From positions 1 to 36,837 of the forward strand of contig CANQAR010000039.1 in assembly GCA_947588845.1 (NCBI GenBank): a DNA stretch of 36,837 nucleotides, in the 5' to 3' direction. The notes under the pieces are model-generated. The model was not told the origin of the DNA and ran no database searches. It worked only from the letters and a program-made list of their open reading frames with translations. Shown here in pieces: positions 1-36,837 of the stretch (the first letter of the stretch is position 1; every line of letters begins with the position of its first letter). The DNA is from an uncultured Lachnospiraceae bacterium. Its GTDB lineage: Bacteria > Bacillota > Clostridia > Lachnospirales > Lachnospiraceae. The translations under genes were made by a program, and so were the position numbers.

Positions 1-1436
1 GCGGATTTGTTCCACTTCAGCTCAATCACCAGCGCGGGCATCACCGAATCTCTTCTTGGCAAATATACAACATCCGCATAACCGCTCCCAGACGGAAGCT
101 CCTCAAACAGCAGGTACTCATTTTCGCAGCTGAAATATGCTCTCTTAATGACGCTGCGCAGAGCCTGTTCATTATTATAATACAAAGGTGATTCTTCCAT
201 ATGGATTTTCTCAATCTGTTCTGCCACAGCTTCCTCATCCATGTGAATCGTATTCAGCAGAAGCCGATCGCTTTCCAGCACTCTTTTTATTATATCATCA
301 TGTTTTACTTCCCTGACTGTCTTTGCAAATTCCATGCGTATCTCTTCGTTTGGTATTCGTGCCTGCCCTGTCTCTTCATCATATGCCAGATAACCCAGAT
401 GAATCAGCAGCGTCAGCACATCATCCCTGCTCTTAAATGTCACAAGATCATTTGCAAACCTGCCGGGATCAACTTTTATCTCCACTCCCCCGATCAGCTC
501 CGCAACTGTCCTGGATAACCCGTCAAAATCAAGACTGATATATTCCATCAGGCTCTCCGCAGCAGACGTCTCAGTCCAATAAGAGTCAAAATCATCATTG
601 CGTATCGCTTCCATAACAGAATTGGGATTGTATACAGAACCCGTACCCTTAAATGTGTAACCGTCGTAATACTGCTTCATTTTTGCAAAATCACTGCCAT
701 GATCACCGCATAACTTTTTTACCTCATCTTCCGTAAAGCCGACATAACGGCCAAACTTCCTGGGTTTGATCATCGTAAATTCTTTAAAATCAGAGATCGC
801 GGACTGTGATCCGTCTTTTTTGATCGGAAGAATGCCAGTCATATACACAGCAGCAAATATTTTTGCAGTCACACCGCTGTTTTTAAACAAAGAACGCAAA
901 AATTCCAGATACTCCTTCTGAATATCCGGTTCTTTTATTTCCCGGATCGGTGCGTCCCACTCATCGATAATCATAATAAATTTATTTTTTGCAAGCGCCG
1001 CCGCATCAGCCAGCGTTCCAAAAAAAGCCTCCTGAGGCCTCAATCCGGGATATTCCACAGTCAGTTCTGCCGTTATATTCCGGATGATAAACGGGACAAT
1101 ACCGCTTTTTCGAGCTGTTCCAAGAATTCCTGTCATATCAAGATAAATCACATCATAACTGTTCAGGTATCTGGCATACGTTCCATTAAATTTCTCGTTT
1201 ACCGCTATCTCCAGATCATCAAACAATGCGGATGAATCGCAGGATTTATCGTAATAAGCACACAACATCTGCGCCGCATAGGATTTTCCAAAACGACGCG
1301 GCCTGCTCACACAGGTAAGCTTCTGTCTGGTTCCGATCGTCTGATTGATCAGGCCGATCAGCCCCGTCTTATCCACATAAGCGCTGTTTCTGATTTCTGC
1401 AAATCCGCTGTTTCCCGGATTTAAATAGATCCCCAT
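1..1436 (-). CDS. AAA-ATPase-like / PD-(D/E)XK nuclease protein (3' end cut by window)
   Basis: This gene starts at the ATG at 1436 behind a purine-rich site (GGGGAAGG) and runs off the left edge, giving 478 visible residues. The N-terminus has a P-loop (SRPRRFGKS, residues about 44-52) and a Walker B (MIIDEWDAP, D158/E159), as in the AAA-ATPase-like family PF09820. The end of the visible part carries a PD-(D/E)XK nuclease signature, ADVVYLP then VIELKW (D455, E472, K474), as in DUF1703 (PF08011). The pairing is common in multicopy form in Clostridia and Bacteroides. Its role is not established; a mobile-element or defence function is only suggested by the ATPase plus nuclease architecture. 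The frame is open over the whole stretch, so it looks intact except for the missing last residues. Confidence 0.9.
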   Translation of the reverse strand, partial: MGIYLNPGNSGFAEIRNSAYVDKTGLIGLINQTIGTRQKLTCVSRPRRFGKSYAAQMLCAYYDKSCDSSALFDDLEIAVNEKFNGTYARYLNSYDVIYLDMTGILGTARKSGIVPFIIRNITAELTVEYPGLRPQEAFFGTLADAAALAKNKFIMIIDEWDAPIREIKEPDIQKEYLEFLRSLFKNSGVTAKIFAAVYMTGILPIKKDGSQSAISDFKEFTMIKPRKFGRYVGFTEDEVKKLCGDHGSDFAKMKQYYDGYTFKGTGSVYNPNSVMEAIRNDDFDSYWTETSAAESLMEYISLDFDGLSRTVAELIGGVEIKVDPGRFANDLVTFKSRDDVLTLLIHLGYLAYDEETGQARIPNEEIRMEFAKTVREVKHDDIIKRVLESDRLLLNTIHMDEEAVAEQIEKIHMEESPLYYNNEQALRSVIKRAYFSCENEYLLFEELPSGSGYADVVYLPRRDSVMPALVIELKWNKS

Positions 1437-1516
1437 CGTTTTCCTTCCCCTCTTTCAGATTCAATCCTGTAAATTTACTATATCATCAGGCAGCTACAAC
1501 ATTCTTCCATACATTC

Positions 1517-1603
1517 TTATTTCACATCAAATTTAACCAGATCCACATCCTTCTTTTGAATGAACTGATTTAAGTACACAGGGCGATCGATAAGTTCCGT
1601 CAT
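1517..1603 (-). pseudogene. N-terminal stub of an AAA-family ATP-binding protein
   Basis: A 28-codon minus-strand frame reads MTELIDRPVYLNQFIQKKDV and continues to DLVKFDVK before a TAA. It resembles the first residues of DUF4143-type AAA ATPases, which typically start with a short 'R-P-x-Y-L' segment and 'NKDVDLVKIVTGIRRCGKS'. Here the frame stops where the P-loop should begin. I read it as the leftover start of a deleted gene. The assignment rests on a short motif remembered from the family. Confidence 0.45.
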
Positions 1604-1864
1604 GGCAAACCTCTTCGTTTTTTAGTCATATTATACTTGAAAATCGGAAAATTCAATAGTTTCTGACTTACAAGTCAAAAACTTTTAAAAACGCAAATGT
1701 TTTGGACATTTGTTTAGTCTTTTCATCCTCTGGATCCGGTAAACCGCCTGTCATCTCAAAACTCACTCCGTGAAAGTGTGAACCAATATCACTAAGTTAA
1801 GCGATCCCGGACGCCCTGCCCCCTTTGCGGCTGTTAACTAACTGACATTAGTCCACAAATAAAG

Positions 1865-1893
1865 TTGCTTTTTGGAAAACAGTCCGGTATAAT
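1865..1893 (+). promoter_or_regulatory. Sigma-A-type promoter of the M20 peptidase gene
   Basis: TTGCTT (1865-1870) is followed after exactly 17 bp by a perfect TATAAT (1888-1893). It lies about 90 bp upstream of the peptidase start on the same strand, leaving a leader of about 80 nt. Confidence 0.65.
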
Positions 1894-1979
1894 GCAGAAA
1901 ATGATGACAGCAGGCGGCGCGATATGCCGCAGAGCAGACCTGTTTCGAACATGAAACGTTTAAAAGGAAGGAGTACTTT

Positions 1980-3137
1980 ATGTCATTACCTGGAACTGTC
2001 TTATCTTATATCAGGCAGCATGAGGAAGAGGCTTTTGACCTGCTCCTTAGGCTGGCCAAAATCCCGGCTCCCTCTAATCATGAAGAAAAGAGAGCAGCTT
2101 TCTGCAGAGAATGGCTGGAAAAGCAGGGAGCGCAGGGCGTTTACATTGACAGCGCGCTGAATGTGATCTATCCGGTTGGAGATCTCGCCGGGCCGCTGAC
2201 CGTATTTATGGCCCACAGCGATGTGGTCTTCCCGGATACGGAGGAACTGCCGCTTAAAGTGGAAAATGGGAAAATCTTCTGCCCGGGCATCGGAGATAAT
2301 ACGGCAAATGCGGTGGCTCTTCTTATGGCTGCCAAATATATTGCCAGTTATAACCCTGTCCCGAAGGAGGGCGGGCTTCTTCTGGTAATCGATGCCGGAG
2401 AGGAAGGTCTTGGAAATCTGAAGGGATCCAGGCAGATCATGGAAACCTTCGGGGACCGCGTAAAGGAAGTGATTTGTCTGGACGGGACCTGCCGCAGCTG
2501 CGTGAACGCGGCAGTCGGATCAAATCGATACAGGATCGGTATCTCCACGGAAGGGGGACACTCCTATTCCAAATTTGGAAACCGGAACGCGATCGCGTAT
2601 CTGGCTTCCATGATCACGGAACTTTATACCATAAAGGTTCCCGAAGGAGGGAAGACTACCTTCAATGTAGGCACGATCCAGGGAGGAACTTCCGTCAACA
2701 GTATCGCGCAGCATGCGGAAATGCTCTACGAATTCCGCTCAGATGACCGCGCTTCCTTAAAGATCATGGAACAGCATCTGAATGCTGTGCTGGAACTGTA
2801 CCGGGCGAAAGGTGTAGAAGTCCATGCCGAGCTGATTGGGGAGCGGCCGTGTACCGGAGATGTACCTCCGGAAGCAGAACAGGCGCTGATGGATCGGGCA
2901 GCCGCGGCTGTGAGAGAACATTTCGGCGCAGAACTGAAATTTACTCCGGGTTCCACCGACTGCAATATCCCCCTTTCCATGGGCATTCCATCCGTTGAAC
3001 TTGGCTGTTATGAAGGCGGAGGTTCTCATACCAGAGAAGAATATGTGGAGATTGATTCCCTGCTTCCGGGCCTGAATCTGGCCTTTGATCTGGTACTTGG
3101 TTATTGCAGCAATATATCAGATGGTGATGTCTGCTGA
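1980..3137 (+). CDS. M20-family metallopeptidase
   Basis: A 385-residue cytosolic zinc peptidase of the M20 (peptidase T / succinyl-diaminopimelate desuccinylase-like) family, predicted to hydrolyse small peptides or acylated amino acids. The family metal and catalytic motifs are all there: AHSD (H79, D81), GIGDN (metal-bridging D106) and DAGEEG (catalytic E141, metal ligand E142). A central dimerisation lid follows at about residues 180-290, and the C-terminal region around GSTDCN and GGGSHTREE carries the last metal His. The ATG at 1980 has a strong GGAAGGAG site about 8 nt upstream. It is the only long plus-strand gene in the left half and has its own promoter. The exact substrate cannot be told from sequence. 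Confidence 0.93.
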   Translation: MSLPGTVLSYIRQHEEEAFDLLLRLAKIPAPSNHEEKRAAFCREWLEKQGAQGVYIDSALNVIYPVGDLAGPLTVFMAHSDVVFPDTEELPLKVENGKIFCPGIGDNTANAVALLMAAKYIASYNPVPKEGGLLLVIDAGEEGLGNLKGSRQIMETFGDRVKEVICLDGTCRSCVNAAVGSNRYRIGISTEGGHSYSKFGNRNAIAYLASMITELYTIKVPEGGKTTFNVGTIQGGTSVNSIAQHAEMLYEFRSDDRASLKIMEQHLNAVLELYRAKGVEVHAELIGERPCTGDVPPEAEQALMDRAAAAVREHFGAELKFTPGSTDCNIPLSMGIPSVELGCYEGGGSHTREEYVEIDSLLPGLNLAFDLVLGYCSNISDGDVC

Positions 3138-3158
3138 TGCAGACCCGAATCCCGCGCG

Positions 3159-3180
3159 CAAAACTCGCAAACGAGTTTTG
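3159..3180. repeat. Perfect 9-bp hairpin after the peptidase gene
   Basis: CAAAACTCG and CGAGTTTTG flank a 4-nt CAAA loop, 21 bp after the peptidase stop codon. The right arm ends in TTTTG, so it may act as a weak terminator for the plus strand, although no long U-run follows. Confidence 0.45.
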
Positions 3181-3191
3181 AAAAGGAAATT

Positions 3192-3220
3192 CAGGCAGGA
3201 GGCGTTTTCCCTCCTGCCTG
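3192..3220. terminator. Strong 11-bp GC-rich hairpin between convergent genes
   Basis: CAGGCAGGAGG (3192-3202) pairs perfectly with CCTCCTGCCTG (3210-3220) around a 7-nt loop. It lies between the convergent peptidase and Fic genes, where a transcription end is expected. There is no T-run on either side, so termination would not be classical intrinsic; an mRNA 3'-end stabiliser is also possible. Confidence 0.5.
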
Positions 3221-3273
3221 GTGTACGGTCCACATGCTGCGTCAGCAAAGAAGAAGTAAAAATTAACATCGAG

Positions 3274-4416
3274 TCAAACAATAAAGCGATATTTTCCTTT
3301 CCCGGCTCCTGTTATTCGCTCTGTAAGCGCAAGTTCGTACATCTTACGTATCAGGGCTGTCGCCGGCCGCTCGGTAATCCCCAGCACCTTCACAATGTCC
3401 CCCCGGCCAAATATCTTTTCATTTCCGAATTCCTCATGCAGTCTGGTTATGTTTGCCTTAGTCTTCGATGATACTGATTTTGTCTCAAGGACTGCGGCAA
3501 AATTATTTTCAATAGGCTGTTCAATGGGCTGTTTAATGAGCTGTTTAATGAGCTGTTTCTCATCCGAACAGGCTGAATCCTTCCACGCAATATGAAGATA
3601 CCTGTTCTTAAGCTCATGTTTCTCTCCCATCAGCAGGTTTCGGAGAAAGTTCTCCAGATATGACAAGTCCTCATGTATCCCTGTGCCAAGATCAGAATAA
3701 TTTGCCCTCACAAGCGCATTGCGAAAATACCAGGCATTCTTCGCAAAGACATCATTCGCTGCGTGGAAGCCCAGCGATCGAATATATTTAATAAAGAATA
3801 CGGCAGTCGTGCGGGTATTGCCTTCTCCAAAGATATGGATCTGCCACAGTCTCGATATAAATCGGGCCAGGTGCCTTATAATCTCGCTCATTGAAAGATC
3901 CGCATAGCAAAATTCCTGCTCCGTCCTGAAGTCGTATTCCAGCGTCTCCCGAAGTTCCATTGCACCACCGTACATCACAGATGCACCATCAAGCACCCAT
4001 TCTTTTTTGGAGATGTTGTAGTCCCGTATTTTTCCTGCATGGGAATAGATACCCTGAAACAGCCGTCTGTGAATGGAAATATACTGGACAGGGGAGAACA
4101 CAAAAGAATTTTCCGTAAGAATCTCTGCAATTCTGACGGAAACCTTGTCAGCCTCCTCCGTCCGTTCCGGTTGGTGATGCTTACTTTCTTCATAATAGCT
4201 TTCAATCCGTTTTCTGGCTTCTTCAATGCTGATATTGCCTTCAATGTTGTCTCTGGCCGTATTCAGAAGATACTCGGAAGGCGTGAGCCTGTCTACATCC
4301 TGCAAACCAATAGCCGTCTGCCATGCATACGCCTTATCTGCTCTGTCCGGTTCTCCTAACATAAAATATTCAGCAAAAGGATCTGTATGTTTATCTTCGA
4401 TATGACGTTTTTCCAC
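3274..4416 (-). CDS. Fic-family protein with C-terminal winged helix
   Basis: A 380-residue Fic protein; the family transfers AMP or related groups to protein hydroxyls. The Fic core motif is HIFGEGNTR (H194, F196, E198, G199, N200, R202), matching HxFx(D/E)GNxR, though the last Arg of the canonical HxFxDGNGRxxR is replaced. NIEGN (residues 57-61) resembles the IEGN part of class II inhibitory helices. The C-terminus (about 320-380) looks like a winged helix-turn-helix, so the protein may bind DNA. A run of four 12-bp repeats encodes (Q-[L/P]-I-[K/E])n as a linker. The start is GTG at 4416 behind GGGGGAG. A 155-bp piece of this gene is copied at 18557-18710. No obvious antitoxin is adjacent. 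Confidence 0.88.
   Translation of the reverse strand: MEKRHIEDKHTDPFAEYFMLGEPDRADKAYAWQTAIGLQDVDRLTPSEYLLNTARDNIEGNISIEEARKRIESYYEESKHHQPERTEEADKVSVRIAEILTENSFVFSPVQYISIHRRLFQGIYSHAGKIRDYNISKKEWVLDGASVMYGGAMELRETLEYDFRTEQEFCYADLSMSEIIRHLARFISRLWQIHIFGEGNTRTTAVFFIKYIRSLGFHAANDVFAKNAWYFRNALVRANYSDLGTGIHEDLSYLENFLRNLLMGEKHELKNRYLHIAWKDSACSDEKQLIKQLIKQPIEQPIENNFAAVLETKSVSSKTKANITRLHEEFGNEKIFGRGDIVKVLGITERPATALIRKMYELALTERITGAGKGKYRFIV
3508..3555 (-). repeat. Four tandem 12-bp repeats inside the Fic gene
   Basis: Units of the form TT(C/T)AAT(A/G)(G/A)GCTG occur four times head to tail (3508, 3520, 3532, 3544), and the last two units are identical. The period is a multiple of three, so unit gain or loss would lengthen or shorten the linker before the winged helix without shifting frame. 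Confidence 0.85.
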
Positions 4417-4624
4417 CGATTGATCTCCCCCAGATAAATAACTCTGTCAATATAATAGCATAGGATCTCATTTTTTTCCATAAAAAGCGTTCATCGAAGC
4501 AGCGTGCCATAATATTTTGACTACTCCCGAGTTTGCAACTTTCAGTGCCACGCAATTCTAAAAAGTCTCAAATCCGCAAGCAGCTGATTTCTATATGTAC
4601 GTAACATCCGTACAGTTGAAATAT

Positions 4625-4807
4625 TTATTTCAACACTTTCCACCTCGCGTCACGTTTTGAACCAATCCGTTGAATATATCCTTTTGATACTTTATCTGCA
4701 ATCTCGTCCCTGGATGAATCTGGCTTTTGCTTTAGTATCGCAAGTACCGATATTTCCGTTCCATTCAAAGTGACATCCAAAGTGACACTGGAAATGTCAC
4801 TTTGAAA
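4625..4807 (-). pseudogene. C-terminal winged-helix fragment of an AlbA_2/ATP-binding-type regulator
   Basis: An open minus-strand frame of 60 codons runs from just after a TAG to a TAA and has no start codon. It reads with a VTLDVTLNGTEISVLAILKQ segment and then KPDSSRDEIADKVSKGYIQR, ending in GSKRDARWKVLK. 'VTxxVTxx' linkers followed by a helix-turn-helix are typical of the tail of AlbA_2 (putative DNA-binding) proteins in Clostridia. I interpret it as the leftover 3' end of such a gene. The VT linker codons also form a perfect 10-bp inverted repeat (4778-4787 with 4795-4804). Confidence 0.5.
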
Positions 4808-4837
4808 CTAGGATCTGTATAGAATAAATTTAAACCC

Positions 4838-4948
4838 TTATTCCAACATCTCGTAAGAATAATTAATTCCAGCATCCTTACACAGACTGTCCACTCTTTT
4901 GAATCCATTGTCAAACTATCTACTGAACTTGATTTCATATACTTCCAT
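4838..4948 (-). pseudogene. Possible short gene remnant with an in-frame stop
   Basis: Read on the minus strand from an ATG at 4948, the frame gives MEVYEIKFSR, a TAG stop, then FDNGFKRVDSLCKDAGINYS and YEMLE before a TAA. The balanced composition on both sides of the stop suggests a small decayed gene. I do not recognise the family, and chance cannot be excluded. Confidence 0.25.
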
Positions 4949-4971
4949 ATCTCTTCTTAAACTTCTTCAGA

Positions 4972-6780
4972 TTACGACGTATACAAATAATAAATAGGAT
5001 ATTCTTTTATAAATTCCTGTGTTTCCTTATTCATTTTTTCAAATTCCTGCTTTGCTCTGTCTTTATCTTCCAGCAACACGTTCGCCCCAAAACATATTTG
5101 CGAATCAGAATCTGCAGCGATCTCTTTTAATTCCTGGATGTCCTGCTCCGTAAGGATTTCTCTACGTTTTTTTAATTGTAAGATATTGATTATAAAACAC
5201 GATTTATTCTTCTCTAATTCCTTTATTTTATCAAATTGGTATTGCGCCAATTCCAATGCTTTGCAGTCTTTATTCTCATCAAAAATGGAAATTAATTTTA
5301 ATGCAGCTCGATTTAAATATTCTGCAGTGTATTTATTGACATCTGCACCATCTATCTGTTCTTTTAACCATTCATAATCATAGCGGTAAAGATTTTTAAT
5401 GACATGCGTATCCACATGTTCAAAAAGTGGAACTTTAAAATATTTTCCCTTTTCATCTAATGTTCCTATTCTGAAAGTTTTTGTATAGATAGCGTTATAT
5501 AAATCATTCTCCTCATCATTATCGTGTCGACTTATAATGACGGGAACATACTTATCACCGAGCATCCAGTTGTATATATGAAATTTTTCTGTCAAAAGAC
5601 TATTTTTTAATCCTTTTTTTACACGCACCAAGTCGGCTAACTGCCTCAATTCTTTTTCGTCCGTATCATTTAATGATTTATCAAAATCTAACTCTATCAT
5701 GGAAAGAACATCATCTAAATCCAAATAAAAATTCAATTCTCTCTCAAGTTCTTCTGGCATTGTCGGATTCATATATGAAAAAATAGCATTGTTGATTTTA
5801 AACGCTGTAGACTTCATAACTCTCAATAAAAATTCAGCATCCCGTCTTAATTCTTTAATACCTGTCTTACTTTTGAAATTAAGTTTTCCATTACTTAAAT
5901 CAATCCGCAAATTGGGACTGGGAAGTAAGGCAATCTCGCCATCTGATGTTCCCTCTACTTCATATTTCTCATAATACAGAGTGTCCTCTATAGAAATAGA
6001 TTGTTCTACATTTTTTCGCATAATGAACTTTGCATCTTTTGCCCATTCTATAGGTCTTTCATAAGGATTTCCTTCTGTTTTTCCATAAAGACATATATCC
6101 CCAGAGGCAAATCTTCTTAAAATATCAAGTTCACTATCAGTTCCAGCTACAGTAGCTGAAATTGATTTGACCTTATCCAGATCTTTGAGCATAATCATAT
6201 CTTTTACAAGAGCTACTTCCCCTGTTCCCTGTTTCCTTCTTTCAATGCTAAATTGTTTCACAATTTTGTACAAAACATTCGCATCATTTTCCAGCTTTGT
6301 AAAAGTAATACTTAGGGTAGGATTTTTCGGCCGTATCTTCTTTTTTGCAAGCTTTTCTTCTTTTTCATCAATGTATTTTTTTAACACAGATGGATACAAA
6401 GATGCGTAAAACACTTCCTTATCTTTGCCATCAGGAGACATAAATATTTCAAAATATATAACACCACCTCCTTTGGAATAAATCTTCAAATCAATCAAAT
6501 CAACAGAATATGTTATTCTCTTCCGCCCTAAATACTCCCGTTTCCCACTTCTATTTCTCATCGGATCATCGATGTGACCCTTTATCTGAACCCGTACTTC
6601 ATCATCAAAATTAGTTTTATCAATATTTCCTTCATTGTCTTTAAATATCAGGATAGAACCATCCCAGCTCATTTCCTTATCCAAAGAATTAAATTGATAT
6701 GTCATTGTATTATGGGCATCTATTATGTTTTCCAAGACATTCAATGCTCTGTTCTCTATTTTGGGACTCGGTACAGTCAT
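4972..6780 (-). CDS. DUF4365-like (restriction-nuclease fold) protein at the end of the type I RM operon
   Basis: A long, visibly AT-rich gene with no firmly recognised family. The N-terminal 150 residues fit the DUF4365 pattern: a conserved Asp (WDGSILIF), then VRVQIKG as a QxK-type PD-(D/E)XK half-motif, then a strand-rich stretch (VIYFEIFMS, VFYASLYP). Residues about 300-600 are helical and repeat-like, possibly TPR-like. Two starts are possible. ATG at 6780 (602 residues) has AGGAGG 10 nt upstream and is preferred. ATG at 6810 (612 residues) has a weaker GAGGGA. It follows hsdR by 27-57 bp with no terminator between, so it is probably the last gene of the restriction operon. An accessory nuclease or a guard of HsdR are both conceivable. 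No membrane segment or signal peptide is seen. Confidence 0.7.
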   Translation of the reverse strand: MTVPSPKIENRALNVLENIIDAHNTMTYQFNSLDKEMSWDGSILIFKDNEGNIDKTNFDDEVRVQIKGHIDDPMRNRSGKREYLGRKRITYSVDLIDLKIYSKGGGVIYFEIFMSPDGKDKEVFYASLYPSVLKKYIDEKEEKLAKKKIRPKNPTLSITFTKLENDANVLYKIVKQFSIERRKQGTGEVALVKDMIMLKDLDKVKSISATVAGTDSELDILRRFASGDICLYGKTEGNPYERPIEWAKDAKFIMRKNVEQSISIEDTLYYEKYEVEGTSDGEIALLPSPNLRIDLSNGKLNFKSKTGIKELRRDAEFLLRVMKSTAFKINNAIFSYMNPTMPEELERELNFYLDLDDVLSMIELDFDKSLNDTDEKELRQLADLVRVKKGLKNSLLTEKFHIYNWMLGDKYVPVIISRHDNDEENDLYNAIYTKTFRIGTLDEKGKYFKVPLFEHVDTHVIKNLYRYDYEWLKEQIDGADVNKYTAEYLNRAALKLISIFDENKDCKALELAQYQFDKIKELEKNKSCFIINILQLKKRREILTEQDIQELKEIAADSDSQICFGANVLLEDKDRAKQEFEKMNKETQEFIKEYPIYYLYTS

Positions 6781-6837
6781 AACTTTAAGACCTCCTGACA
6801 CTGAAAACATTAAAATCCCTCAATAACTCCCAAGGCC

Positions 6838-9747
6838 TTAATAATACTGCTCAATATAGCTGTACGCCTTGTCAAAGACTTCCTTATCCTTGATCTTATA
6901 TTTCACCCAGACAACACTGCGTAGGGCCTTTTTGACTTCCTGCCTTCCACCAGTGGTATTCTGCCATCCATCAAAACGGACGATTTTCACAATGTCATCA
7001 ATGTCCGTGACAATCCTTTCCACGATGATGGGAGTATTGGTGTTTTTCACGCCGTTGAAGAGCTCCGTCAGGGCGGCCTTGCCCTTATCAATTTCCTCCT
7101 CCGGCACAACCTCCTTCTCGGCCTGCGCCGCCTCGCGAGCAAGCTCTAACAGCATTTTCAGAAATTCAATGCTATTGATAAGTCCCTGTTCATGCTGTTC
7201 ACGCAATCGCTCCAGCTTATCGCCAAGCCGCATCCATTTCGGATCATCAGTGTGCTTATGGATTCTCGCTACGAGGTCAATTTCGACTTTCTTTGCAGCA
7301 TTTCTGGCTCCTTTATGCTTCTCAATAAACGCATCTATCAGCTCAGCATCGAGAGACAAGACCTCTTCGTCCTCATGAACCTCGCCAACGTCCATATTAG
7401 AGTTTACAATCTCCATCGTCTTCGCTCCAAGTGCAGCCCAGATCAACCCGCCTCCACCATTAGCCGGCTTAACAGATTCATAAACCTTGGTGAGCCACAC
7501 ATAGTCCGGCTGGATCGCAACCAGCATTGGATCAGGAGAAATTGCGTTCCATGCCCGATTCAAAACCTGATAATCGGCTGCAAACTTGTCCTTCTCCGCG
7601 TTGGTGGGCAAGCATTCCTGCGCGGCCATCAAGCCCTCCCAACCGTCTATGGTACGATCAACACCCATAAAATAACTAAGACACTTTCTAAGAAGCGCCG
7701 GTATCTGCTTCTTAACTTCCTCAATATTCGTAATGACCTTCTTCATACTGCCTTCATCGAAGTCCAGAGCTTTGGCCACGTTGTCGAAAATGCCAATATA
7801 ATCCACGATCAACCCATTCGTCTTACCTTCATCATAAGTTCGATTCGTGCGGCAAATTGCCTGCAGCAAGGTGTGATCCTTCATCGGTTTATCTAAGTAC
7901 ATAACCTGCAAAATCGGAGCATCAAAACCGGTCAGAAGCTTTGCCGTAACAATAACAATCTCAAGCGGGTCGTTAGGATCCCTGAAACGGTCAAGAATCT
8001 TCGCTTCCTCATCTTTGGAACGCCGGTATGCTTTGTATTCGTCCGCTTTATCATCATTGGTATCCATGACGATTGTAGAGCAATCAGGACCCAGAAGCTT
8101 ATCCAACTCCGTTTTATATTTGATACAGCAAGGGCGGTCATAAACAACCACCTGGGCCTTATATCCATTCGGACGTATCTTCTCGGTGAAGTGCTTTGCA
8201 ATATGCGCACATACTTTGTGGATACGTTTTTCATTGTACATAATGGCTTGCATATTGACACGTTTTGAAAGTTCAGCCTTATCCGAATCCGAAAGATCAC
8301 GTGTCAGAATATCAAACTCACGATCCATTGTATCTCTGTCTACGCGAAGATCCACCGGTACCGGCTCGAAATTAAGCGGCAGCGTCGCATGGTCACGAAT
8401 AGAATCCGAGAAAGAATATTTGCTCATATATCCGCTGCGGTCTTCTGTTGCACCAAATGTTGCAAATGTATTCTTGTCCAAACGGTTGATCGGTGTACCC
8501 GTCATACCAAAGAAAAATGCATTCGGAAGAGCCGTCCTCATCTTGATACCAAGATCGCCTTCCTGCGTTCTGTGACATTCATCCACCATTACGATGATGT
8601 TATCGCGCGGACTAAGCTCGCTGGTAACTTCCTGAAAACGGAAGATAGTCGTAATGATAATTTTTCGAATATCCTGGCGAAGCATCGTCATCAGCTGATC
8701 TCGGGTAGAAGCAGACTCCAGGTTACCCACATCGGACGAATGAAACTGTGCCGTAATCTGCGATTCCAGATCCAATCGATCGTCAACAATGATAACCGTC
8801 GGATTCTTAAGTTCCGGAAGCATCCGAAGCTTCACTGCTGCAAATTCCATAAGGTAAGATTTACCGGACCCCTGGAAGTGCCAGATAAGACCCTTTTTGG
8901 GATAGCCGGCACATACACGTTCGATGATCATGTTCGCACCTTCGTACTGCTGATAGCGAGCAATCACCTTGTATTTACGATATTTGTTATCAGTCGCATA
9001 AAGCGTGAAGAACTGGAACAAGTCCATGATCTTATACTTAGTGATCATGTCCTGCACGCTGGTCTGCACTGCAGCCAAAGAACCATCAGATTTGTCATCC
9101 GTCGTATGCCAAGGACCATACTTAGCTGCCGGCATACAAACAGAACCGTAGCGGTAGCACTTGCCTTCTGTAGCAAAATTAAACACATTCGTTACAAACA
9201 TCTGCGGAATACTTTGCTCGTACTTGTTGATATCCTGGGCTCCATCCAGCCATGTGATAGCAGCGCGCACTGGAGTCTTCAACTCACCAATGGCAAACGG
9301 GAAACCATTAACCAGAAGAACAATATCCAGTCTCTTGCCGCCTTCTTTTTTCGGATACACCCACTGATTCGTTACTACATACTGGTTTCGATTCAGCTTG
9401 CCATTAATCTCTGTTCCAAAAATGTCAATGGATACCTGCCTGCCATCTTTACCAAACGGATAAGAATTTTTCTCAAAAACCATCTGCTTAAAAGCCTCGT
9501 TCTGCGTCACCAGGTTCTGTGCATTGGTAGAGAGGAAAAGGGTACGCAGCTTATATATGATCTCATCTGCCCGTGATTCGTCCTCTGCAATTTCAGGGTT
9601 AAGTCTTATAAGCGCATCACGCACCATAGGCTCCACCATGACATCACTTTCTTCTCTGTCAAGATCATCTGCTGAGATATACTCCCAGCCGTTTCTCCTG
9701 AGCGTAGAAATAATCAGCTGCTCAGTCGTGTTGTCTTCATTAAACAT
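6838..9747 (-). CDS. hsdR: Type I restriction enzyme subunit R (HsdR)
   Basis: A 969-residue translocase/nuclease subunit that cuts unmodified DNA after ATP-driven translocation in complex with HsdM2-HsdS. The N-terminal nuclease domain has DIVLLVNGFPFAIGELK (PD-(D/E)XK), matching the HSDR_N family. The SF2 helicase motor has Walker A QGSGKS (K296), motif II VDECH (D389), motif III GMTGTP, and motif VI around QAICRTNR. The length is typical. The ATG at 9747 follows AGGAGG by 8 nt. It lies 109 bp downstream of the recombinase and is followed closely by the DUF4365-like gene. All motor and nuclease motifs are intact, so the system should be able to restrict. Confidence 0.96.
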   Translation of the reverse strand: MFNEDNTTEQLIISTLRRNGWEYISADDLDREESDVMVEPMVRDALIRLNPEIAEDESRADEIIYKLRTLFLSTNAQNLVTQNEAFKQMVFEKNSYPFGKDGRQVSIDIFGTEINGKLNRNQYVVTNQWVYPKKEGGKRLDIVLLVNGFPFAIGELKTPVRAAITWLDGAQDINKYEQSIPQMFVTNVFNFATEGKCYRYGSVCMPAAKYGPWHTTDDKSDGSLAAVQTSVQDMITKYKIMDLFQFFTLYATDNKYRKYKVIARYQQYEGANMIIERVCAGYPKKGLIWHFQGSGKSYLMEFAAVKLRMLPELKNPTVIIVDDRLDLESQITAQFHSSDVGNLESASTRDQLMTMLRQDIRKIIITTIFRFQEVTSELSPRDNIIVMVDECHRTQEGDLGIKMRTALPNAFFFGMTGTPINRLDKNTFATFGATEDRSGYMSKYSFSDSIRDHATLPLNFEPVPVDLRVDRDTMDREFDILTRDLSDSDKAELSKRVNMQAIMYNEKRIHKVCAHIAKHFTEKIRPNGYKAQVVVYDRPCCIKYKTELDKLLGPDCSTIVMDTNDDKADEYKAYRRSKDEEAKILDRFRDPNDPLEIVIVTAKLLTGFDAPILQVMYLDKPMKDHTLLQAICRTNRTYDEGKTNGLIVDYIGIFDNVAKALDFDEGSMKKVITNIEEVKKQIPALLRKCLSYFMGVDRTIDGWEGLMAAQECLPTNAEKDKFAADYQVLNRAWNAISPDPMLVAIQPDYVWLTKVYESVKPANGGGGLIWAALGAKTMEIVNSNMDVGEVHEDEEVLSLDAELIDAFIEKHKGARNAAKKVEIDLVARIHKHTDDPKWMRLGDKLERLREQHEQGLINSIEFLKMLLELAREAAQAEKEVVPEEEIDKGKAALTELFNGVKNTNTPIIVERIVTDIDDIVKIVRFDGWQNTTGGRQEVKKALRSVVWVKYKIKDKEVFDKAYSYIEQYY

Positions 9748-9856
9748 GTGAGTAACCTCCTGTATTGATCTATTATCTTATAATTATTTTGCAGTAATAA
9801 TTTTGATTTGAACACATCTGAGTAACAAGTTTTGAATTATATACAAGCACAAGTCT

Positions 9857-10834
9857 CTATCCAATGTATTTACGATGCGACTCCTTCACATTGTTCTGAT
9901 TCACCATCGCGTACTGAAGCGTTGTATCAATACTTTGATGCCCAAGAAGCTGCTGCACTTGTTCAATCGGCATACCTTTGTCAATCGCCATCGTCGCCAG
10001 TGTTCTGCGAAATTTATGTGGATGTACTTTATGTAAGTTTAACTCTCGCCCAATTTTTCGAAGGCGAATTTCTACTCCGCTAATCTGTAATCGTTCAAAT
10101 GGTTTGAGCAGTGATACAAACAACGCGTCATTCTGATCAGTCCGCTCGGCCAGATACCTTTGCAGATGAATTTTCGTGCGGGCATCAAAGTAAACTTTAC
10201 GTTCCTTATTGCCTTTTCCAAATACAATACATTCTCTGTTGTCAAAGTCCACGTCATCACGATTGAGCTTTACCAGCTCCCCAACACGGATTCCTGTTGA
10301 GGCCAGCAAATCAATCATCGCAAGATCCCGTGTATTGTCGCAATGATCACGCATCAGTTCCAACGATTCGTCTGTATAGGTTTCTTTTACCGTTTTACCA
10401 GTCTTAACTTTGTGTATTCTTCTAACAGGACTTTTAATTATGTAATCTTCATCCTCAAGCCAGGCAAAGAAACTGGACAGAATGCGTCTTACATTATCGA
10501 GGGTCACTTTGCTCACCGTCCCCCGTCGCTGATATGTATCGAGATACGAACGAAGATCTTCTGTTGTTATTTGACATTCCGGCTTACTGATGCTTTCCAG
10601 CATATTCCGGATTGTAGATTCATAATAACGTAGAGATTTTTTTGAGCATCCTTCGATGCGCTTTGCAGCCATAAAGATGGGAAGCAGGTCAGGTTTCTCT
10701 GTTGTACTTTTGTTCTCTATCTCTTCAAATTGAGATAAGTGCTTTTGTAGTACCTCCAAGAGACACTTCATCTGGTTTTCATCTAAAATTCTGCTAAGAT
10801 CATTCTGGATTTTGGTTATTACTTGACTGATCAT
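9857..10834 (-). CDS. Tyrosine recombinase linked to hsdS (specificity switching)
   Basis: A 325-residue XerC/D-like integrase. The start is ATG 10834 behind GGAGG (8 nt), rather than the in-frame ATG at 10897, which has no good site. An N-terminal SAM-like core-binding domain (about 40-130) precedes the catalytic domain, which has all active-site residues: R183 (GIRVGE), K in GKGNKERK, H273 and R276 (HPHKFRR), H299 (LLGH) and nucleophile Y308 (LQYAM). It sits between hsdS and hsdR in the same operon. That placement is known for recombinases that rearrange hsdS recognition domains, rather than for integrases of mobile elements. No attachment sites of an integrated element were seen around it. 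The likely target here is the 15-bp repeat shared by the two hsdS genes. Confidence 0.9.
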   Translation of the reverse strand: MISQVITKIQNDLSRILDENQMKCLLEVLQKHLSQFEEIENKSTTEKPDLLPIFMAAKRIEGCSKKSLRYYESTIRNMLESISKPECQITTEDLRSYLDTYQRRGTVSKVTLDNVRRILSSFFAWLEDEDYIIKSPVRRIHKVKTGKTVKETYTDESLELMRDHCDNTRDLAMIDLLASTGIRVGELVKLNRDDVDFDNRECIVFGKGNKERKVYFDARTKIHLQRYLAERTDQNDALFVSLLKPFERLQISGVEIRLRKIGRELNLHKVHPHKFRRTLATMAIDKGMPIEQVQQLLGHQSIDTTLQYAMVNQNNVKESHRKYIG

Positions 10835-10908
10835 GATTGTTTCCTCCTTTTCATTCCCTCCGTTTCCGGTATTACCACGAACCAGAGGAAACTTCATGAC
10901 CTCATTCC

Positions 10909-12042
10909 TTAGCCAAGATTTTCTTTTATGATACGTTTATAGGTAGCAACAAGCTCTGAAAGTGCCTGTTCTATTTCAAATTTTGATTTATCGCTTTGGC
11001 GGACGAAGGACATAAATTGCTGCTGCAAGGTTATTGGGGGAACTATTGCTTCCAACTTTTGTATTTTCCCTTGAAAAAGATTAGCTTGCGAAGTTTGGCT
11101 TTTTGACGCTTCAATCTGCTTTTGTGTATATGGCATCATAATCATCTGCTCCATGAATTCGGGCAGTATACACTCCTGCAAACGTATCAGGGCAACGCTA
11201 CGAACCATTTGAAAACGCAGGCCAACAGGAACAACACAGGCCCTTCCCACAGTTCCTGAGCATGAAATTAGAATATCTCCCGCTTTTGGAATAATTCTTT
11301 TTGCGATTCTTTCATATTCGGCTTCATCTATGTAATCCACTTCATCAAAAGACAGTTTATGATTTAGAACATTTCGGGCTGACAACAAATAAATCCCGTG
11401 TTCGCTTCTTTTTGGTGTTGCATGTTCTCCATCTGTAATTACCGAGCAGATATTTTCATATCGTTCTTTTCTCCATCCCATAGGATTACTTTCGGGATTT
11501 CCAAACATCTCGATAAATTGAGACTTGACAAGCTCATCCGTTGCAGAAATCAATTCTTTGTATGAATCCATCGTTTCATTCATAGCCCACAATACTGTAG
11601 CCAGGCGACGTTGTGTATCAAGATCTGGAAGCTCAAATTCCAATTCTTTCAAATCACGCCAGTTAATTGTCGGTGACAACGAACCGACAGAAATCTTTAT
11701 CGCAACATCCAAAAAATAATCTGAGCTAATAAACAAGGGAAAGAAGTTCTTATCTATCACATCCTCTTTCGGCCTTAATACCATGCCATGCGCAGAAAAT
11801 ATTCCATCAAAAGGTGCAATAGCAACCTTTTTCTGATAAGCTCTTCGTTTTCCAAAAAGAACATCCCCCTTACGCATGATCAGTTTCTCTCCAATCGGCG
11901 CTACTTCAGAACCATATCGCGTAACCTTAAGACTGCCAGAATCTAAATGCTCCAAACCAAGGTAGGTGAAGCGATCTTCTTCAACTGGTTTTTTCTTCTC
12001 AGTACTATTTATTGCAATCTGATCAAATCGATATTTTGCCAT
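10909..12042 (-). CDS. hsdS: Type I specificity subunit HsdS, full length (two recognition domains)
   Basis: A 377-residue HsdS that determines which DNA sequence is methylated and cut. Two target recognition domains (about residues 5-140 and 195-330) are each followed by a conserved helix; the central spacer reads ATDELVKSQFIEMFGN. The start is ATG 12042, which overlaps the stop of the upstream half-hsdS as TAATG and has AAGGTG upstream. A longer frame from 12081 lies inside the previous gene and is not used. The first domain resembles the half-HsdS upstream (for example YxGLEHL, FGxRRAYxKK and GSLSP are shared), so the two are paralogous cassettes. The recombinase gene follows 74 bp downstream. 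Confidence 0.93.
   Translation of the reverse strand: MAKYRFDQIAINSTEKKKPVEEDRFTYLGLEHLDSGSLKVTRYGSEVAPIGEKLIMRKGDVLFGKRRAYQKKVAIAPFDGIFSAHGMVLRPKEDVIDKNFFPLFISSDYFLDVAIKISVGSLSPTINWRDLKELEFELPDLDTQRRLATVLWAMNETMDSYKELISATDELVKSQFIEMFGNPESNPMGWRKERYENICSVITDGEHATPKRSEHGIYLLSARNVLNHKLSFDEVDYIDEAEYERIAKRIIPKAGDILISCSGTVGRACVVPVGLRFQMVRSVALIRLQECILPEFMEQMIMMPYTQKQIEASKSQTSQANLFQGKIQKLEAIVPPITLQQQFMSFVRQSDKSKFEIEQALSELVATYKRIIKENLG
11509..11523 (-). repeat. 15-bp direct repeat, copy in full hsdS (probable crossover site)
   Basis: CTCGATAAATTGAGA (as read on the plus strand) covers the SQFIE codons in the spacer between the two recognition domains. The identical 15-mer occurs at 12099-12113 in the half-hsdS, in the same orientation and codon frame. 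Flanking bases diverge quickly on one side. Confidence 0.8.
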
Positions 12043-12626
12043 TATGCGCACCTTCTTCCAGAAGTAACATGAATGGTCCATCGCCCATGATCAGCAGGCT
12101 CGATAAATTGAGATTTCACCAATTCATCTGTTGCTTCAATCAGTTCACGATAAGCTTTCTTTGTCTCAGTAATCGCCCACAAAAGCTCTGCAAGCTCCTT
12201 TTGCTTGTCCATGTCCGGCAACTCGAACTCATAGTTCTTAAGATGTTCCCACTTGACACGCGGAGAAAGAGATCCGGCAGATTTACCTACCGCAAAATCA
12301 AACAAATCATCATTCTGAATGATGAATGGCAGAAGTTCCGGAAAAATTTTATCTGGATCAGCCTCTATCACGGTAATATCTCCAGAGCAAATTCCGTCAA
12401 ACGGAGCCACGGCAGCCTTCTTAAGATAAGCACGCCTACGTCCAAACAAAACATTCCCCTTGCGGAACATTTTCGTAAAAGTATTCTCGGTGTCCTCACT
12501 CCATCTCGTAAGCGTAATTTCCCCAGAAATCAAGTGTTCCAGTCCTACAATGGGATACCCTTCCCTGCCTCCTTTACAGGTTTCCTTATGTTCATGAGCG
12601 ACATCTCCCAGTAAAACTCTAGGCAT
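12042..12626 (-). CDS. hsdS: Half-length HsdS (single recognition domain, truncated at the spacer)
   Basis: A 194-residue HsdS with one recognition domain and the following helix. Homology to HsdS ends exactly at KSQFIE; the last residues (PADHGRWTIH onward) are unrelated. The ATG at 12626 is preferred: it overlaps the end of hsdM2 (ATGCCTAG) and has AAGGCGG upstream; a GTG at 12635 is in frame. Half-HsdS proteins can dimerise to give a palindromic specificity, so it may be active alone. It may equally be a silent cassette awaiting fusion to the second half of the downstream hsdS. Homology ending exactly at the 15-bp repeat supports truncation by recombination there. Confidence 0.88.
   Translation of the reverse strand: MPRVLLGDVAHEHKETCKGGREGYPIVGLEHLISGEITLTRWSEDTENTFTKMFRKGNVLFGRRRAYLKKAAVAPFDGICSGDITVIEADPDKIFPELLPFIIQNDDLFDFAVGKSAGSLSPRVKWEHLKNYEFELPDMDKQKELAELLWAITETKKAYRELIEATDELVKSQFIEPADHGRWTIHVTSGRRCA
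12099..12113 (-). repeat. 15-bp direct repeat, copy in half-hsdS (probable crossover site)
   Basis: Identical to 11509-11523 and co-oriented. Codon phase is the same in both genes: each Glu codon ends at the first base of the repeat. Deletion of the 590 bp between them would therefore create an in-frame 375-residue HsdS. Confidence 0.8.
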
Positions 12627-14112
12627 CCTTCTCACCGCCTTTCTTAATCATTTCATTCAGAATCGTATAATACTTGAGCGCCCGTTCAGAAAATGCTCGC
12701 CAGCTTTCATAATGCTGCTGCAATGTATAGGTATCAACGTCTGAATCTTCAACAGCCGGTTTCACATACAGAGGAATGCTTAAAGAAAAATTATTCTCCT
12801 CGATGTCCTTTATAGTGGCCGTCTGCGCAAAGCCATCAATATTCTTATAATCTGCATATGCATCAGCTATTTTCTTTATATGGGTATCGGTCAGATAACT
12901 CTGCGCATTTTTGCGTTCCACATCGCTCACTGCATTGATAAACAGCACTTTACCACGGCGATCCACCGCTTTATTCATACGACAGATCATAATGCATGCC
13001 TCCATCGGCGAATTATAAAACAGATTTGGCGCGAGTCCTATCACACACTCTACATAATCACCGCGCACCAGCTTTTCACGCATATCACTCTCCTCATTGC
13101 GGAACAGAACTCCGTGAGGAAAGAGAATGGCACAACGTCCAGTCTTTTCATCCAGACTCTTTATAATGTGCTGCAGAAAAGCGTAATCTGCACGTCCCTG
13201 CGGAGGAACACCGAGAAAATTCCGTCCATATTTATCCGCTGAAAAAGCATCACGATTCCACTCTTTGATGGAATATGGCGGATTCGCCAGTACCAGGTCG
13301 AAGGTTTTCAGTTTGCCGCGTTCGATAAATGCCGGTGCCGCAAGGGTGTCACCATTTACAATCTGAAAATCCTCGATTCCATGGAGAAACAGATTCATTC
13401 TCGCGATAGCGGCAGTCAGCGCATTTATCTCCTGTCCATAAAGAGACACATTCCTCCACTCTTTTTTCTGATTCTTCAAATAAGAAATCGAAGAGATCAG
13501 CATTCCGGCACTTCCACAAGTAGGATCATAAATAGCTTCTCCTGACTCTGGTTTCAACATTTCTGTCATAAGATGCACTACAGTTCTATTCGTATAGAAC
13601 TCCTGCGCCGTATGGCCGCTGTCATCAGCAAACTGCTTGATAAGATACTCATATCCCTGTCCGAGCTCATCCTCCGGACAATTCTCTATTGACAGTGTCT
13701 TTGAGCTGAAATGTTCCAGCAGGTCCTTCAAAAGCCGGTCAGGAAGGCGTCTTTTATTCGTCCATGTGCCGTCTCCAAAGATTCCTGTCAGCTTGTCACT
13801 GTTTGCACTCTCGATAGCTCGGAATGCTTCCTGAATCGCTTTTCCGACATTCTCAGGAACATTTCTGACATCATCCCAATGTGCTCCATCCGGAATCGTA
13901 TAATTATGTGTTTCCTCCCAGTCAGCAGCTTCCGGTCCATTATCTTTAACCGCATTTTCTGTTTCTTCCTCATACACATCGTTAAGTCGCTTAAAGAATA
14001 ACAGTGGAAAAATGTACTGTTTATACGCCCCTGCATCGATATGGTTTCTCAGGAGGACAGCCGAGCCCCAAAGATACGATTCCAGCTCTTCCTGTGTAAT
14101 TTTTTTATTCAT
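12619..14112 (-). CDS. hsdM: Type I modification subunit HsdM (second copy)
   Basis: A 497-residue N6-adenine methyltransferase that uses S-adenosylmethionine and pairs with HsdS. It has the N-terminal helical HsdM domain (about 10-130), motif I DPTCGSAG (D196) and catalytic motif IV NPPY (N277), followed by RADYAFLQHI and FPHGVLFR segments typical of HsdM. It starts at ATG 14112, overlapping the end of the fusion gene by 8 bp, with GGAGG 8 nt upstream inside that gene, so translation is probably coupled. It directly precedes the hsdS genes and is the best candidate for the standard M subunit. It is recognisably different from the HsdM part of the upstream fusion. Confidence 0.95.
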   Translation of the reverse strand: MNKKITQEELESYLWGSAVLLRNHIDAGAYKQYIFPLLFFKRLNDVYEEETENAVKDNGPEAADWEETHNYTIPDGAHWDDVRNVPENVGKAIQEAFRAIESANSDKLTGIFGDGTWTNKRRLPDRLLKDLLEHFSSKTLSIENCPEDELGQGYEYLIKQFADDSGHTAQEFYTNRTVVHLMTEMLKPESGEAIYDPTCGSAGMLISSISYLKNQKKEWRNVSLYGQEINALTAAIARMNLFLHGIEDFQIVNGDTLAAPAFIERGKLKTFDLVLANPPYSIKEWNRDAFSADKYGRNFLGVPPQGRADYAFLQHIIKSLDEKTGRCAILFPHGVLFRNEESDMREKLVRGDYVECVIGLAPNLFYNSPMEACIMICRMNKAVDRRGKVLFINAVSDVERKNAQSYLTDTHIKKIADAYADYKNIDGFAQTATIKDIEENNFSLSIPLYVKPAVEDSDVDTYTLQQHYESWRAFSERALKYYTILNEMIKKGGEKDA

Positions 14113-16522
14113 TTACATAGCCTCCTTCGATGAGCAGAGCTCTCATTTTCTCTTCGGACTTACGAACTTTCATAAGCGCTTCGTAGTATGCCTGCAGTAC
14201 CTTTTCATGTGGAACAACTTCTTTTGCTTTCTGTTCAATATATTTTTTAACGCTAAGCTCGAAACCGCCTTTTTCTACATCCTCAATCGTGACGATCCTG
14301 CACTTTTCGATGACATCTTCATAATCAGTATAGAGCTTATAAAGCGCTGCAACATTATCCGGCGAAATAATATTCTGCGCCCGCTGCGGTGTATAAATTT
14401 CAGTCCCATCAATCAGACAGATCCGGCCTTTATGCTTGTGTTCTTTCTTATTGCTGAGGAACAAGATACAGGCAGATACACCAGTGCTGTAAAACACTCC
14501 ACTTGCCAGTGTAATAACAGCTTCCAATTTATCAGAACGCACAAGCTGTTCACGGATACTGCCTTCTTTTCCTGAATGAAACAATACACCCTGTGGAAGA
14601 ACCACTGCGCATCTGCCATTCTTCGAATCCATTGATTTAATCATGTGCTGAAGCCACGCAAAATCCGCACTGGAGTCAGAAGGGCATCCCCAGATGTTAC
14701 GTCCGTACTGATCGGACTCAAATTGTCCCGCTCCCCACTTTTCCATGCCAAATGGCGGATTGGCAAGGACACAGTCAAAGGTCTTCAGTTTCCCTTTTTC
14801 AAGGAATAACGGATTCCTCAAGGTGTCTCCCTGCTTCACCTGAACATCCTTTGCCCCGTGAAGATACAAATTCATGCGGGCAATGGCAGAAGTAGAAAGA
14901 TTGTTTTCTTGTCCGAAAATTCTGCCATAAGCTAATCGATCATTGTTCATATGATGTATTGCTTCTATAAGCATTCCGCCTGTACCGCAAGCTGGATCAT
15001 ACACAGTCTCCCCTGGCTTCGGATCAAGCAAATCCACCATCAGTTTTACAATGGGCCTCGGCGTATAAAATTCTCCGGCATTTTTCTTTGACATATCTGC
15101 AAATTTCTTAATCAGAAATTCATAACTGTCTCCCATAATATCCGCAGAATAATTCTTATTTCCAACCTTGATAAGAGACATATGCTCGATCAAATTTTTA
15201 AGACGCTCATCAGTCAGTTTATTTTTATCGGTCCAGGTCGCATCGTCAAAACTGCTGAAAACACCTGACAAAGTATCCGGATTCGCTTTCTCAATACCAG
15301 TCATCGCATTGACGATTGCTTTTCCTACATTCTGGCTTACCATGCGGACATCATTCCAATGGCATCCTTCTGGTATTACGAAAGAATGCATATCCTCGGC
15401 TTCTGCATATTCAACATCGCCATCTGAAAACTCCAATGCCTCCTCATATTCTTCATCATAGACATCCGATATACGCTTAAAAAACAGTACTGGTGTCACA
15501 TAACTCTTAAACTCATCCTGATTGATAGGTCCCCGAAGAATATTGCACGCCTCAAACAGATGACTAAAAAGCTGACGGCTTGTTGTTTCTTTCTTAGCAT
15601 ATTCAGCATTCGCCATGTCCTCATTCGCCGCTTGAACAGCTTCCTCAATTATTGTTTCGCGATCCGAACCTTTAACTTTGCGCCTGGTTTTACGTTTTAT
15701 TGGTACACTGATATCACCAGTCCTCTTTTCCATTACAGGAGGATACTTATTTTCAAATGTTACTAGAATCTTTAGTAACCTTTTGTCCAAAAAAGTAAGA
15801 ACGTGCTTTCTGATCTCAGACGGAACACCATAATACGCCTCAGCAACACCACCACATATGGCCGCCAGTGTATCGCTGTCGCCGCCGATAGAAATCGCGT
15901 TCCTTATCGCATCTTCAAAACCAGTTGACTCAAAAAATGCCATCAATGCCTGCGGAACTGTGCCCTGGCAGGTTACATCGAACTTATATGCAGTTCTGAT
16001 CCCATCCAACATAAAGTTCATTGGATAGTAATTCTTATCGATATAATCTCTGATCTCCAGAAGACTGCTGCCAGTCCTGGCCATGTATATAGCGACCGCA
16101 GTTGCCTCAGCACCTTTGATTCCTTCCGGATGATTATGTGTTACCTCAGTAATCTTCCTGGAGATTTCTTTTGCATTTTCGAGACTGTCAGCCGCAAAAC
16201 CGGCCGCGCTCACACGCATGGCTGCACCATTGCCAAAACTATTATAAGGCTTCGGATTGTCCGAGAACATCCATTCATAGAATCTTCCTCCATAGCCGCA
16301 GTCAGGATAGTTGCGTCCCACGGACTGCATGCATTCAACTGCATTCTTTGCCAGGTCGCTATGATCCGGTCTGCTGATCAGAATTGCCTGCGCAAGTGCC
16401 AGAGTCATAATACTGTCGTCGGTGGGAAAGCACTTATATGTAAGAAAATCAAAATCCTTACTCTTAATGTTATTCCATTCAAAACGCGACCCCACAATGT
16501 CTCCGATAATCGCTCCTATCAT
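14105..16522 (-). CDS. hsdM: ADP-ribosylglycohydrolase-HsdM fusion protein
   Basis: An 805-residue two-part protein. Residues 1-275 form a complete ADP-ribosylglycohydrolase (DraG/ARH) domain: GAIIGDIVGSRFE, the metal-binding TDDS (T34, D35, D36), SFGNGAAMR, HNHPEGIKGA, and GGDSDT (D215, D217). This family removes ADP-ribose from proteins or nucleic acids. Residues about 310-800 are a full HsdM: helical N-domain, motif I DPACGTGG (D509), catalytic NPPF (N588), then a C-terminal helical tail. A charged, Arg/Lys-rich linker (about 276-310) joins them. The frame is continuous, with one start (ATG 16522 behind AAAGGAGG) and no internal ribosome site visible at the junction. It lies 16 bp after the methylase-TRD gene and overlaps hsdM2 by 8 bp. 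All catalytic residues look intact in both parts. Confidence 0.92.
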   Translation of the reverse strand: MIGAIIGDIVGSRFEWNNIKSKDFDFLTYKCFPTDDSIMTLALAQAILISRPDHSDLAKNAVECMQSVGRNYPDCGYGGRFYEWMFSDNPKPYNSFGNGAAMRVSAAGFAADSLENAKEISRKITEVTHNHPEGIKGAEATAVAIYMARTGSSLLEIRDYIDKNYYPMNFMLDGIRTAYKFDVTCQGTVPQALMAFFESTGFEDAIRNAISIGGDSDTLAAICGGVAEAYYGVPSEIRKHVLTFLDKRLLKILVTFENKYPPVMEKRTGDISVPIKRKTRRKVKGSDRETIIEEAVQAANEDMANAEYAKKETTSRQLFSHLFEACNILRGPINQDEFKSYVTPVLFFKRISDVYDEEYEEALEFSDGDVEYAEAEDMHSFVIPEGCHWNDVRMVSQNVGKAIVNAMTGIEKANPDTLSGVFSSFDDATWTDKNKLTDERLKNLIEHMSLIKVGNKNYSADIMGDSYEFLIKKFADMSKKNAGEFYTPRPIVKLMVDLLDPKPGETVYDPACGTGGMLIEAIHHMNNDRLAYGRIFGQENNLSTSAIARMNLYLHGAKDVQVKQGDTLRNPLFLEKGKLKTFDCVLANPPFGMEKWGAGQFESDQYGRNIWGCPSDSSADFAWLQHMIKSMDSKNGRCAVVLPQGVLFHSGKEGSIREQLVRSDKLEAVITLASGVFYSTGVSACILFLSNKKEHKHKGRICLIDGTEIYTPQRAQNIISPDNVAALYKLYTDYEDVIEKCRIVTIEDVEKGGFELSVKKYIEQKAKEVVPHEKVLQAYYEALMKVRKSEEKMRALLIEGGYVNE

Positions 16523-16538
16523 TTATCGTTATCCTCCT

Positions 16539-18149
16539 TTAAAACGACTGCAGCCTTTTCAAAACTTCGCACCAGCGCTGTTCTGCAGCCGCCACCGTTT
16601 CTTTGTATTTTTTTAATTCATCGTTATACTCTTTTACCACTGCCTGCTGCTTCTTCATATCAGGAAGCGGTACCTCAAGTACATTCAAATCCTTGTAACT
16701 AATACTCATTATAATCGCGCCTTGCTGGGCATCACATATCATTTTGTTTCCAATTGGGCTATCGAGAAATATTTTCAAATAGTAACTATCCAGCTTTTTC
16801 TGGTCTGGTCGTATAATGATCACATTCGATGATGCTATACATGGATAATCTTGTTTATGAAAGACCGCTATTCTGATTGCGGTCCCTCTTGCCGGCAGAA
16901 GTACATCACCTTCCTGGAGCAGGTAATTTGCAACCTTACGTTCCTCTTCCTGCAGATGATCCAATCCTTCGTAATTAATGTCATAGTTACCAATATTGGA
17001 AATATTCACAACGCCGATGTTTCCAGTCGGGTCTTTTTTACTAACAGCTTTACCTCTAAAAATCTGTGCCACATTACCAATAAGTTCTTTACGCACACCG
17101 GATCTCTGAAAATTAAGGTATTCCTCATCCTGCTGTGCAAAGATGCGGTCAATGCTCCAGTCACCCTGTTCCTCAAGTTCATTTAGCATCACAAAAGTAT
17201 CATCTGTAACCTTGAGGGAAGTAACTGCAGATCTTTTTGTCTTACGTTCACCCGCCGAATATCTGCGAACGATGATGTCATCATCTCCGGGGCGAGTATT
17301 CTCGATATCCAGCAAGTATATTTTAATTCCGGTACATTCAAGTGATCCTTCAGGGAGTTCAGCAATTTCCCTAATTGTGTAACTTGCCTGAATAAACTGT
17401 CTCAGATCCCCGACCTTACCGGAAGCAAATGTGATTCTGCCCGGAAGTGTTATCATCAAACGTCCACCACTGTTAAGATGAAGAGAAAGGTTCTCCAAGG
17501 CTACCATCTCAAACTCTCTGCACATAAATGTCTTGTCCTCAGCTAGTGTTCTTCCTCCAAAATTAGGGCAGGAGAAAATAAGATCGAAACGTCTGTTCAT
17601 GAACTCATATTGGTAAATATTTGCCAAAACAATTTCCACATTTTCGTAATCAGCAAAAACATATTCCAAAGCTTTCGCGTAGATTGCATTCTGCGTCGTC
17701 AGCACGAATTTTGAATTAATGTTCTCATCTACCATTCGCAGAAGATTTGGAACAAATTTTTCAGCCTCTGCAATAAGAACTGTTTCCGGCTCGATCGAAA
17801 AACGTTCTTCAAAAACTTTAATAATAGGCATTGGAAGAACAGGCATTTTCGAAAAACGCTCTATATTTTCGATTGCACTTTCCCAATCCGTCTTTTGGAT
17901 CTGTTTGCCTTCTTTGTATATAAAGAAAAATTTTTCTTTGTCGGAGAACGGATTCCCAATGCGCAATTCATCTGTTACTTCTAAGAGAACCGAATAAACC
18001 GTATCCTCATTCTCCTGTATTTTTGTATTTGTCAATCTGTTCTTTACTTCATTTACGAGAACGGCAGCCACAATATAATTGTTTGGGGACACTGCCCCTC
18101 TCATAATATCCCAATATGCCATAATCTTTCTTTCCTGATCTTTATTCAT
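16539..18149 (-). CDS. Degenerate N6-adenine methylase fused to HsdS-like recognition domain
   Basis: A 536-residue first gene of the operon. Residues about 120-290 resemble an N6 DNA methylase fold, but the catalytic motif IV, normally NPPY/F, reads SCPNFGG (N196 region), and motif I is not recognisable around VLTTQNAIYA. Methyl transfer is therefore doubtful. Residues about 345-510 match one HsdS recognition domain (GNVAQIFRGK, EGDVLLPARGTA, SSNVIIIRP, LEVPLPDMKKQQAVV) followed by a coiled-coil tail. The ATG at 18149 has GGAG 7 nt upstream and lies about 40 nt after the -10 box. It may give the fusion HsdM a third recognition domain, or act as a DNA-binding regulator. Some stand-alone 'N-6 DNA methylase' proteins have a similar layout. 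Confidence 0.8.
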   Translation of the reverse strand: MNKDQERKIMAYWDIMRGAVSPNNYIVAAVLVNEVKNRLTNTKIQENEDTVYSVLLEVTDELRIGNPFSDKEKFFFIYKEGKQIQKTDWESAIENIERFSKMPVLPMPIIKVFEERFSIEPETVLIAEAEKFVPNLLRMVDENINSKFVLTTQNAIYAKALEYVFADYENVEIVLANIYQYEFMNRRFDLIFSCPNFGGRTLAEDKTFMCREFEMVALENLSLHLNSGGRLMITLPGRITFASGKVGDLRQFIQASYTIREIAELPEGSLECTGIKIYLLDIENTRPGDDDIIVRRYSAGERKTKRSAVTSLKVTDDTFVMLNELEEQGDWSIDRIFAQQDEEYLNFQRSGVRKELIGNVAQIFRGKAVSKKDPTGNIGVVNISNIGNYDINYEGLDHLQEEERKVANYLLQEGDVLLPARGTAIRIAVFHKQDYPCIASSNVIIIRPDQKKLDSYYLKIFLDSPIGNKMICDAQQGAIIMSISYKDLNVLEVPLPDMKKQQAVVKEYNDELKKYKETVAAAEQRWCEVLKRLQSF

Positions 18150-18189
18150 AGTTTGTTCTCCTGATATACAAGCCTCTTTCGCCTAGCAT

Positions 18190-18218
18190 AGAATAACACG
18201 TAATACACACGATGTCAA
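18190..18218 (-). promoter_or_regulatory. Promoter of the restriction-modification operon
   Basis: On the minus strand a perfect TTGACA (18218-18213) precedes TATTCT (18195-18190) with a 17-bp spacer, about 40 bp upstream of the first start codon at 18149. It is one of the best sigma-A-type matches in the window and the only clear promoter for the eight-gene operon. Confidence 0.8.
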
Positions 18219-18229
18219 TATTTATTTTT

Positions 18230-18259
18230 TATATTTTGGTATTTGAGTACCAAAATATA
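18230..18259. promoter_or_regulatory. Inverted-repeat operator candidate next to the operon promoter
   Basis: Perfect 12-bp arms (core ATATTTTGGTA and TACCAAAATAT) surround a 6-bp spacer, 11 bp upstream of the -35 box. The position suits an activator or a DNA-looping repressor. No regulator gene is linked in the operon. A cruciform or hairpin function is possible, but no gene ends here. Confidence 0.6.
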
Positions 18260-18384
18260 TTTCTTTTATACTTCTATCTGCGCTTTATCCGCTAAAATTA
18301 TCTACGTAACTCTATAGTCACCTTCATCCAAAAATAACTATCCATTAAAGCCTGATATCAAAAATTGAATATCTGATTAACACA

Positions 18385-18428
18385 AAAAACGGTTCAGCCA
18401 CAGATTATCTGCAACTCGAACCGTTTTT
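18385..18428. terminator. Bidirectional intrinsic terminator
   Basis: AAAAACGGTTC (18385-18395) pairs with GAACCGTTTTT (18418-18428), with a small CAGATTATCTG inner stem. T-runs occur on both strands. It would stop leftward transcription from the nuclease and scar region before the restriction operon promoter. Confidence 0.7.
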
Positions 18429-18493
18429 ATAACTTCCCTTTCGCTTCCTCTATCGTAGTAAAACCGTAGTCTCGGCCTTCCATTGCCGCAATT

Positions 18494-18556
18494 TGCCAGC
18501 CCCAGACCGGTTCCGATAACCTTACTCTCCGTAGTATTACGTTCTCTGGAAAAAGA
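18494..18556 (-). pseudogene. Histidine-kinase fragment (ATPase G-box region)
   Basis: About 62 bp match the hybrid histidine kinase gene near 20582-20645 at roughly 90% identity, encoding SFSRERNTTESKVIGTGLGL. It is only the end of the ATP-binding domain and is joined directly to the fic fragment. It is diverged from the copy in this window, so it may come from a related kinase gene. Confidence 0.75.
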
Positions 18557-18727
18557 AAGCCCAGCGATCGAATATATTAATAAAGAATACGGCAGTCGTG
18601 CGGGTATTGCCTTCTCCAAAGATATGGATCTGCCACAGTCTCGATATAAATCGGGCCAGGTACCTTATAATCTCGCCCATTGAAATATCCGCATAGCAAA
18701 ATTCCTGCTCGGAAGGCGTGAGCCTGG
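18557..18727 (-). pseudogene. fic gene fragment with internal deletion
   Basis: Positions 18557-18710 match 3767-3921 of the Fic gene with three substitutions and one deleted base. The sequence then jumps to the part matching 4276-4291, so about 350 bp are missing at a CTC shared by both edges. The fragment covers the Fic motif region. The 1-bp deletion breaks the frame. The near identity means a recent copy. Confidence 0.85.
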
Positions 18728-18832
18728 ATGATCCTCTCCTGCTTTTCGATCTGCTTTTCCAGGGCGGCGATGATCCCGCCTGGCCTGTCCCTGCCGGAGC
18801 ATCTTCCCCGGGACTGCCCGGCTCCTGAAAGG

Positions 18833-19738
18833 CTACAGTCCCGCTTTCATCCGCTCCCTTTCCTCGGCAGGTATGTTGAAAAAATCCATCGCGGCATCGA
18901 CAGTATATCCCATCTTCTCCATCAGGATCTTAACCGAGTCCATGACGCCTTCCCATCTTCCTTCCTGCCGTTCCCGCCTGCATCTCTCTTCCATCATCCT
19001 GCACACTTCCTCCACTCCTTTCTCCGTTTCCTTGAGCTGCCTCGTGCGCTCCGCCACCGGCCCGTGGAACATCTCGTCTGCGCGGCTGCACCGGAAATCA
19101 TGCATCAGCTTCCCCAGTTCCGTATCATTGTTATCGTATGCCCCGTTTACATACAGGATATATCTTCCGTCCCGGAACTGCTTCCCGGCAAGCACGCTGT
19201 TTCTGTTCCCCGCAAAAAGCTCCGAAACCCCATGGCTGTCCACGCGGACCTCCACCACCGGATACAGGGGCTTCCCTTCCCTGAAAAAGTCCGTCTCCGT
19301 CAGCATGATCATTACCGTATCCGGCAGGTCCCTGAAATCCTCCCCCGCGGAGAGGTTCTCCACGTCAAGAACGCTGGAGTGATACCTCGCACGGTACTCG
19401 CCCGCTCCCTTGTCCGCTCTTTGTATCTCAAAATCATACTTCCTCCCATCCATGTCGCCGGCATACACGTCCAACTCCAGGGACCTTCCTCCTGCAAGGC
19501 GCTTCATGTCCTTCTGGGTCTCCATACTGGTGAGGGTAAGTCTCTCATTCCCGAGAATGATGCGCAGGACATACTCAACCAACGGGAGGCTGTCTTTAAA
19601 CATGCAGCGCATGAAATCATCGTCCATGGGACGGAACCCGGCCAATATGGCAAGGTCCTCCTGATTCGGGCGGAACTTCCTTTCCGCCGTGTCCTTCAAG
19701 GGCGTTCCGGCCGCTGTCTCTTTTTTCTGGCCGGCCAT
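18833..19738 (-). CDS. Rpn-family PD-(D/E)XK nuclease / putative transposase
   Basis: A 301-residue protein of the PD-(D/E)XK nuclease-family transposase group (PF12784; related to recombination-promoting nuclease Rpn). Evidence is the N-terminal 'MxxxFKDSLPLVEYVLRIIL' pattern, the core ELDVYAGD then YDFEIQ (D90, E104, Q106), and later the YILYVNGAYDN segment. The C-terminal 60 residues are charged and helical, usual for the family. The ATG at 19738 is chosen, with AGGTGG 5 nt upstream; a GTG at 19747 is in frame. It has its own promoter at 19807-19835. Such proteins are present in many copies in Clostridia and may mobilise short DNA; no terminal repeats were identified here. It neighbours the chimeric scar, which fits a recombination-prone locus. 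Confidence 0.87.
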   Translation of the reverse strand: MAGQKKETAAGTPLKDTAERKFRPNQEDLAILAGFRPMDDDFMRCMFKDSLPLVEYVLRIILGNERLTLTSMETQKDMKRLAGGRSLELDVYAGDMDGRKYDFEIQRADKGAGEYRARYHSSVLDVENLSAGEDFRDLPDTVMIMLTETDFFREGKPLYPVVEVRVDSHGVSELFAGNRNSVLAGKQFRDGRYILYVNGAYDNNDTELGKLMHDFRCSRADEMFHGPVAERTRQLKETEKGVEEVCRMMEERCRRERQEGRWEGVMDSVKILMEKMGYTVDAAMDFFNIPAEERERMKAGL

Positions 19739-19806
19739 ACAGTCCACCTTCCTTTCCGGAACAGGTTTTGTATCCGACCGTGCCGGAACCTGTTTTTTCT
19801 GAAGCT

Positions 19807-19835
19807 ATTCTATCACATTTTTCCGAAAGCCTCAA
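19807..19835 (-). promoter_or_regulatory. Promoter of the Rpn-type nuclease gene
   Basis: On the minus strand TTGAGG (19835-19830), 17 bp, then TAGAAT (19812-19807), about 70 bp upstream of the ATG at 19738. The leader contains AACAGGTT and AACCTGTT, which could form a hairpin before the ribosome site. Confidence 0.55.
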
Positions 19836-19941
19836 TCAGAAAAACTACGTATGACATATAAAATGTGAAAGAATGAGGCACAGTTCACACCTTCACTATT
19901 CCACAAGGTGATTTCTTTGCGTTCCGCACAGAAATCCCGCT

Positions 19942-19968
19942 CATGGTGACGCCCGCAGCGCAGGCATG
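19942..19968. repeat. 27-bp REP-like hairpin repeat, copy 1
   Basis: CATGGTGACGCCCGCAGCGC followed by AGGCATG; 23 of 27 bases match copy 2 at 22458-22484. The core GCCTGCGCTGCGGGC-type inverted repeat can fold. It lies about 70 bp past the end of the histidine kinase gene. Confidence 0.55.
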
Positions 19969-20034
19969 GGATTTTACTGTTTTTGCCCTGTTCAAAAAGT
20001 TCTCTTTCCAACAACGCAGCGAGATTTTTTTCCG

Positions 20035-22149
20035 CTATACCTTGATCATCGAAACCAGCATCTCCTCTAATTTAGAGATATCAATCGGCTTTGCCAGATG
20101 CCCGTTCATACCTGCCTCAAAGGCTTTCTTCTTATCTTCTTCAAATGTGTTTGCTGTCAGGGCAATTATTGGAATTCCTGACTTTGCAGTGTCTGTCATT
20201 TCTCTTATTTTCCTTGTCGCCTCGTAGCCGTTCATATTTGGCATCTGAATATCCATGATAATAAAATCGTAATATCCCGCTTCCGCTTTCTGCAGCATCT
20301 CTACACAGACCTCTCCGTCCTCTGCTCTTTCTGTCTGGATTCCCATGTCTTCCAAAATGGCCATCGCGATCTCGGCGTTCAGCTCGTTATCCTCTGCCAG
20401 GAGGGCTCTTTTTCCGGAAAGTATTTCTGAGATGTCTTCTGATTCCTGTTCCGGTTTCATTTGTTCTTCGGGACTGTCAGCCACCCTTTGCGTAAGCAGA
20501 ACACGGAATGTACTTCCTTCTCCCGGCTTACTCTCGACTTCGATCGTGCCGTCCATCATGTCCGCCAGCTTCTTGACAATCGCCAGCCCCAGGCCGGTTC
20601 CAATGACTTTGCTCTCCGTAGTATTGCGTTCTCTGGAAAAAGATTCAAACAGATGCTTCTGGAACTCTTCGCTCATTCCTATTCCGTTATCCGAGACTGT
20701 GATCTGATAAACAGCATACCCATCTTTTTCACACAGCAGTTCTTTTATCTCAACATGGATCCTCCCGCCTTCCGGAGTATATTTAACTGCGTTCTCAATT
20801 AAATTAATATAAATCTGTCCGACTTTTTCATGATCTATAATCACATATTGGTGATTAATCTCAAACTTTTGCGTGAAATGAATCTGTTTCTTTTGAATTG
20901 TTTCAGCAAACCTGTATGTCAGCTGCACATTCGGATCAATGAAATATTCTTCTTCCTCCAGCGTTACTTCGCCGCTCTCCATCCGCGCCATGTCCAGCAT
21001 ATTATTCAGGATGGATAACAGATGTTCTCCGGAATCCTCGATTTTGCGAAGGCAGCTGTCCGCCTCTGCCGTCAATCCTTTTTCCTGCTCAAGCAGCCTG
21101 GTATATCCCAGAATCGCATTCAGCGGCGTACGCAGGTCGTGCGACATATTATTTAAGAAATATGTCTTTGCTGTATTGGCGGCCTGAGCCGCAAGCAGCG
21201 CCTTTTCCAGTTTTTCATTATTCTTTGCCTTTTCCCGGTAATCGCTTTGTACCAGCAGAACATACTCGAATCCCGCAATTAACAGAACGACTACCATGCC
21301 TGCCCCAAACAGCAGCAGCAGATCAAAACTGTTGTACCAGCCGTCTGTCGGAGAAACTTCAAGCTTCCACTGGCTGTCTCCTATTTCAAACAAATAGGAG
21401 GCGGCATCCGCTGCTGCTGCGCCTGCGCTGGATATTTCCTCGAAAGTCTTATCCCACGGAGAAACTGTCTTTGACAGTCTGAAATCATAGCCAAAACCTG
21501 TAAGACCATTCACCGCTTCTGAAAAAATATCCGGTACCCGGATAATCACAATCGTAAATCCCCAGAATTCCTCGCTTCCATCTTCCTGTTCCAGATAAAC
21601 CGGGTTCCTGACCGCAATGCCCTCGCCTCCCTGCTTCAGGGAAAATGGTCCCTGCATGGTCATTACATGATTATCCCGCGCGTACCGCGATATTTCGCCC
21701 CGGCTCTCATCATTCATTAAATCAATCTTGCCGGCCTCGTTTCCTTCCGCCGGATAGATCTCTTCCACTGCTCCTCCGGGAGCGATCTGAATACTCTGAA
21801 TAACATCTGTCATCATGTCTTCCGCCACTTTGGAAAAGCGGTTAATATAGCCATTATTGCTGACAATAATTTCCTCCAGCGCATTTGCAGCGCTGATTCC
21901 ATTCGTAATATCAGCTTTTATATGTTCCGCGTATGTCATCGCATCCAGCTGTACTTTTGATCGGGTAATCGCTTCCTGATAGTTTTTATACACAGCCACT
22001 GCTATGACCGTAATCACCGTCCCGATCAGAACTATGAATAACGGAAGAATCATCTGCTTCTTTATACTTTTTCCCCATTCCGCTGAGACATGAGTTACGG
22101 GGCGTCTTTTGAGGCTGTCTTCCGGGGTAGAGACGTTATGCCAATCCAT
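20035..22149 (-). CDS. CHASE-domain hybrid histidine kinase
   Basis: A 704-residue membrane sensor kinase with attached receiver. Order: TM1 (about 32-54), extracytoplasmic CHASE-type ligand domain (about 60-270, with GFTIVIIRVPDIF), TM2 (about 285-310), HisKA with NMSHDLRTP (phospho-acceptor H337), HATPase with N, G1 (DNGIGM), F and G2 (GTGLGL) boxes, then a receiver (LLAEDNELNA, IIMDIQMP with D633, and the K in AKPI). The start is the ATG at 22149 with GAGGA 7 nt upstream. A longer frame to 22269 is rejected because its first 25 codons translate the 98-bp dispersed repeat. No response regulator with an output domain lies nearby. It ends the signalling gene row and has its own possible promoter. 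Confidence 0.93.
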   Translation of the reverse strand: MDWHNVSTPEDSLKRRPVTHVSAEWGKSIKKQMILPLFIVLIGTVITVIAVAVYKNYQEAITRSKVQLDAMTYAEHIKADITNGISAANALEEIIVSNNGYINRFSKVAEDMMTDVIQSIQIAPGGAVEEIYPAEGNEAGKIDLMNDESRGEISRYARDNHVMTMQGPFSLKQGGEGIAVRNPVYLEQEDGSEEFWGFTIVIIRVPDIFSEAVNGLTGFGYDFRLSKTVSPWDKTFEEISSAGAAAADAASYLFEIGDSQWKLEVSPTDGWYNSFDLLLLFGAGMVVVLLIAGFEYVLLVQSDYREKAKNNEKLEKALLAAQAANTAKTYFLNNMSHDLRTPLNAILGYTRLLEQEKGLTAEADSCLRKIEDSGEHLLSILNNMLDMARMESGEVTLEEEEYFIDPNVQLTYRFAETIQKKQIHFTQKFEINHQYVIIDHEKVGQIYINLIENAVKYTPEGGRIHVEIKELLCEKDGYAVYQITVSDNGIGMSEEFQKHLFESFSRERNTTESKVIGTGLGLAIVKKLADMMDGTIEVESKPGEGSTFRVLLTQRVADSPEEQMKPEQESEDISEILSGKRALLAEDNELNAEIAMAILEDMGIQTERAEDGEVCVEMLQKAEAGYYDFIIMDIQMPNMNGYEATRKIREMTDTAKSGIPIIALTANTFEEDKKKAFEAGMNGHLAKPIDISKLEEMLVSMIKV

Positions 22150-22198
22150 ACTTAATTCCTCACTTCCTGATGTTTCCGCTCCTTTTCTGCTGTACTGT

Positions 22199-22296
22199 GG
22201 AGATGCGCACGAATTTGAAGCGGAAAACTGCCGCCTGAGCAGCACAAATTCGGCGCAGGGAACGAGCAAAACGAAAATCGTTTTGTCGTTCCCTAT
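22199..22296 (+). repeat. 98-bp dispersed two-hairpin repeat, copy A
   Basis: About 95% identical (5 differences in 98) to the reverse complement of 32150-32247. The first half has GAATTTG/CAAATTC and GCGG/CCGC pairings. The second half is a strong stem, GGGAACGA-CAAAACGA against TCGTTTTG-TCGTTCCC. It lies in the leader of the histidine kinase gene. Confidence 0.85.
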
Positions 22297-22334
22297 AATT
22301 ATAAATATAATATTTTTCTTCTTATTTTTGTTTT

Positions 22335-22363
22335 ATCTTAACATAACTGTCTAAAATTGACAA
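22335..22363 (-). promoter_or_regulatory. Possible promoter of the histidine kinase gene
   Basis: On the minus strand TTGTCA (22363-22358), 17 bp, TAAGAT (22340-22335). It is followed by an AT-rich leader that would transcribe through repeat copy A before the start at 22149. Confidence 0.45.
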
Positions 22364-22457
22364 GAACGTCTTTCCCTGCATATTTTTTTGCCCGATTCTC
22401 ATGGAAAATCGCGGCATTTTCAGCCTGACGGCGCGTAGCAATTCGTGGGGTTTCCTT

Positions 22458-22484
22458 CATGGCTGCGCCCGCAGCGCGGGCATG
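22458..22484. repeat. 27-bp REP-like hairpin repeat, copy 2
   Basis: CATGGCTGCGCCCGCAGCGC followed by GGGCATG; it contains a GCCCGC-AGC-GCGGGC stem and matches copy 1 (19942-19968) at 23 of 27 bases. It sits 6 bp past the end of the FecR/YARHG gene, so the two copies bracket the kinase gene, each after a 3' end. Confidence 0.55.
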
Positions 22485-22489
22485 AAAGT

Positions 22490-24505
22490 TTAGTTTAATA
22501 TATGGACATCATATGCCCTTGGCGCAGGAGGAAGCGATACATCGCTTGGATTATATATCATTCCAGGATCGACGCTGAATGTCAGATGCTGTCCGGCATA
22601 CTGCTCCAGCTCCGCCGGTTCTTGTACTCCGAGCATCGAAATTTCCTGACTGACAAACGCAAGTCCGTCACCCGTCCTGATCTCCATCGTCTGCGGTTCA
22701 TCCAGCGTAATCAGCAAATAGGTCGGGTGGAGCTGACGTTCATAATCATTAACCGGGTAATTTCCCCCTGACCACATGGCCGCAACTTCCTCATAGCTGT
22801 ATTCATTCATCGTTCCGCGGAATACGGTTCTGTCCCCGTCTTCCGGAAGCGGCTCTTCTCCATCGGCTGCGTCTGGCTCTGCTGGCTGAGAAGTCTCTCC
22901 TGTCTGACCGCCCAGCGCGGACATGTCACTGATGTCATGCCATTCAATCGCAGCAGATGACAGCTCTCCCGGCACCTGATCGATCCTTCCGGACCACTGC
23001 GGCTCTTCTCTCAGGGAAGCGCCGTTCAGCGTTACGCGGTACATATCCCCCTGTCCGGTTCCGCTGGACCAGTTCATGGACTGAATACCGTTTCCATCCC
23101 CCTGCATGGCAAGACTGCAGCGGATACCGCCTGTCGGTGTTGCTCCTTCTGCCATAAACTCAGAAGGCTCAGGCTGGATCACTGTTGCGCTCACTGGATC
23201 ATACTGGAATACACGCGCATAATAGAGATAATTCGACGCCTCCTGCTCTAACAAAAGCGTCGGCACGGTGTCCTCTGCCCGCATCTGTACCAGGGCGTAC
23301 CGGTAATTCCCGGTTGGTGTTGTGCCGCCTCCGGGTTCATATTGATAGGAAGATGCCTGACTGATAATGGCCCGATACTGCTCCATCGCGGCCTGTACTT
23401 CATCCGCATTGTTTCCGCCAAACGATTCTCCTGTCCATCCCGTGTCCGCAAGCACCTTCGGCACGGCATCCGGATCCTGCCTCAGACATCCGGTCAGGAA
23501 AGGCGGCAGATTTTCCTCGGAGAGGGTTTCCTTCTCAAACGTCTTCCTTCCCGTCCCGTCGGAAATAATGCGGACTCTTTCACCTGCCCGGATCTCCGTC
23601 CCCTGTGCTGCCCCTGCTTCCGGGTTTTCCTCATAGATCATGGCCTGCCCGCTGGCAAGGACCACGGACGAGGTCTGCTTATCCTCGATCGTTACAATGC
23701 CGCTGGTACCGCGAATTGCCAGACGCAGATCAGAAAAGGTGATGTCGAACGACTCATTTTCAGCAAGGGGCTCATCCACGCTGAAATACAGCTCTCCTTT
23801 CCTGAGGCGGATCACCAGGCGGCTGCCGTCGTCATTCTTTTCAAGCGCCGCTTTGCTCCGCTCATCCAGAATCGCCAGCTTCACCTCGTCCAGATCCACA
23901 ATCGCGCTGCTTTCAGACTTTGTACCCAGTACGCTGTCGCTGAACAGGCGCATGTTCTCTTCCACGTCATACGCTTCCCCATCTCCATCTTTCAGGGAGA
24001 CTGTCCCGATGATCTTCCTCAGGCGCATCAGGAGTGCTTCCGCCCGGACATCGCCGTTCCTGGCGGCAAGGTACTGGCCGATAGCGTCATAATTATATCC
24101 CGGCTGATCCAGCATATAACCGCCGCCCCCGCTGAGGGCCATTTCACGGTCATTTAGAAGCAGGATGTTCTCCCGCTCGTATTCGTTAAATACTTTATCC
24201 GTAAAGTCAGCTTCCCTCAGGCTCCCCAAATACCACGGCTGCTGACCGAAATATCCGGCCAGCTCAGTGGAATTAAAAATACGGCCGTGGCGCGCGTAAA
24301 TCTCATTCTTCGCGTAATTGACGACCTGCAGCGGCATATCACTGATGTCGTCAGCTGTATAATAGCGGCTGTCGGCGTCCGGCACGATCAGGTCATAAGC
24401 CTCCTCCGCGTATACGCCAGGCATCCCGGCAGGAAAGACCGCAAGCAGCACCAGAAAGGCGATACCGCAAATCAGTTTCCGTAAATTATCTGTAATCTTC
24501 TTCAT
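22490..24505 (-). CDS. Exported YARHG and FecR domain protein
   Basis: A 671-residue secreted or membrane-anchored protein. The chosen start is the ATG at 24505 (GGGGA 6 nt upstream), which puts a signal peptide at residues 1-33 (KLICGIAFLVLLAVFPAG, cleavage near VYA-E). A YARHG domain follows (EIYARHGRIF at 68-77, then WYLG and NEYERENILLLN), an extracellular domain of Firmicutes thought to bind cell-wall material. Next is a FecR-like domain (about 165-315: LRKGELYFSV, LAIRGTSGIVTI, ASGQA). The C-terminal 300 residues are low in recognisable motifs and rich in Glu, Gly and Pro. FecR domains often accompany CHASE2 cyclases, and one is present upstream here. An in-frame ATG at 24595 would add 30 residues before the signal peptide and is less likely. 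Confidence 0.85.
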   Translation of the reverse strand: MKKITDNLRKLICGIAFLVLLAVFPAGMPGVYAEEAYDLIVPDADSRYYTADDISDMPLQVVNYAKNEIYARHGRIFNSTELAGYFGQQPWYLGSLREADFTDKVFNEYERENILLLNDREMALSGGGGYMLDQPGYNYDAIGQYLAARNGDVRAEALLMRLRKIIGTVSLKDGDGEAYDVEENMRLFSDSVLGTKSESSAIVDLDEVKLAILDERSKAALEKNDDGSRLVIRLRKGELYFSVDEPLAENESFDITFSDLRLAIRGTSGIVTIEDKQTSSVVLASGQAMIYEENPEAGAAQGTEIRAGERVRIISDGTGRKTFEKETLSEENLPPFLTGCLRQDPDAVPKVLADTGWTGESFGGNNADEVQAAMEQYRAIISQASSYQYEPGGGTTPTGNYRYALVQMRAEDTVPTLLLEQEASNYLYYARVFQYDPVSATVIQPEPSEFMAEGATPTGGIRCSLAMQGDGNGIQSMNWSSGTGQGDMYRVTLNGASLREEPQWSGRIDQVPGELSSAAIEWHDISDMSALGGQTGETSQPAEPDAADGEEPLPEDGDRTVFRGTMNEYSYEEVAAMWSGGNYPVNDYERQLHPTYLLITLDEPQTMEIRTGDGLAFVSQEISMLGVQEPAELEQYAGQHLTFSVDPGMIYNPSDVSLPPAPRAYDVHILN

Positions 24506-24651
24506 AATATTCCCCATTCTGCCGCCTTTCCCGGCGGCATAAACTGTCATGAACTGCTCTTGAACTTTTTTCTGCCTGACAGCATTTTCCCGCAACAGAC
24601 CTGCGTCATAATTTCTCCCCTCTTTCAGGGCAGACTGCCACAGGTGTTTGT

Positions 24652-26103
24652 TTAATTCATCAGCCCCCAGAGACCCTGCAAAAATTCCGCCCCTTTTTCA
24701 ATTGTTTCAACCGTTTGCTTCATATCATCGTTCCCATATTCACGGATACCTGCATAAACGTCACCGACAATCTCAGAAGCATAATTCACATTGAACTCAT
24801 TTATTCTTGCATCGATCTCTGCTTTGTATTGATAATAATATTCCGCATCAACTGTCCTTGGGAGGTTCCCGTCCATGTCCAGGTACTTTTTCCCCAGATC
24901 AGTCGATGCGCTTATCGACAGCCCACCATCTGACAGGGTAAGAATATCATATGCCAGGGCTGTACCTGCCCTCCCATCTGTATCCGCCCCGATTTCCTCT
25001 CGGTCTGCTTCGCGTTTTTTCTCACGAGCATCAAGTTCACTGAAAGCAGCTTTTTCAAAATCTTCCAGAAATGATACCAGCTCAGGGTTTACATCATCCC
25101 CTGCATAAATATCAGCCGTATACGTAGGAACATACCAGTAATCCCATACCATTTCCTTTACCGTCTCATAGTCGGGATCATTCCATAACTGAAACTGAAA
25201 TTCCTGTCCGCCTGGATAAGTCAGGACAAGCCATGGGGCAGCTCCCGTTTCCAGGTTCAGAGCGTAATCCATATACCCGGTGGCCGTTGCGGAAAACCAG
25301 ACAATGCTGTTACCCGCAGACATATCTGCATCAAATTCCTGCTTATAATCACTGTCCCAGATCAATGTCCCTTTTACGCTTATGCTTTCATCCAAATTAT
25401 TATAATAATCATCCGTGTCATTGCACATAACGGCAAAGAAGCTGTCTTTATCTTGATAGAGTCGTATGTATGCGGAAGATACTTCCCGCCCGTCAGCATC
25501 ATATTCTGTCCCCGGAACCAGCGAATCCGAATAAATGTACATCATCCCATCATTAAAATAACCCTTTGACCAGTTCCAGTATTCTTGTGTGATGTAATCG
25601 CCTTCCCGAACCGGAGCAGCGGCCGCATTTTCTTCCTGGGCGTTCTGGATACGGTCCAGCATCGCCTGAGCGTCCTCATGGCTCTGAGCCGCCGCTTCCG
25701 AAAACCATTTTGCCGCTTCAGCAAGATCCTGTTCCACACCCACGCCGTCATAATACATCAGGCCAAGATTATACTGCGCATTGGCATTGCCCTGTTCTGC
25801 GGACATCATATAATATTTCACAGCAAGATCATAGTCTTCATCCATACCATAGCCTTCTTCATACATGATTCCCAGGAAATTCTGCGCCCTGGCATCTCCC
25901 TGCTCAGCGGCAGTGCTGAACTTCTCCAGCGCCACGTTCCACCTGCGCATATTGTACGCGTCAACGCCATCCTGGTATATCTGCTCCGCATCTGCCTCTT
26001 CCGCAGCGTACGTCTTCGTTATATCTCCATTCATCAGCGAACATCCAATAGCGAACATGAGCATAAGCACTGTTACGAGTGTCTTTCTGTCTGACATTTT
26101 CAT
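24652..26103 (-). CDS. Sel1-repeat lipoprotein-like protein
   Basis: A 483-residue exported protein. The start is ATG 26103 with GGAGG about 8 nt upstream; the longer frame to 26268 runs into the MITE-like element and is rejected. Residues 1-33 look like a signal sequence with a possible lipobox (MFAIGC, C21) and also an AYA-A-like type I site (KTYAAEE), so the processing route is uncertain. Three Sel1/TPR-like repeats fill about residues 40-150 (AEQGDARAQNFLGIMYEEGYG, then AEQGNANAQYNLGLMYYDGVG). The remaining 330 residues are acidic and aromatic-rich and not recognised. Sel1 repeats bind proteins and often serve as signalling adaptors, which fits the sensor-rich row. Confidence 0.85.
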   Translation of the reverse strand: MKMSDRKTLVTVLMLMFAIGCSLMNGDITKTYAAEEADAEQIYQDGVDAYNMRRWNVALEKFSTAAEQGDARAQNFLGIMYEEGYGMDEDYDLAVKYYMMSAEQGNANAQYNLGLMYYDGVGVEQDLAEAAKWFSEAAAQSHEDAQAMLDRIQNAQEENAAAAPVREGDYITQEYWNWSKGYFNDGMMYIYSDSLVPGTEYDADGREVSSAYIRLYQDKDSFFAVMCNDTDDYYNNLDESISVKGTLIWDSDYKQEFDADMSAGNSIVWFSATATGYMDYALNLETGAAPWLVLTYPGGQEFQFQLWNDPDYETVKEMVWDYWYVPTYTADIYAGDDVNPELVSFLEDFEKAAFSELDAREKKREADREEIGADTDGRAGTALAYDILTLSDGGLSISASTDLGKKYLDMDGNLPRTVDAEYYYQYKAEIDARINEFNVNYASEIVGDVYAGIREYGNDDMKQTVETIEKGAEFLQGLWGLMN

Positions 26104-26150
26104 TCTTATAATCCTCCTGTTTATACTTTCTGAATTTTCTCTTCCAGATT

Positions 26151-26367
26151 CTAGTACTGCCCTGCGTAAATTTCGGTGAATAAATGTGCCTGATGTTTTC
26201 GTCAGGACAAGGCGGAGGAGGGAGGCGATGCGGTGGCATCGCTGACTGGCGCTGTGTGCCAGTGGCACACGTTTAGCGCGGACCGAAACGGAGTGTAGAC
26301 CGACAACGCAGTACTGGCGGAAACAGCTGGTGCAGAATTCACCGTTAATTGCGCAGGGCAGTACTAG
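26151..26367. mobile_element. MITE-like element, 217 bp, with terminal inverted repeats
   Basis: CTAGTACTGCCCTGC (26151-26165) is perfectly inverted at 26353-26367. Similarity continues inward for about 15 more bases (both ends reach CGGTGAAT). There is no coding capacity. The outer CTAG could be a duplicated target. The right end touches the stop codon of the cyclase gene (TGA at 26370-26368), and the left end is 48 bp from the start of the Sel1 gene. No related transposase gene is in the window, so it would be mobilised in trans if at all. Confidence 0.7.
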
Positions 26368-28377
26368 TCACAGCTGCCGCAGTCCATCCAGCGTAAATAT
26401 TTCAAACTCGGAGGACTTGCCCTTTAACCGGATACCGGTTCCAAGCGATGTCGTCCTCGCCCGCTCCCCCAGCATCTCCTTCACTGCCCTGGAGATCAGG
26501 ATCTGGCCGCCCTTTGCATTCGCTTCCAGGCGTGCCGCGGTGTTCACGGTATCCCCGATAGCTGTGTAGTCCATACGCCTGCTGGCGCCGATATTCCCCA
26601 CCACGGCAGGACCGTAATGTACCCCGATGCCAAAGTCCACCGTCCGGCCGAACTGTCTTTCCAGCTCCTCTCCGAGGGCCGCGCTGCCTTTCACCATGTC
26701 CATGGCCGCCCTGCAGGCAAGCCCTGCCGGATCATCCACACGGACCGGAGCGTTCCAGATCGCCATGGTGCAGTCGCCGACGAACTTGTCCAGCGTCCCG
26801 TGGTTCTTCATGATGCAGTCTGTCGTCAGCGACAGGTAGCGGTTGATGATCTCCACCACGACCGTCGGCGGGAGGGATTCGCTCATGGTGGTAAATCCTC
26901 GAATGTCCACGAATAACACCGCGATATCCACAAGCTTTCCGCCAAGATCCGCAGCGGCATCGTTTTCCATGAGGTCCTTTATGATGGCATGGTCCACGTA
27001 TCTGCCGAAGGTCTGCTCCACTTTTTTCTTTGCCCGCCTTGTGCGACTGTAGTTCCACAGAACAGAAACCGCAAACTCCACCGTGACGGCGGCAGGAACC
27101 CAGAGGATATGCAAAATGATGCCGTTCTGATAGAAATAAGAGCAGGCGGCAGCCCAAAGCCCGCATACGCCAACCCAGATCAGAACAGACGGGAGCGTCC
27201 TGCGGTCCCACAGCGCAAATGCGGTCAGAAACGCAAGCAGAAACAATGCCAGAATCTGAATCTCCCTGCCTGCCTCCCGGATATTCCTGCCATTCAGGAA
27301 AGCGTCGATCAGGTTCGCCTGAATCTCCACGCCGAACATCGTCCTGTCATGGGAGATAGAAGTAAAATATTCGTCCTGCATCCCCGGCGCGTACGGTCCG
27401 ATCAGCACGATCTTTCCCGCCAGCCGCCGGGAACTCACCGGGCCTTCCAGACACTTGAGAAATGTAAAGGAATCCCCGTATCCGCCGTGTCCTGTGACAA
27501 ACGGGATGTACCAGACATCCGCCTCTCCGGAAGTTTCGCTTTGCAACTCCTGGGATTTCTGTGCATCCTGCGAGGAGGCCGCCTCGTGGAACAGACCTGA
27601 TGAAGTCTGTAACAATTCCGGCTCCGAAGGCGTAAGTCCGTTCTCCCGGCAGTATTTCTCATAGATCACGCGGGGAAAAGAGGGGACAGTTTCCCCATCC
27701 GGCTTTTCCAGATACAACAGCGCATGACGCAGGATACCGTCGCCGTCCAGCACGGCGTTGCCATGCCCCGTCTCCACATGTTCCAGCAGCGCCCCGTAAG
27801 GTTCCTCCCATCCGAGGACACCGGTATCAAGATGCCAGGCGCCGTCATCCGCCGCCGCGCTGCTTCCGATAATCCCGGCGCTCACGGTGACGACATTGCC
27901 GTATCTGGCGCAGGCCTGCGCCAGGGCCTCATCCCCGTCCGCATCCGCGAGGCTTTCTCCCGTAAACTGCACGTCGATCCCGATCACAGAGGGACGATTG
28001 TCCGGGTCGCTGTTCAGGTTTTCAATTACCCGGGCAAAGACCTCCCTCGGCCACGGCATCGGACCAAGGGCTTCAAGCGCTTCCTCATCCATCCCGATCA
28101 CGATAATATTTTCGTCCGGCATGCCCCGGCGCTGATAAAACGCGTCTGATGCAGTATTGTCCAGCGTATACAGCGGTCCATACACGCACAGAGCGCAGAC
28201 GGCCGCGCTGCACAGAAACGCGTACAGAATCCGCCTGAAGAAAGATGGCATCCATACCCTCAACCCAACTGCTCTTTTTTCTTGTTTTTTCATTCGTTTT
28301 TCTGTCTCTGCCATGTCAATTTCTCTGTCCTCACCCTGTCTCGCCGCGTTTTTCCCATGGCTTCCTCTCCCTGCCAT
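26368..28377 (-). CDS. CHASE2 adenylate/guanylate cyclase
   Basis: A 669-residue membrane class III nucleotide cyclase. A first TM (about 48-70) precedes a CHASE2 sensor domain (about 75-370, including IVIGMDEEALEALGPMPWPR and SVIGIDVQFTG). Three TMs (about 375-450) follow, then the catalytic domain. Metal-binding aspartates are D491 (FVDIRGFT) and D535 (FVGD), and K531 (LDKF) is at the adenine-specifying position, so cAMP is the likelier product. IGDTVNTAARLE is the conserved nucleotide/transition-state region. ATG 28377 and ATG 28314 are both plausible, because a 63-bp tandem duplication copied the ribosome site and start. It lies 66 bp after the GAF-HD gene. The domain pairing with FecR and Sel1 proteins suggests an envelope sensor. 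Confidence 0.93.
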   Translation of the reverse strand: MAGRGSHGKNAARQGEDREIDMAETEKRMKKQEKRAVGLRVWMPSFFRRILYAFLCSAAVCALCVYGPLYTLDNTASDAFYQRRGMPDENIIVIGMDEEALEALGPMPWPREVFARVIENLNSDPDNRPSVIGIDVQFTGESLADADGDEALAQACARYGNVVTVSAGIIGSSAAADDGAWHLDTGVLGWEEPYGALLEHVETGHGNAVLDGDGILRHALLYLEKPDGETVPSFPRVIYEKYCRENGLTPSEPELLQTSSGLFHEAASSQDAQKSQELQSETSGEADVWYIPFVTGHGGYGDSFTFLKCLEGPVSSRRLAGKIVLIGPYAPGMQDEYFTSISHDRTMFGVEIQANLIDAFLNGRNIREAGREIQILALFLLAFLTAFALWDRRTLPSVLIWVGVCGLWAAACSYFYQNGIILHILWVPAAVTVEFAVSVLWNYSRTRRAKKKVEQTFGRYVDHAIIKDLMENDAAADLGGKLVDIAVLFVDIRGFTTMSESLPPTVVVEIINRYLSLTTDCIMKNHGTLDKFVGDCTMAIWNAPVRVDDPAGLACRAAMDMVKGSAALGEELERQFGRTVDFGIGVHYGPAVVGNIGASRRMDYTAIGDTVNTAARLEANAKGGQILISRAVKEMLGERARTTSLGTGIRLKGKSSEFEIFTLDGLRQL

Positions 28378-28440
28378 ATCAATTTCTCCGTCCTCTCCCT
28401 GCCCCGCCGCGCTTCTTTCATGTCTTCCTCTGTCCGCCCA
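28314..28440 (-). repeat. Tandem duplication of about 63 bp spanning the cyclase start
   Basis: Two diverged in-frame copies encode ERSAAGQGEDGEIDMAGRG and then GKNAARQGEDREIDMAETE. Each carries its own GGAGA/GAGG-like site and an ATG after GAAATTGA, so the duplication created two candidate translation starts 63 bp apart. Confidence 0.7.
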
Positions 28441-28443
28441 TCC

Positions 28444-29913
28444 TTACGGCTCTGATTTTCCTGTTTTCATCTGCTTTTCCCACGCCCTGCTTCTCTCAAA
28501 CAGTTCCAGTATCTCCCCATCCAGCTTCCCTTCGTTTACCATGCTGTGCAGAATCCCCAGGGCTTTTTCGACGGGAACCGCTTTCTTGTAGGGGCGGTCC
28601 CTGGCTGTCAGGGAGTCAAAGATATCAAGGATTGTCATCAGCCGCACCTCCAACGGAATATCCCCCGCAGTCAGGTGAGCGGGATAACCGGAGCCGTTAA
28701 GAAACTCATGATGGGCGGCGGCCCAGACGGGCGTGCTGGCATACTGCTCCGGGAAGGCTACCGTATCCAGGATCCTCGCCGTCTCCGTGACATGGCTTTC
28801 CATGATGCCGCGCTCTTTATCTGTGAGCGTTCCTTTGCGTATGGTAAGGCACTCCAGCTCTTCCTCCGTCAGCCATTGTTCTTCGTTCCCGTTTTCATCA
28901 AGGCATGTCCGGGCAGCTATCGTGCGCACTGCCTGCAGATCTTCATCCGTCAGGAAACCTGCACGATCCAGCGTATGTATTTTTTCCAGCGCTTCCCGGC
29001 GCTCTGTTCTGCCAGTCTCATATTCAGTCTGTGAAATTTTTTCCTCCAGCAGGGCGATCCGTTCCAGCAGATCAAACCTGCGGAACCGCTCTTCGATAGA
29101 AGCAAGCTGTCCGCCCAGGCGGTTCTCCTTATCCATCACGGCAAGTGGAATGACCAGCTTCCCCACATCATGCAGAAGGACGCCGAGCAGGAAAGCCCTG
29201 CGGCGTTCCGCATCAAACCGGTACGGGGAATCTGTCCCGTCCAGCCAGTCCAGGAAAGCAGCGGCATATCCGGCCATGTTTCTGGAGTGGTTGGCGTTGT
29301 AGGGCGTGCGCGCGTCAATCGCCGTAGTGAGCGCCTGCACAAGGGAATCCAGCAGGACGTTCACCTGTTCCGCGTAGTTCATGTTGATGATACATACAGC
29401 AGCCTGAGAAGCGAGTGCCCCTATCATCTGCTCCAGATCCTCTGGGAAGGGGACAATCTGATTTCCCTCCACGGCGTTGATCAGCTGCATGACGCCGATG
29501 ATCTCCCCGCGATCCCCCGTCATGGGAACCACCAGCATGGATACAGTATGATAGCCGGTCATGGCGTCATATTCCAAGGAGCCGGAAAAATCAAAATCAG
29601 GGCAGTCATGTACGTCCGCGATATTGACGACCTGCCTGTGCAGAGCTGCAAAAGAGCAGACATACGGATTTTCCATGGGAACTGGCGGCAGCGTGATGGG
29701 ATCCGCGTGTCCTCCCTGCCGTATATTCCTCGAAAGCGTAACCATCCTGACAAAATGCAGGGCATTATCCTCCAGCAGATACAGCGTCCCCGCATCACAG
29801 CGGGCCAGATCTATGGCCGTATCCAGAATGGATGAAAGCAGCGCCTCCTTATCGCGCTCCGCTGTCAGCGCGCAGCTGACGGCAAGCAGCCGGCTCATCT
29901 CCTCCTGTCTCAT
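28444..29913 (-). CDS. GAF and HD-GYP-type phosphohydrolase
   Basis: A 489-residue cytosolic enzyme. Residues about 10-180 form a GAF small-molecule sensor (AGTLYLLED, VCSFAALHRQVVNIADV, VMQLINAVEG). The second half is an HD-GYP-like domain with the metal pair HDVGK (H248, D249), a distant HHEFLNGSGYP (HHExxxGxGYP) and the RPYKKA segment. HD-GYP proteins cleave cyclic di-nucleotides. An insertion of about 90 residues between HDVGK and HHE is longer than usual, so the substrate is uncertain. It overlaps the end of the MBL gene by ATGA and precedes the cyclase by 66 bp, so these three are almost surely co-transcribed and may balance a nucleotide signal. Confidence 0.9.
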   Translation of the reverse strand: MRQEEMSRLLAVSCALTAERDKEALLSSILDTAIDLARCDAGTLYLLEDNALHFVRMVTLSRNIRQGGHADPITLPPVPMENPYVCSFAALHRQVVNIADVHDCPDFDFSGSLEYDAMTGYHTVSMLVVPMTGDRGEIIGVMQLINAVEGNQIVPFPEDLEQMIGALASQAAVCIINMNYAEQVNVLLDSLVQALTTAIDARTPYNANHSRNMAGYAAAFLDWLDGTDSPYRFDAERRRAFLLGVLLHDVGKLVIPLAVMDKENRLGGQLASIEERFRRFDLLERIALLEEKISQTEYETGRTERREALEKIHTLDRAGFLTDEDLQAVRTIAARTCLDENGNEEQWLTEEELECLTIRKGTLTDKERGIMESHVTETARILDTVAFPEQYASTPVWAAAHHEFLNGSGYPAHLTAGDIPLEVRLMTILDIFDSLTARDRPYKKAVPVEKALGILHSMVNEGKLDGEILELFERSRAWEKQMKTGKSEP

Positions 29914-30728
29914 AATTGAACCACCATCCCTTCTCTTGCAAACCCGTAATCCGGGTAAGAATTTAACATGTCTTTTTCTGCCTTTCCCAACAGGTCATCC
30001 GTATGAGCCGGATCATGGTGGATGACCAGAAGCTTCTTCGCATGGCAGAACCTTCCAAGCTCCGCAGCAGCTTCCCATGAGCTGTGCCCGAAATGGGAAC
30101 GTTTCTGAAACTCTTCTTCGCTGTACTGCCCGTCGCACAACAGCAGATCACAGCCTTTTGCGAAAGCGGCCAGCCCGGGCAGCGTTTCTTTATTAATAAC
30201 CGTATCGCTCATGTAGACCACGCGCTTTCCGTTTCCCGTCAGCCGGAACAGGCTGACACCTCCGGGATGACAGCCTTCCATCACATCAATTCTCACATCC
30301 CCGATCTCAAAAACATCCTGAATTGTATGGTATGCCGTCTCCGCCGGCATCTGCTCTGGCGTCACCGGCCAGAGCGGCGGAGAAAACAGCCGCGTGACCT
30401 GATCTCCGCAGTCAAGCCCGTCTCTCCGCACCGCATAAATATCCAGCCTGCCGCCGCTCTGCGCCAGATACGGGCACATTGGAAGCCCGATGATGTGATC
30501 CGCGTGGCAGTGGCTCAAAAGCAGGCTGATGCGCGAAAGCCGCAGCACATCTTCCGGCAGGTTCCGGATCCCGGTGCCGGCATCCAGCAGGATCGTCTCC
30601 CCCGCCAGGCACAGCAAAACGCACGCCGTCGAACCGCCGTAATAAAGATAATCCCTGCCGCTTACAGGCAGGGAACCCCTTGCGCCAAGAATCTGGACGG
30701 AATCTTCCTGCAGACAAACTTGTGTCAT
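29910..30728 (-). CDS. MBL-fold metallo-hydrolase
   Basis: A 272-residue metallo-beta-lactamase-fold hydrolase with LSHCHADH (H73, H75, D77, H78), a downstream GCHPGG His, MSDT (Asp ligand) and a final IHHDP. This layout resembles RNase Z-like and cyclic-nucleotide phosphodiesterase-like members (Lactamase_B_2). The start is the ATG at 30728 (GGGAGG 7 nt upstream), not the earlier in-frame ATG at 30746. It is the first intact gene of the signalling row. Placement with a cyclase makes cyclic-nucleotide cleavage an attractive guess, but the family is too broad to be sure. Confidence 0.88.
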   Translation of the reverse strand: MTQVCLQEDSVQILGARGSLPVSGRDYLYYGGSTACVLLCLAGETILLDAGTGIRNLPEDVLRLSRISLLLSHCHADHIIGLPMCPYLAQSGGRLDIYAVRRDGLDCGDQVTRLFSPPLWPVTPEQMPAETAYHTIQDVFEIGDVRIDVMEGCHPGGVSLFRLTGNGKRVVYMSDTVINKETLPGLAAFAKGCDLLLCDGQYSEEEFQKRSHFGHSSWEAAAELGRFCHAKKLLVIHHDPAHTDDLLGKAEKDMLNSYPDYGFAREGMVVQL

Positions 30729-30748
30729 GGTTTTTCCTCCCTGCAAAA

Positions 30749-30780
30749 CAGGCTGCCGCCGTTTGCCGGACAGCAGCCTG
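30749..30780 (-). terminator. Possible attenuator hairpin before the MBL gene
   Basis: CAGGCTGC (30749-30756) and GCAGCCTG (30773-30780) can pair. On the minus strand TTTTGC follows directly, and the MBL ribosome site comes just after. It could limit read-through from the broken small gene into the signalling genes. Confidence 0.4.
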
Positions 30781-30833
30781 CAGCATATTTCTGGTTTACA
30801 GTTCTGAAAATATGCTAATAAATGAATGTATCC

Positions 30834-31074
30834 TTAATTAACAAAATAACATATCAGCAGACACATGTAAATATAAACCAGAATAATAATCAAAATATAC
30901 CATGTACTCTGTTTCAGTCCGAAGCACATCCTGGCGCCCTCTGATTCTACAAACTGGCCGTTTACATCTCCTTCCGGGATGCGGTCTGCTCCCCGGACAA
31001 ACGGATCATCCGCATACCGTCAGCGCTGCCGCAGCGGCCAGCGAGCAGACGGTCATGAATAATTTTCGTTTCAT
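30834..31074 (-). pseudogene. Frameshifted small lipoprotein-like membrane protein
   Basis: From an ATG at 31074 (AGGAGG 9 nt upstream) the frame gives a signal sequence MKRKLFMTVCSLAAAAALTV followed by CG and a TGA. One base shifted, the sequence continues as DDPFVRGADRIPEGDVNGQF and ends with a hydrophobic helix (WYILIIILVYIYMCLLICYF) and TAA at 30834. Removing one G near 31010 would give a 79-residue protein with an N-terminal lipobox-like LTVC and a C-terminal membrane span. Both halves look coding and only the shift separates them, so this is a recent frameshift, a sequencing error or a programmed shift. Confidence 0.6.
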
Positions 31075-31226
31075 TTTCTGATACCTCCTGTTTTTTCCTA
31101 TTGTTTTTTTTCGGAAATTTCGCTGAAATATGATTATAAATAAACATATTTCGGTGAATATATTAACATATTTATAAACAATATTCAATGATAATATAAA
31201 ATCAAAACCAGTGAGGATTAAATGAT

Positions 31227-31415
31227 ATGAGTGATAAGCAGGACAGAATCACGATCAAAAAACGGGGAGAGAACGGATACCGGGTGTTCAGCATCCGCAT
31301 CCCTGAAAGCATCGTAACCCGCATTGACCAGATAGCCGCGGAATCAGGACGGAGCCGCAATGAAATTATAGGCATTTTACTGGATTTCGCAGTTGAGCGG
31401 TGCGATATCGTATAG
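31227..31415 (+). CDS. Ribbon-helix-helix DNA-binding protein
   Basis: A 62-residue protein with a ribbon-helix-helix fold: strand (YRVFSIRIP), helix A (ESIVTRIDQIAAESG), turn (RSR), helix B (NEIIGILLDFAVERC), as in Arc/CopG-type dimers. The basic N-terminus is typical. ATG 31227 has GAGGA about 10 nt upstream. It is transcribed away from the signalling cluster, sharing an AT-rich 150-bp gap with the frameshifted gene, so it may bind there. No toxin partner follows on its strand. Confidence 0.75.
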   Translation: MSDKQDRITIKKRGENGYRVFSIRIPESIVTRIDQIAAESGRSRNEIIGILLDFAVERCDIV

Positions 31416-31433
31416 CCGGGGCAGCGCCCCGGC
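31415..31433. repeat. GC-rich 8-bp hairpin between convergent genes
   Basis: GCCGGGGC and GCCCCGGC pair around an AGC loop, beginning at the last base of the ribbon-helix-helix stop codon. No T-run follows on the plus strand, so it is a weak terminator candidate at best. Confidence 0.45.
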
Positions 31434-31460
31434 ATAAAAATTGACTCATGTTTTCTCTTT

Positions 31461-32054
31461 TCACGCCACAACAACGAGATCTCCATTTTCGATCCGGAAT
31501 ACATGGTCGGAAAGCCTGTCCTCGTCCTGGAGATCTGCACGGCTGATCTGAAACACCATGCGGGCAAGTTCATCTGCATCCATTTCACCTGATACAGCAA
31601 TGCATTCACCTACAGTAACTGGCAGAATATAATAGCCGGAGGGAAACAGCCCCGCAAGTTCGGCCTGCACATCCTTCTTCATCACGGCAGCGGCACCGAA
31701 AAAGCCCCCTTCATTGCTCACGGAATACACAGCTGCATTTGATTCTGGCGGAGCCGCCATAAGTCCCGCGATCTCACCCATATAGCATACTTTATAATTT
31801 CCGGCATCATTTGCGCGGGCCGCCTCTTCCAGATCATCCGGCGTGACACCCCACATTTTCAGATGTTTATAAGTAATAGGCGCAATACACTGCATATCCG
31901 GCAAATCCCCAGTACCGACGTACCAGGTGCGCCATATATCAGCGGCGGCATTCTTTTTGACAAGCTGACGCAGTTCTTCCGCGTGCCATTCCGAAGATAA
32001 AAGTCTTTCATGAATTTTTCCTCTTGCATTTTCCCATGCTGCGGCATCAGCCAT
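31461..32054 (-). CDS. DUF5688-like protein
   Basis: A 197-residue soluble protein resembling DUF5688 proteins of Lachnospiraceae, mainly in the C-terminal half: YYILPVTVGECIAVSGEMDA, ELARMVFQISR, and EDRLSDHVFRIENG. The family is often longer, so this may be a short member. Function is unknown; family members often occur in accessory regions. ATG 32054 has GGAGT about 8 nt upstream. Repeat copy B lies just upstream. No signal peptide or membrane span is seen. Confidence 0.65.
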   Translation of the reverse strand: MADAAAWENARGKIHERLLSSEWHAEELRQLVKKNAAADIWRTWYVGTGDLPDMQCIAPITYKHLKMWGVTPDDLEEAARANDAGNYKVCYMGEIAGLMAAPPESNAAVYSVSNEGGFFGAAAVMKKDVQAELAGLFPSGYYILPVTVGECIAVSGEMDADELARMVFQISRADLQDEDRLSDHVFRIENGDLVVVA

Positions 32055-32149
32055 AACACTACACTCCTTTCTCTTTAACTTGAAATTATCTGCTCACGGT
32101 ATAGACATAATCATGCGGTTTCAGCTTTGCTCCTGCTGGTGTATTATAT

Positions 32150-32247
32150 ATAGGGAACGACAAAACGATCTTCGTTTTGCTCGTTCCCTGCGCCGAATTT
32201 GCGCCGCTCAAGCGGCATTTTTCCGCTTCAAATTCGTGCGCATCTCC
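32150..32247 (-). repeat. 98-bp dispersed two-hairpin repeat, copy B
   Basis: The reverse complement matches copy A (22199-22296) at about 93 of 98 bases. The hairpin-forming positions are mostly conserved or compensated, for example CGAAGATCG versus CGAAAATCG in the loop. It lies about 95 bp upstream of the DUF5688-like gene. Confidence 0.85.
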
Positions 32248-32255
32248 CGGAGGGT

Positions 32256-32293
32256 TTATAGCAAACGGCAAATATTTTTGTCGTTTGCTATAA
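32256..32293. repeat. 12-bp perfect hairpin next to repeat copy B
   Basis: TTATAGCAAACG (32256-32267) pairs with CGTTTGCTATAA (32282-32293) around a 14-nt loop. It adjoins copy B but is absent at copy A, so it may be an optional part of a longer repeat. Confidence 0.6.
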
Positions 32294-32400
32294 GTTTCAC
32301 GTACGCATAGCAGTCTCACTCCTTTCTTTCTGATTCATGTCTGCACCCGCACGAGCCTGTTAAGGCGAGTGTTTTGTTATTTCCCTGCCCGGACTTGCGC

Positions 32401-32430
32401 AAAAAAATACCGCCGGATTGCTCCGACGGC
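32401..32430 (-). terminator. Intrinsic terminator downstream of the D5-like gene
   Basis: On the minus strand GCCGTCGGA-GCAA-TCCGGCGGT forms an 8-9-bp stem using two G-U pairs, followed by ATTTTTTT. It lies about 190 bp past the stop of the D5-like helicase gene. Confidence 0.7.
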
Positions 32431-32435
32431 TGTTT

Positions 32436-32545
32436 TGTTTCAAATGTAGCTCTATGATTTTTCCTTTTTTTCTAATCGATCTTAATAAAATTTACATTTC
32501 TTTCAAAAGTTTATCATGGGATTTAATGATGCTACATTTGAAACA
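32436..32545. repeat. 15-bp perfect inverted repeat pair around an AT-rich 80-bp core
   Basis: TGTTTCAAATGTAGC (32436-32450) and GCTACATTTGAAACA (32531-32545) are exact inverses. They lie in the 3' region of the D5-like gene, directly before its terminator, so the transcript would carry a long stem-loop. Confidence 0.6.
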
Positions 32546-32617
32546 TTTCAGGAATTTGTGATCTGAGTGATCCTAATTCTGCTTTTTTTCCATCTCCGTT
32601 TTGTTTCATATTTCGTT

Positions 32618-34927
32618 TCAAAAACGTTTCTGCGACACTTTTTCTGCCTCTTCTGTCTCTGCCGCGTCCCGCAGTGTATCCGTGGTGATAAATCCGCTGA
32701 CCTGCGGCATGGGTTTCCCGATCTTTGCCCATTCCTCGATCGTCGGTATGTACCGCATCCTGTCCGACGATGCCGCATCCTGCGTGTTGCTGCAGTAACT
32801 GCAGGCAAGTCTGTAAAATTCATACATCCGCATTTCTTCTTCCGTGTACGTCGCGGCAGGTCTTGCCGTGTCGGACACCCTGATAAGAAAACCTCTTATC
32901 GCGTTTGCCCTCGCCTTGCTGCTCCATGCGCCCGTGTTCGATTCATCCGTCCAGTCCCGGACCGGATATTTCTTCAAAAACGGCTCTTCCGGCGCGTTTT
33001 TTAAGATTCTGTTCATACCCTGATCGACCGTCCAGACCCCCGAATACGCCGCCCATGCTTCAAGATCCTGTTTGAACGTCTCCCTGTTGCACGGATTATA
33101 ATTATTTTCCCGTGTCCAGTAATCGCGGTAAATGGTCCATAATACGGCGGTCGGAATCCTGCTGCCGTTTATGCCGTCCTGCGTCAGTTCTTCCATGAAT
33201 GCAAATACGGTTGAGGAAGCCGCCCGGACCTGCGCCATGTATTCTTCACTTTCGACAAGTCCTGCCGGGGTATACTGCTTGATCGGCCCCAATGATAAGG
33301 CCCGGAGCAGAACATATTCCCTCACGTCTTTGCGCCGTATAAACTGGTCCACAATGTAGTCACGCTTTATGGCCTGACTCTTATCATCAAACACCTGCGG
33401 AAACTGAACAATGGCAAGTTTACGGCTGAATGCGTCGTTCTTTTCAACTACGCGCGGTTTTCCATTGAAACACTGGATCATAGGTCCGGTGAAATTTATA
33501 TATCTCTTGCCCTTGAATTTCTCTTCATACCTCAGCTTTTCGCCGCGCTGTGCTTTTTTCAGCACTGCGGTTTTCTCGATCTTCTGATGGCTCGCGTCTG
33601 ACTCAGTGCTTATGACCGCTTTTTTGCCGAGAAGTCCCTCCAGTCCGAATTTCTCGCCCATGCCTTCCATAGACTCCGGAAAGTTCAGTTCTTCTCCCAT
33701 GGTATGGACAAGCATCAGCGCAGTCGTAGATTTCGCGCCGCCGCCTTTGCTGTTCCTGCTTCCGTCGATAAACCAGAAACCATAGCCGCCGGAAACCCCG
33801 CGCAGCGCGAAATTAAATAATTCCCATATGAGCCGGACCGCGTTTTCATTTCCGGCCAGCGCCTGCTTCATATGATCTTCCGGACCCCATTTATTATCAT
33901 CCGCGACAGGCGGGTTGGCGTCGTACCCTGTCAGTACAGGCTGAACAGTCCGCGACGGGTTGAAATCCGTATCCCATTTATACAGGAAATGGATCCCCTT
34001 TTCCCTGTATTTCCTGACGTATTCCGGGTTCTCCGTCCCATCATCCAGTAAATACGGCGTAAACTCAAATCCGGTGAGCGCCGGATCAATCGGTCCATAT
34101 GCCGGTTTTACATTGCTGATATCGACAATGCCGTTATTGCACGGCACCAGATTGATGTCTGTGTGCTCCTGTATGACGTTCTTACGGATCGCAGGCTCTA
34201 TGGCCTTGTAAATTTTATCATAATCATTTGGGATCATGCCCAGATGCATGGCGATCTGTTTTGTAACTCCGTGGCCTGTTGTATCACTTGTCCAGATTCC
34301 CGCCTGCGGGCCTGTATGATGGTAATAATAAACATTGTCGGGATCGTCCTTCCGGTCAAGCGGTTTTACGCTTGCCACATCCCCCGTATAGCGTATGAGC
34401 GCGACCGCTCCGTATCGGTCAAAGCATTTCGGAATCGGGATCATGCTTCCCTGTCTCCCCACAGCATTCGTAAGTCTGGTAAAAAGTCTCACTTCATCGA
34501 GCAGATTACCGCGCAGCTCTTCCGCTTTCTCTTCGTCGAGTATATCATCAATCGTCGGACGCGGCTTCCCGTCAAAATAGCTTTCAATCGTATATTTCCA
34601 CAGTGCCGCAAGGTCGTTGAGCCTCCGCCCTGTCGTCTCTGATATCGGCGGCAAAATACCCGCTTTAATACTTTTCGCGTAGATTTCTGTCGGGTCAGTC
34701 CCCGGCAGCGCTCTCCCGATCGCGTCAATCATCGCGTGTACATCCGCGCCGGGATTCCTCTTTGCGATCGCCCTTACAATAATAGCTTGACTGTTTGTAA
34801 GCCTGTCGCGCCCCCTGCCATTTGCGTCCTGCGCGAACCCCTCCACAGCCTTTTCAAGTTCGGCTCTTATCCATTCGGCTTCCTCCCGTTCTTCGTCCGA
34901 AACGGCCTGCTTTGCTGTCATATACAT
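32618..34927 (-). CDS. D5/SF3-type phage or plasmid primase-helicase
   Basis: A 769-residue replication-type protein resembling the D5/P4 family of phage and plasmid primase-helicases. The C-terminal SF3 part has a P-loop region GSRNSKGGGAKSTT, Walker B-like KAVISTESD, and GPMIQCFNGKPRV plus DAFSRKLAIVQFP, the sensor/Arg-finger region typical of D5 ATPases. The N-terminal 330 residues are not clearly a primase; no zinc finger or AEP motif is obvious. The P-loop has Ala where Gly of GK(S/T) is expected. ATG 34927 is chosen because the -10 box overlaps the codons after the upstream ATG at 34963. No capsid, integrase or other phage genes flank it, so it is probably a remnant or satellite gene. 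Confidence 0.78.
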   Translation of the reverse strand: MYMTAKQAVSDEEREEAEWIRAELEKAVEGFAQDANGRGRDRLTNSQAIIVRAIAKRNPGADVHAMIDAIGRALPGTDPTEIYAKSIKAGILPPISETTGRRLNDLAALWKYTIESYFDGKPRPTIDDILDEEKAEELRGNLLDEVRLFTRLTNAVGRQGSMIPIPKCFDRYGAVALIRYTGDVASVKPLDRKDDPDNVYYYHHTGPQAGIWTSDTTGHGVTKQIAMHLGMIPNDYDKIYKAIEPAIRKNVIQEHTDINLVPCNNGIVDISNVKPAYGPIDPALTGFEFTPYLLDDGTENPEYVRKYREKGIHFLYKWDTDFNPSRTVQPVLTGYDANPPVADDNKWGPEDHMKQALAGNENAVRLIWELFNFALRGVSGGYGFWFIDGSRNSKGGGAKSTTALMLVHTMGEELNFPESMEGMGEKFGLEGLLGKKAVISTESDASHQKIEKTAVLKKAQRGEKLRYEEKFKGKRYINFTGPMIQCFNGKPRVVEKNDAFSRKLAIVQFPQVFDDKSQAIKRDYIVDQFIRRKDVREYVLLRALSLGPIKQYTPAGLVESEEYMAQVRAASSTVFAFMEELTQDGINGSRIPTAVLWTIYRDYWTRENNYNPCNRETFKQDLEAWAAYSGVWTVDQGMNRILKNAPEEPFLKKYPVRDWTDESNTGAWSSKARANAIRGFLIRVSDTARPAATYTEEEMRMYEFYRLACSYCSNTQDAASSDRMRYIPTIEEWAKIGKPMPQVSGFITTDTLRDAAETEEAEKVSQKRF

Positions 34928-34951
34928 CGATCTGCATCTCCCTTCAAGCGC

Positions 34952-34980
34952 ATTATACTCCATTATCGGAATGACAGCAA
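34952..34980 (-). promoter_or_regulatory. Promoter of the D5-like gene
   Basis: On the minus strand TTGCTG (34980-34975), 17 bp, TATAAT (34957-34952). Transcription would begin near 34945, right at the AAGGGAG ribosome site (34944-34938), giving a very short leader to the ATG at 34927. Confidence 0.6.
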
Positions 34981-35012
34981 CGCCTCCGATGAAGCTGTAA
35001 ATCTGTATAACG

Positions 35013-35040
35013 GGTTACAAGTTACCATTCCCCCGTAACC
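35013..35040. promoter_or_regulatory. Cluster of GGTTAC operator-like half-sites
   Basis: GGTTAC (35013-35018), GTTACC (35021-35026) and GTAACC (35035-35040) form overlapping direct and inverted copies in the gap between the divergent D5-like and PIN genes. A phage-type repressor or the antitoxin could bind here. Confidence 0.4.
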
Positions 35041-35145
35041 AGCAGCATCTTTTTCGTATTAAGCACTCCAAAGTTCATATTTACCCTTTCCCTGCCTCCC
35101 TGTTTTGTGTTATACTTAATAAAAACTGAGGCGGTGAATAAACTA

Positions 35146-35577
35146 TTGAGGATTTATCTGGATAATTGCTGTTACAACAGACCGTTTGACGATCAGACAC
35201 AAATGAAAATCCATTTGGAAACACAGGCAAAACTATATATTCAGGCTAAAATCCGGGAAGGTGTTTATGACCTGGTATGGTCTTATATATTGGATTATGA
35301 AAACGGAAAAAATCCATATGAGGAAAAGCGTCTTGCCATCGCACCCTGGAAAACACTTGCATCTTTTATCGTGTCAGAAGAAACAGACGAAATTCTCCTG
35401 TTTGCTGAATCACTTGCAGTAAAGGGAATCAAAACTTTTGACGCCCTGCATATTTCCTGTGCTGTATCCGCTGGCTGTGATTACTACCTGACTACGGATA
35501 AAAAATTACTGAACACTCCGATATCAGAAATCAAAATAGTTAGTCCTGTTGTTTTTGTTAATGAAGTGGAGGTATGA
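35146..35577 (+). CDS. PIN-domain toxin (VapC-like)
   Basis: A 143-residue PIN-domain protein, predicted to be an Mg-dependent RNase. Acidic residues fit the fold: D6 in RIYLDNCCYNRPFDD, a central acidic region around EETDEILLFAE, FDALHISCA, and the terminal CDYYLTTDKKLL. The likely start is TTG 35146, giving MRIYLDNCC, the usual N-terminus; the frame is open to 35107, and a GTG at 35134 is the alternative. GAGGCGG lies upstream. It overlaps the start region of the next gene, its presumed antitoxin, with toxin first, the reverse of the usual vapBC order. Confidence 0.82.
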   Translation: MRIYLDNCCYNRPFDDQTQMKIHLETQAKLYIQAKIREGVYDLVWSYILDYENGKNPYEEKRLAIAPWKTLASFIVSEETDEILLFAESLAVKGIKTFDALHISCAVSAGCDYYLTTDKKLLNTPISEIKIVSPVVFVNEVEV

Positions 35578-35579
35578 AT

Positions 35580-35780
35580 ATGAAGACAGACACCGTTGTG
35601 AAACAGGAAGGTATGAATGCTCTAATATCCAGTCTTGGCTACGTAGATGCTGAAAGATTCATTGTCCTGATATCCCGTGAACCATTTGACTATACAAAAT
35701 GGCGTGAACAGTATCTGGATGATAATTTAAGTGTCCGCGAATTAAGTCGGAAAGCAATGGAGTATTCCAGAAATCTGTAA
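35580..35780 (+). CDS. Antitoxin partner of the PIN toxin
   Basis: A 66-residue acidic/basic mixed protein following the toxin directly. ATG 35580 is favoured since GGAGGT lies 8 nt upstream; the ATG at 35574 overlaps the toxin stop and is too close to that site. The N-terminal part (KQEGMNALISSLGYVDAERF) could be helical and the tail (DDNLSVRELSRKAMEYSRN) is the likely toxin-binding segment. I do not recognise a standard antitoxin fold, and the pairing rests on position and size. Confidence 0.65.
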   Translation: MKTDTVVKQEGMNALISSLGYVDAERFIVLISREPFDYTKWREQYLDDNLSVRELSRKAMEYSRNL

Positions 35781-35784
35781 ATGA

Positions 35785-35936
35785 ACTTGAGAGTTAAAAG
35801 TTTGTACTATACGGTAAACGCATATAAGGAATAACTCTTTCTGGTGGCTTGTATTCTTTTATTGTAGTGATTAAAGAATACCATAAAACCATGTGGAAGG
35901 GTTATTCTTTCTACTGAAAACTTTCAACTCTCAAGT
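35785..35936. mobile_element. 152-bp long-palindrome (MITE-like) element
   Basis: ACTTGAGAGTT(A/G)AAAGTTT occurs at 35785-35803 and inverted at 35918-35936 (18 of 19). Inside, AGGAATAAC- and GTTATTCTT-type arms and a perfect 9-bp GTATTCTTT/AAAGAATAC stem continue the palindrome, so most of the element can fold into one hairpin. It lies 5 bp past the antitoxin stop and has no coding potential. Confidence 0.65.
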
Positions 35937-36037
35937 AGAATATATTAATTCAATTATCTGCAATTTTGCAGAAATTATGCAAAATGATAATCTTTCATAA
36001 TCTGAGTTTTCCTTTCTCGCGGTAATTATGGAATAAA

Positions 36038-36643
36038 CTATTGCATGGCGTCAAAATCAATACTTTTTTGGGTGATGGCTATGAGAACCGCCAGCACCGC
36101 CATGAAAACAGCCACCAGGATAAGCGGAATCATCCCGTCCACATATCCTGTCCAGCTGGCAAGATCATAGTACAACATATAGCAGACCATGCTCAGCGCC
36201 GCCACAATGACAGCCGCCGCAAACAGACCAACTGCTCCGCTCCGGGTGATGGATCCCAGACCGCAAAGAGCGTTGACTTCCAGGAAAGCCAGAGCGGTCC
36301 AGCCAACAATGAGAAAAAGCTCGGTAGTTACCTGCCGGTGAAACGCAAGCCTGGTCACGATGAGCAGCACCGCATAAGAGAACGCGCCTGCTATAAAGAC
36401 GGTTCCGGCAGAAAAGAAAGACCCGGACGTATTCGCTCCGCCAGCTCCCCGAATGATCAGGGTCACTGCGGCGCAGCCCAAAATGAGCGCGGGAATCAGC
36501 AGCCAGCCGGATCTCATCCCTTTGACAGCGCCCGCAGGGTTAAACGCCAGAACCCACCAGAGCAGATAGAAGACACAGCAGCCCACCAGCAGGAGATTTC
36601 CCCAGAACATCTGCCGCGCCGGATTACCTGTTTCAAAAATCAT
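36038..36643 (-). CDS. Small integral membrane protein of unknown function
   Basis: A 201-residue very hydrophobic protein with about six membrane segments (for example NLLLVGCCVFYLLWWVLAF, LLIPALILGCAAVTLII, GTVFIAGAFSYAVLLIV, AAAVIVAALSMVCYMLYY and IPLILVAVFMAVLAVLI) and short loops. I recognise no family. ATG 36643 has GGAGG 8 nt upstream; ATG 36649 and GTG 36652 are too close to that site. A 22-bp GC palindrome lies just upstream of the ribosome site, and a probable TipAS-type regulator gene ends about 100 bp upstream on the same strand, so the two may be linked as a regulator and its membrane target. Confidence 0.75.
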   Translation of the reverse strand: MIFETGNPARQMFWGNLLLVGCCVFYLLWWVLAFNPAGAVKGMRSGWLLIPALILGCAAVTLIIRGAGGANTSGSFFSAGTVFIAGAFSYAVLLIVTRLAFHRQVTTELFLIVGWTALAFLEVNALCGLGSITRSGAVGLFAAAVIVAALSMVCYMLYYDLASWTGYVDGMIPLILVAVFMAVLAVLIAITQKSIDFDAMQ

Positions 36644-36662
36644 TTTCATCACCTCCGAATTT

Positions 36663-36684
36663 GCCGGGCGGGCGCCCGCCCGGC
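36663..36684. repeat. Perfect 22-bp GC palindrome upstream of the membrane protein gene
   Basis: GCCGGGCGGGC followed directly by its complement GCCCGCCCGGC, with no spacer. It ends about 7 bp before the AT-rich ribosome-site region of the membrane protein gene on the minus strand. It may terminate the upstream gene without a T-run, or form a hairpin that shields translation. Confidence 0.6.
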
Positions 36685-36749
36685 CCGTTATTTGATGTTA
36701 TACCATAAACATGATGTTGAAGTCAAAAGATGCCAGACGGATTCGAAAA

Positions 36750-36837
36750 TCAGCACGCCCTGTAAAATTCCAGAACGGCATCCGCGAAAAATTCCGCCAT
36801 TCCTTCTCCATACTGCTGTTCAAACGTTTCCTTCAGC
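36750..36837 (-). CDS. C-terminal end of a probable TipAS-domain (MerR-type) regulator
   Basis: The last 28 codons of a gene entering from the right edge end in KETFEQQYGEGMAEFFADAV and LEFYRAC, then TGA at 36750. 'GxxxF...AIxxY' near the C-terminus fits the end of TipAS antibiotic-recognition domains of MerR-family regulators. With so little sequence the family call is tentative; the reading frame itself is clear. Confidence 0.5.
   Translation of the reverse strand, partial: LKETFEQQYGEGMAEFFADAVLEFYRAC

Follow-up and report, generated by a model that had tools for sequence, protein, structure and literature searches.

An ADP-ribosylhydrolase-like domain fused to the predicted M1 subunit of a PacII-like type I restriction-modification system in a Lachnospiraceae genome

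Why would a DNA methyltransferase subunit carry a domain of an ADP-ribose-removing family at its N-terminus? The question is raised by one gene in the window analyzed here, a 36,837-nucleotide stretch (contig CANQAR010000039.1) from an uncultured Lachnospiraceae bacterium (Table 1). Read on the minus strand, the gene runs for 805 codons with no stop; the plus-strand reading of the same stretch encounters stops. Pfam recognizes ADP_ribosyl_GH at residues 1-233 (E=7.5e-33), HsdM_N at 320-448 (E=1.8e-22) and N6_Mtase at 459-767 (E=5.9e-92), all well outside chance expectation, and the motifs TDDS, GGDSDT, DPACGTGG and NPPF stand at 34-37, 213-218, 509-516 and 588-591. A preliminary description had read this frame as a complete DraG/ARH-type domain joined to a complete HsdM, and frame, domains and motif positions all agree. 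We found no description of an ARH-HsdM architecture in the open-licence PMC literature that was searched.

Table 1. Features of the fusion gene and its neighborhood (positions in the window)
Feature	Position	Strand	Evidence
612-aa protein, function not known	4972..6810	-	27 bases past hsdR; phrog_9827 (unknown function) 2.1e-41
HsdR	6838..9747	-	HSDR_N 8.5e-26; SWI2_SNF2 4.1e-66; TIGR00348 above cut-off
Xer-like tyrosine recombinase	9857..10897	-	Phage_integrase 2.5e-33; recomb_XerA_Arch above cut-off
HsdS with two TRD stretches	10909..12081	-	Methylase_S 4.8e-18, two stretches
Half-length HsdS, one TRD	12042..12635	-	Methylase_S 1.6e-5; PADLOC Specificity_I 1.2e-62
Second HsdM (M2, NPPY)	12619..14112	-	N6_Mtase 2.4e-93; NPPY in sequence; 8-base overlap with fusion gene
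ARH-HsdM(M1) fusion gene, 805 aa	14105..16522	-	single open frame; three Pfam domains; 14 full-length proteins of same architecture
HsdM M1 part, residues 313-805 (HsdM_N + N6_Mtase; DPACGTGG, NPPF)	14108..15586	-	Pfam; PacII M1 best solved relative
Variable linker, residues 263-312	15587..15736	-	low pairwise identity among fusions
ARH3-like ADP-ribosylhydrolase domain, residues 1-261	15740..16522	-	
D215 S216 D217 T218, includes counterparts of ARH3 D314 D316 T317	15869..15880	-	phmmer alignment to ARH3 and PMC8141533 ligand table; 14/14 fusions
T34 D35 D36, counterparts of ARH3 ligands T76 D77 D78	16415..16423	-	phmmer alignment to ARH3; PMC8141533 ligand table; 14/14 fusions
pMS: degenerate HsdM-like half and single-TRD half-HsdS, fused	16539..18149	-	16 bases upstream of fusion gene

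The fusion of ARH to a complete HsdM is real and no assembly accident, because it exists in 14 distinct full-length copies, the window's protein included, one of them from Dorea sp. 5-2, a named strain (NZ_KE159724.1). The aligned copies have no internal stops, and there is no stop or frameshift near residues 276-310; with Dorea sp. 5-2 and other loci carrying the fusion, homologues do not always encode the two domains separately. Many carriers are metagenome-assembled, by their record titles. Damaged copies were also seen: the fusion in L203 (genome G685) is interrupted where the frame changes near residue 597, the ARH of L156 (G361) is followed by a small M1 fragment, and in L090 the ARH frame decays past about residue 212, losing the second metal motif, and the few hundred bases that remain of the contig hold no M1. 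No plasmid or phage record covers 80% of the fusion, and E. coli genomes gave no megablast match. Since no more than two or three candidates were scored in each genome searched, the number of fusions may be an underestimate.

Ahead of the ARH start stands a Shine-Dalgarno sequence, AAAGGAGG; a second, GAAGGAGG, lies before M2 within the 3' end of the fusion gene. Two internal starts that would yield an ARH-less M1 find no support: Met264 is present in 10 of the 14 fusions with no Shine-Dalgarno-like stretch before it, and Met303 in only one.

The ARH half scores 114.9 bits against profile PF03747 (gathering threshold 26.2). The binuclear metal ligands of ARH3 are T76, D77, D78, D314, D316 and T317 (PMC8141533); residues were matched through a phmmer alignment to ARH3, with a numbering offset of 16 derived by comparing alignments. 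All six counterparts (T34, D35, D36, D215, D217, T218) are kept in every fusion. Mean identity over the 91 pairs of fusions is 0.74 for ARH, 0.72 for HsdM and 0.32 for the linker, and dN/dS within ARH is about 0.03. By these measures the ARH part is under strong constraint, conserved like HsdM. It looks like an intact ADP-ribose-removing enzyme domain, and would presumably act as a hydrolase.

What kind of methyltransferase carries it? The best solved relative of the HsdM half is the M1 subunit of PacII (7vru_A, phmmer E=7.2e-138; 35% identity in structural alignment). In PacII and other non-canonical type I systems, M1 is described as producing m6A and M2 as producing m4C (PMC9613975). The gene order after the fusion is M2, S, recombinase and R, and every one of 16 other loci having both M1 and M2 shows the NPPF/NPPY pair seen in the window. 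Judged from sequence, the HsdM half belongs to a PacII-like system with two M subunits, in which it is the NPPF-bearing M1. The preliminary description was right in seeing a complete HsdM and overlooked both its place in a two-M (m6A/m4C type) system and the pseudo-methyltransferase/TRD gene upstream. The window's predicted system resembles PacII in having two different HsdM subunits plus S and R, but differs in the N-terminal ARH on M1 and in the extra upstream gene. The predicted structure of the whole fusion lacks confidence in its HsdM half (mean pLDDT 65, pTM 0.45), so we do not take the placement of ARH on HsdM from it. Text searches for the identity of 'Esub1' in 8vsq returned nothing relevant.

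The recombinase adjoins hsdS in many relatives too. Phase-variation repeats at the S genes were sought and rejected: there are no inverted repeats in 9700-12700, and one 84-nt direct repeat reaches 71%. At E 0.001 the 612-aa protein is matched by none of Pfam, PADLOC and NCBIfam, and a different, unrelated gene family sits after hsdR in L016, L042 and L175; membership of the 612-aa protein in the restriction system is uncertain.

The upstream gene, pMS, precedes 12 of the 14 fusions, and all six viral-contig matches to it lie beside an ARH-M1; it is also found in ordinary type I operons. The idea of a fusion-specific partner is weakened: within the same genome sample, seven of nine genomes with pMS gave no fusion (E 1e-120). 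Five of the seven have pMS directly before a single canonical hsdM; of the remaining loci, L196 shows no hsdM and L204 is truncated where its contig stops. The pMS of G249 (L202) has no relative of the window's restriction-modification genes in 17 kb. The 447-aa upstream gene of the unfused locus L039, having no pMS-profile match, was rejected as a pMS relative; an adjoining 209-aa gene matches the profile weakly. The TRD half of pMS is poorly modelled in its predicted structure.

Close M1 relatives that lack ARH exist (L011, L022, L023, L155), and ARH-less M1s fall inside the same clade as the fused ones, so the enzyme can dispense with the domain. A single clade of fused M1s is not supported, as the best M1 tree needs six changes, two of them forced by well-supported branches; the tree drew the program's long-branch warning and scores L021 as unfused though its contig begins inside the gene.

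A Pfam scan of nine window proteins recognized no ADP-ribosyltransferase family; a very divergent one would escape it, and the 612-aa protein was unmatched. Six genomes that hold the fusion in complete, cut, broken or remnant form yielded no DarT (PF14487; the control matched in 1 of 14), and PF01129 matched nowhere, with control genomes likewise silent, so that this silence says little about transferases in the genomes. KptA occurs in one of those six genomes, and the window's genome has one. To our knowledge no phage transferase has been reported to modify type I enzymes, and the portions of the literature searched named none either. Among stand-alone ARH relatives, the nearest-branching sits among vWA, CpsB-like and Macro genes, the nearest by identity (L048/L157, 74%) has no neighbor of the searched kinds, and L036 (62%) adjoins KptA. 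No such neighbor was seen for 102 of 116 stand-alone rows, many of these loci having a 1.5 kb flank only. The fused loci and the window hold no relative of the L083 vWA, L083 CpsB-like, L169 Macro or L036 KptA proteins, so the gene setting of the stand-alone relatives is not transferable to the fusions.

We tentatively propose, as the likeliest reading though at somewhat below an even chance, that the ARH is an on-board eraser that strips ADP-ribose placed by an invader's or rival's transferase on the restriction complex or adjacent macromolecules. The fusion gene would supply the predicted adenine-methylating M1 of a PacII-like enzyme, with one ARH per M1-M2-S complex by subunit composition. 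A transferase of an invading element or rival would ADP-ribosylate the complex or macromolecules nearby, and the ARH would remove the modification, allowing methylation and restriction to continue. The hydrolase activity, the complex or its surroundings as substrate, and a phage, conjugative element or toxin as attacker are each presumed. The architecture, its conservation, the intact ligands, the operon, the absence from it of a recognized transferase partner and the ADP-ribose-processing settings of some relatives are what we observe in its favor, and make protection from ADP-ribosylating enzymes, raised in the preliminary description, probably the best-supported of its suggestions. Against it stand the ARH-less M1s of the same clade, the many stand-alone rows without telling neighbors, the nearest relative by identity among them, the lack of such neighbors at the fused loci, the want of a reported phage transferase acting on type I enzymes, the KptA in the window's genome and the 612-aa neighbor of no known family.

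Another reading, rather unlikely in our judgment, is that nucleic acid is the substrate of the ARH: carried along DNA by M1-M2-S, it would there remove ADP-ribose from phosphate ends and possibly bases, leaving sites recognizable, methylatable and cuttable. The ARH does ride on a DNA-clamping subunit, SCO5809 and ARH3 are reported to hydrolyze phosphate-end ADP-ribose on nucleic acid, and KptA, which neighbors one relative and occurs in the window's genome, is named as a family ADP-ribosylating such ends; but the same source gives ARH-like enzymes as inactive on guanosine-base ADP-ribose (PMC11833690), and the six genomes yielded no DarT and a single KptA-bearing member. A bolder version, quite unlikely, would have the M1-M2-S clamp scan DNA while the ARH removes marks, making ADP-ribose a third chemical state, next to methylated and unmethylated, by which self is told from non-self. 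The earlier analogy with DarTG is weak. DarG is not of the ARH fold, and so the likeness of an ADP-ribose eraser tied to DNA is offset by a different eraser fold as well as by the lack of DarT in the six genomes. Macrodomain, ARH/DraG and NADAR are treated as separate families (PMC11833690).

It is unlikely, too, that the ARH confers immunity on the cell as a whole or on a mobile element, merely sharing transcript and polypeptide with M1 and not acting on the complex. Stand-alone relatives do occur in many contexts, some fused to unrelated domains (GNAT in L056, DUF6508 in L109), and within 10 kb of five fused loci (L016, L020, L079, L154, L179) lie recombinase or conjugation genes; yet the fused form is kept in 14 distinct loci, with both domains constrained while the linker diverges. 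Very unlikely is a sensor of ADP-ribose or a derivative that uses the HsdM N-terminus to gate the complex and links restriction to NAD breakdown in infection; nothing observed here speaks for the coupling of modification to NAD state raised in the preliminary description. The N-terminal segment of EcoK HsdM is described as governing the methylation-state decision (PMC12707154) and the metal ligands are intact, but a pure sensor would not need every one of them, and ARH domains have been argued to prefer macromolecular conjugates (PMC9503650, section 3.4.2). That the fusion is an artefact of assembly or annotation, or rides along as a passive passenger, is largely refuted: metagenome-assembled carriers, broken copies and unfused M1s might suggest it, but invariant ligands and the low ARH dN/dS across distinct full-length copies, one from a named strain, leave it scarcely credible.

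The on-board eraser has partial parallels. ARG-centred operons have been predicted to counter viral ADP-ribosylation (Iyer et al. 2022, PMC9503650, section 3.8), and share with our loci an ARH without a recognized transferase and, at some stand-alone relatives, vWA and Macro neighbors; the fused loci differ in lacking relatives of those neighbors and in holding the ARH inside a type I enzyme. From ARH3, DraG and ARH1 the window's domain differs in being fused to a DNA methyltransferase subunit with no adjacent transferase recognized.

The fusion physically joins two chemistries of bacterial conflict, DNA methylation-restriction and reversible ADP-ribosylation. Related systems share it, and restriction systems may, it suggests, bring their own defense against viral or toxin tagging. 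If the eraser protects the enzyme, mobile elements or rivals would attack restriction complexes by ADP-ribosylation, an attack of which we know of no demonstration, and this system is ready for testing. Whatever the true substrate, the fusion indicates where to look for it.

The window carries an ADP-ribosylhydrolase of the ARH3-like type (ARH) joined to the HsdM subunit of a type I restriction-modification system (M1), and this ARH-HsdM fusion is real and conserved. The preliminary description had read the gene as one continuous frame, and so it is: 805 codons run without a stop, the start codon of ARH has a Shine-Dalgarno sequence upstream, and Pfam recognises both domain types (ADP_ribosyl_GH, residues 1-233, 7.5e-33; HsdM_N, 320-448, 1.8e-22; N6_Mtase, 459-767, 5.9e-92). 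The motifs it had named (TDDS, GGDSDT, DPACGTGG and NPPF) each lie at the residues it gave. We found no description of the architecture in the open-licence PMC papers that were searched.

We aligned 14 distinct full-length fusion proteins, leaving out duplicates, the G160 fragment, the broken L203 and L090, and L021/L043, whose contig starts within M1. That such homologues exist contradicts the possibility that ARH and HsdM are always encoded apart. T34, D35, D36, D215, D217 and T218 are invariant in all 14 and align with T76, D77, D78, D314, D316 and T317, reported as the metal ligands of ARH3 (PMC8141533), while residue 37 is serine in 12 and threonine in two. Mean identity over the 91 pairs is 0.74 for ARH, 0.32 for the linker and 0.72 for HsdM. 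The ratio dN/dS could be computed in six of 15 comparisons and not in the other nine: window against Dorea (ARH 0.026, linker 0.10, HsdM 0.015) and L077 against L079 (ARH 0.033, linker 0.145), these five at dS of 1.2 to 2.3, and the ARH of L016 against L042 (0.018 at dS 4.0). These data show an intact-looking ARH joined to M1 and under selection.

At least three of 299 genomes in the family sample encode the fusion (the window's own, G000, then G018, and G160, whose copy is truncated at the contig end). The class sample (391 genomes) yielded at least one more, G589, and a genome with ARH only, G361; the phylum sample (398 genomes) added G685, where the frame is broken. Five of 20 loci from a search of genome contigs carry the fusion. 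One belongs to Dorea sp. 5-2, three come from bacteria labelled Lachnospiraceae, Erysipelotrichaceae and Phascolarctobacterium sp., and the fifth is a Eubacterium fragment with the same sequence as that of G160. Eight viral contigs hold it whole, one with a gene identical to that of Dorea; the 'viral' label is doubtful for L079 and L081/L179 because they carry a gene for a serine recombinase, or genes for conjugation and relaxase.

In a midpoint-rooted tree built from the ARH domains of 14 fusions and 77 stand-alone proteins (91 in all), the fusions and the stand-alone ARH of G361 form a clade (support 100/99), which fits one single fusion event. In G361 a 42-residue M1 fragment begins 18 bases past the ARH stop (55% identity, E 1e-8); this ARH is a deletion remnant of the fusion. 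A tree of M1 with 33 rows intermixes fused and unfused proteins: its best version has six changes, of which two are forced. Such mixing is consistent with ARH having been lost later or with the linker having been a site of recombination.

Genes of the restriction operon and its flank, in order along the minus strand
Gene	Coordinates	Strand	Remark
pMS	18149-16539	minus	upstream of ARH-M1
ARH-M1 fusion	16522-14105	minus	M1 with NPPF
M2 (second HsdM)	14112-12619	minus	NPPY; 8-base overlap with ARH-M1
half-length S (HsdS)	12635-12042	minus	
S	12081-10909	minus	
Xer-like recombinase	10897-9857	minus	
R (HsdR)	9747-6838	minus	
612-aa protein	6810-4972	minus	directly after R; no family match except phrog_9827 (function unknown)
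Fic gene	4416-3274	minus	beyond gap after 612-aa gene

Among proteins of solved structure, M1 of PacII is the best match to the fused HsdM (7vru_A, 7.2e-138); in PacII, M1 is reported to make m6A and M2 m4C inside an M1-M2-S complex (PMC9613975). The window also has distinct M1 and M2 genes; this likeness and the NPPF and NPPY motifs therefore mark it, by gene content, as a predicted two-M, non-canonical type I system. The Fic-domain protein near the operon matches the PADLOC phage-defence candidate PDC-S72 (2.3e-172). A single gene family follows hsdR in three other fused loci (L016 20752-22415, L042 9694-11643, L175 10398-11212), with an HExxH-like stretch and what we take to be an ImmA/IrrE look; the L042 member ends in an HTH. 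The family does not match the 612-aa protein of the window significantly. Many relatives place a recombinase and extra S fragments beside hsdS (window 9857-12635; L016, L021, L044, L079, L155), which suggests shuffling of S; no inverted repeats were found in the window's S/recombinase region.

The pMS protein joins a degenerate HsdM-like half to one HsdS-type domain (TRD), as in L197, L198, L199, L200 and L201; its TRD resembles 'Esub1' of PDB 8vsq. Several ordinary type I operons have a pMS gene immediately ahead of hsdM, and the family is a possible accessory of such systems. The unfused two-M locus L039 (3586-5539) has two separate upstream genes, one for a divergent N6_Mtase of 447 aa and one for a single-TRD-like protein of 209 aa; together they resemble pMS split into two. 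In L078 (2335-5873) three additional genes separate pMS from the fusion, and one of them encodes a Schlafen group 3 helicase domain. At L090 (1389-7150), pMS and hsdR accompany an ARH frame that has decayed and is without the second metal motif; the few hundred bases that remain up to the contig end hold no M1.

The stand-alone ARH branching nearest the fusions (L082, L083 alike; 71% identity, support 97/71) belongs to a run of genes encoding vWA, CpsB-like, ARH and Macro proteins, the vWA match of L083 being weak (PF00092, E 7e-4, below cut-off) and its CpsB match strong. The nearest by identity (L048/L157, 74%) has neighbours matching no family in our list. Listed neighbours occur, within 6 kb or the available flank, in 14 of 116 stand-alone rows (same-DNA duplicates counted) and in none of the other 102. 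Combinations include vWA and Macro (L169/L070, L115, L116), vWA (L112), Macro beside ARH-DUF6508 (L109) and KptA (L036/L012). Restriction neighbours among the 14 are raw occurrences: hsdR and hsdM in L173, an N6_Mtase-TRD protein at 3.8 kb in L205, an HsdR-like protein at 3.5 kb in L111, and L090, the broken fused-type locus itself. The maps also show ARH-DUF6508 flanked on one side by an AAA_5 gene and on the other by a ResIII helicase with Eco57I methylase (L164), and ARH preceded by a PLD-ResIII helicase gene (L163). Long C-terminal extensions occur on L056, L060, L063, L058/L164, L109 and L114; Pfam identifies GNAT in L056 and DUF6508 in L109 and, below cut-off, in L164 (which includes L058), and the others were assigned by appearance alone.

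Iyer et al. 2022 (PMC9503650, section 3.8) report operons built around ARH that include vWA, Macro and phosphatase genes and contain no transferase, and predict that they reverse viral ADP-ribosylation; the runs in L082/L083, L169/L070, L115 and L116 likewise place vWA and Macro beside ARH. The words methylase, methyltransferase, HsdM and restriction-modification are absent from that paper's main text.

The fused operon has no recognised transferase, and we infer that its ARH half is an eraser acting on the complex or its DNA. Erasure of DNA-linked ADP-ribose, which we rank second and consider unlikely, draws on a report that ARH-like enzymes remove phosphate-linked ADP-ribose, but the same source reports that they do not remove the guanosine-linked form (PMC11833690). 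An analogy with DarTG had been suggested for such a role, and it is weakened by the finding of DarT in none of the six genomes with the fusion whole or cut (G000, G018, G160, G589), broken (G685) or reduced to a remnant (G361); KptA turned up in a single genome of this set, that of the window. Cell-wide immunity, ranked third, seems somewhat less probable still, and ligand gating of the complex, fourth, is improbable. We tentatively favour protection of the complex against ADP-ribose applied from outside, in which the fused ARH would clear such externally applied ADP-ribose from the restriction complex.
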